In this document: positions 1-64,000 of the stretch, in pieces
Position numbering within the stretch: the first letter of the stretch is position 1
How the letters are laid out: every line of letters begins with the position of its first letter
From: Candidatus Poribacteria bacterium
GTDB lineage: Bacteria > Poribacteria > WGA-4E > WGA-3G
Reading direction: 5' to 3'
DNA: 64,000 nt
Assembly: GCA_026710795.1 (NCBI GenBank)
Contig: JAPOQK010000005.1
Span: 1-64,000, forward strand
Translations under genes and position numbers: made by a program
The notes under the pieces: model-generated
Told to the model about the DNA's origin: nothing
Seen by the model: only the letters and a program-made list of their open reading frames with translations
The model's database searches: none

Positions 1-40
1 GCTCGTTCAGTCCTACGAATCGGGTTATTTCCTCTGTTTT

Positions 41-178
41 AAAAGATACAGTTTTGTGCCTTTTTTTACATAACTGTATCTTTACTGTGTTGTGGTCTTG
101 TTTTAGTTCCTGTCTGGGTTTATGGGCTGTTTTCACCGGTTTACTGTGTAAAAAAAAACTTGAAAAACTGTATCTTTT
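41..178. repeat. 15-bp inverted repeat
   Basis: Positions 41-55 (AAAAGATACAGTTTT) and 164-178 are exact reverse complements. A third partial copy of the arm (AACTGTATCTTT) lies at 72-83. The 108-bp interval is T-rich and holds no convincing gene. It could be the decayed end of a small transposable element or an extended hairpin; nothing decides between them. Confidence 0.55.
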
Positions 179-222
179 GTTTTTGGCTATTTGTCGGAGG
201 TTGCCTCTACAGAATGTAAGAT

Positions 223-479
223 GTCGGAGGTCGCTTTGCTCGCTCCGACCTACGAATGCGGTTATGTTGGATTTGTATGTGGTTTTGTTTTTCATAGTGA
301 TAGTATTATAACACGTGTTGTTGAGGGTTGGAAGGGGTTGTGGATTTTGAAACAATATATATCCAATATGTTTTATGTAGTTTTCAGTTTTCAGTTTTTT
401 GTCAGTCGTAGGTCGTGTAGATTGATGTGAAACCCAACATGTTCAAACTTATGTCGGAGTTCGCCACACTCACTCCGAC
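223..479. repeat. Two copies of GTCGGAG palindromic repeat (family P1)
   Basis: Two hairpins with arms GTCGGAG/CTCCGAC sit at 223-249 and 453-479, each followed by CTAC. The same palindrome recurs at 22472-22505, 36481-36515 and 45559-45643, always between genes. It looks like a REP-type dispersed palindrome. The whole stretch 1-859 holds only such repeats; the short reading frames across it run through the palindromes and have no plausible ribosome-binding sites. Confidence 0.7.
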
Positions 480-562
480 CTACATGTGTCGTGTCGTGTG
501 ATGCAAGCGAGTCTCGACCTAAGGTATTTCTGCAAACGTATCAACGCAATATATTTTATGTA

Positions 563-718
563 ATACCATTTCTAATAAATAAAGTTCCATTTGCTGAGGA
601 CTACTTGTAGGAGCGACCTCATGGTCGCGACCGGGAGGTCGCTCCTACAGAAGAAAGATTTCCAATCAATAACAATGGTTGAATCCAGTAATGGGACAAT
701 AAATATTAGAATTGGTAT
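563..718. mobile_element. MITE-like inverted-repeat element, copy 1
   Basis: A 156-bp unit has ends ATACCATTTCTAATA and TATTAGAATTGGTAT, which are reverse complements with one mismatch. Inside is a palindrome GTAGGAGCGACC...GGTCGCTCCTAC. A reverse-oriented relative with the same ends and the same internal flanks lies at 31504-31730, and a left half at 39146-39215. Both tips carry TA, which would fit TA-target (IS630/Tc1-mariner-type) insertion. No transposase is encoded, so it is non-autonomous. Confidence 0.75.
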
Positions 719-859
719 AATATACTGATTGCATGCCAACATACCTTACACACGCTCTCCGCAAAATTTACATGAAATTTAATCTGATTAGTGCTATACT
801 TTAATTTGTTGAAACCTTCAAGAATACAATATGTTATTTCTAAGGAACAGGATTTAATA

Positions 860-2059
860 ATGAATTTATCATCTACATTATTTAGCACTGCCACCGCGTT
901 CATATCTATTGCAACCACTATTTTATCTTCATCTGCTGAAACCGTTGAAATTCCAACCGAGCCTCCACCTACAGTCCGTGAAAAATTTGATATGCCAGCG
1001 TTCTATAAGCAGTGGCTTGCTGTGGAAGGTTTCCCGATTGTAGCATCTGAGAAAGTGAATCCACACGCGCTACAGGAGGCAGCTTGGCTTATTAAACAGA
1101 TGATTGGTCACCGATCAGATTTGTTACATGCATTGGCAGAAAACAGTGTTCGTTTCTCCATTATGGCTTATGATGAGATGACTACTGCGGTTCCTGAACA
1201 CAGCGATCTGCGTCCTGATTTCTATTGGGATCGGCGCGCTCGTGGATTGGGGGCAACGTCAGCACGTCCGTCAGTGAGTTGTGGAGAAGAAAATCTTCTT
1301 AATTATCCGGGGGATCCTTATGGCACTGAAAATATCCTTGTTCACGAGTTCGCTCATGCGATACACCAAATGGGACTCAGTACCGTTGACCCGGATTTTG
1401 ATAAACGACTTAAGGTATTGTATGAAGCTGCGATGGAAAAAGGTTTATGGAAAGGTACTTATGCTTCCACGAACAAAGAAGAATATTGGGCTGAAGGCAC
1501 GCAATCTTGGTTTAACACGAACCGAGAAAACGATGCTCAACACAACCATGTCAGCAAACGGGGAATATTGAAAGATTATGACCCGGATTTGGCAGCACTG
1601 CTTACTGAAATTTATGGTGATGAAGATTGGCGATATACAAATGCGATAACTCGGACGCATTTACCGCATCTGGATGGATTCGAACCCGATGCTTCACCAA
1701 AGTTTGAATGGCCTGCTGAACTCTCTGCATGCTATGAAGACCTGTTTGACAAGAACAGCAAGGGTGGAGACAAATGGGTAGGTTTGAAACGTTATGAACC
1801 GAACGAACTTTCAACTTTAGAGTCTAATGACGGTGAACATTCCGCTATTCTTTTTGTGAACAAAACAGAAGCAGATATTACTTATTATTGGATAGACTCT
1901 GAAGGTAATGAGTCTTATCGTGGACGTGCTGCTGCGGATGCGTTCAGCATTCAACATACGCACGCTGGACATATTTGGCTTGTGAAAGATAATAATGGAG
2001 CCAATATCGCCATTTTTCAAGGTGAAGAAAAAACTGGTCGTGCATTAATTGGAGAGTGA
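860..2059 (+). CDS. Secreted zinc-metalloprotease-like protein with C-terminal VHL-like beta domain
   Basis: The start is taken at 860 (AAGGA about 13 nt upstream) rather than the longer frame from 791; this gives 399 aa beginning with a hydrophobic leader (residues 1-27). The zinc motif HEFAH is at residues 162-166, followed about 45 residues later by EEYWAEG (E208/E212), which could supply the glutamate ligand of a gluzincin. The last ~73 residues (327-399) follow the von Hippel-Lindau beta-domain pattern: FVNKT, YYWID, THAGHIW, then IAIFQ. Seen: signal, HExxH, VHL-like tail. Known: bacterial VHL-like domains occur on secreted proteins. Inferred: extracytoplasmic hydrolase; the substrate is unknown. 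It stands alone upstream of the aap operon with 185 bp between. Confidence 0.7.
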   Translation: MNLSSTLFSTATAFISIATTILSSSAETVEIPTEPPPTVREKFDMPAFYKQWLAVEGFPIVASEKVNPHALQEAAWLIKQMIGHRSDLLHALAENSVRFSIMAYDEMTTAVPEHSDLRPDFYWDRRARGLGATSARPSVSCGEENLLNYPGDPYGTENILVHEFAHAIHQMGLSTVDPDFDKRLKVLYEAAMEKGLWKGTYASTNKEEYWAEGTQSWFNTNRENDAQHNHVSKRGILKDYDPDLAALLTEIYGDEDWRYTNAITRTHLPHLDGFEPDASPKFEWPAELSACYEDLFDKNSKGGDKWVGLKRYEPNELSTLESNDGEHSAILFVNKTEADITYYWIDSEGNESYRGRAAADAFSIQHTHAGHIWLVKDNNGANIAIFQGEEKTGRALIGE

Positions 2060-2244
2060 TACGATAATTTATATCTCTCTCTGGTGGTCACGGTGAACAA
2101 CCGGACCTATTCAAGTGAATTATATTATAATTTAACATGTATGTTACAATGAACTAACTATCTATATTATTGTTTAGATGAATTATTGCACATAATGTAT
2201 TCATCTAAATCATCAATTCTATTAAATTTTGAAAGGAAAAGAAA

Positions 2245-3264
2245 ATGAGAAAATTAGGTTTTCGCCTTTTAGTATTAGTATTAGCATTTTTAATGGTTTC
2301 ACCTTTGCTTGCAGATAATCACGGGGATAGTATCCTTGACAAAGTGAAAAAGAGGGGTCGTTTGATTTGTGGTGTGAATAAAGAACTTCCTGGGTTCGGT
2401 TATCTGGGTCAGGATGGAGAATGGAAAGGATTTGACGTAGATTTTGGTCGCGCAATTGCAGCAGCCGTTCTTGGAGATTCGAGCAAGGTTGAGTTCCGTT
2501 CCTTAAAGGCAGCAGATAGATTTCCAGCTCTTCAAACAGGCGAAATAGATGTCTTAATCCGCAATACCACCTGGACGTTAACCCGTGACACTGCAAACGG
2601 TGCAGACTTCTGTCCGCCAAACTTTTATGATGGTCAAGGGTTTATGCTACGTAAAGGTCTGGAAATAACATCACTGAAGGACCTTGACGGTGCTACTATC
2701 GGTGTTACTGCGGGTAGTACCACTGAGTTAAATCTTGCAGATAAAATGCGGACATTGGGGATAAAGGTTGAGTCTATTGTTTTTGAGGAAACTGAAACTC
2801 TTTACCAGAGTTATGATCAAGGACGTTGTGATGCGGTAACAAGCGATAAGTCTCAACTTATTGCACGCAAACAATCTTTGAAGAATCCTGATGAGCATAT
2901 CATTCTTGATGTAACAATTTCCAAGGAACCTTTAGCACCTGTTACCGTTCATGGAGACAACAAGTGGAATGATGTTGTCAGTTGGGTTGTTTATGCTACG
3001 TTCTTTGCAGAGGAACACGGTATTACAAAAGCCAAGGTGAAGAACCTGAAATCCGACAATCCAGAAATTCAGCGTTTTCTTGGTGAAACTGGAAATATTG
3101 GCGAGCAACTTGGTTTACCAGCTGATTGGGCGCGCAATGCTATTGGTGCTGTCGGTCACTATGGTGAAATCTTTGAACGTAACCTAACCCCTCTTGGCCT
3201 TCCACGCGGTGTCAATAAACCTTGGACAGAAGGTGGATTGCTTTACGCAATGCCTTTCCGTTAG
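2245..3264 (+). CDS. aapJ: General L-amino acid ABC transporter, periplasmic substrate-binding protein
   Basis: 339 aa with a cleavable signal peptide (about residues 1-23, ending SPLLA) and the family-3 solute-binding fold. The segments RGRLICGVN, LPGFGYL, WKGFDVDFGRAIAAA and GEIDVLIRNTTWTLTRD are characteristic of AapJ/BztA, which bind a broad range of L-amino acids in the periplasm. GAAAGG lies 7-8 nt before ATG. It heads a transporter operon with two permeases and an ATPase downstream in the usual J-Q-M-P order. A strong stem-loop follows the stop codon, which is typical where the binding protein is made in excess of the membrane subunits. Confidence 0.93.
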   Translation: MRKLGFRLLVLVLAFLMVSPLLADNHGDSILDKVKKRGRLICGVNKELPGFGYLGQDGEWKGFDVDFGRAIAAAVLGDSSKVEFRSLKAADRFPALQTGEIDVLIRNTTWTLTRDTANGADFCPPNFYDGQGFMLRKGLEITSLKDLDGATIGVTAGSTTELNLADKMRTLGIKVESIVFEETETLYQSYDQGRCDAVTSDKSQLIARKQSLKNPDEHIILDVTISKEPLAPVTVHGDNKWNDVVSWVVYATFFAEEHGITKAKVKNLKSDNPEIQRFLGETGNIGEQLGLPADWARNAIGAVGHYGEIFERNLTPLGLPRGVNKPWTEGGLLYAMPFR

Positions 3265-3291
3265 AACTACACTACACATAGGAAAGTCAAA

Positions 3292-3323
3292 GATGCATGG
3301 TGCTTTTCTATGCACCATGCATC
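3292..3323 (+). promoter_or_regulatory. Intercistronic stem-loop between aapJ and aapQ
   Basis: A perfect 12-bp stem (GATGCATGGTGC with GCACCATGCATC, 3292-3303 and 3312-3323) encloses an 8-nt loop. No U-run follows, so it is not an intrinsic terminator. By position it may stabilise the aapJ message 3' end or limit translation of aapQ: one candidate aapQ start codon (3310) lies partly in the loop and stem, the other (3331) just beyond. Confidence 0.7.
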
Positions 3324-4545
3324 AAATACAATGGCACAAAATTCAACAAAAATCCCCTTCTGGCGAGATACTCGCGTTCTTCAAGTATTATTCCAAATCC
3401 TTTTTCTTCTTGGTGTATTTCTATTAGCAGGAATTCTCTACGCAAATATGCTTAAAGGGTTAGACAATCTCGGCTTGAATCTCAAACTTGATTTTTTGAG
3501 AAATGAAGCGGGGTTTGATGTATCCGATACCGTCATAGAATATGATCCGTCGAATACGTATCTAAAGGCGTTTATTGTCGGTGTGCTGAACACCCTAAGG
3601 GTTAGTTTGTTGGGAATCTTGTGTGCGACAGTGCTTGGTCTCTTTATTGGGATTTCTCGTCTATCAACCAATTGGTTGGTGCGAAACATAGCGGCTACAT
3701 ATATTGAGATCTTCCGTAATATTCCGCTCCTGCTTCAAATATTGTTTTGGTATACCGTATTCGGTTCACTGCCTGCAGCACGAGAGAGCATTAATCTATT
3801 TGATACTGTCTTCATCAACAACCGGTCAATATATTTTCCCTCTCTACAACAGACAGCAGGAATCAGCAGTTGGGTTGGATATTTTTATGCTGCAGCTATT
3901 TTGTCAGTAATCTCTATATTTGTCTTAGCATTGATTTTCCATCGCAAACAGGTGGAAAGGATGGAAGAAGGAGATGACATTGGATATTTCACACATGTAA
4001 CCAGAGCTGCGAAATGGAGTATTGTACCCGTTTTCTTTATAGTTGCTATCATAGGGTGGTTTCTTGCGCCAGAGAGTCCATTCGTATTGGGACGCCCAGA
4101 GTTGCAGAGGTTCAACGTTGAGGGTGGAATACGTTTTTCAGCAGGTTTCATTTCTCTCCTAATTGCGTTAAGTGTCTATACCAGTGCCTTTATTGCTGAA
4201 GTGGTCCGAAGTGGTATACAAGCAGTTTCAAAAGGACAACGGGAAGCAGCGCGAGCAGTCGGTTTGAGTACTGGACAGACGTTACGTTTAATCATTTTAC
4301 CGCAAGCAGTTCCAATTATTATCCCACCACTTACAAGCCAGTATCTCAACCTCGCTAAAAACTCAAGTTTGGCAACAGCAGCGGGTTATGACGACCTATT
4401 TCGCATTGGAAGTACCATTTTGACTCAAGCTGGGAAAGCAATTCCTGTTTTTGCTATGGTCATGGCAAATTACTTGATAATAAGTCTCACAACATCAGCA
4501 GCAATGAATTGGTATAACAGATGGGTCAACCGTTTTAACCGGTGA
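3310..4545 (+). CDS. aapQ: General L-amino acid ABC transporter permease
   Basis: 411 aa as drawn; an in-frame ATG at 3331 (404 aa, starting MAQNS) is an equally good or better start because 3310 is embedded in the hairpin, and neither has a clear Shine-Dalgarno. Multiple hydrophobic helices surround a large periplasmic insertion, as usual for AapQ/BztB. The C-terminal EAA loop reads EVVRSGIQAVSKGQREAARA followed by VGLSTGQTL, the contact surface for the ATPase, and NLAKNSSLA is diagnostic of the polar amino-acid permease family. It would form the membrane channel together with AapM. Confidence 0.92.
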   Translation: MHHASNTMAQNSTKIPFWRDTRVLQVLFQILFLLGVFLLAGILYANMLKGLDNLGLNLKLDFLRNEAGFDVSDTVIEYDPSNTYLKAFIVGVLNTLRVSLLGILCATVLGLFIGISRLSTNWLVRNIAATYIEIFRNIPLLLQILFWYTVFGSLPAARESINLFDTVFINNRSIYFPSLQQTAGISSWVGYFYAAAILSVISIFVLALIFHRKQVERMEEGDDIGYFTHVTRAAKWSIVPVFFIVAIIGWFLAPESPFVLGRPELQRFNVEGGIRFSAGFISLLIALSVYTSAFIAEVVRSGIQAVSKGQREAARAVGLSTGQTLRLIILPQAVPIIIPPLTSQYLNLAKNSSLATAAGYDDLFRIGSTILTQAGKAIPVFAMVMANYLIISLTTSAAMNWYNRWVNRFNR

Positions 4546-4605
4546 TGTATATATGTATGATTTTTACAGTAGTTCAACGCGTATCAACCTAAAGGATGTC
4601 GCATA

Positions 4606-5847
4606 GTGGAAGAACAAGCAGATATTCAACAAATTAAACCACCAACAAATGCAAAGGGACCTGTAGGGTGGCTTAGAGAGAATCTATTTAATACTTGGTA
4701 TAACGCACTTCTGACTTGTGTTGCCTTGTTGTTTCTCTATTTTACCTTTAAGGGAATATTAACATGGGCATTCACTGAAGCAGAATGGAACGTTATTCCT
4801 GCCAACCTACAACTTTTTGCTATCGGACCCTACCCCCGGGATCAAGTCTTTCGTATATGGATTTGCCTCTATATATTGACAGGACTCTTAGGTTTGAGTG
4901 CAGGAATCTGGCGTGGGATAGTCCAACGATGGACAATTGTTGTTGGAAGTATTTTTCTTGTATTTCTCGTTATACCTTTTGAGATTGTTCCGCGTCAAGA
5001 TAGTAATTACGTTTCAATTGAATTTAGGTTTAACTTGATCTGGCTTATTTTTGAGTCACGACGATGGCTATTAGGTAATATAGCAATACTTATAGTGACA
5101 TTTTTTCTGGGAAATCGTATTTCCAGATTGCGTCCTTGGATATTGGGTGGGTGGATACTTTCTTTTCCGATAATCATGTTTGTCCTACACGGGTTTGGTG
5201 AAAATGCTGTTCATACAAGTTTGTGGGGTGGACTGATGCTCACATTAATTCTTGCTGTAGTAGGAATTGCCGTTTCATTTCCACTTGGTGTGTTTTTAGC
5301 ACTCTGTAGACAGAGTAAACTTCCAGCTATCAAATGGGTATCAATATTTTATATTGAAACGGTGCGTGGTGTGCCGTTGATAACAATTTTATTCATGGGA
5401 AATACTTTGATAACCATCTTTATACCTTATTTTACCATAGACCAAGTTTTAAAGATGATGGTTGCTATAACTTTGTTCTCCGCTGCCTACATGGCAGAGA
5501 ATGTCCGTGGTGGTCTGCAGTCGATACCCAGAGGACAACATGAGGCAGCACAAGCTGTAGGACTCAATTACGTTCAGAGCATGCTGTTTGTTGTATTACC
5601 GCAGGCACTACGTGCTGTCATCCCAGCGATTGTTGGACAGTTTATTGCACTCTTTAAGGACACATCTTTAGTGTCTATCATTGGCCTCATTGACCTGTTA
5701 GGTGTCGCTAAAAGTATTCTTGCAGAATGGTTAGGACGTCACGTTGAGGTATATTTATTTATCGCCCTTATCTATTTTATTTTTTGTTTTGCAATGTCTA
5801 AAGTCAGTCAAGAAATTGAAGCAGAATTAGGAGTTGGCAAGCGTTAA
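4606..5847 (+). CDS. aapM: General L-amino acid ABC transporter permease
   Basis: 413 aa starting at GTG, with AAAGGA about 10 nt upstream. The N-terminal third has several membrane helices not in the minimal permease core, as is normal for AapM/BztC. The core region has SLWGGLMLTLILAVVGI, ETVRGVPLITILFM and the EAA loop ENVRGGLQSIPRGQHEAAQA, followed by ALFKDTSLVSIIG. It pairs with AapQ. The 60-bp gap to aapQ and 52-bp gap to aapP support co-transcription. Confidence 0.92.
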   Translation: MEEQADIQQIKPPTNAKGPVGWLRENLFNTWYNALLTCVALLFLYFTFKGILTWAFTEAEWNVIPANLQLFAIGPYPRDQVFRIWICLYILTGLLGLSAGIWRGIVQRWTIVVGSIFLVFLVIPFEIVPRQDSNYVSIEFRFNLIWLIFESRRWLLGNIAILIVTFFLGNRISRLRPWILGGWILSFPIIMFVLHGFGENAVHTSLWGGLMLTLILAVVGIAVSFPLGVFLALCRQSKLPAIKWVSIFYIETVRGVPLITILFMGNTLITIFIPYFTIDQVLKMMVAITLFSAAYMAENVRGGLQSIPRGQHEAAQAVGLNYVQSMLFVVLPQALRAVIPAIVGQFIALFKDTSLVSIIGLIDLLGVAKSILAEWLGRHVEVYLFIALIYFIFCFAMSKVSQEIEAELGVGKR

Positions 5848-5899
5848 GGTGATGTCTGATAAATTCGCACAATATGTATCAGAGAAGAGGGAATAAAAA

Positions 5900-6661
5900 A
5901 TGACTGAAAACGAAAATACATCGAATGACCCAATCATAATCTGTGAAGACGTACACAAATGGTTTGATGATTTCCATGTCCTAAAGGGTATAACTACCAC
6001 TTTTAAGAAAGGTGAAAAGGCAGTAATTTGCGGTCCATCAGGGTCAGGCAAATCTACGTTTATACGGACAATCAACCGCCTTGAGGAGCATCAACGCGGC
6101 ACAATCATTGTTGATGGTATTGAACTTACTAACGATCTCCGTAATATCAATCTGATTCGTCAGGAAGTCGGAATGGTATTCCAACAGTTCAATTTGTTTC
6201 CACATTTATCAAACCTAAAGAATATAACCTTAGGTCCTATAAGGGTAAGAAAACTGTCAAAACGTAAAGCTGAAGAAGAAGCATTAGCATTACTTGAACG
6301 GATGGGTATTGCGGATCAAGCATATAAATATCCGTCAGAAATTTCTGGTGGACAGCAGCAACGTGTTGCCATTGCAAGGGCATTGGCAATGGAACCCAAG
6401 ATTATGCTGTTCGATGAACCGACAAGTGCCCTTGACCCAGAGATGATCTCTGAAGTATTAGATGTGATGCGTGAACTTGCACATTCGGGGATGACAATGC
6501 TTGTTGTTACACATGAGATGGGATTTGCCCGTGAAGTAGCGGATCGGGTCATGTTTTTTGATGAAGGAGTAGTTGTAGAGGAGGCAGTACCAGCAGATTT
6601 CTTTGATAATCCACAACACGAACGCACGAAACTTTTCATTTCGCAAACACTGCAACATTAG
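5900..6661 (+). CDS. aapP: General L-amino acid ABC transporter ATP-binding protein
   Basis: 253 aa, the usual length for polar amino-acid ABC ATPases. Walker [10 protein letters not shown] is at 45-53, the Q-loop at [10 protein letters not shown], the signature SGGQQQR at 149-155 and Walker [11 protein letters not shown] around 170-179, with the switch histidine in [15 protein letters not shown] precedes ATG. It couples ATP hydrolysis to AapQM. The operon appears to continue into an SDR 23 bp downstream, unusual for this transporter and suggesting that the imported compound is then oxidised or reduced. Confidence 0.95.
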
Positions 6662-6684
6662 AGATATTTGTATGGTGAATCTTT

Positions 6685-7443
6685 ATGCGGTTAAGAGACA
6701 AAATAGCCATTGTCACAGGAGCAGGACGCGGTATCGGTAGAGCAATCGCCATTCGGTTTGCTGAAGAGGGTGCAAAGGTTGTTGTTGATGACGTGAACGA
6801 TGATATTGGTAAAGCAACTGTCTCTGATATTACCGATGCAGGTGGTGAAGCCTTATTTATCAACGCTGATGTATCTGATACTGCGGATGCTGAAAAACTA
6901 ATTACTCAATCTGTTGAGGTATATGGAAAAGTTGATATACTTGTCAACAACGCTATCTGTTCTACGGAAGATGTCCTGAACAATAACTGGGAAGCAAATT
7001 TAGCAGTTGCCCTTCAAGGTACAAGTCATTGTAGCAACGCGGTGATACCAATTATGCAACATGCAGGCGGTGGTAGTATTGTCAACATCGCATCGGTTAA
7101 CGGTCTCATTGGATTGCAAGGAATTCATGCCTATTCTGCTGCGAAAGGTGGTGTGATTGCATTGACGCGTTCTATGGCAGTTGCACACGGCAAAGATAAT
7201 ATCCGTATCAACTGTATCTGTCCCGGCACCGTGCAAACTGAAGTCTGGGAACCGATGATTGAACGCAATCCACAAATCTTGGATGAAATCATACCGTGGT
7301 ATCCGCTGGGACGAATCGGAAAACCATTGGACATTGCTAATGCTGCGCTGTTCCTCGCATCTGATGAGGCGAGTTTTGCAACAGGTGCGGTTTTCGTGAT
7401 TGACGGTGGGTTGACTGCTGGCAATCACCAATTTCCTATCTAA
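6685..7443 (+). CDS. Short-chain dehydrogenase/reductase (SDR)
   Basis: 252 aa, classical SDR length. The NAD(P)-binding GAGRGIG lies at residues 12-18, the helix-4 motif reads NNAI rather than the usual NNAG, the catalytic serine is in VNIASVNG and the pair YSAAK supplies Tyr and Lys. The end ATGAVFVIDGGLTAG is the typical FabG-like C-terminus. Only 23 bp separate it from aapP and a PhyH oxygenase follows, so it probably acts on a product of the aap-imported substrate or of the oxygenase. No specific substrate can be named. The Gly-to-Ile change in NNAG is unusual. Confidence 0.88.
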   Translation: MRLRDKIAIVTGAGRGIGRAIAIRFAEEGAKVVVDDVNDDIGKATVSDITDAGGEALFINADVSDTADAEKLITQSVEVYGKVDILVNNAICSTEDVLNNNWEANLAVALQGTSHCSNAVIPIMQHAGGGSIVNIASVNGLIGLQGIHAYSAAKGGVIALTRSMAVAHGKDNIRINCICPGTVQTEVWEPMIERNPQILDEIIPWYPLGRIGKPLDIANAALFLASDEASFATGAVFVIDGGLTAGNHQFPI

Positions 7444-7535
7444 GTATCCAACTTCTCAAAATTTAAAAGGTAGACTTGATTTTATCTTTGTATACGTATA
7501 AAGTCATTGAACATCAATACACAAGGAGTGACACA

Positions 7536-8387
7536 ATGGTAACACAAGAACAGGTAGACTTTTTTCAGGAAAACGGTTACCTCAAGTTCGGCAAAGTATT
7601 AGATAGTGATGGTGTAGAAGCCATGCGCGCAGGATTAGATACCATCATCGATTTAGAACTTAACGAAGGTGATGATTCCTCCCCTGAATTCAAGTATGGT
7701 CATGACCGTCAAGGGCAGCGACTCCATAGAGGAAGAGATCATCCGCGCGCCATCCATCAATTCGTCAATATGTGGAAACGTGAAATGAGTTATGAGGCAG
7801 CGATCCACAATCCGCTAATTGCAGGAACTGCTCGCGCATTATTGGAAACTCCAGAAGTCAGACTCTGGCATGACCAAGTTATATCCAAACCACCGCAAGA
7901 CAATGGACACTTCGGTTTTCATCACGATTTCTTCTTTTGGCCCCTCAGTCCTCCCAACATAGTGAGTTGCTGGCTTGCTTTGGATGATGCTACTGTAGAC
8001 AGCGGTTGTATGCACGTCATGCCGAAAAGTCACAAAGATGAACGTTTCTCTGTTGAGGCAAAAGCAGCGTTTGATGCAGCAACAGCAAAGGCTCAAGAAG
8101 AAGGACGAGAACCACCTCCGAACCCATGGTCAGAAAGACGGAGCTTAGACATCAGCCACGGTATCCCAGTGGAGTTAAAAGCGGGTGAGTGTATGTTCCA
8201 TCACTGTCTGAATTGGCACGGCACACCCCCGAATGTTACAGATCATCAACGCAGAGCATTTGTCATGATTTTCATGGCACAAGATGTTTGCTATAATAAC
8301 GCGCAATCTCCGGGGCACGTCCTTGTTCCGACAATAGAAGTAGAAAATGGTGAACCACTTGTGGGTGATGGGTTCCCTGTGGCATAG
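7536..8387 (+). CDS. Phytanoyl-CoA dioxygenase (PhyH) family protein
   Basis: The start is placed at 7536 (AAGGAG 9 nt upstream) rather than the longer frame from 7476, giving 283 aa. The Fe(II)/2-oxoglutarate facial triad is visible: HHDFFFWP supplies HxD, and HCLNWHGTPPNVT supplies the distal His, followed by RRAFVMIF with the Arg that binds 2-oxoglutarate. PhyH proteins hydroxylate diverse small molecules and are greatly expanded in some uncultured marine bacteria; two more occur here (26582, 45682). Context: after the aap transporter and an SDR, 92 bp gap. Confidence 0.88.
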   Translation: MVTQEQVDFFQENGYLKFGKVLDSDGVEAMRAGLDTIIDLELNEGDDSSPEFKYGHDRQGQRLHRGRDHPRAIHQFVNMWKREMSYEAAIHNPLIAGTARALLETPEVRLWHDQVISKPPQDNGHFGFHHDFFFWPLSPPNIVSCWLALDDATVDSGCMHVMPKSHKDERFSVEAKAAFDAATAKAQEEGREPPPNPWSERRSLDISHGIPVELKAGECMFHHCLNWHGTPPNVTDHQRRAFVMIFMAQDVCYNNAQSPGHVLVPTIEVENGEPLVGDGFPVA

Positions 8388-8393
8388 CATAGT

Positions 8394-9665
8394 ATGGATA
8401 CTGAGATGAAAGATTCAACATTTATTAAGAGAGTCATTCTAAAAAACTATAAGAGTATTGCCGCGTGTGATGTGCAGTTGCAGCCTCTGACGTTTCTCGT
8501 AGGTCGCAACGGATCGGGTAAAAGTAACTTTCTTGATGCGTTGCGGTTTGTTGCGGATGCATTGAATACATCGCTTGACCATGCCATAAGAGATCGCGGT
8601 GGACATAACGGTATCCGTCGACAGGCTCGCAGACGTCCAAAATATCTAAGTATTGGACTAAACTTTGTTTTACCTGACGGTTTTTCAGGGTACTATTACC
8701 TTCGTATTAATTTCCTCCCTGCTAAGTATTTTGAGGTACAGAACGAAGTATGTATCATTCAAAACAAACAATCATGTATAGCAGACGCGTACTATAGAGT
8801 TGAAAACGGAATTGTGAAGGATGCAAGTGTCGAAGTAGCACCAGCGGTTACAACAGATCGACTTTACTTAGTAAATGCTTCAGGTCTTCCTGAATTTCGA
8901 CCTGTCTACGATGCATTTTCGCGTATGGGATTCTACAATATTAACCCCGCTTATATTCGAGATATACAGATACCTGATTCTGGTAATATGTTAAATCGGA
9001 ATGGTAGCAACATTACAAGCGTTCTTGCCAACCTTCCTCAATCAGTTAAAACGCACGTTGAGGAATATCTTACATTGGTTACGCCTGGAATACATGAAGT
9101 TCAAGTCAAATCACTTAGAAATAGGGAAATAATAGTGTTTTTGCAGAAAGTCGCAGATGGTGACTATGTCTGGAGATATTATGCAAACGATATGTCCGAT
9201 GGAACACTTCGCGCATTGGGAATTCTTGTAGCACTATTTCAGGAAAATCTTGACGTTGAAAATCACATTAAACTTGTGGGAATAGAAGAACCAGAACTGG
9301 CACTTCATCCTGCTGCTGCTGGGGTGTTGCTTGATGCACTTCGGGATGCTGCGTGTAAGACACAGGTTATCATTACCAGTCATAGTCCGGATTTGCTTGA
9401 TAACAAGGATTTAGATATAGATTCAATTCTCGCTGTTGAAGCACATGACGGAACTACTGCAATTGCGCCCATAGACGAGGCAAGCAGATCTGTGATCAGA
9501 GATAGGTTGTTTACAACTGGTGAACTTTTGCGCCTTGATCAATTGCAACCAGATCCGATATCTGTTGAAGCTGCGGCAAAAACTAAACAACTCACCTTCA
9601 CTGAAATTTTAAAGAACGAGAATATTCGTATAGACAAGAAAAATCGAAGAACAGATGACCTTTAA
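8394..9665 (+). CDS. AAA/SMC-like ATPase (RloA/AbiL/OLD-type)
   Basis: 423 aa. It starts with the RecF/SMC-like pattern LKNYKSIAACDVQLQPLTF followed by Walker A GRNGSGKSN (residues 37-45). The C-terminal half carries the ABC-like signature MSDGTLRALG, Walker B GIEEPELALHP and the His loop ITSHSPDLLD. This is the AAA_15/AAA_21 architecture of anti-phage ATPases (OLD, RloA, AbiL, PtuA). The stop overlaps the next gene by 11 bp, so the two proteins are translationally coupled. Starts at 8394 and 8406 are both possible; neither has a strong ribosome-binding site. No nuclease domain is fused, so activity probably depends on the partner. Confidence 0.85.
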   Translation: MDTEMKDSTFIKRVILKNYKSIAACDVQLQPLTFLVGRNGSGKSNFLDALRFVADALNTSLDHAIRDRGGHNGIRRQARRRPKYLSIGLNFVLPDGFSGYYYLRINFLPAKYFEVQNEVCIIQNKQSCIADAYYRVENGIVKDASVEVAPAVTTDRLYLVNASGLPEFRPVYDAFSRMGFYNINPAYIRDIQIPDSGNMLNRNGSNITSVLANLPQSVKTHVEEYLTLVTPGIHEVQVKSLRNREIIVFLQKVADGDYVWRYYANDMSDGTLRALGILVALFQENLDVENHIKLVGIEEPELALHPAAAGVLLDALRDAACKTQVIITSHSPDLLDNKDLDIDSILAVEAHDGTTAIAPIDEASRSVIRDRLFTTGELLRLDQLQPDPISVEAAAKTKQLTFTEILKNENIRIDKKNRRTDDL

Positions 9666-10266
9666 AATTGGATGTATTGTTGAGGGAGATGGTGAAGTTG
9701 GAGCTGTTCCTGTCTTGATTCGTCGCATAGCGTCGGATCTCTATCCAGAGTTGCCGCTTATCGTAGAACGTCCAATTCGTGCACCTAGAAATTTGGTGGT
9801 TAAGGCAGATGAACTTGAGCGAAGGATCGAATTAGCAGTTCAAAAAATTAGTGGAAAGGGAGCAATAATTATCATACTTGACAGCGATAATGACTGTCCT
9901 GCAGAATTGGGACCTGCATTACTTAACAGAGCATTGCAGACTCGTAGCGATTTACCGATTGCTGTTGTGCTCGCTAAGTGCGAATTTGAGGCATGGTTTC
10001 TTGCCGCAGCTCAATCAATTCGTGGTCAGAGAGGATTAAATGAAGATATTGATACTCCAAAGGATCCAGAGACAATCCGTGATGCAAAGGGATGGCTTAG
10101 CAAGCGAATGGAAAATTCCAAAACATATAGTGAAACGCGCGACCAACCAGCATTTGCAGCACTCTTTGACATTGAACAAGCACGGAAAGCAGACTCATTT
10201 GACAAATGCTACCGAGACATAGTACGTCTCCTTGAAGAATTGCAAACAGTGAATAAGCAAGAATAA
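9655..10266 (+). CDS. DUF4276-type TOPRIM-like protein, partner of the ATPase
   Basis: 203 aa. The N-terminus has CIVEGDGEVGAVPVLIRRI, with the TOPRIM-type glutamate, and about residue 75 the strand IIIILDSDNDCP with the DxD pair. CEFEAWFLAA further on is typical of DUF4276. The ATG lies inside the end of the ATPase gene, so the two are co-translated. Known: a TOPRIM nuclease fused to an ABC-type ATPase is the OLD layout; split versions (RloA/RloB, AbiL and similar) are associated with phage exclusion. Inferred: a two-gene defence module. It has no phage or plasmid genes beside it. Confidence 0.75.
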   Translation: MTFKIGCIVEGDGEVGAVPVLIRRIASDLYPELPLIVERPIRAPRNLVVKADELERRIELAVQKISGKGAIIIILDSDNDCPAELGPALLNRALQTRSDLPIAVVLAKCEFEAWFLAAAQSIRGQRGLNEDIDTPKDPETIRDAKGWLSKRMENSKTYSETRDQPAFAALFDIEQARKADSFDKCYRDIVRLLEELQTVNKQE

Positions 10267-10306
10267 ACTATCACAATAATTTCCCTACTTATATGGAGTA
10301 CACAAT

Positions 10307-11710
10307 ATGGAAAACAAACCAAATGTCATTTTTGTCCTAACAGACGACCAAGGTCCTTGGGCAATGGGTTGTAGTGGTAACGACGAATTACGTACGCCCT
10401 ACATTGACCAACTCGCCGCCGAAGGTGCCCGCTTTCCCAACTTTTTCTGTACGAGTCCTGTGTGCTCACCTGCACGCGCAAGCCTGATGACTGGGCGCAT
10501 CCCATCAGCACACGGCGTACACGACTGGATTCGCGATGGAAACATGCCACCTGATCCTGCACGCTATCTGGAAGGATTAACATGTTATAGCGATGTTCTC
10601 GCAGAAAACAATTATACCGTAGGATTGAGTGGAAAATGGCATCTCGGAGATAGTCTAACACCACAGCACGGATTCAGCCACTGGTTCGCTTTGCCGACAG
10701 GTGGTAGCAAATATAACGATGCAAATATGATTCGTGATGGACAGGTTGAGATGCAACCCGGCTACCTCACAGACATAATTACCGATGATGCGTTAGATTT
10801 TATATCAGCAAATAAAGATGGACCATTCTATCTCAGCGTCAACTATAACGCTCCGCATACCCCGTTTAATGGACATCCACAAGACATCGTTGATTCTTAC
10901 GATGATTGTCCGTTCAAGACCTGTCCACAAGAACCATTGCATCCGTGGGCAGTGCAGGGTGCAGCAGCACACATGGGTAATCGTGAGTCGTTGAAAGGTT
11001 ATTACGCTGCGATTACAGCACTCGATTTAAATGTCGGACGAATATTAGATCGACTTTCAGAATTAGATATCCGTGAGAACACGCTTGTTGTCTTTAGTAG
11101 TGATAACGGTTATTCTTGTGGACATCACGGCTTTTGGCATAAAGGCAACGGAACATTCCCACTAAATATGTATGACAACTCTGTTAAAGTGCCATTTGTT
11201 ATCAGCCAACCCGGAAGGATTCCAGAGGGACGTGTTAGCGAGGCAATGGTAAGCCAATACGATTTCATGCCGACACTACTTGATTATCTCGGTTTACCTG
11301 ATCCGAACGATGATATGTCACCAGGAAGAAGTTTTGTTTCCGCACTTACAGGAGAAACAAACGATGCACAAGACGAAATCGTTGTATTTGACGAATACGG
11401 TCCTGTCCGTATGATCAGGACACAAGAGTGGAAATACGTTCATCGCTATCCCTACGGTCCACATGAACTATACGACTTGAAAAATGACCCTGGTGAACGG
11501 AAGAATTTGGTAGAAGAAAATGAGCATAACGCCCTAATCAGCGATATGCGTCAACAGATGGGTGCATGGTTTGAACGGTATGTAGTGCCAGGATTAGATG
11601 GAGCAAGATGTTCGGTCACCGGTGGTGGACAAGCAGCAAAACTTGGAGGAGGTAATTACGGAGAAGATTCCTTCCATCCAAGATACGCACCACCAAGGCG
11701 AAATGTCTAA
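10307..11710 (+). CDS. Sulfatase (formylglycine-dependent), no leader
   Basis: 467 aa of the alkaline-phosphatase-like sulfatase fold. The metal-binding LTDDQG is at residues 11-16 and the formylglycine motif C53-S-P-A-R with downstream MTGR identifies a cysteine-type sulfatase that needs a maturase (FGE or anSME, not in the window). VFSSDNGY and KWHLGDS complete the metal and substrate site. The GGAG at about 8 nt supports the ATG at 10307. There is no signal sequence, unlike the neighbouring near-duplicate at 11776, so this copy may be cytoplasmic. The two proteins align without gaps over most of their length and are about four-fifths identical by eye: a recent tandem duplication. Confidence 0.93.
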   Translation: MENKPNVIFVLTDDQGPWAMGCSGNDELRTPYIDQLAAEGARFPNFFCTSPVCSPARASLMTGRIPSAHGVHDWIRDGNMPPDPARYLEGLTCYSDVLAENNYTVGLSGKWHLGDSLTPQHGFSHWFALPTGGSKYNDANMIRDGQVEMQPGYLTDIITDDALDFISANKDGPFYLSVNYNAPHTPFNGHPQDIVDSYDDCPFKTCPQEPLHPWAVQGAAAHMGNRESLKGYYAAITALDLNVGRILDRLSELDIRENTLVVFSSDNGYSCGHHGFWHKGNGTFPLNMYDNSVKVPFVISQPGRIPEGRVSEAMVSQYDFMPTLLDYLGLPDPNDDMSPGRSFVSALTGETNDAQDEIVVFDEYGPVRMIRTQEWKYVHRYPYGPHELYDLKNDPGERKNLVEENEHNALISDMRQQMGAWFERYVVPGLDGARCSVTGGGQAAKLGGGNYGEDSFHPRYAPPRRNV

Positions 11711-11775
11711 ACATCTACGATGACTGCTACATGCACATGTAGTGTTAATTTGATGATGCCGAATAGAGGTTAGAC

Positions 11776-13317
11776 ATGTCGAATCACAAGGAAAACAATA
11801 GCACGCACATTTCGCGCCGAAGGTTTTTAAAGAACGTAGGCACAGGGACGGTTGCTGCGGCTGTCGCGCCTACGGTCTTGCTTGGTGCAGAGAAAAAAGG
11901 AGGAAATAATATGCAAAACCAACCAAATGTCATTTTTATTCTAACTGACGACCAAGGACCTTGGGCAGCAGGATGTTGCGGAAACGATGAAGTCCGCACA
12001 CCTTTTATTGACCAACTCGCTTCAGAAGGCACACGTTTCCCCAATTTTTTCTGCACAACTCCTGTTTGTTCACCCGCCCGTGCGAGTCTAATGACTGGAC
12101 GTATTCCATCGGCACACGGTGTGCATGATTTTTGCAGGGACGGCAGCATGCCACCAAATGCTGAACGTTATCTTGAAGGTTTGACATGTTATACTGATGT
12201 GCTTGCTGAAAATAATTACACCGTCGGATTGAGTGGAAAGTGGCATCTTGGCGATAGTCTAACACCACAACACGGATTTAGCCACTGGTTTGCTTTACCA
12301 TTAGGCGGCAGTAGATACAATAACGCCAACATGATTAGAGATGGAAAAGTAGAAAGGCAACCCGGTTATCTCACTGATGTAATTACCGATGACGCATTAA
12401 ATTTTATATCTGAAAATAAAGAAGGTCCGTTTTATCTCAGTGTCAACTATAACGCACCACATACCCCGTTTAATGGACATCCGCAAGACATCGTGGATTC
12501 TTATGACGATTGTCCATTTAAGACATGTCCACAGGAGGCATTGCATCCTTGGGCAGGACGTGGTTCACTCCCTCACATGGGCAATCGCGAGTCGTTAAAA
12601 GGATATTTCGCAGCTATCACGGCACTCGATTTAAACGTCGGACGCATTTTAGAAAAACTTGCTGAGTTAGATATCCGAGAGAATACGCTTGTCGTTTTCA
12701 GTAGTGATAACGGTTATTCCTGTGGACATAACGGTTTTTGGCATAAAGGCAACGGAACATTCCCATTGAATATGTATGAAAACTCAGTCAAGGTGCCATT
12801 TGTCATCAGCCAACCCGGGAGAATACCAGAGGGACGTGAAAGCGAGGCGATGGTGAGTCAATACGATTTCATGCCTACATTACTTGACTATCTCGGTCTA
12901 CCTGATCCCAATGACGACCTGTCCCCCGGTAGGAGTTTTGTTCCAGCCCTTACCAGAGAAACAAACGATGCTCAAGATAGAATCGTAGTTTTTGATGAGT
13001 ACGGTCCTGTCCGTATGATCCGCACGCAAGAGTGGAAATATGTTCACCGTTATCCTTATGGACCGCATGAACTCTATGATATAGTGAATGACCCACGCGA
13101 GCGGAAGAATCTGGTAGATGACAAGGCACATAGAGCACTGATTAGCGATATGCGAAGACAGATGGGAGCATGGTTTGAGCAGTATGTAATACCACGTTTA
13201 GATGGATCAAGATTTGGTGTCACTGGTGGAGGACAAGCAGCAAAAATTGGAGATGGGAAATATGGGGAAGATGCCTTCAAGATAAGACAAGCGAGACAAA
13301 ACCAGAATAGACAGTAA
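11776..13317 (+). CDS. Sulfatase with Tat leader
   Basis: 513 aa. Residues 1-45 form a twin-arginine leader (SRRRFLKNVGTG, then an Ala/Val-rich core). From residue 46 (MQNQPNVIFILTDDQG) the protein is collinear with the upstream sulfatase; the formylglycine Cys is C98 in C-S-P-A-R. A complete AGGAGG sits 7 nt before the Met-46 codon (11911), exactly where the leaderless copy starts, so the gene can in principle give an exported and a cytoplasmic form, or the leader was added to a gene that kept its old start signal. Tat export is logical because the fold matures in the cytoplasm. Probable substrates are sulfated polysaccharides. Confidence 0.93.
   Translation: MSNHKENNSTHISRRRFLKNVGTGTVAAAVAPTVLLGAEKKGGNNMQNQPNVIFILTDDQGPWAAGCCGNDEVRTPFIDQLASEGTRFPNFFCTTPVCSPARASLMTGRIPSAHGVHDFCRDGSMPPNAERYLEGLTCYTDVLAENNYTVGLSGKWHLGDSLTPQHGFSHWFALPLGGSRYNNANMIRDGKVERQPGYLTDVITDDALNFISENKEGPFYLSVNYNAPHTPFNGHPQDIVDSYDDCPFKTCPQEALHPWAGRGSLPHMGNRESLKGYFAAITALDLNVGRILEKLAELDIRENTLVVFSSDNGYSCGHNGFWHKGNGTFPLNMYENSVKVPFVISQPGRIPEGRESEAMVSQYDFMPTLLDYLGLPDPNDDLSPGRSFVPALTRETNDAQDRIVVFDEYGPVRMIRTQEWKYVHRYPYGPHELYDIVNDPRERKNLVDDKAHRALISDMRRQMGAWFEQYVIPRLDGSRFGVTGGGQAAKIGDGKYGEDAFKIRQARQNQNRQ
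11898..11913 (+). promoter_or_regulatory. Internal ribosome-binding site and second start in the Tat-sulfatase gene
   Basis: AGGAGG at 11898-11903, spacer AAATAAT, then in-frame ATG at 11911. This is a better initiation site than that of many genes in the window and matches the start of the leaderless paralogue at 10307. It suggests dual initiation or a relic of leader acquisition. Confidence 0.7.
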
Positions 13318-13329
13318 TCCGCATATTTA

Positions 13330-13390
13330 TTTGGGATGTATAACATATAAGAAAATTACATGGGTTTCTATTTTGACTAAACATCCCAAA
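13330..13390. terminator. Possible hairpin after the sulfatase pair
   Basis: TTTGGGATGT (13330-13339) and ACATCCCAAA (13381-13390) are perfect complements separated by 41 nt. It lies just after the sulfatase stop codon. There is no U-run after it and the loop is long, so a terminator role is only possible. Confidence 0.35.
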
Positions 13391-13447
13391 CGCATAACTG
13401 AATTGCAATACCAAGACATTAAATATTAACTCAAGTTGATACATAAT

Positions 13448-13503
13448 GTAGCACAATCTGTTAGATTGTGTCCGAATAGACGCAAACGAACAGTTTGCGC
13501 TAC
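13448..13503. repeat. Double-hairpin repeat (GTAGCRCAA...TTGCGCTAC)
   Basis: The 56-bp unit is an imperfect 23-bp inverted repeat from GTAGCACAATC to GTTTGCGCTAC. Each arm is itself a hairpin (CACAATC/GATTGTG and CGCAAAC/GTTTGCG). A related sequence forms the core of the inverted-repeat element at 43648-43752. It fills the gap between the sulfatases and the kinase at 13604. Confidence 0.65.
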
Positions 13504-13603
13504 AATATTCCGAGAATAACGCCCTTTTTTGAATAAAACAGTATCCGCATGTCTAAGATTTTGTAGGTAGCAACTTGGGTTAAATAATAATAATAGGAGT
13601 GAT

Positions 13604-14449
13604 ATGACGAGAGCGTTTGCGCCAGGCAACATTTCGTGTGTATTCAAAATAATTCCGCACCCAGATCCAGCATGTATGCATTCTCTCGGTATGGGTTTCA
13701 CCGTCAGCGAGGGTGTTGAAGTCACCGTTTCTGAATCTCACGAAACAGAAGTTTCATTTAATCAACAAGACATCATTTTCCCAACAGTCAGTGCTGTGGT
13801 TAATCGGCTAATCCAAAATACAGATGTTTCAGGTATTAAAGTAAATCTCATGTCTCCACTTCCTCTTGGATGCGGTTTCGGTTTAAGTGGTGCGGCTTCA
13901 CTTGCTACAGCTTATGCCCTGAACGAACTTTTAGGGTCGCAGCAGAAAAATGAAGAATTAGCAATGATCACACACGTGGCTGAAGTTGAAAATAGAACGG
14001 GCTTAGGTGATGTCTGTTCACAATACCACGGTGGGTGTCTCGTCAAATTGAAGGAAGGTGCCCCTTTAGTTGCCGACAAATTGCCAATACCCGAACAACC
14101 GATCTATTATCGGTACTTTGGACCAATTCATACAAGCGAAGTCCTCAGAAACAGTGAACAAACGAAACTTATCAACAAGGCGGCAGATACAGCATTAACC
14201 GTTTTACAAAAACTCACACGCACACAATCAAATCCCGAATTATTTACTGAATGTTTTGCGATTGCGAAGCAGTTTTCAGTGGATAGTGGTTTGCTCAGTG
14301 ATGATCGGGTGATAGACACTATTGCACAGATTGAGGCAGCAGGTGGTGTAGGTTCTATGATTATGTTAGGAAACGGAGTCTTCAGCACACATGCCTTCAA
14401 TGGTGCAACCGAGACACAACTCTCAAAAAATCCCGCACGACTCATCTAA
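13604..14449 (+). CDS. GHMP-family kinase, pantoate-kinase type
   Basis: 281 aa. It begins AFAPGNISCVF followed by HPDPACMHSLGMGFTVSEGV, which resembles archaeal pantoate kinases (APGHITG, then a DPL/GS-GAG stretch). The GHMP ATP-binding motif is PLPLGCGFGLSGAASLATAY at about residues 84-103. GLGDVCSQYHGG follows, with the conserved Asp. A TAGGAG sits 5-6 nt before the ATG. Known: pantoate kinase with phosphopantothenate synthetase replaces PanC/PanK in archaeal CoA synthesis. Inferred: this could be an archaeal-type CoA enzyme in a bacterium; a GHMP kinase for another small acid or sugar cannot be excluded. The partner synthetase is not in the window. Confidence 0.68.
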   Translation: MTRAFAPGNISCVFKIIPHPDPACMHSLGMGFTVSEGVEVTVSESHETEVSFNQQDIIFPTVSAVVNRLIQNTDVSGIKVNLMSPLPLGCGFGLSGAASLATAYALNELLGSQQKNEELAMITHVAEVENRTGLGDVCSQYHGGCLVKLKEGAPLVADKLPIPEQPIYYRYFGPIHTSEVLRNSEQTKLINKAADTALTVLQKLTRTQSNPELFTECFAIAKQFSVDSGLLSDDRVIDTIAQIEAAGGVGSMIMLGNGVFSTHAFNGATETQLSKNPARLI

Positions 14450-14500
14450 TATGCCTGTTTTACGTCTAATACATAACGAATTCCACTTTCTGGAGTTGTT

Positions 14501-16459
14501 ATGAGAATGAATGTCGCAATTATCATCGCGTTTGTTGTTGCATCTTCAGCATTCTGTGCTGTGGATTTTGAGGAGGTAACCTTTGGGTTCAACAACGGAT
14601 ATAAACAAGGAAAATGGACACCACTGACCGTTAACCTCCGAAGTCAGAATTCCCCTGTTCCGTTCAACGGAGAACTCACAGTTGAAGTTCGTAATTATAA
14701 TACGGATGAAACAATTTACCGATATGCCACACCACTACATCTAAGTAAAACTGATCGGAAGCAGAAAAAACTATCTATCTACTGTCCAAAATCTTCTTTC
14801 CATCTTATCCTTCAATTAGAACAATCAGATATAATTGATCAAGACATTGAGTCTTCGATGTCAAAAAACGTTGTGATGCACGAAATCACACCACCAACAC
14901 CGATTGCGAACAAAGATTATTTTGGGTTGGTATTAGCACCGAATGGAGACAAGATACAAAAAATCATTGATAATAAGCGATTAGATGATGATGGCACACA
15001 GGTTCATATTAAGTATCTACCGAACTCACGTGTAATGCCTACAAGGTGGATAGCTTATGATGCCGTTGATCTTATCATTATTCGTGAGGTATCACTTACA
15101 GACCAAAGAATTTTAAAACAACAGCAAACAGCACTGTTAGATTGGGTACAACGTGGCGGGACACTTATCGTTTCTGGAGGAAGCAACTTCCATTTCATTA
15201 AAGATAGTTTCATTGAGCAATTACTTCCTGTAAAAATGATTTCTGAAGAGACAATTGATAAGGTGCCACCCATCTTAAAACAACAATTCGGACTTATTAC
15301 ATCAAACAATCCTTTCCAAGCGTTTAAAAACATTTATTTTGAACCTAAACACGGATGCCAAACTCTGCTCGGAACTGATAAACAGATTTTCATTGCCAAA
15401 CGAAACTTGGGAAGTGGACAAGTAATATGTTTTTCCTTTGATTACAATACACCACCATTTTCTGAACTGAAGCCGGGAGATACATTTTGGCATTGGCTAC
15501 TGAAAACACACGGGAAATCACCTCGATTTTTTGCTAATAAATACGCGCCATTTCGTCAACATGAGGAAAAACTTCATGAACATTTTCTTTCAAAAATGCC
15601 AACACAGATTCCTATCATAAAATTATTAACTGTTATACTCCCAATATATCTGCTCAGTTTTGGTGGTATTACACTTTATTTTAGTAAAAAAGGAAGGAAT
15701 GTGCATAACAGAAATCGTCGTTATTGGATTGTAGGATTAATCTTTGTGATTATATCCGTTAGTATCATTGGCGCGGCGCGTGCTGTGTTACCTAAGAATA
15801 TCACAACAGAACAGTTCTCAATTTTATCAATATATCCCCAACAGAAAAACGCGCACATGCAAAGTTATGTTTCACTTAGGGCTGCTGCGCGGACAAAGAC
15901 AACAATTCCAATGTCACAAAACACCTTTATTCATCCTTTGAGAATGGAAAATACCACTAAACCTGCACAGTTCCATTTTGGATCACCGTCTGAGTTGCGA
16001 GAGGTATCTGTAGAACCGTGGAGTCCCAGCACATACATACAAGAGACATTTTTTCCATTGGATATGCAGCAAACACCGATAAAACTTGAAAACACATGGA
16101 GAATTACAGGGGAAGCAGCAATCTACTTAGGGGATGTCACACTGGGAGAAAGCAATTTATGGGTATCAGATTCACCAAGTCAAGCGTTAAAAAAATTACC
16201 ACCACTTGAAGATCTTAATGAACCAAGAAAAACTTTAGCGAAAATCTTACAACAGGAAGGTTTACTACAATATCTATTGCAGCAAGAAGATTCTCGTCAG
16301 ATCGGTAAAACGCAAAACCGCACGGTAATAATTGGATGGATTTCGCAGTTGGTACAAGATTCAACAGTGAATCCGCACATATCAGCAAACGAATTTGTTA
16401 GCGAGAACAATGAGACTTTAGTTATAATGTCCCTTGATGAAACAGACACAGGAATGTAA
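14501..16459 (+). CDS. Large secreted/membrane protein of unknown function with glutamine-amidotransferase-like segment
   Basis: 652 aa. Signal peptide at residues 1-19 (ending AFCA), then an Ig-like beta-rich stretch. About residues 185-260 contain DLIIIREVSL and LLDWVQRGGTLIVSGGS, the pattern of the class-I glutamine-amidotransferase-like fold found in many membrane-anchored proteins, without a catalytic Cys. Two membrane helices follow near 370-395 and 405-430, then a C-terminal beta-rich domain. The layout suggests a periplasmic domain, a helical hairpin and a second periplasmic domain. Proteins of this shape often accompany ABC-2 exporters, and an ABC ATPase lies at 17456, but no ABC-2 permease is in the window. 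Function unassigned. Confidence 0.7.
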   Translation: MRMNVAIIIAFVVASSAFCAVDFEEVTFGFNNGYKQGKWTPLTVNLRSQNSPVPFNGELTVEVRNYNTDETIYRYATPLHLSKTDRKQKKLSIYCPKSSFHLILQLEQSDIIDQDIESSMSKNVVMHEITPPTPIANKDYFGLVLAPNGDKIQKIIDNKRLDDDGTQVHIKYLPNSRVMPTRWIAYDAVDLIIIREVSLTDQRILKQQQTALLDWVQRGGTLIVSGGSNFHFIKDSFIEQLLPVKMISEETIDKVPPILKQQFGLITSNNPFQAFKNIYFEPKHGCQTLLGTDKQIFIAKRNLGSGQVICFSFDYNTPPFSELKPGDTFWHWLLKTHGKSPRFFANKYAPFRQHEEKLHEHFLSKMPTQIPIIKLLTVILPIYLLSFGGITLYFSKKGRNVHNRNRRYWIVGLIFVIISVSIIGAARAVLPKNITTEQFSILSIYPQQKNAHMQSYVSLRAAARTKTTIPMSQNTFIHPLRMENTTKPAQFHFGSPSELREVSVEPWSPSTYIQETFFPLDMQQTPIKLENTWRITGEAAIYLGDVTLGESNLWVSDSPSQALKKLPPLEDLNEPRKTLAKILQQEGLLQYLLQQEDSRQIGKTQNRTVIIGWISQLVQDSTVNPHISANEFVSENNETLVIMSLDETDTGM

Positions 16460-16497
16460 TATACACTCAATCAAATTTTAAAATAAGAGATAAACAA

Positions 16498-17433
16498 ATG
16501 GACGTGCTATCACTCGGAATTTTTGTCGTTGATGTTATTGGAAAACCGATAGACCGCTTCCCTGAAAAGGGCAAATTAGTGCTTTTTGATGAACTGGAAA
16601 TCCATTCCGGTGGTTGTGCAAACAACACAGCGATTGCTCTTGCACGACTCGGTGTTTCTGTCGGTGCAATGGGTAATATCGGCAATGACCATTTTGGAGA
16701 TTTAATCCTGCAATCCCTGACTGAAAACAAAGTTGACACAGCCGGAATACAACGAAATACGGATGCAAACACTTCCTATACATTCGTAGCAGTCGCTTCA
16801 GATGGCGAACGGAGTTTTTGCCATTACATCGGAGCAAACGGTGAACTTTGCGAAAACGACCTGAATTGGGATATAATTAAAACAGCAAAAGTACTTCATA
16901 TCGCTGGCGCATTCGTCATGCCTAAATTTGATGGTCAACCGATGGCAAATGTCCTTAAAAAGGCAAAAGCATTGGGAATAACTACCTCCCTTGACACCAC
17001 ATGGGACGCATCAGGAAAATGGTTAGAAACATTGGAACCGTGTCTGCCTCACGTTGACATCTTTCTACCGAGTTTGATCGAAGCAGAACATCTCACAGGC
17101 ACATCCGAACTCCGTGAAATCTCAACATTTTTGAGAAACTATGGAATCAGCACTATTGGTATTAAAATGGGGGAACGCGGTAGTTATGTTACTACCCCCG
17201 ATGAAGAGCTGTTTGTCCCTGCATATCCCGTTAACATCGTTGATGCAACAGGAGCCGGTGATGCTTATGTGGCGGGATTCCTCGCTGGAACTGTAAAAGG
17301 ATGGGATCTCAAAACTACTGCCGAATTAGCATCAGCAACAGGTGCTGCATGTGTCACTGCAATCGGCACCACCGCGGGAATCCAAAATCTTGAAGAAACT
17401 ATGAATATCTGTCAAAACAACACCGTAACATAA
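16498..17433 (+). CDS. PfkB-family carbohydrate/nucleoside kinase
   Basis: 311 aa, ribokinase-like length. The first PfkB signature is at GGCANNTAIALARLG (about residues 38-52), and the second, with the anion hole and catalytic Asp, is DATGAGDAYVAGFL (about 249-262). It phosphorylates a sugar or nucleoside hydroxyl with ATP; the substrate cannot be read from sequence. It sits 38 bp after the membrane protein and 22 bp before an ABC ATPase in a same-strand run starting with a GHMP kinase. Confidence 0.88.
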   Translation: MDVLSLGIFVVDVIGKPIDRFPEKGKLVLFDELEIHSGGCANNTAIALARLGVSVGAMGNIGNDHFGDLILQSLTENKVDTAGIQRNTDANTSYTFVAVASDGERSFCHYIGANGELCENDLNWDIIKTAKVLHIAGAFVMPKFDGQPMANVLKKAKALGITTSLDTTWDASGKWLETLEPCLPHVDIFLPSLIEAEHLTGTSELREISTFLRNYGISTIGIKMGERGSYVTTPDEELFVPAYPVNIVDATGAGDAYVAGFLAGTVKGWDLKTTAELASATGAACVTAIGTTAGIQNLEETMNICQNNTVT

Positions 17434-17455
17434 GAACGGAATAGGAACTCGCATC

Positions 17456-18385
17456 ATGAATGATAACGCAATCGTCCAAACAGAAAACCTAACAAAATGG
17501 TACGGTGAAGTCATGGGTGTGAACGATGTCACATTAACCATTCACCCCGGCATTACAGGTTTGCTTGGTCCGAACGGCGCAGGTAAAACCAGCCTCCTCA
17601 AATTAATGACTGGTCAACTCAAACCCAACATGGGTATCATCACTGTCCTAAACCAACCTGTCTGGAACAACTATATGCTCACACAGCGAGTCGGCTATTG
17701 TCCAGATATTGAATTAGCATACCAATTTATGACAGGTTTTGAGTTCGTCACTTTTTTCGCAACGTTGAGTGGATATCAAAGAGCAGAAGCGGAAAATCAA
17801 AGTATGAAAGTCCTTGAAACGGTGGATATGGTTTCGGCAGCAGAGAAACCGATTGGATCCTACAGCAAAGGGATGCGTCAACGTATTAAACTCGCACAAG
17901 CACTTGTGCATGAGCCAGAACTCCTTTTTTTAGATGAACCACTTACTGGACTTGACCCGATCGGAAGACGGCATGTCATAAATCTCCTCGCTAAACTTGA
18001 AGAACAAGGGATTAGCATTGTAGTCTCAAGCCATATACTCTATGAAATAGAAGCGATGACAGAAACTATCCTACTCATTCATCAAGGACGAATTCTTGCT
18101 GAGGGAACTATCTCAGATATTCGCGAACTGATTGATGAACACCCGCACAAAGTCTACTTAAGTGCTGACGATCCGCGCCGTTTAGCCCAAATCTGTCTGC
18201 CGTTTGAAGATATTCTCAGCGTTACTTTCGGTGATGAAGCAGGGGATGTTATCATTGAAACAGCAAAACCGGATGCTTTTTACGCACGACTCCCCGAAAT
18301 CCTCATTGAAAACGAGTTGAATGTCTCTCAACTCTATTCACCTGACGACAATTTATCCGCTGTCTTCAAGTATCTGGTTGGGTAG
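17456..18385 (+). CDS. ABC-2 type transporter ATP-binding protein
   Basis: 309 aa. Walker A GPNGAGKTS (residues 38-46), Q-loop near VGYCPDIE, signature YSKGMRQRIKLAQAL, Walker B LLFLDEPLTGLDP and switch His in VVSSHILYE. The ~80-residue C-terminal extension after the ATPase core is typical of CcmA/NatA-like ABC-2 ATPases. No cognate permease is adjacent inside this window (the next gene is a sigma factor fusion); the membrane protein at 14501 is the nearest candidate partner. Confidence 0.9.
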   Translation: MNDNAIVQTENLTKWYGEVMGVNDVTLTIHPGITGLLGPNGAGKTSLLKLMTGQLKPNMGIITVLNQPVWNNYMLTQRVGYCPDIELAYQFMTGFEFVTFFATLSGYQRAEAENQSMKVLETVDMVSAAEKPIGSYSKGMRQRIKLAQALVHEPELLFLDEPLTGLDPIGRRHVINLLAKLEEQGISIVVSSHILYEIEAMTETILLIHQGRILAEGTISDIRELIDEHPHKVYLSADDPRRLAQICLPFEDILSVTFGDEAGDVIIETAKPDAFYARLPEILIENELNVSQLYSPDDNLSAVFKYLVG

Positions 18386-18506
18386 ATTATCACACATGCC
18401 AGAATATCTATATCTTTTCCAGAATTATGTAACCTTTCCACATTAAACCCGCGTCATTATGTATTGATAGAACATTAAGAAATCTTCCACTTTCTTGAGG
18501 TGTCTG

Positions 18507-22640
<4,134 letters not shown>

Positions 22641-22680
22641 ATATGTCCAATACATATCCAAAATAAATTCCATTTTTAAT

Positions 22681-22709
22681 TTGACACATACAAATAGATA
22701 CTATATAAT
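22681..22709 (+). promoter_or_regulatory. Perfect sigma-70 consensus promoter of putative RNA copy A
   Basis: TTGACA (22681-22686), 17-bp spacer, TATAAT (22704-22709). Exact consensus at both hexamers with optimal spacing, repeated in the homologous locus at 62242-62270. The flanking bases are also conserved between the two loci. Confidence 0.8.
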
Positions 22710-22715
22710 TAACAC

Positions 22716-23030
22716 ATGTTTAGAATGTAGTCCTATATCGATAACACGTGTTTGGATACTCAAAAAGAGGTTAGGTTCCCTGATGAAGCGACAATTCGTG
22801 AACACAAACTTTACAGCCACAATGTGCGACAATTTCCGAAGGTAAGATTGAGTGAAACAAACAAAAATGGGGCAGAAAAAAAATGCTAAAATCGCGTCAC
22901 TTTCCTTGTCCAGACTGGATTCAAAACGTCACAGTGACGTGCAAAAGGTCACATTTAAAACACATAGGAATGGTATTAAACGGGTATCTGTCTTTACACT
23001 ACATTCTGAGGTTCAGAAAACAGAATGAAA
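22716..23030 (+). ncRNA. Putative structured small RNA, copy A
   Basis: The 5' end is inferred at about 7 nt after the -10 box; the 3' end is uncertain. The first ~65 nt and a core at 22892-22961 are conserved with copy B (62277-62640), while the middle diverges. The core starts TCGCGTCAC, continues with TTCCTT and GACTG, and then has CGTCACAGTGACG, which folds on itself and can also pair with flanking GTCAC motifs. A hairpin CATTCTG/CAGAATG lies at 23002-23027. No open reading frame with a ribosome-binding site fits. It does not show the hallmarks of tmRNA, RNase P or SRP RNA that I can check by eye; a 6S-like RNA or a lineage-specific RNA are options. Confidence 0.5.
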
Positions 23031-23109
23031 TATAGTCTTGAAACCGATCCAACAAGAGAAAAGTAATATCCATGCCAATAACTTTACGCACTCACAAAGA
23101 TTAATTTGC

Positions 23110-23138
23110 TTGACAAATTCAACGAAAACCTATTTAAT
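23110..23138 (+). promoter_or_regulatory. Sigma-70 promoter for the RidA gene
   Basis: TTGACA (23110-23115), 17-bp spacer, TTTAAT (23133-23138), about 70 bp before the RidA start. Its presence means the upstream RNA locus need not be the 5' leader of this gene. Confidence 0.6.
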
Positions 23139-23211
23139 AATAAAGGTTATTCTAACCAATCGTGATTGTTACACCATTAAATATGAACTTATTCGGGAGA
23201 TATAAAATTAG

Positions 23212-23673
23212 ATGAAAATAGAGAAACGGCTTGAAGAATTAGGGATCGAATTACCAGAACCTGCAATACCCGTAGCAAATTACGTTACCACAGTTCAAAC
23301 AGGAAATCTTGTCTTCACATCTGGACATGGACCCGGCACAGGTGAGGGCAAAATCTATAAAAGCCAACTCGGCACAGATGCCACCATTGAAGAGGGATAT
23401 GAATCTGCACGTCAAGTTGGACTCGGATTAATAAGTACACTCAAACATGCGTTAGGCGATCTGGATCGGATCAAACGCGTTGTGAAGGTAGTCGGTTTTG
23501 TCAATTCTTCTGCAGATTTCACTGATCAACCTGCTGTCGTCAACGGTGTATCAGATCTACTTGTTGAAGTATTTGGTGATAAAGGCAAGCATGCACGTTC
23601 TGCTGTTGGCATGGTGCAATTACCCGGTGGTATACCTGTTGAAGTCGAAATGGTCGTAGAAATTGAAGACTAA
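23212..23673 (+). CDS. RidA/YjgF-family enamine/imine deaminase-like protein
   Basis: 153 aa, typical for the larger RidA subgroup that starts IEKRLEELGIELP. TSGHGPGTGEG and the end ARSAVGMVQLPGGIPVEVE carry the family signature, including the Arg that holds the substrate carboxylate. RidA hydrolyses reactive enamines/imines from PLP enzymes; in this subgroup the substrate is less certain. It lies 22 bp before fabV. Confidence 0.85.
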   Translation: MKIEKRLEELGIELPEPAIPVANYVTTVQTGNLVFTSGHGPGTGEGKIYKSQLGTDATIEEGYESARQVGLGLISTLKHALGDLDRIKRVVKVVGFVNSSADFTDQPAVVNGVSDLLVEVFGDKGKHARSAVGMVQLPGGIPVEVEMVVEIED

Positions 23674-23695
23674 CCCTTAGAAAAGAAGGATAATA

Positions 23696-24889
23696 ATGGC
23701 AGTTCAAATTGTCAAACCACGGATTCGTGGTTTTATCTGTACAAACGCGCATCCTGTTGGTTGTCAAACAAACGTTCAAAACCAGATACAACAAATTAAA
23801 GAGAACGCTCCGATCAAAGAGACAGGTTTGAACGCACTTGTTGTTGGTGCATCAACTGGGTATGGACTCGCTTCTCGCATTGCGTTAACATGGGGATACG
23901 GGGCAAAAACGTTGGGACTTCTCTATGAACGTCCCGCAGATGAACGCCGCACTGCATCAGCAGGTTATTACAATACCGTCGCATTCCATCAAAATGCACA
24001 ACAGGATGGATTTTTAGCAGAAAGCCTTAACGGGGATGCCTTTTCAGATGATGTGAAGCAAGATGCCATCGCACAACTCAAAGCAAATTTTGGCAAAATA
24101 GGTATTCTTGTTTATAGCATCGCTGCACCACGCCGAACCCATCCACGCACTGGTGAAACACATAATTCTGAGTTGAAACCGATTGGTGAACCGTATACAG
24201 GGAAAACCATTGACCTGAGCAATGAAGTCGTTGCACCTGTAACAATAGAACCTGCAACTGACAAAGAAATCGCTGATACGATCGCTGTGATGGGTGGTGA
24301 AGATTTGGAGATGTGGGTTGATGCGTTAGCAGATGCCGAATTGCTTGCCCCAAAGGTTACAGTTGTTGCATATACCTATATCGGCAGTTCCTTAACGTGG
24401 TCTATCTACAAGGATGGCACAATCGGCAAGGCAAAGGACGACCTGAAAACACGTGTTGACGCACTGGATGAAAGACTTTCAAATCAGTTCGGTGGTAATG
24501 CGTATATATCGGTAAACAAAGCTGTCGTTACGCAAGCCTCCGCGGCAATACCTGTTGTACCGCTTTACATCAGTATCCTTTATGATATTATGAACGCGAA
24601 AGGTATAAATGAAGCACCGATTGGACAGATGCAGCGGTTATTCTCAGAACATCTCGGTCCTGAACTAACACCGCAACTTGATAGTGATCGTTACATTCGG
24701 TTAGATGACAGAGAATTACGGCAGGATATTACCGATGCGGTCACTGAACGGTGGGAAAAAATTGATACTGACAATTTTCATGAACTCTCTGATTACGCTG
24801 ACTACAGACGTCGCTTCCGAAACCTCTTCGGTTTTGAGGTAGAGGGTGTTGACTACGATGAAGCAGTAGAGACAGAAGTGACATTCTAA
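23696..24889 (+). CDS. fabV: Enoyl-[ACP] reductase FabV
   Basis: 397 aa, the expected length for the long SDR-type enoyl reductase. The start PRIRGFICTNAHPVGC and the nucleotide-binding VVGASTGYGLASRIA are diagnostic. The catalytic pair Y238-x8-K247 (YKDGTIGKAK) is intact, as is YSIAAPRRTHP. It reduces trans-2-enoyl-ACP (or -CoA) in fatty acid elongation. FabV is intrinsically tolerant of triclosan in other bacteria. AAGGA precedes ATG. Co-directional with RidA. Confidence 0.96.
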   Translation: MAVQIVKPRIRGFICTNAHPVGCQTNVQNQIQQIKENAPIKETGLNALVVGASTGYGLASRIALTWGYGAKTLGLLYERPADERRTASAGYYNTVAFHQNAQQDGFLAESLNGDAFSDDVKQDAIAQLKANFGKIGILVYSIAAPRRTHPRTGETHNSELKPIGEPYTGKTIDLSNEVVAPVTIEPATDKEIADTIAVMGGEDLEMWVDALADAELLAPKVTVVAYTYIGSSLTWSIYKDGTIGKAKDDLKTRVDALDERLSNQFGGNAYISVNKAVVTQASAAIPVVPLYISILYDIMNAKGINEAPIGQMQRLFSEHLGPELTPQLDSDRYIRLDDRELRQDITDAVTERWEKIDTDNFHELSDYADYRRRFRNLFGFEVEGVDYDEAVETEVTF

Positions 24890-24943
24890 GAATTGAAACT
24901 TGTTTAGTAAACAGATTGCACGTTAGATTCGGGATGGTATCGT

Positions 24944-25270
24944 GTGGATTTACAAACTATCCGTGAGAGAGTTCAAAATGGTAACTATCTTGTCAAAAAA
25001 CATGCAATTCTGCATGCTCAAAAGGAAGGTTTTCAAGTTAAACACATGGTAGAAGTAATCCTCAATGGGAGAATAATTGAAACATATCCAGATGATCAAC
25101 GAGTATTGATTTGTGGACGTTCTACTTTACTGAAAAACATTGTGGTTTATCTACATGTTGTGTGTGAATATGCGGATCCAATTTATATTGAGTTTGTGAC
25201 TGCTTACATCCCCGATGAGAATCAGTGGCAATTTCCTCCGTTTTCCCGATTAAGACTTAGAAGGAGATAA
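24944..25270 (+). CDS. DUF4258 protein, toxin-like
   Basis: 108 aa starting at GTG. The pattern YLVKKHAILHAQKEGF, IETYPDDQRVLICGR and the late Tyr/Glu strand fit DUF4258, a small BECR/RelE-like fold found next to small zinc-finger proteins. The next gene begins 3 bp after the stop. Known: DUF4258 with a YgiT-type partner is a common toxin-antitoxin-like pair. Inferred: the toxin of a type II pair; no RNase activity can be shown from the sequence. Confidence 0.72.
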   Translation: MDLQTIRERVQNGNYLVKKHAILHAQKEGFQVKHMVEVILNGRIIETYPDDQRVLICGRSTLLKNIVVYLHVVCEYADPIYIEFVTAYIPDENQWQFPPFSRLRLRRR

Positions 25271-25273
25271 CCT

Positions 25274-25537
25274 ATGACACCGAAGCCACCTCCAATTTGT
25301 GCAGAACATAACAAACAAAAAGAATGGCGGCAAACGGAATTCAGCTATAACGAAAATGGAATTACAATTCGTATTCCGAACGTCTATGCTTGGGTTTGTC
25401 CAGAAGATGGTGAAGCATCATTCACACATGAGACTGCCGACGAATTGATTGTAGTATTGCGCGATTTCGTTGAAGCTGCCAAGCGTGCCAAAGAGAGGCG
25501 GTCTGTTTTCACTGAATATGTTGTCGCTGTTGAATAA
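25274..25537 (+). CDS. YgiT/MqsA-type small protein, antitoxin-like
   Basis: 87 aa with two putative metal-ligand pairs: CAEH near the N-terminus and CPEDGE mid-protein, where YgiT proteins normally have CxxC pairs. It overlaps in expression with the DUF4258 gene (AAGGAG lies at the stop of that gene, 3-bp gap). The C-terminal half is helical (DELIVVLRDFVEAAKRAKER). No DNA-binding Xre domain is attached, unlike MqsA. Confidence 0.65.
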   Translation: MTPKPPPICAEHNKQKEWRQTEFSYNENGITIRIPNVYAWVCPEDGEASFTHETADELIVVLRDFVEAAKRAKERRSVFTEYVVAVE

Positions 25538-25590
25538 ACTTTTCTTTTAAGGTGAAATTATAAACAATACCTGAAAATAAGGAGAAACTT

Positions 25591-26313
25591 ATGGCACAAC
25601 CTTTTGTTACAGTTTGGAACGAATTTAGACACGAAAAAACGAATGAAGCTATCAAAAAATTATATCCCAAAGGTATTCATAATGCAATTGCCGATGGGTT
25701 AAGCGAACACGGAATTGAAACCTTGACTGCTACGTTAGATGAGCCTGAACACGGACTAACTGACGAAGTGCTTGAAAAAACGGACGTGTTGATATGGTGG
25801 GGACATGCCGCACACGGTGCCGTTGAAGACGCAATCGCTGATAAGGTAAAAGCACGGGTACTGCAAGGTATGGGACTTATCGTCTTACATTCTGGACACT
25901 ATTCTAAGCCGTTTATCCGTTTGATGGGAACATCTTGTAGCTTGAAATGGCGTGAGGCAGCGGAAAAGGAACGAATCTGGGTGATAGAACACGGACATCC
26001 AATTGTCGAAGGACTTGACGAGTACTTTGAAATTGAGCATGCCGAAATGTATGGTGAACCGTTTGACATTCCTGAACCCGACACGCTTGTTTTCATCAGT
26101 TGGTTCCCCGGTGGTGAAGTGTTCCGTAGCGGTTGTTGCTACTACCGCGGCAGAGGAAAGATATTCTATTTCCGTCCCGGTCATGAAACATATCCAATTT
26201 ATTACGACGAAAACGTCCGTCGTGTGATAGCAAACGCATCACGTTGGGCAGCCCTCGGAGATGCACCAAAACCTGTTTTTGGACATTCACAACCCTTAGA
26301 ACCGTTAGAATAG
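25591..26313 (+). CDS. ThuA-domain protein
   Basis: 240 aa with the glutamine-amidotransferase-like ThuA fold. [34 protein letters not shown] and [16 protein letters not shown] are family hallmarks. AAGGAG precedes ATG. ThuA is linked to trehalose/disaccharide conversion and often sits among sugar oxidoreductases; the exact reaction is unsettled. Confidence 0.85.
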
Positions 26314-26406
26314 AAGACAATAGAAAACAACATTAATTGACTCTATTCCTTCAAATTTATAACTTAAACTATAGTGAACTTTAGAATTAACAGGACATTT
26401 TGAGTT

Positions 26407-26470
26407 GTAGGAGGAAACTCCGATTCCCGACTATCAGTGAGTTTTGTCGCGATTCGGAGATCGCTCCTAC
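26407..26470. repeat. GTAGGAG palindromic repeat (family P2)
   Basis: GTAGGAG (26407-26413) pairs with CTCCTAC (26464-26470), with a second inner pairing CTCCGAT/ATTCGGAG. It belongs to the palindrome family that forms the core of the inverted-repeat elements at 563 and 31504, here without their ATACCATTTCT ends. It occupies the 268-bp gap before the PhyH gene. Confidence 0.65.
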
Positions 26471-26581
26471 AGAAATGTGTCTCTTTAATTTCAATGTTTA
26501 CCATAAATACAGAATGTGCTCCTATGTGGAAACTTGAGCTAATTTACCACTAACTCTTTTAACCTTAAATGGAGATGAACC

Positions 26582-27304
26582 ATGGAAGACAATAAAGCCA
26601 ATACCGCACAACTATTACAAGACGGTTATGTATTGATTGAAGGTGCATTGTCCCCTGAAGAGACCGAGAATATCCGTCAACGTGTAAATTACGCACGCGA
26701 ACAGGGTTGGGAAGAAGGATTGAACGCAGTTGGCAATATGTGGTTTGATTCTCTGCTTGACAGAGAGCCGGATACTTATACGCCACTTGTAGGACATCCA
26801 AGTGTTCGTCCATACCTTGAAGGACTAATGGGTAAGCAGTGTCAACTTCGTAGTCTACGTGCTCATATCAACCCGGGTCCATACTTACAGGAATGGCACA
26901 TGGACTTTTACGGTTACTGGCACGAAAAGCGATATGTAGAAGAACACCCGTTTGCTATGGCACCAGCCGGTATTAACACCACTTACTATTTTCAAGACAA
27001 CGGACCAGGTGATGGACACCTGAAGTTTGTAAAAAATGGACATATCAACGAGCCACCGAATCTTTATCCTTTAGATAGACCTAAATTTGAGGAATGGTGT
27101 GAGGCACAAGAACATGTTATATTGTACCCGAAAGCAGGGGATTGTGTCGTGTTCATCAACCACATGCCACACCAAGGTGCAAAGGAAAGAGACGATATGG
27201 AACGCAGCAATGTAGTGTGTCATTATCAGGTTACACCGATGTATGATGGTGTGTGGCATGTGTCACGTCCGCGTGGATATCAGGGCACCTTTCCGTTTGC
27301 TTAG
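26582..27304 (+). CDS. Phytanoyl-CoA dioxygenase (PhyH) family protein
   Basis: 240 aa. Fe ligands HxD in QEWHMDFYGYW, distal His in NHMPHQGAKERDD, and Arg in MERSNVVCHYQV. YFQDNGPGDGHLKFVKNGH is the typical mid-protein beta-hairpin. GGAGATGAACC precedes ATG. Substrate unknown. The nearest neighbours are a ThuA protein and a DUF1593 hydrolase, suggesting catabolism of a sugar-like or nucleoside-like compound. Confidence 0.86.
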   Translation: MEDNKANTAQLLQDGYVLIEGALSPEETENIRQRVNYAREQGWEEGLNAVGNMWFDSLLDREPDTYTPLVGHPSVRPYLEGLMGKQCQLRSLRAHINPGPYLQEWHMDFYGYWHEKRYVEEHPFAMAPAGINTTYYFQDNGPGDGHLKFVKNGHINEPPNLYPLDRPKFEEWCEAQEHVILYPKAGDCVVFINHMPHQGAKERDDMERSNVVCHYQVTPMYDGVWHVSRPRGYQGTFPFA

Positions 27305-27361
27305 AAATATATTCAAATGTTTCAAGCACAGGTGTGCTTTACATCCCAAGATGTTAAAAAA

Positions 27362-28426
27362 ATGAAGAATTTCAATTACTATCCCACAATAATAATCTTG
27401 CTTCTGTTTACAACTATTGCATTCGCGCAAGAGGGGAATATAGAACGCAAAGAAGATGGACATAACTCTATGAATAGACTTCGTGTAATCATGACATCGG
27501 ATTTTCCACCGATTGGTGTCGTCAAGGGTGGAAACGCACCCAACCATCAGAAAAGTGACCCCGATGATATGCAGTCAATGGTCCGCTTTCTATTGTATGC
27601 TAATGAGTTTGACATTGAAGCACTGATTGCTTCTTCGGGTACCTTTGCCAACATTGCCAAGAAACAACACATACTGGATGTGATTGACCGCTATGAAAAA
27701 GTATATGAGAATTTAAAAAAACATGACCCCTTGTATGCTACCCCGGACTATCTGCGTTCGGTTACTTTCCAAGGACGTAGCGGCACCTGGGGCAAAAAGG
27801 GAACTGTCAATATTGGTGAAGGAAAAGACAGTGAGGCTTCGGAGGCAATTATCCGCATCGTGGACAAACCCGATCCTCGCCCGGTCTATATTGGCATCTG
27901 GGGAGATTGCAGCGTTGTAGCGCAAGCAGTGTGGAAAGTCCAAAATACACGCAGTGCTGCCGACATAGAAACGTTCCTAAGCAAATTACGTATTCATCAA
28001 ATCGCTACCCAAGATGGCACGATTGGTTGGCTACGCGATAATTACCCAAAGGTATTCATCATTCATTCCAAAAAGACTTACCAAGGGATGTTCGGAGGAC
28101 GTGATCCGATTTCAAACCTTGCATGGGTCAACGAGAACATTCGCAAAAACCACGGACCTCTCTGCGACGTGTACCCGCACGAAGGGATGGGATGCACCGG
28201 TGTGTGTGAAGGGGATTCGCCTTCGTTCCTGTGGTTAGTTAGTGCTAACCGCGGATTGAACGATCCGGATGACCCAACCCAGGAAAGTTGGGGAGGACAA
28301 TTCAAGCGAGTCGCGAACACCAATCACTACGTTGATGGTCCCGGTACATCAAGCATCTCCAAGTGGCGTGCCGACTATCAGGCGGAGTTCAAGGAACGCG
28401 CAGATTGGTGTATAAGTCCCCCTTAG
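27362..28426 (+). CDS. Secreted DUF1593 nucleoside-hydrolase-like protein
   Basis: Taken from the ATG at 27362 (354 aa) so that the protein starts with a clean signal peptide (about residues 1-22, ending AFAQ); a longer frame from 27317 has no ribosome-binding site either. RVIMTSDFPP, SDPDDMQSMVRFLLYANEFDIEAL and IGIWGDCSVVAQAVW match the DUF1593 domain, which has the nucleoside-hydrolase fold with an Asp cluster for calcium (DPDD). Periplasmic or extracellular glycosidic-bond hydrolase by inference. Confidence 0.82.
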   Translation: MKNFNYYPTIIILLLFTTIAFAQEGNIERKEDGHNSMNRLRVIMTSDFPPIGVVKGGNAPNHQKSDPDDMQSMVRFLLYANEFDIEALIASSGTFANIAKKQHILDVIDRYEKVYENLKKHDPLYATPDYLRSVTFQGRSGTWGKKGTVNIGEGKDSEASEAIIRIVDKPDPRPVYIGIWGDCSVVAQAVWKVQNTRSAADIETFLSKLRIHQIATQDGTIGWLRDNYPKVFIIHSKKTYQGMFGGRDPISNLAWVNENIRKNHGPLCDVYPHEGMGCTGVCEGDSPSFLWLVSANRGLNDPDDPTQESWGGQFKRVANTNHYVDGPGTSSISKWRADYQAEFKERADWCISPP

Positions 28427-28543
28427 TGCTTCGTCCACTTTTATTTATGGTGCATTAACAATAGGGTGAGGTTTCTCATCCGACAACGAACAGATACCAT
28501 CAATTTAAAATGATCTGAACCTTAAACGAATTGGAGGACACTC

Positions 28544-29329
28544 ATGCATAAATTTGTAACTTGTCTGTGTGCTGTGTTTCTGATAGGGAGTTTACAGAAT
28601 GTCATCTCAGCTGCAGAACTGGAAGGGTTAGTTGTTTATTTTGCATTTGAAGCTGGCAAAGGTGAAACCGTCGAAGACCTGTCAGGGAAGGGAAACCATG
28701 GAGATTTAGAAGGTGATACTGACTGGGGTGATGGTAAGTTCGGTAATGGACTCAATTTTGGTGGAGAGAATGGAATTGTCCGAGTCAAACATAATAACGA
28801 CTTTGTATTTACCGAAGGTATCACCATTTGTGCGTGGATTCGTCCTACCTTGGTCGTAGGACCCGGCACATGGCAATTGATTGCTGCAAAAGGTCCCGAT
28901 GTAGACGAATTTTTTGAAATACTTCTACATCCGGATGGATACATCTGGATGGGTTGGAAATTAACAAATGGTCGTCAAGTTCCTGCAAAAAGTCCCGTTA
29001 AGATAGACAAAGATACATGGCAGCATGTTGCTGTTTCCTATCAAAGAAATGAATGGTGGACAGTATATCTTGATGGAGAGGTATTGATAGATCATCCAAA
29101 GCAAGATGCCAAATTAGTTCCTGTTGAATCACCTTTAATTATCGGAACTGAGGAACCGCTCAATTTAAACCGCTACTATAATGGCGATATGGATGAGTTT
29201 GCTCTCTTTGACCGTGGACTTACCCAAAAAGAGGTTCAAAGGATACAGGGTGGTATTGAGGATATATTAGCAGTTGAACCGACAGCGAAACTCTCCACAA
29301 CGTGGGGTAGTATTAAACAGAAGTATTAG
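28544..29329 (+). CDS. Secreted LamG/concanavalin-like domain protein
   Basis: 261 aa with a signal peptide (residues 1-24, ending VISAAE). One LamG_3 domain fills the protein: YFAFEAGKGETVEDLSGKGN, FVFTEGITICAWIRP, WQHVAVSYQRNEWWTVYLDG and YYNGDMDEFALFDRGLTQKE. GGAGGA precedes ATG. Such domains bind carbohydrate or protein; there is no attached catalytic module. It follows the DUF1593 gene by 117 bp. Confidence 0.88.
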   Translation: MHKFVTCLCAVFLIGSLQNVISAAELEGLVVYFAFEAGKGETVEDLSGKGNHGDLEGDTDWGDGKFGNGLNFGGENGIVRVKHNNDFVFTEGITICAWIRPTLVVGPGTWQLIAAKGPDVDEFFEILLHPDGYIWMGWKLTNGRQVPAKSPVKIDKDTWQHVAVSYQRNEWWTVYLDGEVLIDHPKQDAKLVPVESPLIIGTEEPLNLNRYYNGDMDEFALFDRGLTQKEVQRIQGGIEDILAVEPTAKLSTTWGSIKQKY

Positions 29330-29339
29330 CATTCATAGT

Positions 29340-29399
29340 GTGTCAAATTGACATCAGCAGCCGAAAGTTATATTAAGGCTAAAACTGCCAATTTGACAC
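29340..29399. promoter_or_regulatory. 11-bp inverted repeat upstream of dnaK
   Basis: GTGTCAAATTG (29340-29350) and CAATTTGACAC (29389-29399) are exact reverse complements 38 nt apart. They lie after the LamG stop and about 40 bp before a sigma-54-type promoter. Could be an activator site, or a weak terminator for the LamG gene (no U-run follows). Confidence 0.5.
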
Positions 29400-29436
29400 G
29401 GTTACTGTGTAAACCATTCAATCTAAGGGATTAAGG

Positions 29437-29453
29437 TTGGCACAGATATTGCA
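29437..29453 (+). promoter_or_regulatory. Sigma-54 (-24/-12) type promoter of dnaK
   Basis: TTGGCAC (29437-29443), 5 nt, TTGCA (29449-29453). The invariant GG and GC dinucleotides are exactly 10 bp apart, as sigma-54 holoenzyme requires. Expected transcription start is about 12 nt downstream, leaving a ~45-nt leader before ATG 29509. No CIRCE (HrcA) repeat is present. RpoN and an activator would have to be encoded elsewhere. Confidence 0.6.
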
Positions 29454-29508
29454 CTTATATTTATCATTAATATTGTAAAAGAATAGAATTAATAAATCGG
29501 AGATAAAA

Positions 29509-31437
29509 ATGGGTAAAGTAATTGGAATTGATTTAGGAACAACAAATTCATGTGTCGCTGTATTAGAAAGTGGCGATGCAAAAGTTATTGAAAATGCGGA
29601 GGGAAATCGGACGACCCCTTCGGTTGTTGGTTTCACGAAAGAGGGAGAACGTCCGGTCGGACAAGTAGCCAAAAGACAAGCCATCACAAACCCTGAAAAC
29701 ACAATATTTTCAATTAAACGGTTCATGGGGCGAAAATATAGCGAACTTGGGGACGATGCTTCCCGAGTGCCTTATGAATTAAAAAGCGACAAAGATGGGG
29801 ATGTTGCAGTAGATATTGAAGGCAAAGAATACTCTCCCCCAGAAATCTCCGCTATGGTCTTGCGGAAAATGAAAGAAACTGCTGAAGCATACCTTGGAGA
29901 AGAGGTTACACAAGCAGTCGTCACCGTACCAGCATACTTCAACGACTCACAACGTCAAGCGACAGCAGATTCAGGTAAAATCGCAGGTTTAGAAGTGCTA
30001 CGGATTATCAACGAACCAACCGCTGCTTCACTCGCTTACGGGTTGCAGAGTGAAGGTGATAAGAAAATCGCTGTTTATGACCTCGGTGGGGGCACTTTTG
30101 ACATCTCAATTCTGGAGATAGGTGATGGTGTTTTTGAAGTGAAAAGCACTAACGGTGATACACACCTCGGTGGTGATGACTTTGACCAAGCCGTAATTGA
30201 TTGGATGGCACAAGAATTCCTCAGTAGCCAAGGGATTGATTTACGAAACGATCAGATGGCACTACAACGCCTGAAAGAGGCAGCGGAAACTGCAAAGTGT
30301 GAACTATCCAGCACACTCCAGACAGATATTAATCTGCCGTTTATTACTGTGGATGCCAGTGGTCCGAAGCACCTTAATCTAACACTTACCAGAGCAAAAC
30401 TGGAACAAATAACCGATGATCTCGTAGAACGTTCTCTTACACCATGCAAACAAGCACTCAGTGATGCTGAGATGCAACCCGCTGATATTGACGAAGTTAT
30501 ACTCGTCGGTGGGCAAACACGAATGCCGAAAGTTCAGGAGGCAGTCGAGCAACTCTTCGGTAAGGAACCACACAAAGGTGTTAACCCAGATGAAGTAGTA
30601 GCAGTTGGTGCTGCAATTCAGGGCGGTGTGCTTGCTGGAGACGAAGAAGTCAAAGATATTCTCTTGCTTGATGTAACCCCACTTTCACTCGGTATTGAAA
30701 CACTTGGTGGGATGTTTACTCGGCTAATTGAAAAGAATACCACAATACCAACGAAAAAATCCGAGAAGTTCACAACCGCGGAAGACAACCAAACTTCAGT
30801 TGATGTGCATGTCCTGCAAGGTGAACGGGAACAAGCGGTCTACAACAAAACAATTGGTCGGTTCCGACTCAGTGATATTCCACCTGCACCCAGAGGTGTT
30901 CCACAGATTGAGGTTACATTTGATATTGATGCAAATGGTATTCTCAATGTATCCGCAAAGGATACAGCAACGGGTAAGGAGCAGAACATTACAATCACTG
31001 CCTCCTCCGGTCTTACGGATACAGAAATTGATCAGATGGTGAAGGATGCGGAAGCGCACGCTGAAGAGGATAAACAGAAACGGGAAGAAGTTGAGACACG
31101 CAACCGTGCTGATTCTTTGGTCTATGAAACCGAAAAAAACCTGAAGGAATTTGGCGATAAGGTAGATGATGCGACTAAGCAAAAGGTTAACGCTGGCGTT
31201 GAACGTGTCAAGCAGGCACTGGAAGCGAACAACAATGAAGAGATAAAATCTGCAACTGATGACCTAATGCAGATATGGCATGAGGCTTCAGCACAATTAT
31301 ACCAACAGACTGCTGATGCTGATCCGGGTACTGGTACTCCTCCTCAAGATACTCCCTCTGAAGATGCTCCACCAGAGGATGTGGTAGATGCTGAATACGA
31401 AGTTGTTGACGAAGATGAGAATAAGGAGAAGGAGTAG
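29509..31437 (+). CDS. dnaK: Chaperone protein DnaK (Hsp70)
   Basis: 642 aa, standard DnaK length. ATPase signatures [26 protein letters not shown] and [14 protein letters not shown] are intact, and the substrate domain starts at [16 protein letters not shown]. The C-terminus is acidic and ends [19 protein letters not shown] precedes ATG. No grpE, dnaJ or hrcA is adjacent. A decayed duplicate of its last codons lies at 31929-31976. Confidence 0.98.
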
Positions 31438-31459
31438 ACTATCCTAACTTAAGTCTACT
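31433..31459 (+). terminator. Hairpin over the dnaK stop codon
   Basis: AGTAGACT (31433-31440) pairs with AGTCTACT (31452-31459) around an 11-nt loop and includes the TAG stop. Only a weak U-stretch follows, so termination would be inefficient. Confidence 0.4.
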
Positions 31460-31503
31460 TCTATTCATGAGGTGTTATAGATGTCTTATAGGAACTTTAC
31501 CTT

Positions 31504-31730
31504 ATACCATTTCTAATATTTATTGTCCCATTACTGGATTCAACCATTGTTATTGATTGGAAATCTTTCTTCTGTAGGATCGACCCGGTGAATGCCTAAA
31601 TGGCATTCATACCGTTGATTTGGGGGAATGCCTAAATGGCATTCATACCGTTGATTTACCGGTCGCGACCACGAGGTCGCTCCTACAAGTAGTCCTCAGC
31701 AAATGGCACTTTATTTATTAGAAATGGTAT
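31504..31730. mobile_element. MITE-like inverted-repeat element, copy 2 (with nested repeats)
   Basis: Ends ATACCATTTCTAATATT and TTATTAGAAATGGTAT. Read on the minus strand it matches copy 1 (563-718) on both flanks of the core. Between the P2 half-palindromes it carries two tandem ~35-bp units with the GAATGCC...GGCATTCATACC hairpin (family P3), which enlarge it from about 156 to 227 bp. It lies between dnaK and the convergent mdh gene. Confidence 0.75.
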
Positions 31731-31928
31731 TACATTTATGGGGCATCTACAACAGGGATAGATTGAGTGTTTCTCAAATTAGAAGAAAAATGTCTGCACA
31801 TTGATATGGCAACCTACCAAATCGGTCGGTGTAACAGAATCCTTGGCATCCTCTCCAGTATGGTATTACAAAAGGCGTGATATTACCTTTGACTATGTCA
31901 CCTAAATTAGGGTGGCTATGTCTTTGGA

Positions 31929-31976
31929 CTGAATATGTGAAGTAGTTGAGGAAAATGAGAATAAAGACAAAGAATA
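31929..31976 (+). pseudogene. Decayed duplicate of the dnaK 3' end
   Basis: Translated in one frame from 31941, the sequence gives a short run VEENENKDKE and a stop, close to the true DnaK end [10 protein letters not shown]; the preceding nucleotides also resemble the CTGAATACGAAG stretch before it. It is too short to be functional and looks like the tail of a lost second dnaK-like copy or a local duplication separated by the element at 31504-31730. The rest of 31731-31928 shows nothing I can identify. Confidence 0.4.
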
Positions 31977-31983
31977 AAAATAG

Positions 31984-32032
31984 AATTAAAAAACCCTCGT
32001 ACCAACATCCTTTATAGACGTTTTTACGAGGG
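31984..32032 (-). terminator. Intrinsic terminator of mdh
   Basis: Read on the minus strand: stem CCCTCGTA (32032-32025) with TACGAGGG (32001-31994), inner pairing in the 23-nt loop, then a run of T residues. It lies about 25 bp past the mdh stop and ends the TCA gene run. Confidence 0.8.
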
Positions 32033-32056
32033 CATTCATTTTATAATGGAAATGTA

Positions 32057-32983
32057 TTAGTACCCCAGCAGTGCAATCCCCTCACGGTAAGTATTCGCAG
32101 ATGTTTGCAATGCATTCAACTCGTCATCTGTCAATTCAATCTCAATAATCTCTTCAATACCGTTTGCACCGAGTTTTATCGGAACACCGATATAAAGGTC
32201 GTTGATGCCGTATTGACCTGTGAGATGTGCAGAACATGGCAGTAGCCGTTTCTTGTCCAAGACAATCGCTTCTGCCATTTGTGCTAACGATGCACCAGCA
32301 GCGTAATACCCACTTGTCTTAAGAAGATTGACCACCTCAGCACCACCATCACGGGTGCGCTGTGCCATCGCTTCAATACGATCTTCGGGTATCAATTGCG
32401 GTATTGGAATGCCGTTGACGGTTGTATAACGTGGTAGTGGCACCATCGTGTCACCGTGTCCACCAAGCACGAGGGCATGGATATCTTCTACCGATACACC
32501 AAGTTCAAGAGAAATAAAATAACGGAACCGTGCTGAATCCAATACACCTGCTTGTCCAACGACTCGGTGTGACGGAAATCCTGATACCTTCCACGCGTGG
32601 TAGGTCATGATGTCAAGTGGATTGGTAAGCATCATAATGATGGTGTCTGGAGAATGCTTCACTACGTTTTCTGTGACACTGCCAACAATGTTTGCATTTG
32701 TTTGTAGTAAGTCTTCGCGTGTCATACCCGGTTTGCGCGGGGAACCTGATGTGATAATCACTAAATCGGAATCTGCGGTTGCGGAATAATCAAGGTCACC
32801 GCTAATCGCGGCATCAAACAGTTCCACCGGTCCCATCTCTGCCATATCCAACGCTTTACCTTGCGGGACTCCATCAACGATGTCAATCATGACAACATCC
32901 CCAAGCTGCTTCTGTGCTATCAGGAATGCTGCTGTCGCTCCGACGTTACCTGCACCAATTACACTAATTTTCTTTCTTGCCAC
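32057..32983 (-). CDS. mdh: Malate dehydrogenase
   Basis: 308 aa from a GTG at 32983 that has GGAGG 5 nt upstream; the frame extends 23 codons further but that stretch lacks a better start and would exceed the family length. NAD-binding ISVIGAGNVGAT, substrate-binding SPRKPGMTREDLL (the second Arg favours malate over lactate) and the catalytic GGHGDTMVPLPR are present. It oxidises malate to oxaloacetate with NAD. It lies at the end of a minus-strand run with a citrate-synthase-like gene and icd. Confidence 0.94.
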   Translation of the reverse strand: MARKKISVIGAGNVGATAAFLIAQKQLGDVVMIDIVDGVPQGKALDMAEMGPVELFDAAISGDLDYSATADSDLVIITSGSPRKPGMTREDLLQTNANIVGSVTENVVKHSPDTIIMMLTNPLDIMTYHAWKVSGFPSHRVVGQAGVLDSARFRYFISLELGVSVEDIHALVLGGHGDTMVPLPRYTTVNGIPIPQLIPEDRIEAMAQRTRDGGAEVVNLLKTSGYYAAGASLAQMAEAIVLDKKRLLPCSAHLTGQYGINDLYIGVPIKLGANGIEEIIEIELTDDELNALQTSANTYREGIALLGY

Positions 32984-33032
32984 TTCTTCCTCCGTTATGA
33001 GTAATTTATTCGAAGATTTGAGTTGTCCAAAA

Positions 33033-33170
33033 CTACCTTTCTCCCTGTTCACGAATTGCTACCAACTCTTCCAAGATACGTTTATGAAGACGATATAACT
33101 CATAGCCTATCCCAAATCCGATTCCCGCTAATACTCCGATTCCTACGATAAATATGGTTTTTCGAGACAT
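33033..33170 (-). CDS. Small single-span membrane protein between icd and mdh
   Basis: 45 aa, ATG at 33170 with AAGGA 8 nt upstream. An N-terminal MSRK is followed by one hydrophobic Gly-rich helix (about residues 5-23, IFIVGIGVLAGIGFGIGY) and a charged amphipathic tail (HKRILEELVAIREQGER). The good ribosome-binding site, the fit between icd (27 bp before) and mdh (49 bp after), and the protein-like composition support it as a real gene. It may dock metabolic enzymes at the membrane, but no function can be assigned. Confidence 0.65.
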   Translation of the reverse strand: MSRKTIFIVGIGVLAGIGFGIGYELYRLHKRILEELVAIREQGER

Positions 33171-33197
33171 GAGACTAATCCTTTTGTGTATTGCGTT

Positions 33198-34445
33198 TTA
33201 CGAAAAGTTCTCAATAATCGCTTCACCGTACTCAGATGTGCGAACCTTTGTAGCACCTTCCATCAACCGTTCCAGATCATAGGTTACTTTCTTTTGGAGA
33301 ATAGTCTTTTCAAGTCCAGCGATAATCAGGTCTGCTGCTTCTTGCCAACCGATATGTTCCAACATCATCACTGCGGAAAGGATAAGTGAACTTGGATTGA
33401 CGACATCCTGATCAGCATATTTGGGTGCTGTGCCGTGTGTTGCCTCAAAAAGTGCGACTTCATCATTGAGATTGCCCCCCGGTGCCATACCGATTCCACC
33501 GACTTGCGCCGCTGCTGCATCGGAGAGATAATCGCCGTTCAAATTCGGTGTAGCAATCACATCGTATTCATCGGTTCGCGTTAAAATCTGCTGTAGCATG
33601 CTATCCGCAATTCGATCATTGACGATAATTTTACCTTCTGGTACGTTTCCATCATACTTGTCATAGAGTTCGGCTTCCGTGATAGTGGAATCAGCAAATT
33701 CCTCTTTTGCCAGTTCGTATCCCCAAGCACAGAAAGCACCCTCAGTAAACTTCATGATATTCCCTTTATGAACAAAGGTGACACTTCGTCTGCCGTGGTC
33801 GATTGCGTATTGAATCGCCATTCTCGCTAAACGTTTTGTCCCGAAAATGCTTATCGGTTTGATGCCAACACCAGAGTCTTCTCTGATTTCAACACCCATT
33901 TCGGTGCGAAGTAGGTCAATAACCTTTTTCACTTCTGGTGTGCCTTGTTCCCATTCAATCCCAGCGTATACGTCTTCGGTATTCTCACGGAATATTACGA
34001 CATCCATTTTTTCAGGATGGGTAACAGGAGCCGGGACACCTTGGAAGTAACGGACAGGTCGGATACAGGCATAGAGTTCAAGGACCTGACGTAGTGTTAC
34101 GTTTAGACTACGAAACCCACCACCGACAGGTGTTGTCAGTGGACCTTTGAGTGCCACACGGAAATGTTCAATCGCATTGAAGGTATCTTGTGGTAACCAC
34201 TCATTATATTTTGCCATGGCGTTTTCGCCAGCGTAGATATCAAACCATACAATCTGATTCTTTCCACCATAGGCAGTTTGGACAGATGCATCAACGACAC
34301 GACGGGTCGTTTTCATAATGTCGCGTCCGATACCGTCACCTTCAATTACAGGAATAATAGGGTTATTTGGAACAATCTTCTGTCCGTTGGTTGTTTCTAT
34401 CTTTTCACCTGTTGTTGGGACTGTCAATTGGTCAAAATCAATCAC
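33198..34445 (-). CDS. icd: Isocitrate dehydrogenase (NADP-type)
   Basis: 415 aa starting at GTG, with GAGG 7 nt upstream. [13 protein letters not shown], the substrate loop [13 protein letters not shown] with the regulatory Ser and the Arg cluster, [13 protein letters not shown] and [15 protein letters not shown] (metal-binding Asp) match the homodimeric E. coli-type enzyme. [19 protein letters not shown] contains the cofactor-specificity region typical of NADP enzymes. It converts isocitrate to 2-oxoglutarate, which PhyH enzymes also need as co-substrate. Confidence 0.96.
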
Positions 34446-34529
34446 TTGGATTCCTCTCTGATTAACATAGAATCTCTATAGTCTGATCACGTTTAGTTTA
34501 TATAGGGGTGTAGCGAAGAGAACTTTCTA

Positions 34530-36086
34530 TCATTCAAATATCTCGGGACCAGCCATCCGTTCATGTAGTGCGACAACTTCATTAGCGATTGTCATATCAT
34601 CGGACGGTTTTGGAATAATCTTGGGGTCTGGAGGTATGACAGGTCGGATAATCTTGATTTGGAGTTGTTCCCGCGCATCCATTATCCAACCAAATCCGCG
34701 GAAGATGTATGTCAGGAACGTCCTGTCGCTTTCGTAAATATCCAATCCTTCTTGAACTGCCCATCCGCCAAAATCGGTATTAGGAGTTAAACGGAGCGGT
34801 GGTTCATTTTCACGACCTGGACGCACGACCCCCTCAATGAATGCGATCTGATATATACGCTGCATAATTGCTAACCGCTTTTTCTGTCTGTCACTGAGTT
34901 TAATTTCCCCTTTTTCAACAGCATCAATAAAAGGGTTGAAATAGATTGCCGGTCTGGGGTCTTGTTGGATTTCGTCAGATCTGCCAGCGGCGGCAATTTC
35001 TGGGTGTCCGAAGGTTGGCAAAGCGATGCGCATCCGTTCACGAATTGCTGTTTCCCTTGCATTCGTGTCAAGTGGTTCTATCTGATTGATAAATGCTGTC
35101 ATATCATGGATAGCACCGAAATGTCTGTCTCCATCTAATGCCATCTGTGAAGCGACAAAGAAATCGGAAACTGCACCAGCGTATAAAGTAGCAAGGTAGC
35201 GAGCAACAACGTTAGAACCTGCAGAACCGTGATGCGTCTGTATGATTCCCATACGTTCTAATATATTTGCTTCAACGGAACTTGCCTCTCTACCCAAAAG
35301 GAGGCTATAACATGTTTGGAATGCGGATTTCTCATCTTTTTGGTGTTCAGTAATAAGGTCATTGGTACGCATTGCGAGAACTTGTGGGTGTAAAGCACTG
35401 CTTTGTCTCAACTGGTGACGCATGAAGACAGATACTGTCCCCACTGCAACGTTTTCCATGTGTGTTCCAATGAGTTCCAATAGCAGAGAACCAGAATTTC
35501 TTGTGGCTTTAATACCCTTCTGATTTGGGACACTTAATTTACGTAACGTTGAAAAATGTTGAATGACTGCTTCAGGCCCAGCGTCGGGGAAGGATTTTAC
35601 GAATTCTGCGACCTGATTGATGAGGCGATGTTTCCCTGTTAAACTGTCTCTGCGGAGTTCAGTAAACCGATAAAACTTTCTGTCTATTAATTCGGATAAA
35701 ATTGCTTCTTCATCTAAATTATCAGAATGTTTCTCAGGTTTTCTACCAAATAGTCCTGTGAAAATAACATAAGCCGGACTAAGTTTGTTAGCGATAATTT
35801 CACTTTCTGAGACGGCACCGCGTATGGCAAAACTTCTGATATTCAGGGTTATCTGTGCATCCTTACAATTCACAGCTGCCTTGTGTAACACAGGATTGGC
35901 AAATACATTTGTGGATTGCGGCATAGAACTGAAACTTTTTAGGGCTGCCGCAATATCGTCCTCCCCTAAATCTGCTGCTCTATCCATTGACTCCGTTACA
36001 GGGGAGTAGGCAGAGGCAACGGGAACTTCAGACAGAATTTTTCTGACCGCCGCTACCTGTTTCGCCTCCATATTCTTATTCAACAT
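34530..36086 (-). CDS. Divergent citrate-synthase-like protein
   Basis: 518 aa from the ATG at 36086, with AAGGAGA 5 nt upstream (a longer frame to 36149 lacks a site). The catalytic architecture of citrate synthase can be traced: THHGSAGSN (His285/286), DRHFGAIHDM (His322/327) and FGHPEIAAAG...DPRPAIYF (Asp376), with spacing close to the His-His-Asp triad of known enzymes. It is about 80-100 residues longer than usual and weakly conserved elsewhere, so the assignment rests on motifs and on its place directly upstream of icd and mdh. It would condense acetyl-CoA and oxaloacetate; a methylcitrate-type activity is possible. Confidence 0.66.
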   Translation of the reverse strand: MLNKNMEAKQVAAVRKILSEVPVASAYSPVTESMDRAADLGEDDIAAALKSFSSMPQSTNVFANPVLHKAAVNCKDAQITLNIRSFAIRGAVSESEIIANKLSPAYVIFTGLFGRKPEKHSDNLDEEAILSELIDRKFYRFTELRRDSLTGKHRLINQVAEFVKSFPDAGPEAVIQHFSTLRKLSVPNQKGIKATRNSGSLLLELIGTHMENVAVGTVSVFMRHQLRQSSALHPQVLAMRTNDLITEHQKDEKSAFQTCYSLLLGREASSVEANILERMGIIQTHHGSAGSNVVARYLATLYAGAVSDFFVASQMALDGDRHFGAIHDMTAFINQIEPLDTNARETAIRERMRIALPTFGHPEIAAAGRSDEIQQDPRPAIYFNPFIDAVEKGEIKLSDRQKKRLAIMQRIYQIAFIEGVVRPGRENEPPLRLTPNTDFGGWAVQEGLDIYESDRTFLTYIFRGFGWIMDAREQLQIKIIRPVIPPDPKIIPKPSDDMTIANEVVALHERMAGPEIFE

Positions 36087-36237
36087 GAAATCTCCTTCGT
36101 TCAGAATCTGATTCGTCCCAAAATACACAACCACCCGAAAACGCCGCATGCTATTTAAAACTTACGTTTAGATGGTGAGGTATTCAGATTCTCTCAATTA
36201 AGAAAGTTTACTGACTGATTGTTTTTGTCTTTAAAAT

Positions 36238-36266
36238 ATAGTATCAAAATAAATGTTAAAAGTCAA
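36238..36266 (-). promoter_or_regulatory. Sigma-70 promoter of the TCA gene run
   Basis: On the minus strand, TTGACT (36266-36261), 17-bp spacer, TACTAT (36243-36238). It would start transcription about 145 nt before the citrate-synthase-like gene. Confidence 0.6.
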
Positions 36267-36480
36267 GATAAAAGTTGGGAATGGGTGAGTAAAGTTATTG
36301 TACTCTTGATCAAATTTCCTTATCTGAACCAAGAATCGCGAATCAATACCAAATACGTTGTTGGATATTTATGGAATTAAGAATGCCAAGATTGCTTCCA
36401 TCTTAGTAATTTTCTCAGTATATTCCCATAGGTAGATAGGGATGTGTCTGCGAAATCCATAACAGTCAATTGAAGGTCTT

Positions 36481-36603
36481 CGTAGGTCGGAGTGAGCACA
36501 GCGAAGTCCGACATCTTACATTCTGTAGGATCGACCCGGTGAATGTCTAAATGGCATTCATACCGTTGATTTCTTGATTTGGCAAATCTTGGTTCAGACA
36601 ATA
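36481..36603. repeat. P1 and P3 palindromes with GGTTCAGACAAT tail
   Basis: A P1 palindrome (GTCGGAGTGAGC...GTCCGAC), half of a P2 core (CTGTAGGATCGACCCGGTG, as in the element at 31504), one P3 unit (GAATGTCTAAATGGCATTC) and GGTTCAGACAAT follow one another. This is a nest of dispersed repeats in the 560-bp divergent gap between the TCA run and the isomerase; nothing else is recognisable in the gap apart from the minus-strand promoter. Confidence 0.6.
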
Positions 36604-36712
36604 AACAAATACCATTATTCACAGATGTTAAATAACCGTAGCCAAGAGCGCAAATGACTTGACAAAATCCTGATTTTACTTTAGAATTCAAGAAAAAATT
36701 GGACTGGAGACA

Positions 36713-37525
36713 ATGATGAAACTCGCGATATGCAACGAAATGTTTGAAGATTGGAAAATAGATGATGTGTTCACCTATGCCGCAGAACTCGGTTACGAAG
36801 CGGTTGAAATAGCACCATTTACATTGGCAGATTCTGTTTTAGACATCAGTGAAACCGAAAGAACACGAATCCGAAAGGCTGCTAAAGACGCAAAGATAGA
36901 AATCGCAGGATTACACTGGCTGCTGGTTTCACCACCGGGACTTTATGTCAACCATCCAGAGGAAGAAATTCGAAACGAAACACGGGATTATCTACTTGCC
37001 CTTATTGAACTTTGTGCGGATTTAGATGGAAAGATATTAGTTTTCGGTTCACCCCAACAACGGAATGTCATGGAACCGCTAACCTTTGAACAAGCCTGGA
37101 ACTATACACAAGACACATTCACAGAAGGGGCAGAGCTTGCTGGCAAAAGAGGGGTCGTATTGTGCATGGAACCATTGTCAAGCGATCAAACAAACTTTAT
37201 ATCACACCCCGATAAAGCCGTTGAAATGGTTGAAGCAGTGAACCATCCTAACTTTCAGATGATTTTGGATGTTTGCAGTACTGCTAAAGAAGGATTGGAT
37301 ATGCCGACACAGATTCGCAACTGTGCCAAACACGTTGCACACTTCCACTCCAATGACGACAACGGATACCTACCCGGTTCCGGGAATGTAGACTACCCAC
37401 CAATCATTGAAGCATTGAAAGAAATTGATTATAAGGGTTATGTCTCAACAGAGGTATTCGATTTCAAACCAGATCCAAAAACAATTGCTAAACAGAGTAT
37501 TGAATTTTTGAATTCCCTAATATGA
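36713..37525 (+). CDS. Sugar phosphate isomerase/epimerase (TIM barrel, AP-endonuclease-2 family)
   Basis: 270 aa. GYEAVEIAPF, AGLHWLLVSPPG, VLCMEPLSSDQTNF, MILDVCSTAKEG, HVAHFHSNDDNG and YVSTEVFDF supply the metal-binding Glu/Asp/His/Glu residues of xylose-isomerase-like barrels. CTGGAG precedes ATGATG; starts at 36713 or 36716 are equivalent. The stop overlaps the next start (ATGA), so it is coupled to the helical protein downstream. The substrate is an unidentified sugar or polyol. Confidence 0.87.
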   Translation: MMKLAICNEMFEDWKIDDVFTYAAELGYEAVEIAPFTLADSVLDISETERTRIRKAAKDAKIEIAGLHWLLVSPPGLYVNHPEEEIRNETRDYLLALIELCADLDGKILVFGSPQQRNVMEPLTFEQAWNYTQDTFTEGAELAGKRGVVLCMEPLSSDQTNFISHPDKAVEMVEAVNHPNFQMILDVCSTAKEGLDMPTQIRNCAKHVAHFHSNDDNGYLPGSGNVDYPPIIEALKEIDYKGYVSTEVFDFKPDPKTIAKQSIEFLNSLI

Positions 37526-39114
37526 AAACACAACTCAACGAAATCTATAACGCATATAACTCACTTAGATCAGGAATGGGACGTTGGCTCAAACAGAGCA
37601 TGTTGCTTGATCCTCCCGGTCCGAATAAAGGTGGCGAAGATGAGGCAAACTACGCACTCGCGTGGTTTCCACACTATTTAATTACTGGTGATGAAACCGT
37701 TCTGAAACACTTTGACAAGCTCAAGTCAGAACTTGTCGGTTGGGTAGAACGAGATTGTGTGCACGGTTACGAACCGAAGGCTGAAGCACACCACGGCACA
37801 GAACCTTTTCTGCTATTCCTGCCTCGCTATATCGGATTAAAACCTGATGATACCGAAGCGAATTCACTCCTATCAGATGCCGCTGAACACATTGGAAATT
37901 GGGTACAAGAAATACCACCTTGGTACGATTATACAAAAGATACCTTTATCGGATACAACATCGGAACGGAATTTGTGGAAAACACAGAAAAAGATGCCTA
38001 TGAACTTGCGGAACACTTCCGTTTTATCCACATAGCACTTGCCGCGTATCGGTTCACTGGAGAAAAACGATATATGGAGTGGGCATTGCGGTATGGACGT
38101 AAACGTGCTGAGCGTATCATCGCTGCATCAGATCCGATGCCATTACTCTGGGATTTGAATGGAAATGGGTTAAGCGAAGAAGATGTAAATGAAAAGAACC
38201 TTCACCGATTGGTGGCAAGTTCACACCACATTCCGGGTGATCCTTTGGCTGGTATTGAAAACCTATTGGCTTCTGGTGCTATCTATGCCTTAGGAGATCT
38301 ATACCTCTTGTCTGAGGATGAAATCTTCCAATCCGCAGCAAAACGCATCGTTGAACCTCTCGTCACATCACTTGATGATCCATATAACGATCCAGCATCG
38401 GCTGCCTTGAGCTATTATCGATGGACATTTAATGATTCCTATTTTGATAATACAATCACTGAAGGTTTAGAAAACTTACCTCCTACTCCCCCAAAATTAC
38501 TGGCACTTGTTTTCCCGCAAAAAAACCGTCGCAGAGAACCCGGCGTTGGAAAACGTGCGGATATGGCATATTGGGGAGAATGGTCAGATGATGGTTCCGT
38601 AAAACCAATTCGGGAACCTTCAACAGCAACATTAACACTTGCATATCAGGTAACAGGTGATGTTGCCTACGCACTACGTGCCTTGCAAAATGCCGCTACC
38701 CGTCTGGATATGGCACGACGAGTACTACGTGGTGGACGGGAACACGCGGATATGGGGGGTGCGGTGTGCTCGGTTGCGGCAGGACACGGACGCAATTGGG
38801 GACAAGGTGCAGTAACCGCATGTTACGGTCCGCTGCTTCTCGGGACCCGTGAAGTACTAGGAAAAGTTGTTCCGCTTGTCACCATCAAAAAAGCCGATGG
38901 TAAAAATCAGATCCCATCAAACCTTCTCTCTCTGGTACGACCTCTAATTGAAAAAGATAAAAATGTTGAAGTGATTTTCTATAATAGCGGCGATTCACCC
39001 ATCACTTTTTCGTGGCAGTTTCACAAACACGTTGATGTATTGCAATCTGATAAAGAGACTTCATGGAAAGAGGAAACACTTGAGGTAAGCGAAATACAAA
39101 AACGGATTTTGTAA
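37522..39114 (+). CDS. Putative alpha/alpha-barrel carbohydrate-active protein
   Basis: 530 aa, start overlapping the isomerase stop by 4 bp. The protein is mostly helical with repeated Trp/Tyr-rich hairpins (YALAWFPHYLITGDETVLKH, WYDYTKDTFIGYNIGTEFVE, YMEWALRYGRKRAERII), the look of six-hairpin glycosidase or glycan-lyase toroids. There is no signal peptide, so it is cytoplasmic. I see no unambiguous catalytic signature. The coupling to a sugar isomerase supports a role in sugar breakdown. Confidence 0.7.
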   Translation: MKTQLNEIYNAYNSLRSGMGRWLKQSMLLDPPGPNKGGEDEANYALAWFPHYLITGDETVLKHFDKLKSELVGWVERDCVHGYEPKAEAHHGTEPFLLFLPRYIGLKPDDTEANSLLSDAAEHIGNWVQEIPPWYDYTKDTFIGYNIGTEFVENTEKDAYELAEHFRFIHIALAAYRFTGEKRYMEWALRYGRKRAERIIAASDPMPLLWDLNGNGLSEEDVNEKNLHRLVASSHHIPGDPLAGIENLLASGAIYALGDLYLLSEDEIFQSAAKRIVEPLVTSLDDPYNDPASAALSYYRWTFNDSYFDNTITEGLENLPPTPPKLLALVFPQKNRRREPGVGKRADMAYWGEWSDDGSVKPIREPSTATLTLAYQVTGDVAYALRALQNAATRLDMARRVLRGGREHADMGGAVCSVAAGHGRNWGQGAVTACYGPLLLGTREVLGKVVPLVTIKKADGKNQIPSNLLSLVRPLIEKDKNVEVIFYNSGDSPITFSWQFHKHVDVLQSDKETSWKEETLEVSEIQKRIL

Positions 39115-39145
39115 GTAGCATGTAGAACAGTAAAACCCACATTTT

Positions 39146-39215
39146 ATACCATTTCTAATAAATAAAGTGCCATTTGCTGAGGACTACTTGTAGGAGCGAC
39201 CTCCTGGTCGAGACC
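39146..39215. mobile_element. MITE-like element, truncated left half (copy 3)
   Basis: Starts ATACCATTTCTAATA and continues with the left flank of copy 1 (ATTTGCTGAGGACTACTTGT) through the P2 palindrome arms. The right half is missing and the sequence runs straight into the 3' end of the dockerin gene on the opposite strand. Confidence 0.65.
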
Positions 39216-39226
39216 TTACTTGAATA

Positions 39227-40042
39227 TTACACACTAAAATTCTGCGCAATAAGTACCAAATCCAGAATATTTACTTTCCCATCGTCATTAACATCCGCTT
39301 CCTCACTCTCTTCACCGAATCGAGAGGCTACGAATACAAGATCTAAGATATTGATGACACCATCCCCTGTCACATCATAGGTTGATACGTCAGAGAGTAG
39401 ATTAGAACTGACCAATTTAAAAACGAGGTTTTGGCTATTCTCAAATTTAACGGGACCGAAATCAGGAGCAAGCCATTGGTAGGATGTTGAGCGCGATATT
39501 GTCGCAGCTTGGCTTCTTGTACGTATCTTGACTTTTATGCAATCTTCAAATGTACCAGCTGGAGTCACAACATCTTCCACCGCTATAACTTCGCTAACAC
39601 TGGTGAATGTGACAGGACCGACAAAGTCAACATCGGTTTCAGTCGTGTATTCCCACGGTTCGTTGAGTTGCGGTGACAATGGATAAAAGAGAATAGGTGG
39701 ATAGAACAAGCCTGTAGCTACACCGAACACTGAGCCGAGTTCTACTACATATTTATATAATTTGATCCCTTCTTCGTCAAAATCCACAAAATACTTTTCT
39801 GTTAGGATAGAATCTGTTCCTACGGTTTCAGACGAGATTTTAAGTAATGACAGTTCAATACCGTTAATTGATTCCTCAGATGCATCAATTGAGTAAGTGA
39901 TTCGTTCAGTTTTATCGTCGGTTTCTAACACCCATACATTACCGAGATTTGTCGGATAATAAATCTGCGATGCTACCTTACCAACACAACATACCGTAAG
40001 AACTACTGCAAATAAAACTATACATAATTTGTTTCTATACAT
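39227..40042 (-). CDS. Secreted paralogue with dockerin-type C-terminus
   Basis: 271 aa. Signal peptide (residues 1-25), then a ~190-residue domain starting YYPTNLGNVWVLETDD, shared with the proteins at 40202 and 42483. The last ~55 residues hold two dockerin-type calcium loops: DVTGDGVINILDLVFVASRF and DVNDDGKVNILDLVLIAQNF. Dockerins bind cohesins, or serve as calcium-binding tails in non-cellulosomal bacteria. AAGGAG precedes ATG. It is expressed divergently from the isomerase operon end (convergent 3' ends). Confidence 0.85.
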   Translation of the reverse strand: MYRNKLCIVLFAVVLTVCCVGKVASQIYYPTNLGNVWVLETDDKTERITYSIDASEESINGIELSLLKISSETVGTDSILTEKYFVDFDEEGIKLYKYVVELGSVFGVATGLFYPPILFYPLSPQLNEPWEYTTETDVDFVGPVTFTSVSEVIAVEDVVTPAGTFEDCIKVKIRTRSQAATISRSTSYQWLAPDFGPVKFENSQNLVFKLVSSNLLSDVSTYDVTGDGVINILDLVFVASRFGEESEEADVNDDGKVNILDLVLIAQNFSV

Positions 40043-40109
40043 TCAATTCTCCTTATCTGAAAATGTATAAGCTTCTCTCATGAACACCGATTATTTTGAA
40101 TAAAAATGG

Positions 40110-40178
40110 AAACGCCTTGATTCAGCAATTTCAAGCAATCCGGTATGGTGTCAGATTGCTTATTGTATCAAGGCGTTT
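40110..40178 (-). terminator. Bipartite hairpin terminator of the 574-aa paralogue
   Basis: AAACGCCTTGAT (40110-40121) and ATCAAGGCGTTT (40167-40178) form a perfect 12-bp stem, with an inner AAGCAAT/ATTGCTT stem (40133-40139 and 40155-40161). Read on the minus strand it lies 24 bp after the stop codon of the gene at 40202 and is followed by a T-rich stretch. Confidence 0.75.
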
Positions 40179-40201
40179 ATCCAACGATCATTGCAGCAAT
40201 A

Positions 40202-41926
40202 CTATTTAAGAATAACCATTCTACGGGTAGCAGAAATATACTCTGTTTGGAGTGAATAGAAATAAATACCACTCGAAACATGTTCACCTGCTTCATTCTT
40301 ACCGTCCCAATATGCTGCTGTGGAACTTGTCATGTATGAACCAATTGACTTGTGACCAAGATTAAGCGTCCGAAGTGAATGTCCAGAGATATCAAAGATC
40401 TGAATCGTTACGTTTGTGTCACGACTCAGTTGATAAGGTATCCAAGTCTCAGGATTGAAAGGATTCGGGAAGTTCTGTGCCAGAATTGTTTCTCTCGGTC
40501 GCACATCACCAACGCGCATCTGGACACTTAGAAATGCATTGTTAATGTCTGTAGAAGTAACAGTGCGTTGAAACGGCCCAGACACAATAGTTCCATTTTC
40601 ATCAATGAGCGCAACCTCAATCTTATCATCAACATTAATAACGCTCTTACGATTTAGATTTGCCCACACAGTTGAGACATATCCGTTGTCATTGATGACT
40701 TTCTGTGTAGAAACAACACCACTACGAAGGTTTTTAGCAACTAAGGTGTAAGTTGTACCCTCTTCTTCAGCTTGTAAATCGCTTGTGATGACAAATGCCC
40801 ACGCGCTCTTATTCGTCGATATCTTAGGTGCTGCTGCCGCATCGTCGGAAGGTTTTTGCCACGCTGTACCAGTAAAGGTTGCTTTTCCACCATCGGGAGT
40901 ATTGACAATATAACCACTCATACCATCTATATCAAATCCATCGCCTTCTTCAGCGGTGGAGTAACCGACAAAACTCTGTTTATCCGCATCTAACTTGATA
41001 ACAACCGTAGAACCCAACATCATTGCAAGTGATTTTGCGGTGTAAGGTTCTGCTGGCATTAGAGGAATAGAGATTAGGTTTAAACCCGAAACAAGGGTCA
41101 TATTAAATTTGGGTTCAGACACTTCTGGAGTTTCAGGCACAACAGGTTCTTCTGGGGTCTCAGGTTCTTCTGGAGTTTCAGGCACAACAGGTTCTTCTGG
41201 GGTCTCAGGTTCTTCTGGAGTTTCAGGCACAACAGGTTCTTCTGGAGTTTCAGGTTCCGTTATTGATTCATCAACTAAGTCATAACTTTGTAGTTCATAC
41301 ACAATCCCTTGATCATCTTCGTATTTGACAGGACCGAGATCAGGTCCTAACCACTGGTATGAAGTTGATCGGAGTACTGCGACTGCAGTGACGACTCTTC
41401 TATCAATTCGAAGTTTGACACAGTTCTCAAATGTTCCTAACGGGGTTTCTACGGGTTCAATAGCATCAACTGTTATTGTGCTTGTAGTGTTTGCTGTACC
41501 AACAAGGTTCAGTTCTGTTGTCGTCATGACATCCCACGTCCGTCCAAGTGGCAGGTCTGCTGGGAAGAAAAGAGCAGGTGGATCAAGCATTGCTGCAGCG
41601 ATACCAAATGCGCCTTCTTCTAAACTTGTCCGGTGAAGTTTCAAATCCCCCGCATCATCAGATATATAATAAACATCGTCATCAACTGTTTCTGTGCCGA
41701 GGGTCTCAGTGAATATTCGCAGAATAATAATACCTTCTTCTTCATCGGTATCAGGTTCTTCAATAGTATATGTGCGGCGTTCAGCACCATCGGCACTTAG
41801 GAAAACCCATGTATTGCCGATAGCAGTCGGATAATAATCTTGTGCTGCTGCTGTAAGTGCTAAACAGCATATAAGGCTAAACACCAAAACCGGTTTCAGC
41901 CAAGATATAGATCTTGTTTTCTTCAT
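40202..41926 (-). CDS. Secreted paralogue with Pro/Glu repeat linker and type-IX-like sorting tail
   Basis: 574 aa. Signal peptide (1-28, ending TAAAQ), the shared N-terminal domain (YYPTAIGNTWVFLSADG...YQWLGPDLGPVKYEDD), then a perfect-looking repeat of PETPEEPVV units over about residues 230-275. After that comes a beta-rich domain (FNMTLVSGLNLISIPLMP) and a C-terminal FlgD-like/T9SS type A tail: NFPNPFNPETWIPYQL, FDISGHSLRTL, WDGKNEAGEHVSSGIYFYSL. The tail implies export and surface attachment by a type IX-like route. AGGAG precedes ATG. Confidence 0.87.
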   Translation of the reverse strand: MKKTRSISWLKPVLVFSLICCLALTAAAQDYYPTAIGNTWVFLSADGAERRTYTIEEPDTDEEEGIIILRIFTETLGTETVDDDVYYISDDAGDLKLHRTSLEEGAFGIAAAMLDPPALFFPADLPLGRTWDVMTTTELNLVGTANTTSTITVDAIEPVETPLGTFENCVKLRIDRRVVTAVAVLRSTSYQWLGPDLGPVKYEDDQGIVYELQSYDLVDESITEPETPEEPVVPETPEEPETPEEPVVPETPEEPETPEEPVVPETPEVSEPKFNMTLVSGLNLISIPLMPAEPYTAKSLAMMLGSTVVIKLDADKQSFVGYSTAEEGDGFDIDGMSGYIVNTPDGGKATFTGTAWQKPSDDAAAAPKISTNKSAWAFVITSDLQAEEEGTTYTLVAKNLRSGVVSTQKVINDNGYVSTVWANLNRKSVINVDDKIEVALIDENGTIVSGPFQRTVTSTDINNAFLSVQMRVGDVRPRETILAQNFPNPFNPETWIPYQLSRDTNVTIQIFDISGHSLRTLNLGHKSIGSYMTSSTAAYWDGKNEAGEHVSSGIYFYSLQTEYISATRRMVILK

Positions 41927-41981
41927 AAATTGTCTCCTTTTACATATAATAATGCGCGATGTTGATAAGTTCTGAACAACA

Positions 41982-42170
41982 TCAAAACAGGGTTATCACT
42001 GGATATGTGTTCGTGTCCATAAAAAGGTATTTTATATAAGGCTGTTGATTTCGTGCTTGGTAATGGATATCATCCTGTTCGGATATATAACGGAATCCCA
42101 ACCACATCCCGATTGCCATAAGTAGAATAGCAATGACTATAACAACTAATACCACTTTCCAAGGCACCAT
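41982..42170 (-). CDS. Small single-span membrane protein
   Basis: 62 aa: Val/Ile/Leu-rich helix at residues 4-26 (VVLVVIVIAILLMAIGMWLGF) followed by a polar tail. GGAAAAG lies about 7 nt before the ATG. It sits between two secreted paralogues on the same strand. Composition is protein-like, but nothing else supports function. Confidence 0.45.
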   Translation of the reverse strand: MVPWKVVLVVIVIAILLMAIGMWLGFRYISEQDDIHYQARNQQPYIKYLFMDTNTYPVITLF

Positions 42171-42323
42171 ATCAGCTTTTCCACACGATTCGCGATAGTA
42201 GTAATATACTATCAGTTTAATATTAACATTTCAAGATTAAATGCAAGGTTGTTTAGAATACCTTCGCTATAATAGACGAATTCAAACAATGTAACCCACA
42301 TTTATGAACAATATAAAATTGTC

Positions 42324-42396
42324 CAGCCGGGCGAAATGTATATAGAACGTGAAATCCACCAGACACATAACCCCAGCGGGGTGACAGGTATATCAT
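42324..42396. repeat. GC-rich direct repeat pair
   Basis: CCAGCCGGGCGAAATGTATAT (from 42323) and CCCAGCGGGGTGACAGGTAT (from 42372) are degenerate copies about 50 bp apart in otherwise AT-rich DNA. They occupy the 312-bp gap between the small membrane protein and the third paralogue; no gene is seen there. Confidence 0.45.
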
Positions 42397-42482
42397 CAAA
42401 CTCCTGTTAATACCAAGATGATTCAATTAACTCACACCTACAAAAAATATCCAAACTATAGTTTTACTACATAAGAATATCC

Positions 42483-43496
42483 TTAATTAATAGTCACATC
42501 AATAGTAACAGTTGTTCGTCCTTTATTATTTTCAGCGAAAAGTGTTATTCTTCCTCTGATCGGGGCATTGGTAAAACGTCCAGCAACCCATAGATCCTGT
42601 TTACTTTGGAAGTTCGTTGCGAAACCCGTTCCATCACCTGGTGGTACAATATTTCCTGTCACGGAGAGTATTCCTAAATTCCCAACTTCCGTCACATAGT
42701 CTTCTACATTCTCAAGTACCCTGGCACTGAGTGTATCTCCCAGACGCGAACCGGAAACTTGAAAATTTAGTGATGGGAGTTGCCACATGGGAGGATTCTG
42801 TGCATTTAAAGGTGGCGGTCCGACCAATTTTAAACTAACCATCTCAAAAACCTGACCATCATCAGCCTCATATTTGATAGGACCGACATCAGGTGCTAAC
42901 CATTGATAGGAAGTTGTTGGATCAAAGTTTATTGTCCCTCCTGCAGCAACAACTGTTAATATCAACTTTATTTTGGCACAGTTCTGAAATGTTCCGGCAG
43001 GAGTAACAATGTCTTCAAATCCAACTATTTCAAAATTGGTTGTGCTTTTTAAATCTATTTCCAATATAGGGCTTTTTAGGTTTGCATCTACGATCACATC
43101 CCACTTATCACCTAATACTAATTCTTTAGGAAAGAAAATTGCGGGAGTTGTGAAAATCGCTGTAGCATTACCAAATGGAGCTTGTTCTAAGACGGTTTTA
43201 TGAAGTTTAATTCCTTCCTCGTCAGATGTCAAAAAGTATTTGTCCGTGTCAACAACCTTATTAGTGTTGGGATTCACAGTTTCAATTTTTAGGAGGGTAT
43301 ATTCGCTATCGGCAACGTCTTCAGGTTTCTCAAGCTTATAAACACGGTTTTGCTTCCCGTCGGTTCTTTCCAGCACCCACTCATTACCGATATCTGCGGG
43401 ATAATAATTCTGTGCTGCTGCAGTGTAAGAAAAATTACATATAATAGCTAATACTAAAAGCAATTTCAAAATATTCCAAAACGGGGTTGTTTTCAT
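42483..43496 (-). CDS. Secreted paralogue with a third, unassigned C-terminal domain
   Basis: 337 aa. Signal peptide (ending TAAAQ), the shared N-terminal domain (YYPADIGNEWVLERTDGKQN, YQWLAPDVGPIKYEADDGQ), then a ~95-residue beta-rich tail (FQVSGSRLGDTLSARVLEN...GRITLFAENNKGRTTVTIDV) with neither dockerin nor sorting signal. GAGG precedes ATG at 9 nt. First gene of the three-paralogue run on the minus strand. Confidence 0.82.
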   Translation of the reverse strand: MKTTPFWNILKLLLVLAIICNFSYTAAAQNYYPADIGNEWVLERTDGKQNRVYKLEKPEDVADSEYTLLKIETVNPNTNKVVDTDKYFLTSDEEGIKLHKTVLEQAPFGNATAIFTTPAIFFPKELVLGDKWDVIVDANLKSPILEIDLKSTTNFEIVGFEDIVTPAGTFQNCAKIKLILTVVAAGGTINFDPTTSYQWLAPDVGPIKYEADDGQVFEMVSLKLVGPPPLNAQNPPMWQLPSLNFQVSGSRLGDTLSARVLENVEDYVTEVGNLGILSVTGNIVPPGDGTGFATNFQSKQDLWVAGRFTNAPIRGRITLFAENNKGRTTVTIDVTIN

Positions 43497-43647
43497 AGTT
43501 TAATTCCTCATATCTCTTCCATTGTGAGTGTCTTGACTTTTACAAGAATTCGTGTGATAATGTCTACATGTTACTACAAAATACAGAACGTTTTCAAGAA
43601 GAAAAGAGTGCAGAAGAACATAGAATCAAACTGCACTCACTATAGAA

Positions 43648-43752
43648 ATACCATTTCTGATAATACAGTTCTCTTTTGTAGCACAAACTGTTAGTATGTG
43701 CCGTATTACCCACATACTACAATAACCGGGAACATAATATCAGAAATGGTAT
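43648..43752. mobile_element. MITE-like inverted-repeat element, copy 4 (different core)
   Basis: The 105-bp element has ends ATACCATTTCTGATA and TATCAGAAATGGTAT, exact complements, and the same tips as copies 1-3. Its core (GTAGCACAAACTGTTAGTATG...CATACTAC) is unrelated to theirs but resembles the double-hairpin repeat at 13448-13503. It ends 8 bp before the Shine-Dalgarno of the SDR gene at 43774. Confidence 0.78.
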
Positions 43753-43773
43753 AACCAACAAAGGAGAACATTG

Positions 43774-44505
43774 ATGCGGTTGGAAGGGCGCGTTGCAATT
43801 GTAACGGGAGGTGGCGGCGGAATTGGAAAGGCGACATGCTTAGCGTTTGCTCAAGAAGGTGCAGATATTGTCATCCCAGAAATAAATATGAAGAATGTGG
43901 TGTCGGTCTCACAAGAAGTAACTGCTCTCGGAAGACGATGCAATGTAATTGAAACGGATGTCGCAGATGGCGAATCCGTGTGTGCAATGGTCAACATGAC
44001 ACTTGAAGAATTTGGAAGAATTGATATTTTAGTCAACAACGCAGGCATTTTCAGTTACACCCGTATAGATGCATGCACCGAAGCGGAGTGGGATAGGATG
44101 ATGGCAGTCAACCTCAAAGGTCCATTTCTCTGTTCACAAGCAGTCATGGATACGATGAAAACTCAAAAGTTCGGACGGATCATCAATCTCGGTTCGTTAG
44201 CGGGACAGGTAGGTGGTATAGTTGCATCTGCACCTTATTCTGCATCGAAAGCAGGTGTCATGTGTCTCACGAAATCGTTCGCAAGAGTTTTAGGTGAGTA
44301 TGGAATTACAGTCAACTCAATTGCACCCGGGATCGCGGCAACCGAGATGGCAAAAAATCATCCTGATATGACTGACCAAATACCCCTTGGACGCGTCGCC
44401 GACCCTTCCGAAGTAGCAAATGTAATCCTTTTCCTCGCTACGGAAGAGGGGCAGTACATTACAGGGGCAACACTTGATGTCAATGGCGGTATTCGGATGG
44501 CATAA
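43774..44505 (+). CDS. Short-chain dehydrogenase/reductase (FabG-like)
   Basis: 243 aa from ATG 43774 (AAGGAG 7 nt upstream; a TTG directly before is disfavoured). VAIVTGGGGGIGKAT, ILVNNAGIFSY, NLGSLAG and YSASKAG supply the Rossmann loop and the Ser-Tyr-Lys triad. ITGATLDVNGGIRM is the typical end. Any promoter must lie within or before the inverted-repeat element that ends 22 bp upstream. An aldo/keto reductase follows 21 bp later, so the two probably act in one sugar or polyol pathway. Confidence 0.9.
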   Translation: MRLEGRVAIVTGGGGGIGKATCLAFAQEGADIVIPEINMKNVVSVSQEVTALGRRCNVIETDVADGESVCAMVNMTLEEFGRIDILVNNAGIFSYTRIDACTEAEWDRMMAVNLKGPFLCSQAVMDTMKTQKFGRIINLGSLAGQVGGIVASAPYSASKAGVMCLTKSFARVLGEYGITVNSIAPGIAATEMAKNHPDMTDQIPLGRVADPSEVANVILFLATEEGQYITGATLDVNGGIRMA

Positions 44506-44526
44506 CAAATTGGGAAGGAAATGGAT

Positions 44527-45534
44527 ATGGAATATAGGACACTTGGACGTGCAGGAGTGAAGGTATCCTCTCTCTGCCTTGGAACGATGATGTTTGGCGG
44601 ACCAACAAATGAAAAGGACTCCATCCGAATCATCCACCGTGCCATGGATGCGGGTATTAACTTTCTTGATACGGCTAACGTCTATAACGGCGGTGAATCA
44701 GAGCGGGTCATCGGTAAAGCAGTGAGTGAAAACCGAGAGAAGTGGGTTATTGCCACAAAAGTTCACGGCACAATGGGAGATGATGTCAATGAAAGTGGTT
44801 CTCACCGATTTCATATCATGTCAGCAGTAGAAGCGAGTCTCAAACGGTTGGGTACCGAACATATTGATGTCTATTACCTGCACCGTTGGGATGCTTCCAC
44901 CCGAATTGCGGAATCTTTACGGGCACTGGACGATTGCGTTCGGCAGGGGAAGGTTCGCTACATCGCTTGTTCCAACTTTGAGGCATGGCGTGTTTGTGAG
45001 GCATTCTGGACAAGTGAAAAGTTGGGGTTAGAGGAATTTGTCTGTGTTCAACCGCTCTATAATATAGTAAATCGCGATGCTGAGGTAGAGCTGCTCCCGT
45101 TTTGTGAAAAGTATGGAGTGGGAGTTGTGCCTTATAGTCCGTTAGCACGGGGTGTGTTGTCAGGAAAATATATGCGTGGGGAACAACCTCCGAAGGGTTC
45201 ACGAGCAGAACGTCAGGATAGACGAATTTTGCAGACTGAACTTCGGGATGAGAGTTTTGACGTAGCACAGAAGTTGAAACCTTTAGCAGATGCACACGGT
45301 AAAACATTGACGCAATTTGCATTGGCATGGGTGTTAGCAAATCCGACCATTACGTCTGTCATCATTGGTCCTCGGACAATGGAGCAGTTAGAGGATAACT
45401 TCGGGTGTTTAGATTGCGTCCTAACAGAAGATGATGAAAAGGCAGTTAATGCGTTAGTACCACCTGGAGAACATACAGGTAAAGGGTATAATGACCCCGC
45501 GTATCCTGTGCTTGGGAGAAACCTGAGAGATTAA
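44527..45534 (+). CDS. Aldo/keto reductase
   Basis: 335 aa from ATG 44527 (AAGGA at 7 nt); an ATG at 44521 is too close to that site. MEYRTLGRAGVKVSSLCLG is the classical start, with the catalytic Asp and Tyr in DTANVYNGGESE, Lys in WVIATKV and His in YYLHRWD. VIIGPRTMEQLEDN binds the NADP 2'-phosphate side. Reduces carbonyl groups of sugars or small aldehydes. Coupled with the SDR upstream. Confidence 0.92.
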   Translation: MEYRTLGRAGVKVSSLCLGTMMFGGPTNEKDSIRIIHRAMDAGINFLDTANVYNGGESERVIGKAVSENREKWVIATKVHGTMGDDVNESGSHRFHIMSAVEASLKRLGTEHIDVYYLHRWDASTRIAESLRALDDCVRQGKVRYIACSNFEAWRVCEAFWTSEKLGLEEFVCVQPLYNIVNRDAEVELLPFCEKYGVGVVPYSPLARGVLSGKYMRGEQPPKGSRAERQDRRILQTELRDESFDVAQKLKPLADAHGKTLTQFALAWVLANPTITSVIIGPRTMEQLEDNFGCLDCVLTEDDEKAVNALVPPGEHTGKGYNDPAYPVLGRNLRD

Positions 45535-45558
45535 GTTATAATATATGTTTTAACCTTA

Positions 45559-45643
45559 GGTCGGAGTGAGCCTATCAAGCTCCGATATGTATGATTTCAG
45601 CGAGTTTCCAATGTCGGACTACGCTACGCTCACTCCGACCTAC
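45559..45643. repeat. P1 palindrome pair
   Basis: A decayed copy (GGTCGGAGTGAGC...GCTCCGATATG, 45559-45588) and a good copy (GTCGGACTACGC...GCTCACTCCGACC, 45613-45640). They fill the gap between two convergent genes. Confidence 0.65.
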
Positions 45644-45681
45644 GTATATAATGTCAAATTATTTTCAAAAATCACCACAGT

Positions 45682-46497
45682 TCAACCCCACAACTCAAGT
45701 CCTAACAACTTCTTACCGAGCTCAGTCAACTCTGCAGTTTCACCAGTCTCATGTTCCTTTTCTGCACGCTCTCCACCAAAACCTGCCATCCGTTCTTTCC
45801 ATGCATTGATACGACGGTCTCGCGCTTCCTGATTTGCTTCACCAGTAGGTGTCATCGTGATGTATTGCGCAACGCGTGGGGCATCTGCTGTATTGATACC
45901 AGCACTGTGAGGTAAAGCACTATGCCAAATTATCAAGTCCCCCGCATTTGCAGGAACAGGAATCATACCTAACGCTTCTAAATTCTGTTGACGTGGATCC
46001 TCATTCTCAGGAAGACTCTTTATCCACTCCTCAATTTTGTTGTGGAATCCTGGAACACACACAAACGCACCTTGGTTTGCAGCGGTATCAGTTAGATAGA
46101 GGACACCTTGCACATGGAAACGGATTGGAAGGTCTATGGACATGTCCCAATGGAGTCCAACACTTGACCTTTCATATTTACCGGGAAGATTGGGAGGACT
46201 CATGCTGGCGCGATCAAAACTTACCCATAATTTCTCCGTTTCCCATATCTCTGCGAAAGCCTGATGCACACGAGGGTATTGACGTGTTCCCCACAATGCC
46301 GGGTGTTGATAGATTTCAACCATAATACCGCGTGGTGGATCTGTGTACCAACTCTCTGGTGAATCGGCATCCATCTCAAGGAAATCCCAAACCGCCTTTT
46401 CTGCGTCCTGGATTAACTCAGTCGGTGCAGCATTAGGAATAATGACATATCCGTTTTCTTCCCAAAATGCTAAATCTTCTTTGCTTAATACTGGCAT
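45682..46497 (-). CDS. Phytanoyl-CoA dioxygenase (PhyH) family protein
   Basis: 271 aa. It starts with the usual EDLAFWEENGYVIIPNA. HxD is in GLHWDMSIDLP, the distal His in IWHSALPHSAGINT and the Arg in APRVAQYITM. AAGGAAC precedes ATG at about 12 nt. It is the third member of this family in the window and is not close in sequence to the other two, so they are not recent duplicates. Confidence 0.88.
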   Translation of the reverse strand: MPVLSKEDLAFWEENGYVIIPNAAPTELIQDAEKAVWDFLEMDADSPESWYTDPPRGIMVEIYQHPALWGTRQYPRVHQAFAEIWETEKLWVSFDRASMSPPNLPGKYERSSVGLHWDMSIDLPIRFHVQGVLYLTDTAANQGAFVCVPGFHNKIEEWIKSLPENEDPRQQNLEALGMIPVPANAGDLIIWHSALPHSAGINTADAPRVAQYITMTPTGEANQEARDRRINAWKERMAGFGGERAEKEHETGETAELTELGKKLLGLELWG

Positions 46498-46597
46498 CTG
46501 GTTTTTGTTCCTTTCAATGCTTAAGTTATTCCATATCTAATAATTATGTTTCATTACGAACTTCAACCATTGGTATGAGTTCCAAGATATAACGTCC

Positions 46598-47062
46598 TTA
46601 ATACGATAAACGACGTAAAAACGCTGATAAAAAGATGATAATAAGTCCTAAAATGATCGTAAGGTTCAACCACGGTGTAGGCTTTTTCTGGAACCCCTCA
46701 AATACTGGATATGGGAACGTTAAAACAACCGCAAGCGTATAAACCAGAAATACGATAAAGAATTTGATAGCTAAGACAAAGATGTAAAGTGAATAGTCTA
46801 CTTCTCCGGACTCTACAGCAGTCATCCGAGCAGTTCTAAGGAAACTGATAAAGTTATACACACCCGATAAAAGAACAGTGAGTAGAGCAGTCCAGACTAT
46901 TGAGCTGAATCGTCTGAGTGCTGATAAAATCAACGTTTTTGGGTCGGGAAGGCGATTGGCAATAGGAATGAGAACAACGCGGAAAAAGAAGAAACCGCCT
47001 ATCATCAAGACAACGGAACCGACGTGCACCCATTGTATCAAAGGTTTTAGCAACATTATCAA
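46598..47062 (-). CDS. CopD-like four-helix membrane protein
   Basis: 154 aa with four hydrophobic helices. The first, PLIQWVHVGSVVLMIGGFFFF, has the His and Gly spacing seen in CopD/DUF2269-like proteins, which may bind copper or haem. The last three helices are at about 50-70, 90-115 and 130-148. No ligand beyond His in helix 1 is evident. Same strand as the molybdenum enzyme operon, 95 bp after its last gene. Confidence 0.65.
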   Translation of the reverse strand: MIMLLKPLIQWVHVGSVVLMIGGFFFFRVVLIPIANRLPDPKTLILSALRRFSSIVWTALLTVLLSGVYNFISFLRTARMTAVESGEVDYSLYIFVLAIKFFIVFLVYTLAVVLTFPYPVFEGFQKKPTPWLNLTIILGLIIIFLSAFLRRLSY

Positions 47063-47106
47063 GATTTAAAATAGCAGCAGAAAGATTATCGGCTATCAGA
47101 AAGATG

Positions 47107-47131
47107 GCGGAATGCGCGTTTGGCATTCCGC
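47107..47131 (-). terminator. Hairpin between the Cys-rich protein and CopD-like genes
   Basis: GCGGAATGC (47107-47115) pairs perfectly with GCATTCCGC (47123-47131), 7-nt loop. It may end the molybdenum-enzyme operon; no strong U-run follows. Confidence 0.4.
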
Positions 47132-47156
47132 ATGATCCGATAACAATATATGCTTA

Positions 47157-47396
47157 TTATACTACCGGTTTTCCACCAATCGGACTGAAACAGGCACGCG
47201 ATTGTTTGCATGCTTTTGGTGAAACAAACTGGTCGTCTGGTCCGACTACCTGCATTGTGCAATTGCACCAATAGTGTGTTGCCGGATTTTCTTCAACAAG
47301 GTTCTGCAGGTTCCCGCCGGGTATGTATATTGCCTTTGTCCGTAGATCCTGGCATATAGGACGGTTAAAAATTGGAAGTGATTTTCCCTCTAACAT
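47157..47396 (-). CDS. Small Cys-rich protein of the aldehyde oxidoreductase operon
   Basis: 79 aa with six cysteines: one at CQDLRTK, WCNCTM, and KACKQSRACF. AGGAGG lies 10 nt before ATG. It starts 14 bp after the end of the FAD-subunit gene, so it is in the same transcript. The Cys spacing could hold a metal or Fe-S cluster. No family recognised; a role in maturation or electron transfer for the Mo enzyme is inference from position. Confidence 0.62.
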   Translation of the reverse strand: MLEGKSLPIFNRPICQDLRTKAIYIPGGNLQNLVEENPATHYWCNCTMQVVGPDDQFVSPKACKQSRACFSPIGGKPVV

Positions 47397-47410
47397 GTTC
47401 TTTCATCCTC

Positions 47411-48394
47411 CTATTTGCTGACTGCCATCATCGCAGCACGACTGATGAGATTCTGGGTTAGTGTCACCTTGTATTCGTTATCGTTCAAGGGTTGTGCGTT
47501 CTTAACTGCTTCCTCGCCTGCTTTCGTACTGACGGAGTCGTTAATCATCTTTCCAGTTAGAGCAGTTTCAGCATCCGTTGAACGCCATGGTGCGGGTGCA
47601 ACGCCACCGAGCACGATACTCGCAGTTTGACATGTTTTCCCCATCATTTCAAAAACACCTGCGACACTTGCCAATGCAAAGTCTGGTGCACCTTTCTCTC
47701 TCACTTTTAGGTAAAGACTTTTTGTGTTTGGATTAGGATTTGGCACCTGAACTTCCACAACGATTTCATTTGGTTCAAGCACATTTTCGCGAAACGGATT
47801 TGCCGCTGGCAATGTGAAGAATTCCTCAACTTTTATTGTCTTCTCACCTTCAGGACCAGCAATCTTTATTGATGCGTTGAGTGCGATTAACGCTGGTGCA
47901 ATATCCGACGGATGCACAATATAAACTGGATCCCCTCCGAAGATGGCGTGATATTTACTCAAACCTTCTACAGCATAACATAAGTCTCCACCTTTTTTAA
48001 GACAACTAATGGTCTCATCTCTGTAATACCAGCATCGAGGACGTTGGCAAAGATTACCGCCAAGAGTACCGACATTGCGAATCTGTGGTGTAGCAACCGA
48101 AGCTGCTGCTTGTGCAAGTACAGTGTAGTGCTGTTGGATAGTCGGGTGCATTGCAATCTCAGCAACGGTGGTTAATGCACCGATTTTCAATCCTGACGCA
48201 TCTGCAGATATGCTATCCATGCCGGGTAAGGTCTTGAGATTGATCAGCGTTTTAGGGGTTTCAATGTACTCCTTGAGTTCAGCGAGTAGGTCAGTTCCAC
48301 CTGCAATCATCATGATTTCGCCCCATCCGCTATCACTCAGAAGTGAGGTAACTTGTTTCAGACTGGTCGCGTTGACGTAACTAAATTTTTCCAT
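47411..48394 (-). CDS. Aldehyde/xanthine oxidoreductase FAD-binding subunit (PaoB-like)
   Basis: 327 aa of the CO-dehydrogenase flavoprotein fold. MIAGGTDLLAELKE contains the FAD-binding loop and RNVGTLGGNLCQRPRC the second FAD motif. As in E. coli PaoB (YagS), cysteines follow at CQRPRC, SCLKKGG and LCYAVEG, the extra [4Fe-4S] site that sets PaoABC apart from ordinary xanthine dehydrogenases. It passes electrons between the Fe-S and Mo subunits. Gene order here is Fe-S, Mo, FAD. Confidence 0.9.
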   Translation of the reverse strand: MEKFSYVNATSLKQVTSLLSDSGWGEIMMIAGGTDLLAELKEYIETPKTLINLKTLPGMDSISADASGLKIGALTTVAEIAMHPTIQQHYTVLAQAAASVATPQIRNVGTLGGNLCQRPRCWYYRDETISCLKKGGDLCYAVEGLSKYHAIFGGDPVYIVHPSDIAPALIALNASIKIAGPEGEKTIKVEEFFTLPAANPFRENVLEPNEIVVEVQVPNPNPNTKSLYLKVREKGAPDFALASVAGVFEMMGKTCQTASIVLGGVAPAPWRSTDAETALTGKMINDSVSTKAGEEAVKNAQPLNDNEYKVTLTQNLISRAAMMAVSK

Positions 48395-48405
48395 TGCTTA
48401 CCTCC

Positions 48406-50520
48406 TTATGCTTTTTCAGCAAGTGCGGTTAGGACTTTATCGGGTGTAATGGGTAGTTCTCGTATACGGACACCGATTGCGTTATAGACAGCATTTGCGA
48501 TTGCGCCAAGTGTGGGAATACACGGCGGTTCACCGACACCCGTGACTTTACGGTGCGTATCAAAAACGATTGACTTGATTTCGGGTATCTCATAAGTTCC
48601 TGGAACTTTGTAATCCTCAAGGTTAGCGTTGAGCATCCGTCCTGTTTGCGGATCCATGATCCGTTCTTCAAGCAAGGTTTGCCCTAACCCCATAATAACA
48701 CCGCCATTGATTTGGCTTTCCGTTGTTAATCGGTTAATTGCCAATCCGCAATCTTGGACTGCGACAATCTTGAGGACTTTGACATGACCTGTTTGTGTAT
48801 CTACCTCAACTTCAGCGAACTGCGTGCCTGCGACACCACCTTGACGAAGTTCCTGATCCCAGTTTCCACCTTCGCTAATACTCTCTTGTCCGAGTAGACC
48901 TGTCGCCTGATTCCAAGTGACCGTATTGGTTCGGTCAGATGCAACGTAGATAGTGCGACTTCCAATACGGAGGTCATCCACGGGTGCCTTGAGTAAAGGA
49001 GCAACGTGTTCAAACAGTTTCTGTTTCGCTGCCATTGCTGCGGTCTTGATAACAGGGGCAACGGATGCTGTTGTCTGACTTCCACCACTACCACCAGAGG
49101 GTAGTCCAGGTCCACTATCCCCTACTTTTACAGAAATATCTGTTGGTGCGAGTCCCAATTCTTCAGCGACGATGATAGCAATGGCAGTCCGAATTCCAGT
49201 GCCGATGTCTTGTGTGCCAGTGACTGCTTCAACGGTTCCGTCAGCATTGATGGTAACACGTGCTTGCGTGCCTCTGCCACCGCCGCCACCCCATTGACCA
49301 CTACCAACACCCATGCCACGTTTTTTAACACCTGTGCCAGAACCGGGGACAGTATTCCGTCTGTGCCATCCGATTTCCTGTGCACCGAGGGTGTACTGTG
49401 CTTGACGCACCTCGCTTGAGTCATTAATGCGACGGAATTCCAATGGATTCATTCCGAGTTTTTCTGCAAGTTCATCCATCAGTGAGTCCATTGCGAATGC
49501 ACCCTGCGGATGACCTGGTGCACGCATAGCGCGTTGGTTGCCAGCATTTGTAGCGACGTTAAACTTTTCTGTTTTCCGATTTTCTACGTGATAGACATAA
49601 GGTGCTTGGAATCCTGCACCACTGGAGATACCACCTGTACCGTAGCCGCGCATATCATAAGCAACGAGTCGACCATCACTTGATGCACCTGCCTTCACAT
49701 GTTGTGTCATTGAAGGTCTATTTCCAGCAACAAGGTGTTCCGCCTTACGTGTCAGCATCAATTTTATCGGTTTGCCGGTGATACGTGATAATTGTGCTGC
49801 AGTATGTCCTTCTACCCCAGGACCGAATTTGCTGCCAAAGCCGCCACCCATGTGTTCTGTGATGACTCTGACTTGGTTCGCGGGTATATCAAAGCGACGC
49901 GCGAAATCGTTTCGGACTCCAAAAACCGCTTGTGTAGATGCCCAAACGGTAAGATTCTGTTCATCTGTCCATTCAGTGACGTGTCCATGTGTTTCTAAAC
50001 AGACATGCGTTTGGACAGGCGCGTGATAGGTGGCTTCTACCGTAACTGCTGCCTCCTCAAAACCTGCTTTCACGTCTCCCTGTTCGTTAATACCGGGATT
50101 ACTCTGATTTCCCTCCCAATCGCGTATCTGCGGGGCATTTTCTGCCATCGCATCCGCTTCTGTAACAACGAAAGGTAATTCTTCTAATTCAACAAAAATC
50201 AACCGTAGTGCGTCTTTAGCAATGTCGTCTGTTTCTGCTGCGACCGCTGCGATCTCTTGCCCTTGGTAACGCAGTATTCTACCTGCTTCTGTTAACGGCA
50301 TAACCGCTTGTACACCGGGCAAGGCTTCGGCACGACTAAGGTCAATATCCATCACGGTTGCATGTGCAACATCAGACCGTAGAATCCGAGCAAAGAGCAT
50401 TCCCGGACGATTGATGTCATAAGTATACTTTGCTTTTCCTGTAACTTTATCCTTACCGGACAAACGGGTAATACGCTTGCCAATAAGTCGAGATTGACTT
50501 GCTTCTCCCCATGATGCCAT
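48406..50520 (-). CDS. Aldehyde/xanthine oxidoreductase molybdenum-binding subunit (PaoC-like)
   Basis: 704 aa from ATG 50520 (AAGGAG at 7 nt). RITRLSGKDKVTGKAKYTYD is the usual N-terminus; GGGFGSKFGPG and GSGGSQTTASV are molybdopterin-contact loops; GVGEPPCIPTLGAIANA near residue 670 holds the catalytic Glu. The length matches PaoC (YagR). It oxidises an aldehyde or N-heterocycle using the Mo cofactor, which the moaDE genes at 56865-57555 help make. Without its own leader it would be carried across the membrane by the Tat-tagged Fe-S subunit. Confidence 0.93.
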   Translation of the reverse strand: MASWGEASQSRLIGKRITRLSGKDKVTGKAKYTYDINRPGMLFARILRSDVAHATVMDIDLSRAEALPGVQAVMPLTEAGRILRYQGQEIAAVAAETDDIAKDALRLIFVELEELPFVVTEADAMAENAPQIRDWEGNQSNPGINEQGDVKAGFEEAAVTVEATYHAPVQTHVCLETHGHVTEWTDEQNLTVWASTQAVFGVRNDFARRFDIPANQVRVITEHMGGGFGSKFGPGVEGHTAAQLSRITGKPIKLMLTRKAEHLVAGNRPSMTQHVKAGASSDGRLVAYDMRGYGTGGISSGAGFQAPYVYHVENRKTEKFNVATNAGNQRAMRAPGHPQGAFAMDSLMDELAEKLGMNPLEFRRINDSSEVRQAQYTLGAQEIGWHRRNTVPGSGTGVKKRGMGVGSGQWGGGGGRGTQARVTINADGTVEAVTGTQDIGTGIRTAIAIIVAEELGLAPTDISVKVGDSGPGLPSGGSGGSQTTASVAPVIKTAAMAAKQKLFEHVAPLLKAPVDDLRIGSRTIYVASDRTNTVTWNQATGLLGQESISEGGNWDQELRQGGVAGTQFAEVEVDTQTGHVKVLKIVAVQDCGLAINRLTTESQINGGVIMGLGQTLLEERIMDPQTGRMLNANLEDYKVPGTYEIPEIKSIVFDTHRKVTGVGEPPCIPTLGAIANAVYNAIGVRIRELPITPDKVLTALAEKA

Positions 50521-50589
50521 CTGTTTTCTCCTTTTCAATACATGACACGTTCAAATTGACTACCCTACAAAAGTGAGGGAATATTGAAA

Positions 50590-51234
50590 CTACATCTTCT
50601 CTGAAGCGGTTTCAACAGCGTCAAATATAAACGGGTAAGTGCCGCAACGACAAGTGTTGCCCGATAAGCCGTCCTTAATCTCTGCGAGCGTCGGTTTTTT
50701 GTTTTCGTTCAAGAGTGCCACGGATGAGACGATGAATCCGGGTGTACAGAATCCGCACATCGATGCATCGTGCTGGATAAATGCATCTTGCACGGGATGC
50801 AGTTCATCTCCATTGGCAATGCCTTCTACGGTTGTTATCTGTTTCCCTTGTGCGTCCATTGCGAGCATCATACAGGCATAGACAGGTTTGCCATCAACTA
50901 AGACAGTGCATCCCCCGCATTCACCTTTGTCGCATATAAGTTTAGCACCTGTCAGATCAACATAGTTTCCTTCCGTATCAATTCCATCTCGCAAAACTGA
51001 TAGCAATGTAGTGCGTGCTTCAACTTCAATCTGATATACTTGGTCATTGATATTCAACTGAATTTCCGCAGTGGAGATGGCTTCGTCCGTTTGTGCATCC
51101 GCTTTTTCTGGAGCACCGACTAATACAGCTGCTGGTGCGACGGTTGCAGCAACGGTTCCTGTACCTACACCCTTTAAGAAACTTCGACGCGAAATATTCG
51201 TACCCTTCTTTTTCTCCTTTTCTTTATCTGACAT
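50590..51234 (-). CDS. Aldehyde oxidoreductase [2Fe-2S] subunit with Tat leader (PaoA-like)
   Basis: 214 aa from ATG 51234 (AGGAGG at 6 nt). The Tat leader SRRSFLKGVGTGTVAATV is at residues 14-31. The plant-type ferredoxin cluster uses CDKGECGGC plus a later Cys (VYACM), and the second cluster CGFCTPGF and CRCGTY. The leader is strikingly like that of the sulfatase at 11776, at DNA level too. It directs the heterotrimer to the periplasm as in PaoABC. Confidence 0.92.
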   Translation of the reverse strand: MSDKEKEKKKGTNISRRSFLKGVGTGTVAATVAPAAVLVGAPEKADAQTDEAISTAEIQLNINDQVYQIEVEARTTLLSVLRDGIDTEGNYVDLTGAKLICDKGECGGCTVLVDGKPVYACMMLAMDAQGKQITTVEGIANGDELHPVQDAFIQHDASMCGFCTPGFIVSSVALLNENKKPTLAEIKDGLSGNTCRCGTYPFIFDAVETASEKM

Positions 51235-51476
51235 ACCTTCCCTCCTTTCGTGTGTATCCAATGCCTAAAATAATAAACCGATAGTCGTTAATCCATAGGT
51301 CTGGTGCGTTATGAAATACCTTCAGTCATAGGTTTATATATCTAAGTTCTTCGTAAAATATATCACGTTTGACTTTTTTTATCAAGCGGAATTATTTAAA
51401 TAGATATGTAATTTTCGCCATGTGTTTTTCTGTTAGAATCACAAAAAGCACAGAAGGGTTTTAGTTTGCTGATGTT

Positions 51477-51623
51477 TTGTCTGAATCAGGATTATCAGGA
51501 TTGTGAGTTTGAAACTATACATCACATATCTAAGTATAGATGTTTATCTATTGAAAGGAACCTCGAAATACCATATTCATAATCCTGGAAATCTTGTAAT
51601 CCTGATAATCTTGGTTCAGACAA
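51477..51623. repeat. 26-bp inverted repeat of 9-nt AATCCTGAT units
   Basis: Arms 51477-51502 and 51598-51623 are reverse complements with three mismatches. Each is built of ATCAGGATT (or AATCCTGAT) units and ends in TTGTCTGAA/TTCAGACAA. The unit is the same as the GGTTCAGACAAT-tailed array seen near 22512, 36570 and 62160. The rest of the 600-bp gap (51235-51863) shows nothing identifiable. Confidence 0.65.
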
Positions 51624-51863
51624 TTAATCATGCAAATTCTGGTTCAGAAAAAACTTAAAAGAAAATAATATGTGGATATTTATCGTAGAATAGGGTAACA
51701 TATTAGCATATTGATTCGTCTAAAAAGAGTTCTACCAATTGATCCAACTAATTCAAATGCGGTGGATGTTTCAATAAAATTCTGATAATAACTACATGAA
51801 TAGAAACCTTAGTGGCGAACATGCCTAAACGATTATTACACTATCTAAGCATAAGGAGTTATG

Positions 51864-52196
51864 ATGGCTGAACATACTTTTGAAATCACCGACGATACAT
51901 TCGAAGGGATGGTGATTCAATCAGACACCCCTGTCGTTGTTGACTTTTGGGCAGAATGGTGCGGTCCGTGTAAAATGATAGCACCTATTTTGGATGATCT
52001 TGCCGCTGAAAATGCCGACACTTTCAAAGTCGGAAAAGTCAACGTGGATGACAATCGTCAAACAGCGATGAAATACAGTGTGCGGAGCATTCCGACCCTT
52101 CTTGTATTCAAAGATGGAGAAGTAGCGGATCAGATTGTTGGCGCAATGCCTAAAGATGCGCTTAAGAAGAAAATCTTGGATGTTATCAAGAAGTAA
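51864..52196 (+). CDS. trxA: Thioredoxin
   Basis: 110 aa from ATG 51864 (AAGGAG at 5 nt; the ATG just before is too close). The redox motif is W32-C-G-P-C36-K, with DFWAEW before it and the cis-Pro in RSIPTLLVFKDGE. Cytoplasmic disulfide reductant. Single-gene unit followed by a hairpin. Confidence 0.96.
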   Translation: MAEHTFEITDDTFEGMVIQSDTPVVVDFWAEWCGPCKMIAPILDDLAAENADTFKVGKVNVDDNRQTAMKYSVRSIPTLLVFKDGEVADQIVGAMPKDALKKKILDVIKK

Positions 52197-52242
52197 CCTA
52201 ACGCAACATTAGATCTATCCTCCTCATTGTGGAAGCAGCAGA

Positions 52243-52264
52243 GCCGAAGCATAACCGCTTCGGC
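52243..52264 (+). terminator. Hairpin after trxA
   Basis: GCCGAAGC (52243-52250) and GCTTCGGC (52257-52264) with a 6-nt loop; outer bases (GAAGC...GCTTC) extend the pairing. A short GGGTTTTG follows. Probable terminator of trxA ahead of the Kdo transferase gene. Confidence 0.6.
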
Positions 52265-52316
52265 AGGCTTCTGCGAGGGTTTTGTCCTACCAAGTTCCTT
52301 TTCGTAACACCACCTC

Positions 52317-53603
52317 ATGTTTTGGCGATTTGTCTACAACGCGCTTGCACTTCCCATTATGTTTATCGGCTTTCATGTGGCAGCGTGCTTTAATCGCAAA
52401 TTTCGTGAGGGAATCATTGAACGACGAGATGTCTTTGAAAAATTAAACCGTCAACTCAACGATGCCCGAAATATAGAGAAAACTGCATGGTTTCATTTTA
52501 CCTCTGTCGGAGAATTTGAACAAACGAAACCGCTAATTGAAGCGATTTATGCAGATACACGAATTGTCTTAACTTTTTTCTCACCTTCTGTTGCACCAAA
52601 TGTAGAATCTTATCCTTATGTTGATGCGGCTGTATTTCTTCCCTTTGATACCCCTCGTAATGCAGAACGTTTGATTGATCTCATTCAACCTACTTGTCTA
52701 ATCTTTTCAAGATACGATATATGGCCCAACCTTGTCTGGAAAGCATCCAAATACAATATTCCTACCATTATTATTGCTGGAACAGTTCAATCTGGTTCTA
52801 AACGTCTTTCTCTTCTTGCAAGGTCATTTTTTCGGAGTGTGCATCGGCATATAACGTTACATTGTGCTATTTCGGAAGATGACGCAGCTCGGTTTCAACA
52901 ACTGGGTTCTACAAATGAACAGGTTGTCGTAACTGGTGATACCCGTTATGAGCAGGTGTACGGACGCGCACTTTCGATTGCACCCGATACAGTCTTTTTC
53001 CACGGACAAGATACTTTAAAGCATCCCATCCTCATTGCTGGCAGCACATACTCAGATGATGAGGCAGTTGTATTTGAGGCGTATCAGATTCTTCGGAAAG
53101 ATATACCTGACGGTAGGCTACACTTAATATTGGTTCCACACGAACCGACACTTGATAGGATAACGGAAATTAAAGCAGAATTGAATAAGAAAAAAATAAC
53201 ATATCTTTGTTATTCAGAACTCAGTAGCGATGTGAATTTGGAGAGCATGGATGTTCTCATCGTTGACACAGTAGGGATTTTGGCTAAGCTATACCAATTA
53301 GCAGATATTGCATTTGTTGGAGGGAGTTTTCACGGTAGCGTGCACAATGTTATGGAACCTGCTGCAATGGCGAAACCGATTCTATTTGGACCGACGATAC
53401 AGAATGCTTACGAAACGTCTCTTTTACTCGAAAAAGGAGCGGCGAAACTTGTACATACACCACAACAAATGGCTAAGGTTATCACAGAATGGCTGGACAA
53501 CAGCGAGTCAAGAATAACTACTGGCAACATTGGAAAGCAGTTGGTTGAGGAAAATCTTGGGGCAGTGGAACGGACTTTGGAACATTTGCGAAAATATGTG
53601 TAA
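52317..53603 (+). CDS. waaA: 3-deoxy-D-manno-octulosonic acid (Kdo) transferase
   Basis: 428 aa, the expected length. An N-terminal membrane helix (FVYNALALPIMFIGF) anchors it to the inner membrane. TSVGEFEQTKPLI holds the catalytic Glu. RYDIWPNLVW, VVTGDTRYEQV, GGSFHGSVHNVMEPAA and FGPTIQNAYE are GT30-family motifs. It attaches Kdo to lipid A, so the organism makes LPS. There is no strong ribosome-binding site. Confidence 0.94.
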   Translation: MFWRFVYNALALPIMFIGFHVAACFNRKFREGIIERRDVFEKLNRQLNDARNIEKTAWFHFTSVGEFEQTKPLIEAIYADTRIVLTFFSPSVAPNVESYPYVDAAVFLPFDTPRNAERLIDLIQPTCLIFSRYDIWPNLVWKASKYNIPTIIIAGTVQSGSKRLSLLARSFFRSVHRHITLHCAISEDDAARFQQLGSTNEQVVVTGDTRYEQVYGRALSIAPDTVFFHGQDTLKHPILIAGSTYSDDEAVVFEAYQILRKDIPDGRLHLILVPHEPTLDRITEIKAELNKKKITYLCYSELSSDVNLESMDVLIVDTVGILAKLYQLADIAFVGGSFHGSVHNVMEPAAMAKPILFGPTIQNAYETSLLLEKGAAKLVHTPQQMAKVITEWLDNSESRITTGNIGKQLVEENLGAVERTLEHLRKYV

Positions 53604-53643
53604 ATTGATTGGCAAGAAAGCACGGTACGATAGAAATGCTTTC

Positions 53644-54087
53644 TTATCGTTCAATTTCTGTTGACTTCAAAGCCTGTTGAAAGTCTTCTGGAGTGTTTGC
53701 AAGGATTGCTGCACGATGTAACTGCTTAAGACGGTCTAAGTCATCAATTGCATCAAGCACGGGTTTGAAAGCATTTGCTGCTTCAAGTTCCAAACGTAGT
53801 TCCAACACCTCAAGGATATCTTCAAGAGCACGTGTCTTTATTCCTTGTTGTATTCCTTGTTGGAGAGCTTCTGCCGTCGCTTTTTCAGTTAAATATTCAA
53901 CGAGAGGAGATTCGTGCATGGTTTCCTCCGAAATAATATCTATAATCATTTGATGTTCGTAAACTAAATTTCCTATGACAGCCTTTCCAGCAAAATACGC
54001 TGGCTTGTCCGGTACCTCTACGGTATCCGAAACTTGAACACAACGTCTTAACCATTGTTCAGCGTCAACATCCGCAAGACGTTTCAT
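53644..54087 (-). CDS. Rpn/YhgA-like C-terminal region protein
   Basis: 147 aa. The middle EALQQGIQQGIKTRALEDILEVLELRL is the typical C-terminal helix of Rpn (PD-(D/E)xK, formerly transposase_31) proteins, but the nuclease domain that should precede it is absent. The ATG overlaps the stop of the upstream gene as TAATG, so it is translated with it. Either a truncated remnant or a small stand-alone protein. Confidence 0.5.
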   Translation of the reverse strand: MKRLADVDAEQWLRRCVQVSDTVEVPDKPAYFAGKAVIGNLVYEHQMIIDIISEETMHESPLVEYLTEKATAEALQQGIQQGIKTRALEDILEVLELRLELEAANAFKPVLDAIDDLDRLKQLHRAAILANTPEDFQQALKSTEIER

Positions 54088-55130
54088 TAGCGTAGTGGAA
54101 TAGTGTCCGTGTCCGTTTTAGTCTGGTAGCGAATTGTTAACATCGGACGCAGATTTTCATCGACTACCTCTTTTGATGAGAAAGTAATTGGTGCAGTCCC
54201 ATCCCGTAATGCGAAAAGATATCCGTAGTTGTAATCAGGATTTGCAACCCAATAACGAACGGCATCTGTGATTAAATCGCTTTTGAAGGTATAACGTTTG
54301 TTTGACTCTTGAATTTCAAAAGCACCATCAATTCGATGTGCGACATCATCAGAACCGTTGTAATCACTTTGGTTATCGCCATCAATCCCTGCCAACATGG
54401 CTTGTGCAGGAGGTTTATTCCATGGCAAGTTGCGATGTAATGCGCTGTTATATGTGAGTTCGTCCTCTTGTGCGCGGTCTGATTTTCCTCTGCCTTCTTT
54501 CCACGGAAGCAGAACACGACGGAGTATCAAGGTCTGAGCAGAATCTGTTTCAAATTGCTGGGCATGTAGACTTATTGTCGCATCCAAGACCTGTTTTGGA
54601 TCTCGGATAGCCATATCTTCAAATGCATCATAGAGGTCAAAAGCAACAAAAAAGACACTGCCAGTCGGATTACATTGAAGGGTTGATTCAGCCCCAACGT
54701 TGTTGTTACGTGTTTTTCGGTCTTTACTGACAATCAAACTGGTATCCTGTGAGCTGCCAGAAAATGTAACCGCGTTTCCCGTGCCGAAGGTTATTTCGTT
54801 TTCGGCAGGTAGTGTTAAGTCTATCTCTGTTTTTGTGTTTTTAAGTGATAGACGGTAGGATTTTCCTGTCTCTAACGGTGAAGTGAGAATCAGCACGCGG
54901 TTTAAACGTTCATCAAGCAGCGCAAATTCAATTTTGACATCCGGTATAATCTGATAGAATGATAAATCTTCAACGGTATCTGCTTGCAACTCTCCATCAA
55001 ATTGCAATTGAAGTGCAGTCTGAGAAAGTGGTTCTGCTTTTAACAGTTTAGGTGTGTTTTCTGCTTGTTGACTGTCAGATACCAAGAACACAAAAAATAG
55101 AATGGATATAAATGTTAATAACGCCTTCAC
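54087..55130 (-). CDS. Secreted DNRLRE/CBM96-like domain protein
   Basis: 347 aa from a GTG at 55130, which has TGGAGG 6 nt upstream; the ATG at 55148 lies before that site. Signal peptide MKALLTFISILFFVFLVS. An Ig-like domain (ALQLQFDGELQADTVEDLSF) leads into a DNRLRE domain (VFFVAFDLYD, RRVLLPWKEGRG, DAVRYWVANPDYNYGYLFA). This fold binds polysaccharide in known examples. It lies 21 bp after the NAGPA-domain gene. Confidence 0.8.
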   Translation of the reverse strand: MKALLTFISILFFVFLVSDSQQAENTPKLLKAEPLSQTALQLQFDGELQADTVEDLSFYQIIPDVKIEFALLDERLNRVLILTSPLETGKSYRLSLKNTKTEIDLTLPAENEITFGTGNAVTFSGSSQDTSLIVSKDRKTRNNNVGAESTLQCNPTGSVFFVAFDLYDAFEDMAIRDPKQVLDATISLHAQQFETDSAQTLILRRVLLPWKEGRGKSDRAQEDELTYNSALHRNLPWNKPPAQAMLAGIDGDNQSDYNGSDDVAHRIDGAFEIQESNKRYTFKSDLITDAVRYWVANPDYNYGYLFALRDGTAPITFSSKEVVDENLRPMLTIRYQTKTDTDTIPLR

Positions 55131-55151
55131 CTTGTACCTCCAATACATAAA

Positions 55152-56354
55152 TTATTTCGTAACCTTTGTAATAAAGACCGCATTAAGCACCTCACGTTCT
55201 CGATTGCCTGACGGTTTATTGATCACTTCATCATTTACCACAAAGGTACTTGAGGAACCACCATCAAGATTGATTGCTTCAGTCGCACCAAGTTCAATAA
55301 GAATGCTGGCAAGTTCGTAAAGTGTTAAGCCGGTGCTATACTTAGGTTGCCGTCCGTCTGCGACAACTAAAAACAGTTTATCGGCATTGTACCCCAGAGC
55401 TGTCCGCGGTTCATGGCTTAGGTTTAGTTCTTGGTTGCGTTTACCGGGGACATGTTTCTTTTCTTGATTGTGTTTATCCACAAGTATTTGATTTATTTTT
55501 CCATTTCTGAGCAGTCGTAACCTTCCACCAACGGCATATCGGACTTGATTCCATTCAGGTGGTGAAAGCGTAACGGTGAGTTTACCACTTGCACCAGGAA
55601 TAAGTTTGTTGACACTTGGGGTTTTTACTTGAGTACTAATCCAAAGGATTGCACCGTCTCGCGGTATTGCACTGTTTCCATCACTTGAAACCGACTTTAC
55701 CTGATAAGGATGTGTATAGTTTGGTGTCAATGGCAGTTTGAGTCCACTGAGCATTATTTCTTTCCCTCTACGTCGGTTGGTCCGTGTTGATTCTCCGAGG
55801 CGCGGGGTATAAAGTATCACTTTGCATCCATCAAGTCGACGTTGATTTATACAGCCAATTTCCAATGATTGGTTGTCAATCTGCAGGTTTGATTTCATTT
55901 TCACGGGAGAACTCAAGAATTCACCGGTCTCTGTAACACCAAAGCATGCATCTGTATCTGTCGGATGTGTGATGAGTTCTCCATCTTGGACATGAAGGCT
56001 TTCCAAAACGCCACCGTATCCCCGCATATCACCGAGAACACCAAAGCCACCGTTAACTGCTACGACAACCCTACGGTCTCCGCGTTGTGTCCGCCGTTTT
56101 GCTATAGAACGAACAGTCTCTTTTCCCAGCACTTGAGAATTTGCAAGTGCTACTTCAAAATGCAAGGTAGACTCTTTCCTAGACATCTCAGCGACATAGA
56201 GGACACAAGTTTCAACATCCCAATCGTATTTGTAGATATTGAGTCCAGGTAACTGATCTGGAAAGAGTTGTGTCTTTTTTCCAGCTGCATGAGCAACAGG
56301 TATAAATAGGCATATAATTGATATTATTATGCCCAACCGATGTCCAAAACGCAT
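55152..56354 (-). CDS. Secreted phosphodiester glycosidase (NAGPA-domain) family protein
   Basis: 400 aa. Signal peptide (1-23, ending AHAAG). NAGPA/DUF2233 motifs: VVVAVNGGFG, RTALGYNADKLFLVVADGRQ, and TLYELASILIELGATEAINLDGGSSSTF. In human NAGPA the domain removes GlcNAc from phosphodiesters; bacterial members act on exopolysaccharide or wall glycans. Two bases separate it from folB, so it is in the same transcript. Confidence 0.88.
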   Translation of the reverse strand: MRFGHRLGIIISIICLFIPVAHAAGKKTQLFPDQLPGLNIYKYDWDVETCVLYVAEMSRKESTLHFEVALANSQVLGKETVRSIAKRRTQRGDRRVVVAVNGGFGVLGDMRGYGGVLESLHVQDGELITHPTDTDACFGVTETGEFLSSPVKMKSNLQIDNQSLEIGCINQRRLDGCKVILYTPRLGESTRTNRRRGKEIMLSGLKLPLTPNYTHPYQVKSVSSDGNSAIPRDGAILWISTQVKTPSVNKLIPGASGKLTVTLSPPEWNQVRYAVGGRLRLLRNGKINQILVDKHNQEKKHVPGKRNQELNLSHEPRTALGYNADKLFLVVADGRQPKYSTGLTLYELASILIELGATEAINLDGGSSSTFVVNDEVINKPSGNREREVLNAVFITKVTK

Positions 56355-56356
56355 GC

Positions 56357-56716
56357 TTACTCCTTCTCACGATATATCTCTACTGCAAAGTAGGCGATCG
56401 GTTGATTAATTGGGGGATGGAGTTTCTTGACAATAAGATGGACTGTCTCTACAGGAAATTGTCTTAATATTTCTGAGCAAATTGTCTCTGCAAGTGCTTC
56501 AATCAGGTGAAATGACTTTTGTGTGCCAATATCAACAATGAGATCAACGACTCCTGCGTAATCAATCGTGTCCTCAAGCGCGTCGGATTTACCAGCATCA
56601 ACAAGTGAACACCCCAATGCTGCATCTATTTCGTAATGTCCACCGACTTCACGTTCTGCTTCAGGCACACCGTGGTTGCCATGAAATTTGATACTTTTTA
56701 TGATGATTTTATCCAT
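56357..56716 (-). CDS. folB: Dihydroneopterin aldolase
   Basis: 119 aa from ATG 56716; a GTG three codons earlier is also possible. IKFHGNHGVPEAEREVG, the Glu in DTIDYAGV, SFHLIEALAETI and VKKLHPPI (catalytic Lys) are FolB hallmarks. It splits dihydroneopterin in folate synthesis. No other folate genes are near; it seems to be the first gene of a run with the secreted proteins downstream. Confidence 0.9.
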   Translation of the reverse strand: MDKIIIKSIKFHGNHGVPEAEREVGGHYEIDAALGCSLVDAGKSDALEDTIDYAGVVDLIVDIGTQKSFHLIEALAETICSEILRQFPVETVHLIVKKLHPPINQPIAYFAVEIYREKE

Positions 56717-56864
56717 TTTTTTCACTGTTTGATTCAGTCCATATCTATCTCTATTTTAGCAAATGGACTCTCAAAAATCAATCCTAAATTTGACTCACAT
56801 CTCTTGTTATGATATACTTTTAGACACATAATTCTAAATGGAAATAGAGCAGCAAGGAGACCTA

Positions 56865-57119
56865 ATGAAGGTTACAGTCAAATACTTTGCCGTATGCCAC
56901 GAGATGTTAGATAGATCCGAAGAAGAGATGCAGCTGCCGAAAGGTGCTACCGTCCAAACGATTTTAAAAAGACTTGAGGAAGAATGGCCTGAAATTGCTG
57001 AGTTTTACGAAGTGATGCAAATGTCTGTTAATTGGGAATATGCCACCGAGAATACTGAACTAACAGAGGGTGATGAAGTGGCGTTGATTCCTCCTGTAAC
57101 AGGGGGAAGAAATGTTTAA
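56865..57119 (+). CDS. moaD: Molybdopterin synthase small subunit, with extended C-terminus
   Basis: 84 aa from ATG 56865 (AAGGAG at 5 nt). Ubiquitin-like beta-grasp protein: VKYFAVCHEML, LPKGATVQTILKRL, EGDEVALIPPVTGG. Unlike canonical MoaD the Gly-Gly is not terminal: three residues (Arg-Asn-Val) follow. The extra codons double as the GGGGGAAGAA leader of moaE, whose ATG overlaps by 8 bp. Thiocarboxylate formation requires a free terminal Gly, so trimming or an alternative mechanism is implied. Confidence 0.9.
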   Translation: MKVTVKYFAVCHEMLDRSEEEMQLPKGATVQTILKRLEEEWPEIAEFYEVMQMSVNWEYATENTELTEGDEVALIPPVTGGRNV

Positions 57120-57555
57120 GATTACCACGGATGTCATTACAGGTGCAGAGGTCCGGGAAGCGGTAGAGGCACCGGATGCCGGCGCGGTGATTCTGTTCTT
57201 CGGAACCGTTCGGGATAATACCGACGGTAGACCGACAAAATACCTCGAGTATGAGGCATATCCTCCAATGGCTGAAAAGAAGATGGCGGAGATTGCTGAT
57301 GAAATAGCAGATAAATGGGGTATTCATCGCGTGGCAATGATTCACCGTATCGGTAGGTTGGAAATAGGCGAAGTAAGTGTGGCTGTAGCGGTAGCTTCTC
57401 CGCATCGCAAAGATGGTTTTGAAGCCTGTCAATATGCGATGAATCGACTGAAACAGATTGTGCCTATTTGGAAACGCGAGGTGTGGGCAGACGGTGAAGC
57501 AGAATGGGTGAAACCGGATGCTGTCTTCTTTGAAGAACTGCCTGAAAGGACATAG
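57112..57555 (+). CDS. moaE: Molybdopterin synthase large subunit
   Basis: 147 aa, usual length. VILFFGTVRDNTDGR, YLEYEAYPPMAEKKM, IHRIGRLEIGEVSVAV, SPHRKDGFEACQYAMNRLK and WKREVWADGEAEWV include the conserved Arg and two Lys of the active site. With MoaD it inserts sulfur into precursor Z. It is translationally coupled to moaD. Confidence 0.95.
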   Translation: MFKITTDVITGAEVREAVEAPDAGAVILFFGTVRDNTDGRPTKYLEYEAYPPMAEKKMAEIADEIADKWGIHRVAMIHRIGRLEIGEVSVAVAVASPHRKDGFEACQYAMNRLKQIVPIWKREVWADGEAEWVKPDAVFFEELPERT

Positions 57556-57619
57556 TTGGCTGTCGGCTTCATATAATGCTAAATACTATAAAAGATAATT
57601 TTATAGGTGGCAACTTATG

Positions 57620-58489
57620 TTATTTTAACTTAATGAAGTTTTCAATCACATTTTTCAAACCCCTTGGATCCAATTGTTCAAAAAATTTAGTGTTCTTAAT
57701 ACCCATAGCATTTAACCATGTTTTCCAATATGCTTGAATAATGTCAGAATCTTGGAAATGCATCACTCCATTTTCTTCGCGAAGTCGTATTTCAAGCATC
57801 AAGAATTTTATATTGAGATCACTGAAGTTTTTGACTGGTCGTAACCCTTCACTTCTGTTCTTTATCTTATTAACTGCTTCTGATTCATCGCGCAAAGTTC
57901 CAACCCTCATATATGTATCTTCGGGACGAATCGCTTCAATGTCAATATCAAAATTGAGGTAGCCATCAGAAAGACAGATTATCAAATTCTGGTGGTTTTT
58001 CGAGAAGGAAGACTCCGCTTTAGACCTAAACCAATCCCAAATATCTGAACCGGTTTGTGGGTGTTGCTGAACATGGTCATATAACTCAGGAATAGCATCA
58101 ATTAACTCCTGTTTCCTTTTTTGGAATTCAGGATTTTCGCTACGTTTTTTTGGTGCTGTAATTGTCAACTTGCTTATGATTTCATCGGAAGGATGCTTTG
58201 TTTTAGGTTGCTTTGGAACTGCAAGAGTAAGACTATGTGGAGTTTTTATTGTGCCGCCTTTCATGATGGTGGGTTCAACAAGTTTGTAAAACTGATCAAC
58301 AACCTCTTTTATAACGTTGATGTCTCTTTCTCTTTGGTCGGGATGTCTTTCTTTACAAACACGATCCGATGTATCAATAATCACAACGATGTTTACGGGA
58401 GCATCTGATACTTTACTATCCGAATAACTTACATTTAGGAAAATAAAAAATAGAATATATATTACTACGGTGATATTAATTCTTCTCAT
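57620..58489 (-). CDS. Secreted vWA-like protein, third gene of the GIY-YIG unit
   Basis: 289 aa. Signal peptide or anchor at 1-23. VNIVVIIDTSDRV resembles the first strand and MIDAS of a von Willebrand A domain, but the DxSxS loop is DTSDR, so metal binding is uncertain. LIICLSDGYLNF matches the later vWA strand. A helical tail follows. It starts 9 bp after the membrane-protein gene. It may interact with that protein at the membrane. Confidence 0.65.
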   Translation of the reverse strand: MRRINITVVIYILFFIFLNVSYSDSKVSDAPVNIVVIIDTSDRVCKERHPDQRERDINVIKEVVDQFYKLVEPTIMKGGTIKTPHSLTLAVPKQPKTKHPSDEIISKLTITAPKKRSENPEFQKRKQELIDAIPELYDHVQQHPQTGSDIWDWFRSKAESSFSKNHQNLIICLSDGYLNFDIDIEAIRPEDTYMRVGTLRDESEAVNKIKNRSEGLRPVKNFSDLNIKFLMLEIRLREENGVMHFQDSDIIQAYWKTWLNAMGIKNTKFFEQLDPRGLKNVIENFIKLK

Positions 58490-58498
58490 ATAAAACCT

Positions 58499-60064
58499 CT
58501 AAAATGTTTTAAGAGTTGTTTTGAAATTCTCAAGCGTCTGCTTCGCAAGTTCTTGAATCTCGGTGATTTGGTTTGAGATTTCCTGAGGTTGAAGATCGGT
58601 ACTACATTGTGCTACATACCGACACCATCCCGTCACGAATTCATTAGCCTGTGCTTCCATTTTCTTTATGTCAATAACCCTTTCGCGTTGTCCTTTTAAG
58701 TGTGCTTCGATCTCAGATTCACATCTGTCAATTTCCATTTGAAGGCTGTCAACCTGCTCGTTTAACAATTGGATTTCGTCTTGAATACTTTGGATTTCAG
58801 CATCTAAGCCAGCGATTTGGACTTCAATCGGATGCCGATATGTTTTTAGGAGCGACTCCGAATAGGTTCGTTTCTCTTCATCAAGTCGACTTAAACCTTC
58901 TTCTAAATTTTGGATTTCAGTATTTAAAGCAGATAATTCAACCAGTTTATCACTCTTTTCTGCTTTAATCTGCATTTCCACCTGCTTAGACTTGTCGTTT
59001 TGTGGGCGGATATTTTCCCATAACCCTAAAACCCAATGTAAACCGAAGCCTAAAAGGACTGAGGGACCAAAACCTAAGAGAAGGAAAAGGAAAAATAATC
59101 CCGCCTTACCTGACTCCCAAAAAGAATCCCAGTTAACATTTGTATTGCTTTCAGCTAAATCTTTTCTTGCTTGAACTATCTTTTCTGCGATGTCCAATCC
59201 AACTGCCGCTTCAACGGAGAAAGTCATAAATATGAAGAAAATAACCACAACCCATTTTGTCCGTTGTTTTGTCCATTTTTCAGAATACCAAGCTAGATGC
59301 GTTACAATTGCAAGAAAGATGAATATAGAAGGAAACATAAGAATCAACCATCTGCGCGGGTCCTCATCGCTGGATTGCCAAGATCTATCTAACGCCTTGT
59401 AGTCAATAAGAGCAGTTAAATCCATATCATCACTCGATTTGACAACTTTTTCCCCCGCAGACACATAAAAAAGATAGAGATAAAAGAATAGTGCAATAAC
59501 CGCAGCTGTGGCGAAACTCGAAAAAATTAATTTAGGAACCCTCTGTAATATATTAGAGACCCCGTGTCGTAATTTTGAAAACCAGTGTTCAGACTGCTGG
59601 TGAACCGCTCCATCCGTGTTCAAAGCATCTAATTCAACTTGAGTTGGTGATTCTAAATCTGTTTCGATTTTGGCTTTTTCTAATTTCTTGGATTCCATAT
59701 CCGAAATCTTTACTTCAATTTTTTCGTTTAGTTCCACAATACGTGAACCTTCCGATGTCTCCAAGATTTCTACTGGGGATTCCATTTTTACATTGAGCTC
59801 GGTTAATTCTACCTTCTTTATTTCAAGTTCTTTAGTTGCATCACGGATCGCATTTTGCCGCTGGACCTTCTGATCCTCAAGTACACTTTTATCCTCAACC
59901 AAAACCTCTATTTTTGCTTGAAAATAATCATCGGTAAATGCGATTTCAAGATTCTCATCACGGATAATGACATTAAGATGTTCTTGTAATGCCTCTGTTA
60001 TCCCTCTGCCCGCAGCTGCACAAGCAAAACCACTGTCTGCACTATAATGAGGTTTACCATTCAA
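58499..60064 (-). CDS. Membrane protein with cytoplasmic coiled coils, second gene of the GIY-YIG unit
   Basis: 521 aa. An N-terminal region with a coiled coil (about 55-150: EDKSVLEDQKVQRQNAIRDA and on), four membrane helices at about 180-203, 240-262, 270-290 and 322-347, then a long C-terminal coiled coil (about 360-480, rich in Glu/Leu/Lys). No enzymatic motif. The start overlaps the nuclease stop by 4 bp. The shape recalls SMC-like or DUF4407-type membrane proteins; family not assigned with certainty. Confidence 0.7.
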   Translation of the reverse strand: MNGKPHYSADSGFACAAAGRGITEALQEHLNVIIRDENLEIAFTDDYFQAKIEVLVEDKSVLEDQKVQRQNAIRDATKELEIKKVELTELNVKMESPVEILETSEGSRIVELNEKIEVKISDMESKKLEKAKIETDLESPTQVELDALNTDGAVHQQSEHWFSKLRHGVSNILQRVPKLIFSSFATAAVIALFFYLYLFYVSAGEKVVKSSDDMDLTALIDYKALDRSWQSSDEDPRRWLILMFPSIFIFLAIVTHLAWYSEKWTKQRTKWVVVIFFIFMTFSVEAAVGLDIAEKIVQARKDLAESNTNVNWDSFWESGKAGLFFLFLLLGFGPSVLLGFGLHWVLGLWENIRPQNDKSKQVEMQIKAEKSDKLVELSALNTEIQNLEEGLSRLDEEKRTYSESLLKTYRHPIEVQIAGLDAEIQSIQDEIQLLNEQVDSLQMEIDRCESEIEAHLKGQRERVIDIKKMEAQANEFVTGWCRYVAQCSTDLQPQEISNQITEIQELAKQTLENFKTTLKTF

Positions 60065-60492
60065 AATTGTTCCTCCTCTTTAGGTGCTGGTGTTCTCTTA
60101 TTGGAGAGTTTGCTAAAACGTGTCAGAAATTGTGATGTCCACTTTCTCCAAAGACTATCAGAACTAACACAATTGGCATGTGTTGGTTGGCGTTTATGAA
60201 CTTCTTTTAGTTTGTGTATTGCTTCTGACGGTTCTGGAAATGTAAAAAACTCACGATCTTTGTTAGGACGCGACTCAATGAGTTCTTGATGTATCAAGGT
60301 TTCAAGTTCCTTTGGATTGTCACATAATTCCTCATGAACAACATCAAAAGGCAGTGGTACACCAGTTCCGACCGTGCCATTATAGCCATGATAAAGTTGG
60401 TCTGCTCGATCTTGTGCAGTTTGCGTCTCCGTAAATCCGATTTTTACTAAGTCCGGCATTGCCTTATTCGTCAAGATATAAACACTTCCCAT
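60061..60492 (-). CDS. GIY-YIG nuclease (T5orf172 type), first gene of the unit
   Basis: 143 aa. GSVYILTNKAMPDLVKIGFT is the GIY-YIG core in its T5orf172/MUG113 variant (VYI...VKIG), and KELETLIHQELIES with REFFTFPEPSEAIHKL supplies the catalytic Glu region. ATAATTT...AAAGGAT precedes ATG (AAAGGA at about 5 nt). The domain usually sits in phage or anti-phage proteins. Here it leads an overlapping three-gene unit with a coiled-coil membrane protein and a secreted vWA-like protein. Confidence 0.82.
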   Translation of the reverse strand: MGSVYILTNKAMPDLVKIGFTETQTAQDRADQLYHGYNGTVGTGVPLPFDVVHEELCDNPKELETLIHQELIESRPNKDREFFTFPEPSEAIHKLKEVHKRQPTHANCVSSDSLWRKWTSQFLTRFSKLSNKRTPAPKEEEQF

Positions 60493-60552
60493 AAATTATC
60501 CTTTCATACGTATTATATTAAGGTGAGTTTCGGTATAATTATTTGAAACGGA

Positions 60553-60612
60553 TGCGGTTAGGAAACCGCGCCTACTAAGAATGTAGGAAGCGGAATGAAT
60601 TGCGCGCCTACA
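60553..60612. repeat. GTAGGCGCG-type palindromic repeat
   Basis: AACCGCGCCTAC...GTAGGAAGCGG and GCGCGCCTAC form overlapping half-palindromes related to the P2 family. They sit between the GIY-YIG unit and the ArgE-like gene. Confidence 0.45.
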
Positions 60613-60671
60613 ATGTTATAAATCTAAAGAACATGGGACTGTATGTCTTATTAATGGTTTCAACAGAGATA

Positions 60672-61796
60672 TTACGAAACGCAAAACCGATCAACAAACT
60701 TGCTAAAGATGTCGATTCCCTTCTCAAATTGATCTAATGCCATCCACTCATCAACGGTATGTGCTTGTAAAATACTTCCTGGTCCTATAATCACTGTTTC
60801 CATGTGCTTTGAAAAGACCGCTGCATCGGTGCTATACGCCACAGTATGCGGTTTCGTATCTCCAGTGATTTCAAGTGCTGCTTGGATAATATCAGCGTCA
60901 GGTGACGTGCGAACGGGACCAGCATTGATGAATAGATTGAATTCCAATCCGTATTTTTCAGCCGCTTCGCGTCCCCGATCAATCCATATTTGCGGTTCGT
61001 CACCCGGCATCGGACGGTAGTTTATATTACACACACTCATTGGTGAGGTGATGTTGGCGGTACACTCTCCATCACTGATGGTGATATTCCAATCTGTAAA
61101 GGGCGGGGTAAATTCAGAATTGAAATATTGAGAATCGGTTGTCAATTCTTGATGTATCTCTCGCATTTCTGAAAGAAACGGTATGAGTTTTAGATTTGCA
61201 TTGTCTCCTTCACCGGTGCTGCTGTGGGCTGCGCGTCCGTATGCAGTCACCGAAAAACGAACTGCACCTTTGTGGGCATAAACGGCTTTCAGCTCAGTCG
61301 GTTCCCCAACCACCCCGTATTGTGGAAATCCGTGCTGTTTGAACATCTCCGATTTTTCTTCAACAGCACTTGCACCAAAATAGCCGACCTCCTCATCAGC
61401 AGTGATAACCACATACAGTGGGGCATCTAACTCAGACACGGAATAACGAGACGCAACCTCAATCATACAAGCGACGCTGCCCTTCATATCGCAGCTGCCA
61501 CGACCATACATCTTATCGCCTACGATTCGCGCCTCAAAAGGGTTTTCTGACCAGCCAATCGCAGGAACGGTGTCTATATGTCCAAGAAGTGCGAGTCCAC
61601 CTTTATTGGTATTGCGTCCTTTACGACCAATCAGATTTACTTTCAGTACACCTGCGGGGTCATTATATTCCACACGTTCCACTTCGCAACCAACGGATTC
61701 CAACGTATCAGTAAGGAAGTCCATGACTTCAACGTTGCTTTCAGGGCTTACTGTGTCATAACCAATAAGTGTTTTAGTCAATTCTATTGCATTCAT
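60672..61796 (-). CDS. ArgE/DapE-family deacetylase (M20 peptidase)
   Basis: 374 aa. LALLGHIDTVPA (metal His and Asp), YGRGSCDMKGSVA (bridging Asp), TADEEVGYFGA (catalytic Glu) and the dimerisation domain start AVRFSVTAYGRAAHSS are present; the last His is in GPGSILQAHTVDEW. Closest in pattern to acetylornithine deacetylase, but M20 members act on many N-acyl amino acids. No arginine genes adjoin it. Confidence 0.88.
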   Translation of the reverse strand: MNAIELTKTLIGYDTVSPESNVEVMDFLTDTLESVGCEVERVEYNDPAGVLKVNLIGRKGRNTNKGGLALLGHIDTVPAIGWSENPFEARIVGDKMYGRGSCDMKGSVACMIEVASRYSVSELDAPLYVVITADEEVGYFGASAVEEKSEMFKQHGFPQYGVVGEPTELKAVYAHKGAVRFSVTAYGRAAHSSTGEGDNANLKLIPFLSEMREIHQELTTDSQYFNSEFTPPFTDWNITISDGECTANITSPMSVCNINYRPMPGDEPQIWIDRGREAAEKYGLEFNLFINAGPVRTSPDADIIQAALEITGDTKPHTVAYSTDAAVFSKHMETVIIGPGSILQAHTVDEWMALDQFEKGIDIFSKFVDRFCVS

Positions 61797-62029
61797 AGTT
61801 TTCTATTTTACTGAATGCTGTGTAGTTTGTCAATTCCTTTTTATCATAAAAGGTTTATTAGTTTTAGGGTTTTTGATTAGATTTTATCACAAACGTTCTT
61901 GTTCCTATTGCTTTTTTGAGGTGTTCAATCATTATTTGTCTCAACTAGGACTTGCCGTTTACAGGACCCCTAACATTGTATGGTAGGGTCTCTGTGTCCT
62001 GCCATATCCATCCTTTAAAAAGGAACACT

Positions 62030-62200
62030 GGAATACCAAACTCATAATCCTGTAAATCCTATAATCCGTGGAATGCCAAAAGGCATTCATACCCGACAAA
62101 TGCCATACGCGCATTTGGCGTTGATTTGGGGGAACGCCAACAGGCGTTCATACCGTTGATTTCTTGATTTGGTAAATCCTGGTTCAGGCAATCATAATTT
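62030..62200. repeat. 9-nt repeats and three P3 hairpins
   Basis: AATCCTGTA/AATCCTATA units lead into GGAATGCCAAAAGGCATTCATACC, CAAATGCCATACGCGCATTTGGCG and GGAACGCCAACAGGCGTTCATACC hairpins (family P3), then TAAATCCTGGTTCAGGCAAT. The upstream part of the 1-kb gap (61797-62029) holds only an imperfect GACCC/GGGTC hairpin near 61970-61995 and no gene. Confidence 0.6.
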
Positions 62201-62241
62201 AAAATACCAATATATATCCAATAAAACATTTACTTTTTAAT

Positions 62242-62270
62242 TTGACATCTACAAAAAGATACTATATAAT
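62242..62270 (+). promoter_or_regulatory. Perfect sigma-70 consensus promoter of putative RNA copy B
   Basis: TTGACA (62242-62247), 17-bp spacer, TATAAT (62265-62270), as in copy A. The spacer and flanks are also conserved (AGATACTATATAATTAACA in both). Confidence 0.8.
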
Positions 62271-62276
62271 TAACAT

Positions 62277-62640
62277 TTGTTTAGAATGTAGGATTATATC
62301 TGTGACACGAGTTGAGATACGTTAGAAGGAGGTATAAACACAAATTCACCAAGTGTGTAGTGCTTGGTTTTTGTGTCTAAGGGACTGTATATGGGGTTTC
62401 TAAATTTCCCAGCTTCATGTCTTACAAATTGTGAAGGTAGGTCAAGATAAGAAAAAGACTAAAAAGGAGCAAATAAAAAAAGCGAAATTCGCGTCACATT
62501 CCTTATCCTGACTGAATTCTTTAAGTCACAGGTGACGTGTAAAACGTCACAATTTATAGCACATACTGATAAACAACGTAAGGGTAAATTAACAGGTATA
62601 GGTTTGCTTCTCTCTACACGGTCTATAAGAGATTATATTG
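62277..62640 (+). ncRNA. Putative structured small RNA, copy B
   Basis: It shares with copy A the 5' block (TGTTTAGAATGTAG) and the core from TCGCGTCAC (62489) to ACGTCAC (about 62550). Here GTGACGT and ACGTCAC form a perfect 7-bp hairpin with a 5-nt loop. The variable middle carries its own strong stem, ACACAAA/TTTGTGT continued by ACCAAG/CTTGGT around 62339-62377. The 3' end is not defined. The next gene has its own promoter at 62705. Confidence 0.5.
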
Positions 62641-62704
62641 AATTGTGAAAAATATATCCGAAAATACTTAAAACCAAATAACCCTGTTGTCATCAAATTG
62701 TATC

Positions 62705-62733
62705 TTGACAAGATATAATGGAAAGATTAATAT
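62705..62733 (+). promoter_or_regulatory. Sigma-70 promoter of the TolB-like gene
   Basis: TTGACA (62705-62710), 17-bp spacer, TAATAT (62728-62733), about 110 bp before the coding start. Confidence 0.55.
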
Positions 62734-62843
62734 AAATATATGATGTGTATATCTAAATGAAGTTCTACAATATTCAACCTAATTTTCCTCAGAATATGCC
62801 GACTTTTATTGCAAACTGACTAAATAAAATATTGCTCTATTAT

Positions 62844-63845
62844 ATGGACTATAGACAAAAAATGCGAATTCTGCTATTATTTCAATACGGTTTCATTTTG
62901 ATGTTGACCCTCTTTTGCGGTATTGCGATTAATTCTGCGTTTTGTGACCCACAATCATTGATTGCATTTGCTTCTAATATTAATGGGAACTGGGACATTT
63001 ACCTTACAGATTCCAGTGGGAAGAAACCTGTAAATCTTACGCTCAATCCATCAGCCGATTACTACCCAATGTGGTCACCCGATGGGACTGAGATCGCATT
63101 TTTTTCAAGACGTGATAAAAACCACGAAATTTATGTGATGCACGCTGATGGCACAAATCAGAGAAGGTTGACACATCATCTAGCAACAGATAAAGCACCT
63201 TCATGGTCACCAGATGGCAAACGTTTGGCTTTTAGTTCAAATCGTGAAGGTCATTACAATATCTACATTTTAGAATTAAAAAGCCGTGTGGTAAAAAATA
63301 TCACTAAAAACAATTTCTCAGACGGTATACCTATTTGGTCACCAGATGGAAGATTTTTGGCTTTTCACTCACAACGTGACTTAAATTGGGATATATACAC
63401 CATTGATGTTACAAGCCGAGAAGAGCAACGATTAACACATCAACCATTGATGGATACATACCCAACGTGGTCACCTAATGGTAAGAATATATTATATGCT
63501 TCTATGCGGCAAGATGTGGATCAAGCCGATTTCGACCTCTACCTAATGGATGCTGAGGATGGTGGGAACAAAAAAGCACTCACTGATACACCAATTGATG
63601 AGGCAGTTCCATCGTGGTCACCTGATGGTAGTTTGATTGCATTTCAATCTGAAAAAGATGCACGATGGGTTATACATCTTATGAACGCAGATGGAAGTGA
63701 ACGTCGTGAGCTTATTAACAATAATGCTTGGGCAGCACAACCGAAATGGCAGGTTGGTACTGTAGGATTATCTATTGAACCCTCATTTTTACAATTTCAA
63801 CAATGGGGTAAACTTAAGACCCCGTACGAAGCCATCAATAACTAA
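62844..63845 (+). CDS. Secreted TolB-like (PD40) beta-propeller protein
   Basis: 333 aa from ATG 62844; ATG 62862 gives a neater signal peptide (MRILLLFQYGFILMLTLFCG) and cannot be excluded, and neither has a clear ribosome-binding site. Six PD40 blades repeat the pattern NWDIYLTD/PTWSPDGKRLAFSS. TolB-like propellers bind proteins or glycans in the periplasm. No Tol-Pal genes are beside it. Confidence 0.86.
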   Translation: MDYRQKMRILLLFQYGFILMLTLFCGIAINSAFCDPQSLIAFASNINGNWDIYLTDSSGKKPVNLTLNPSADYYPMWSPDGTEIAFFSRRDKNHEIYVMHADGTNQRRLTHHLATDKAPSWSPDGKRLAFSSNREGHYNIYILELKSRVVKNITKNNFSDGIPIWSPDGRFLAFHSQRDLNWDIYTIDVTSREEQRLTHQPLMDTYPTWSPNGKNILYASMRQDVDQADFDLYLMDAEDGGNKKALTDTPIDEAVPSWSPDGSLIAFQSEKDARWVIHLMNADGSERRELINNNAWAAQPKWQVGTVGLSIEPSFLQFQQWGKLKTPYEAINN

Positions 63846-63900
63846 AAGTGAACAAACGGTGCGTTATTCGTGTCGTATAGAATACAAAGGAGATGTTTAT

Positions 63901-64000
63901 ATGCGTAACATGATGTATGTTTTGAGTATATTATTAATTATCGGTATACTAATGTTGAACGGTGTTAGTTATAGTTATGATAGAGCAATTGAGGCAGAGA
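63901..64000 (+). CDS. Start of a secreted protein, cut by the window end
   Basis: ATG at 63901 with AAAGGAG 7 nt upstream, then a signal peptide (MRNMMYVLSILLIIGILMLN) and about a dozen more residues before the window ends. Continues beyond 64000; family unknown. Confidence 0.7.
   Translation, partial: MRNMMYVLSILLIIGILMLNGVSYSYDRAIEAE

Follow-up and report, generated by a model that had tools for sequence, protein, structure and literature searches.

Locus A, an intergenic stretch in the 64,000-nucleotide window of Candidatus Poribacteria DNA analysed here, is probably a shortened copy, lacking a transposase gene, of a dispersed mobile element; this copy directs its own promoter toward the host gene and carries a core likely bound by a regulator with an HTH_3 domain. 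That the element is mobile and targets promoters is strongly supported by sequence comparisons, which demonstrate its copy number, a fixed distance to host promoters, an empty site for a second copy (locus B), a full-length structured RNA and the linkage between core and regulator gene; in relatives they also show terminal inverted repeats and duplicated target sites.

Structure of locus A

The element copy at locus A comprises positions 22599–23093 on the plus strand, with an uncertain left limit. It is situated between a divergently oriented gene for queuine tRNA-ribosyltransferase (21274–22485, minus strand; PF01702) and the host gene, which belongs to the YjgF/RidA family (23212–23673, plus strand; PF14588, PF01042). 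An earlier note had described an exact TTGACA-N17-TATAAT sequence, and a motif scan of the window recovered it at 22681–22709 on the plus strand, where it forms the element's own sigma-70 promoter. With spacers of 16–18 bp and both strands considered, the window contains just two exact matches to this promoter, 22681 and 62242, 39,561 bp apart. The same note had reported conserved 5' and core blocks with a divergent middle at a second locus 39.5 kb away. This was borne out by BLAST, which aligned 22609–22771 with 62174–62333 (76% identity) and the core block 22854–22966 with 62451–62565 (79% identity), leaving the stretch in between unaligned. The motifs listed there, TCGCGTCAC, TTCCTT, GACTG and alternating GTCAC/GTGAC, are all found at locus A, and the region 22690–23100 is indeed overlapped by no open reading frame of more than 58 amino acids.

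The conserved core (22852–22957, plus strand) consists of an A-tract, half-site A (GCGTCAC, 22894–22900, plus strand), a spacer, the palindrome B/B' (ACGTCAC-A-GTGACGT, 22926–22940, without strand) and half-site C (AGGTCAC, 22946–22952, plus strand). The right terminal repeat CAATAACTTTACGCACTC follows at 23076–23093 on the plus strand and differs from CAAAAACTTTACACACCC at three of 18 positions. The separate promoter claimed for the downstream gene is present 16 bp past the element end (23110–23138, plus strand); this TTGACA-N17-TTTAAT sequence is promoter-like with 11/12 matching positions, and a scan that insists on A as the second base of the −10 box passes over it.

Several other assignments were considered for locus A. 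A small protein encoded in the core was rejected because its frames hold stops or shifts between copies, owing to the variable A-tract and to indels in the palindrome. Searches for a tRNA or tmRNA gave nothing. The proposed comparison with the Rfam models of 6S, tmRNA, SRP and RNase P yielded no family at its gathering score, these four included, over the whole window. At locus A itself the sole Rfam match up to E 5 was SAM-II, whose 22 bits fall well short of the required 44 and which was taken as chance.

A dispersed repeat, AATCCTGGTTCAGACAA, was noticed at 22526–22556, 22601–22631, 36584 and 51474–51659; it is intergenic and often lies just 5' of elements.

Copy number and distribution of the core

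A model built from 40 copies found the core at no fewer than 95 places at E ≤ 1e-3 in the own genome G000 (among the best 150 of 2282 candidates; the E-values of this model are rough). A DNA search of the same genome gave at least 63 matching pieces among the best 40 of 109 candidates. The G000 assembly comprises 4.70 Mb in 114 contigs and is 94% complete, and some copies are situated at contig ends. With 95 matches in one genome, the resemblance between loci A and B is therefore that of dispersed repeats. Among the 59 genomes examined the core was found in 21, all of them from one family and two genera; the named relatives are metagenome assemblies. Full-text searches of an open library, judged by titles and abstract openings, listed no earlier description of the element.

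In an alignment of 40 copies, 49 core columns show no variation (AAAGGAGC, the A-tract, GCGTCACATTCCTTRTCCTGACTGGAT, ACGTCAC-A-GTGACGT and GCAAAAGGTCAC). The upstream parts of the copies fall into several types that are mutually unalignable, and even across these types the core is 80–94% like that of locus A. Of 109 copies, 59 have a sigma-70 match of 11–12/12 in the 300 nt 5' of their core, compared with 0/104 controls taken 1000–1300 nt upstream; in the remaining 50/109 copies a promoter of this quality is missing. Both the promoter scoring and the ORF caller were simple.

Copy positions are mostly non-orthologous between genomes, and many copies are internally deleted. The same picture emerged from 106 downstream proteins, drawn from 80 of the 95 own copies and from 41 copies of relatives: orthologous-looking downstream genes were confined to the gene of the HTH_3 regulator and two pairs (L157/L108, 88%; L140/L128, 98%), the other matches being distant family members. 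An ancestral shared regulon was rejected, since the downstream genes are mostly non-orthologous between genomes.

Putative mobile promoters and MITEs such as Correia elements are small and dispersed and bring a promoter into the upstream regions of host genes. Unlike Correia-type elements, the element described here has full-length forms with a large RNA and a core whose phased sites are linked to the gene of a single resident regulator.

Three further features of individual copies were noted. L047 (own contig C26, 3120–3842, minus strand) holds a 241-aa open reading frame between promoter and core that matches no Pfam family at E ≤ 0.001 and looks like a gene acquired or retained by the element. 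A second dispersed module, whose palindromes differ between lineages (GTTACC-N4-GGTAAC, GATACC..GGTATC, CGTACCG..CGGTACG), precedes the core or, in own copies, a short open reading frame (MKFNDIHKQF...); it is found at L023, L035, L041 and L046 (own), L111 (G002), L117 and L118 (G026) and L281 and L282 (G009). In columns 24–34 of alignment A1 the copies differ by a few nucleotides between GGNGC and the A-tract, and some of these variants form small palindromes (GGAGCTCC). Alignment A5 leaves out one near-identical G009 copy that is present in A4, and A2 leaves out the second G002 copy.

Insertion sites, terminal repeats and transposase

The element copy at locus B comprises about 836 bp (61850–62685, plus strand) with the left repeat AAGGTTTATTAGTTTTAG and the right repeat CCAAATAACCCT. 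Its promoter is located at 62242–62270 and its core at 62449–62554, both on the plus strand; past its right end lies a host promoter (TTGACA, 10/12 overall; 62705–62733, plus strand) ahead of a gene for a PD40 beta-propeller protein. The flanks of this copy, own positions 61602–61851 and 62687–62744, run continuously in the relative G008, from which the copy is absent. These roughly 836 bp are therefore an insertion, with no more than an imperfect repeat, TCATAAAA/TCATCAAA, as a possible target duplication. At the locus A site of the relative G010, own positions 22599–23072 are missing and the right repeat is retained. At the locus A promoter, inspection by eye found a type-i end in G008 and no element end in G001. 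A left repeat was searched for at locus A and no convincing one was found; no target duplication was seen there.

The ends are better defined in relatives. In G002 and G004 promoter and core are flanked by the inverted repeats GGGTGTGTAAAGTTTT...AAAACTTTACACACCC, and the core-bearing copies L228, L229 and L230 of these genomes have both terminal inverted repeats and perfect 9-bp duplications. L227 shows the same repeats and a perfect 9-bp duplication with no match to the core. Across 106 copies, the right repeat was present with at most three mismatches in 15, compared with none for the reversed pattern. The copies of type i, locus B among them, end in ...AAATAACCCTG; a matching left repeat AGGGTTATTTAGTTTT lies within 1 kb in 8/23 of them (control 2/23), and one of the eight type-i copies having both repeats shows a target duplication.

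A 1.33-kb element of G002 shares its terminal inverted repeats with the core-bearing copies L228, L229 and L230 and encodes pieces of an ISKra4-family transposase in more than one frame (NF033572, E 1.5e-33 and 4.4e-8, each below the whole-protein cut-off). In the host assembly G000 the search for this transposase gave no match to NF033572, so we class the element as ISKra4-like and not as a proven ISKra4 member; since the assembly is 94% complete in 114 contigs, the insertion sequence may be missing from the data. Ends of the IS200/IS605 type or of RNA-guided systems (TnpB/IscB), suggested by hairpins, were dropped given the terminal inverted repeats, the duplications and the Mutator-type transposase.

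Distance to host promoters and orientation

At locus A, 16 bp separate the right end of the element from the −35 box of the neighbouring host gene; at locus B the gap is about 20 bp, counted from ...CCC. For 47 copies whose right end has at most three mismatches we looked for a promoter scoring at least 9/12 at a set distance. Such a promoter was found at 19–20 bp from 20 of 32 type-i ends and at 15–16 bp from 6 of 15 ISKra4-type ends, that is, at a fixed distance in 26/47 copies. In 500 random placements the means were 0.25 for type-i and 0.07 for ISKra4-type ends, with a maximum of two each. At left ends a promoter pointing away from the element was observed at 14–20 bp in 13 of 30 copies, the random placements covering right ends only.

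Guerillot et al. (2014; PMC3942029) report insertion 13–17 bp 5' of the −35 boxes of sigma-A promoters for TnGBS/ISLre2 and for part of the ISKra4 group; in 13 insertion sequences of the latter, ISKra4 included, they found promoters at both element sides. The element studied here resembles these systems in its terminal repeats, in its insertion just 5' of −35 boxes and in that either end can face a promoter. Unlike the 13–17 bp of ISKra4 and TnGBS, its type-i ends are 19–20 bp off, counted from ...CCC, and G000 lacks a transposase match. It also differs from both in having small copies with an outward promoter, a regulator-linked core and, when full-length, a large structured RNA.

Orientation was counted for 121 of 122 matches (E ≤ 1e-6; 80 own, 41 from relatives), 20 of which had no resolved neighbour. 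In 92 of the 101 copies with both neighbours resolved, a gene on the same strand lies ahead of the element, and between co-directional genes 34/40 copies are oriented along with them. As the distance to promoters is fixed in the manner of published promoter targeting, targeting accounts for the position before genes; after this result we gave up the idea that selection for regulation alone had produced the location bias. The orientation bias of 34/40 is not fully explained in this way because either element end can face a promoter; the idea that targeting fixes the orientation is undercut by the promoters that face left ends too. In L026 and L027 (own) both ends are at the typical distance from a promoter directed away from the element, which looks like the outcome of insertion between two divergent promoters.

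The earlier note had interpreted loci A and B as a paralogous pair of small RNA genes. A consensus promoter, conserved segments and the lack of a long open reading frame are what stand-alone small RNA genes would show. The pair turned out to belong to a dispersed set of at least 95 copies; both stand next to host promoters at a fixed distance, and copy B is absent from G008. This copy number, the insertion anatomy and the absent site make independent small RNA genes highly improbable. Moreover, no terminator-like site was found in 22450–23300, and the leader of locus A (22711–22990) showed no folding stability beyond that of shuffled sequences (z +0.62).

An apparent large structured RNA in full-length copies

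Full-length relatives, L242 of G014 (RNA at 1538–2174) and L248 of G028 among others, harbour an RNA of 0.5–0.9 kb between promoter and core or at the same position. Two single RNA sequences outfolded all 20 of their shuffles (z −4.06 and −2.89). A consensus from nine copies comprises 78 pairs, 14 of which have changes on both sides, in 23 cells; the best of 300 shuffles reached 11 pairs and 13 cells. Pairing was possible in 96.1% of the cells, compared with a shuffled mean of 93.2% and with 34–41% for slid partners, a comparison that favours the tested structure over its slid versions because it was derived from the same nine sequences. About the first 35 nt and about the last 45 nt are connected by 24 pairs. 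Rfam searches with L016, L049 and L111 gave no match to any of 4227 families up to E 1; the full-length copies appear to contain a large structured bacterial RNA outside these Rfam models. OLE, ROOL and GOLLD are large, structured, non-coding bacterial RNAs (PMC12286853). Unlike these, the RNA found here has no Rfam match and is embedded in a promoter-targeting element, and in G028 it lies ahead of the HTH_3 gene.

The 5' part of the RNA was detected at 20/23 loci examined, with the core downstream on the same strand in 11 of these 20, and among the 59 genomes searched the RNA was restricted to one family. The host genome contains at least one near-full-length copy, on contig C58, with no core behind it (among the best 9 of 67 candidates). 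Locus A retains about the first 110 transcribed nucleotides, up to 22822, and then continues directly with the core; its promoter and 5' remnant (22680–22822, plus strand) are 81% identical to query positions 1–144 of the full-length G014 copy.

The lineage-specific small RNA postulated earlier is supported in part. Locus A is a promoter-bearing, non-coding and lineage-specific unit, and its 5' part (22680–22822) corresponds to the beginning of the large RNA; the view of A and B as two paralogous small RNA genes is not supported. The earlier note had regarded dispersed repeats devoid of compensatory changes as speaking against its proposal. The blocks are dispersed repeats, and compensatory changes do exist in relatives, where they concern the full-length RNA copies and not locus A.

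In G009, the elements that harbour the long RNA at L272 and L273 end in a right repeat of the ISKra4 type, and L272 has both repeats. The repeats GACGTACA/TGTACGTC occupy the place of the core in these two loci; perhaps the core changed its site along with its regulator.

The core and the HTH_3 regulator

The core is also found in the 5' leader of a gene for an HTH_3 protein of 183–190 amino acids (PF01381, E 3.4e-5), located for example at 2616–3188 of L183. One copy of this gene per genome was found. A strong match was obtained in 9/59 genomes, and all nine are core-positive. They include the six genomes with the highest core counts: at least 95 in G000 and, under stricter filters and among the best 66 or fewer candidates per genome, at least 20, 17, 17, 14, 10, 6, 4 and 1 in the others, the counts in two of them being as low as 4 and 1. 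Conversely, the 50 genomes that lack a strong match include 12 with 1–6 cores. The core precedes the gene in 8/8 strong matches having upstream sequence, the ninth beginning at a contig end; the weak G029 match is not preceded by a core. This arrangement is kept across two genera and down to 43% protein identity, and in G028 the promoter is followed by the RNA, the core and then the HTH_3 gene. A search of 5.8 billion proteins returned 30 homologues, the sole organism-named one coming from Candidatus Poribacteria; the eight named records of the regulator protein are likewise all from Candidatus Poribacteria. Seven of the 30 homologues were combined with 8 loci in alignment A3.

The spacing of the half-sites is regular. 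A and B are 32 bp apart in 100/120 copies, B and C 20–21 bp in 98/106, and further repeats follow at 21–22 bp in 34/43; on the sequence these spacings equal about two or three helical turns. The HTH part of the protein was modelled at a pLDDT of about 90 (whole model 67.9). SinR and the P22 c2 repressors were the top folds in a Foldseek search whose best match had 7.4e-3, with none at E ≤ 0.001. Linkage, spacing and fold together predict that the HTH_3 protein likely binds the core array. The HTH_3 domain and its fold are common to this regulator and to the Cro/C1-type autorepressors SinR and P22 c2; unlike theirs, the supposed sites belong to the leader, 3' of the promoter, and a mobile element disperses them. 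The A-tract and the spacer between A and B are conserved and contain no half-site, so the operator model leaves part of the core unexplained.

We considered two alternatives for the role of the core. First, it could act as RNA, namely as a leader with alternative GUCAC/GUGAC pairings that controls elongation or translation of the HTH_3 gene and, by read-through, of host genes. The core lies 3' of the promoter in promoter-bearing copies and within the leader of the HTH_3 gene, as this would demand, and the two alternative helices share strand B'. In alignment A6, 38 copies picked for diversity, B':C has seven cells changed on both sides (0/500 shuffles) and B:B' two (25/500 shuffles). This shared covariation equally fits a protein reading one half-site code. 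A consensus fold of 40 own cores contained no compensated pair, and the leader of locus A is, as stated above, no stabler than its shuffles. The spacings of 20–21 and 32 bp and the arrays at 21–22 bp fit the DNA helix, and in one copy (L143) half-site A co-varies with B and C, which pairing with B' does not require. We regard an RNA function of the core as unlikely.

Second, the copies could be inert debris of promoter targeting without a regulatory role, their core being conserved through youth or because a transposition protein needs it. Their dispersed and mostly non-orthologous positions, the internal deletions in many of them and a location explained by targeting agree with this. Set against it are the 49 columns that do not vary among 40 copies, the 80–94% likeness across types with unalignable upstream parts, the location of the core inside the element and not at its ends, and its retention before the HTH_3 gene in two genera down to 43% protein identity. 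On balance debris seems to us a rather improbable account of the core.

A model for the spread of the core

The reading that we prefer, a transposase-less copy whose core is bound by the regulator, can be put as follows. An ISKra4-like Mutator-type transposase would have placed the copies before host promoters. The element promoter would then transcribe through the core toward the host gene, as suggested by the orientation of the copies and the absence of a terminator-like site. The HTH_3 protein would bind the array as DNA, some 180–240 bp past the predicted transcription start, and might thereby lower read-through into the host gene and likewise its own expression. The outcome would be the promoter set of one regulator, spread over many host genes via transposition. 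Position and orientation may come entirely from insertion targeting and therefore need not mean regulation.

A more far-reaching version, which we put forward tentatively, is that a transposon family aiming at host promoters and equipped with a large ornate RNA and the operator array of one resident regulator wires about a hundred unrelated genes into one HTH/RNA network. The regulator gene might be descended from, or have been captured by, the promoter–RNA–core unit that is intact in G028. Already the promoter set proposed above would show transposition assembling a bacterial regulon in nature, through an element that lands at a set distance from host promoters and supplies both a promoter and a regulatory site common to all copies. 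A single protein and a single DNA site would then suffice to test the long-standing idea that mobile elements rewire networks.

Two variants of the presumed operators were observed in relatives. In L187, the HTH_3 leader of G017, and in one G016 copy (L143, 3303–3374, minus strand) the half-sites read GTCC/GGAC. The G017 regulator has YRTLTRWLS in place of YRTLIRWLN in its presumed recognition helix, a possible co-change with the half-sites seen in this single case. In L104 of G002, at about 2895–2940, the promoter of the HTH_3 gene is situated inside a perfect inverted repeat, CCCAATTATTATGTTA...TAACATAATAATTGGG, which could be a second operator.
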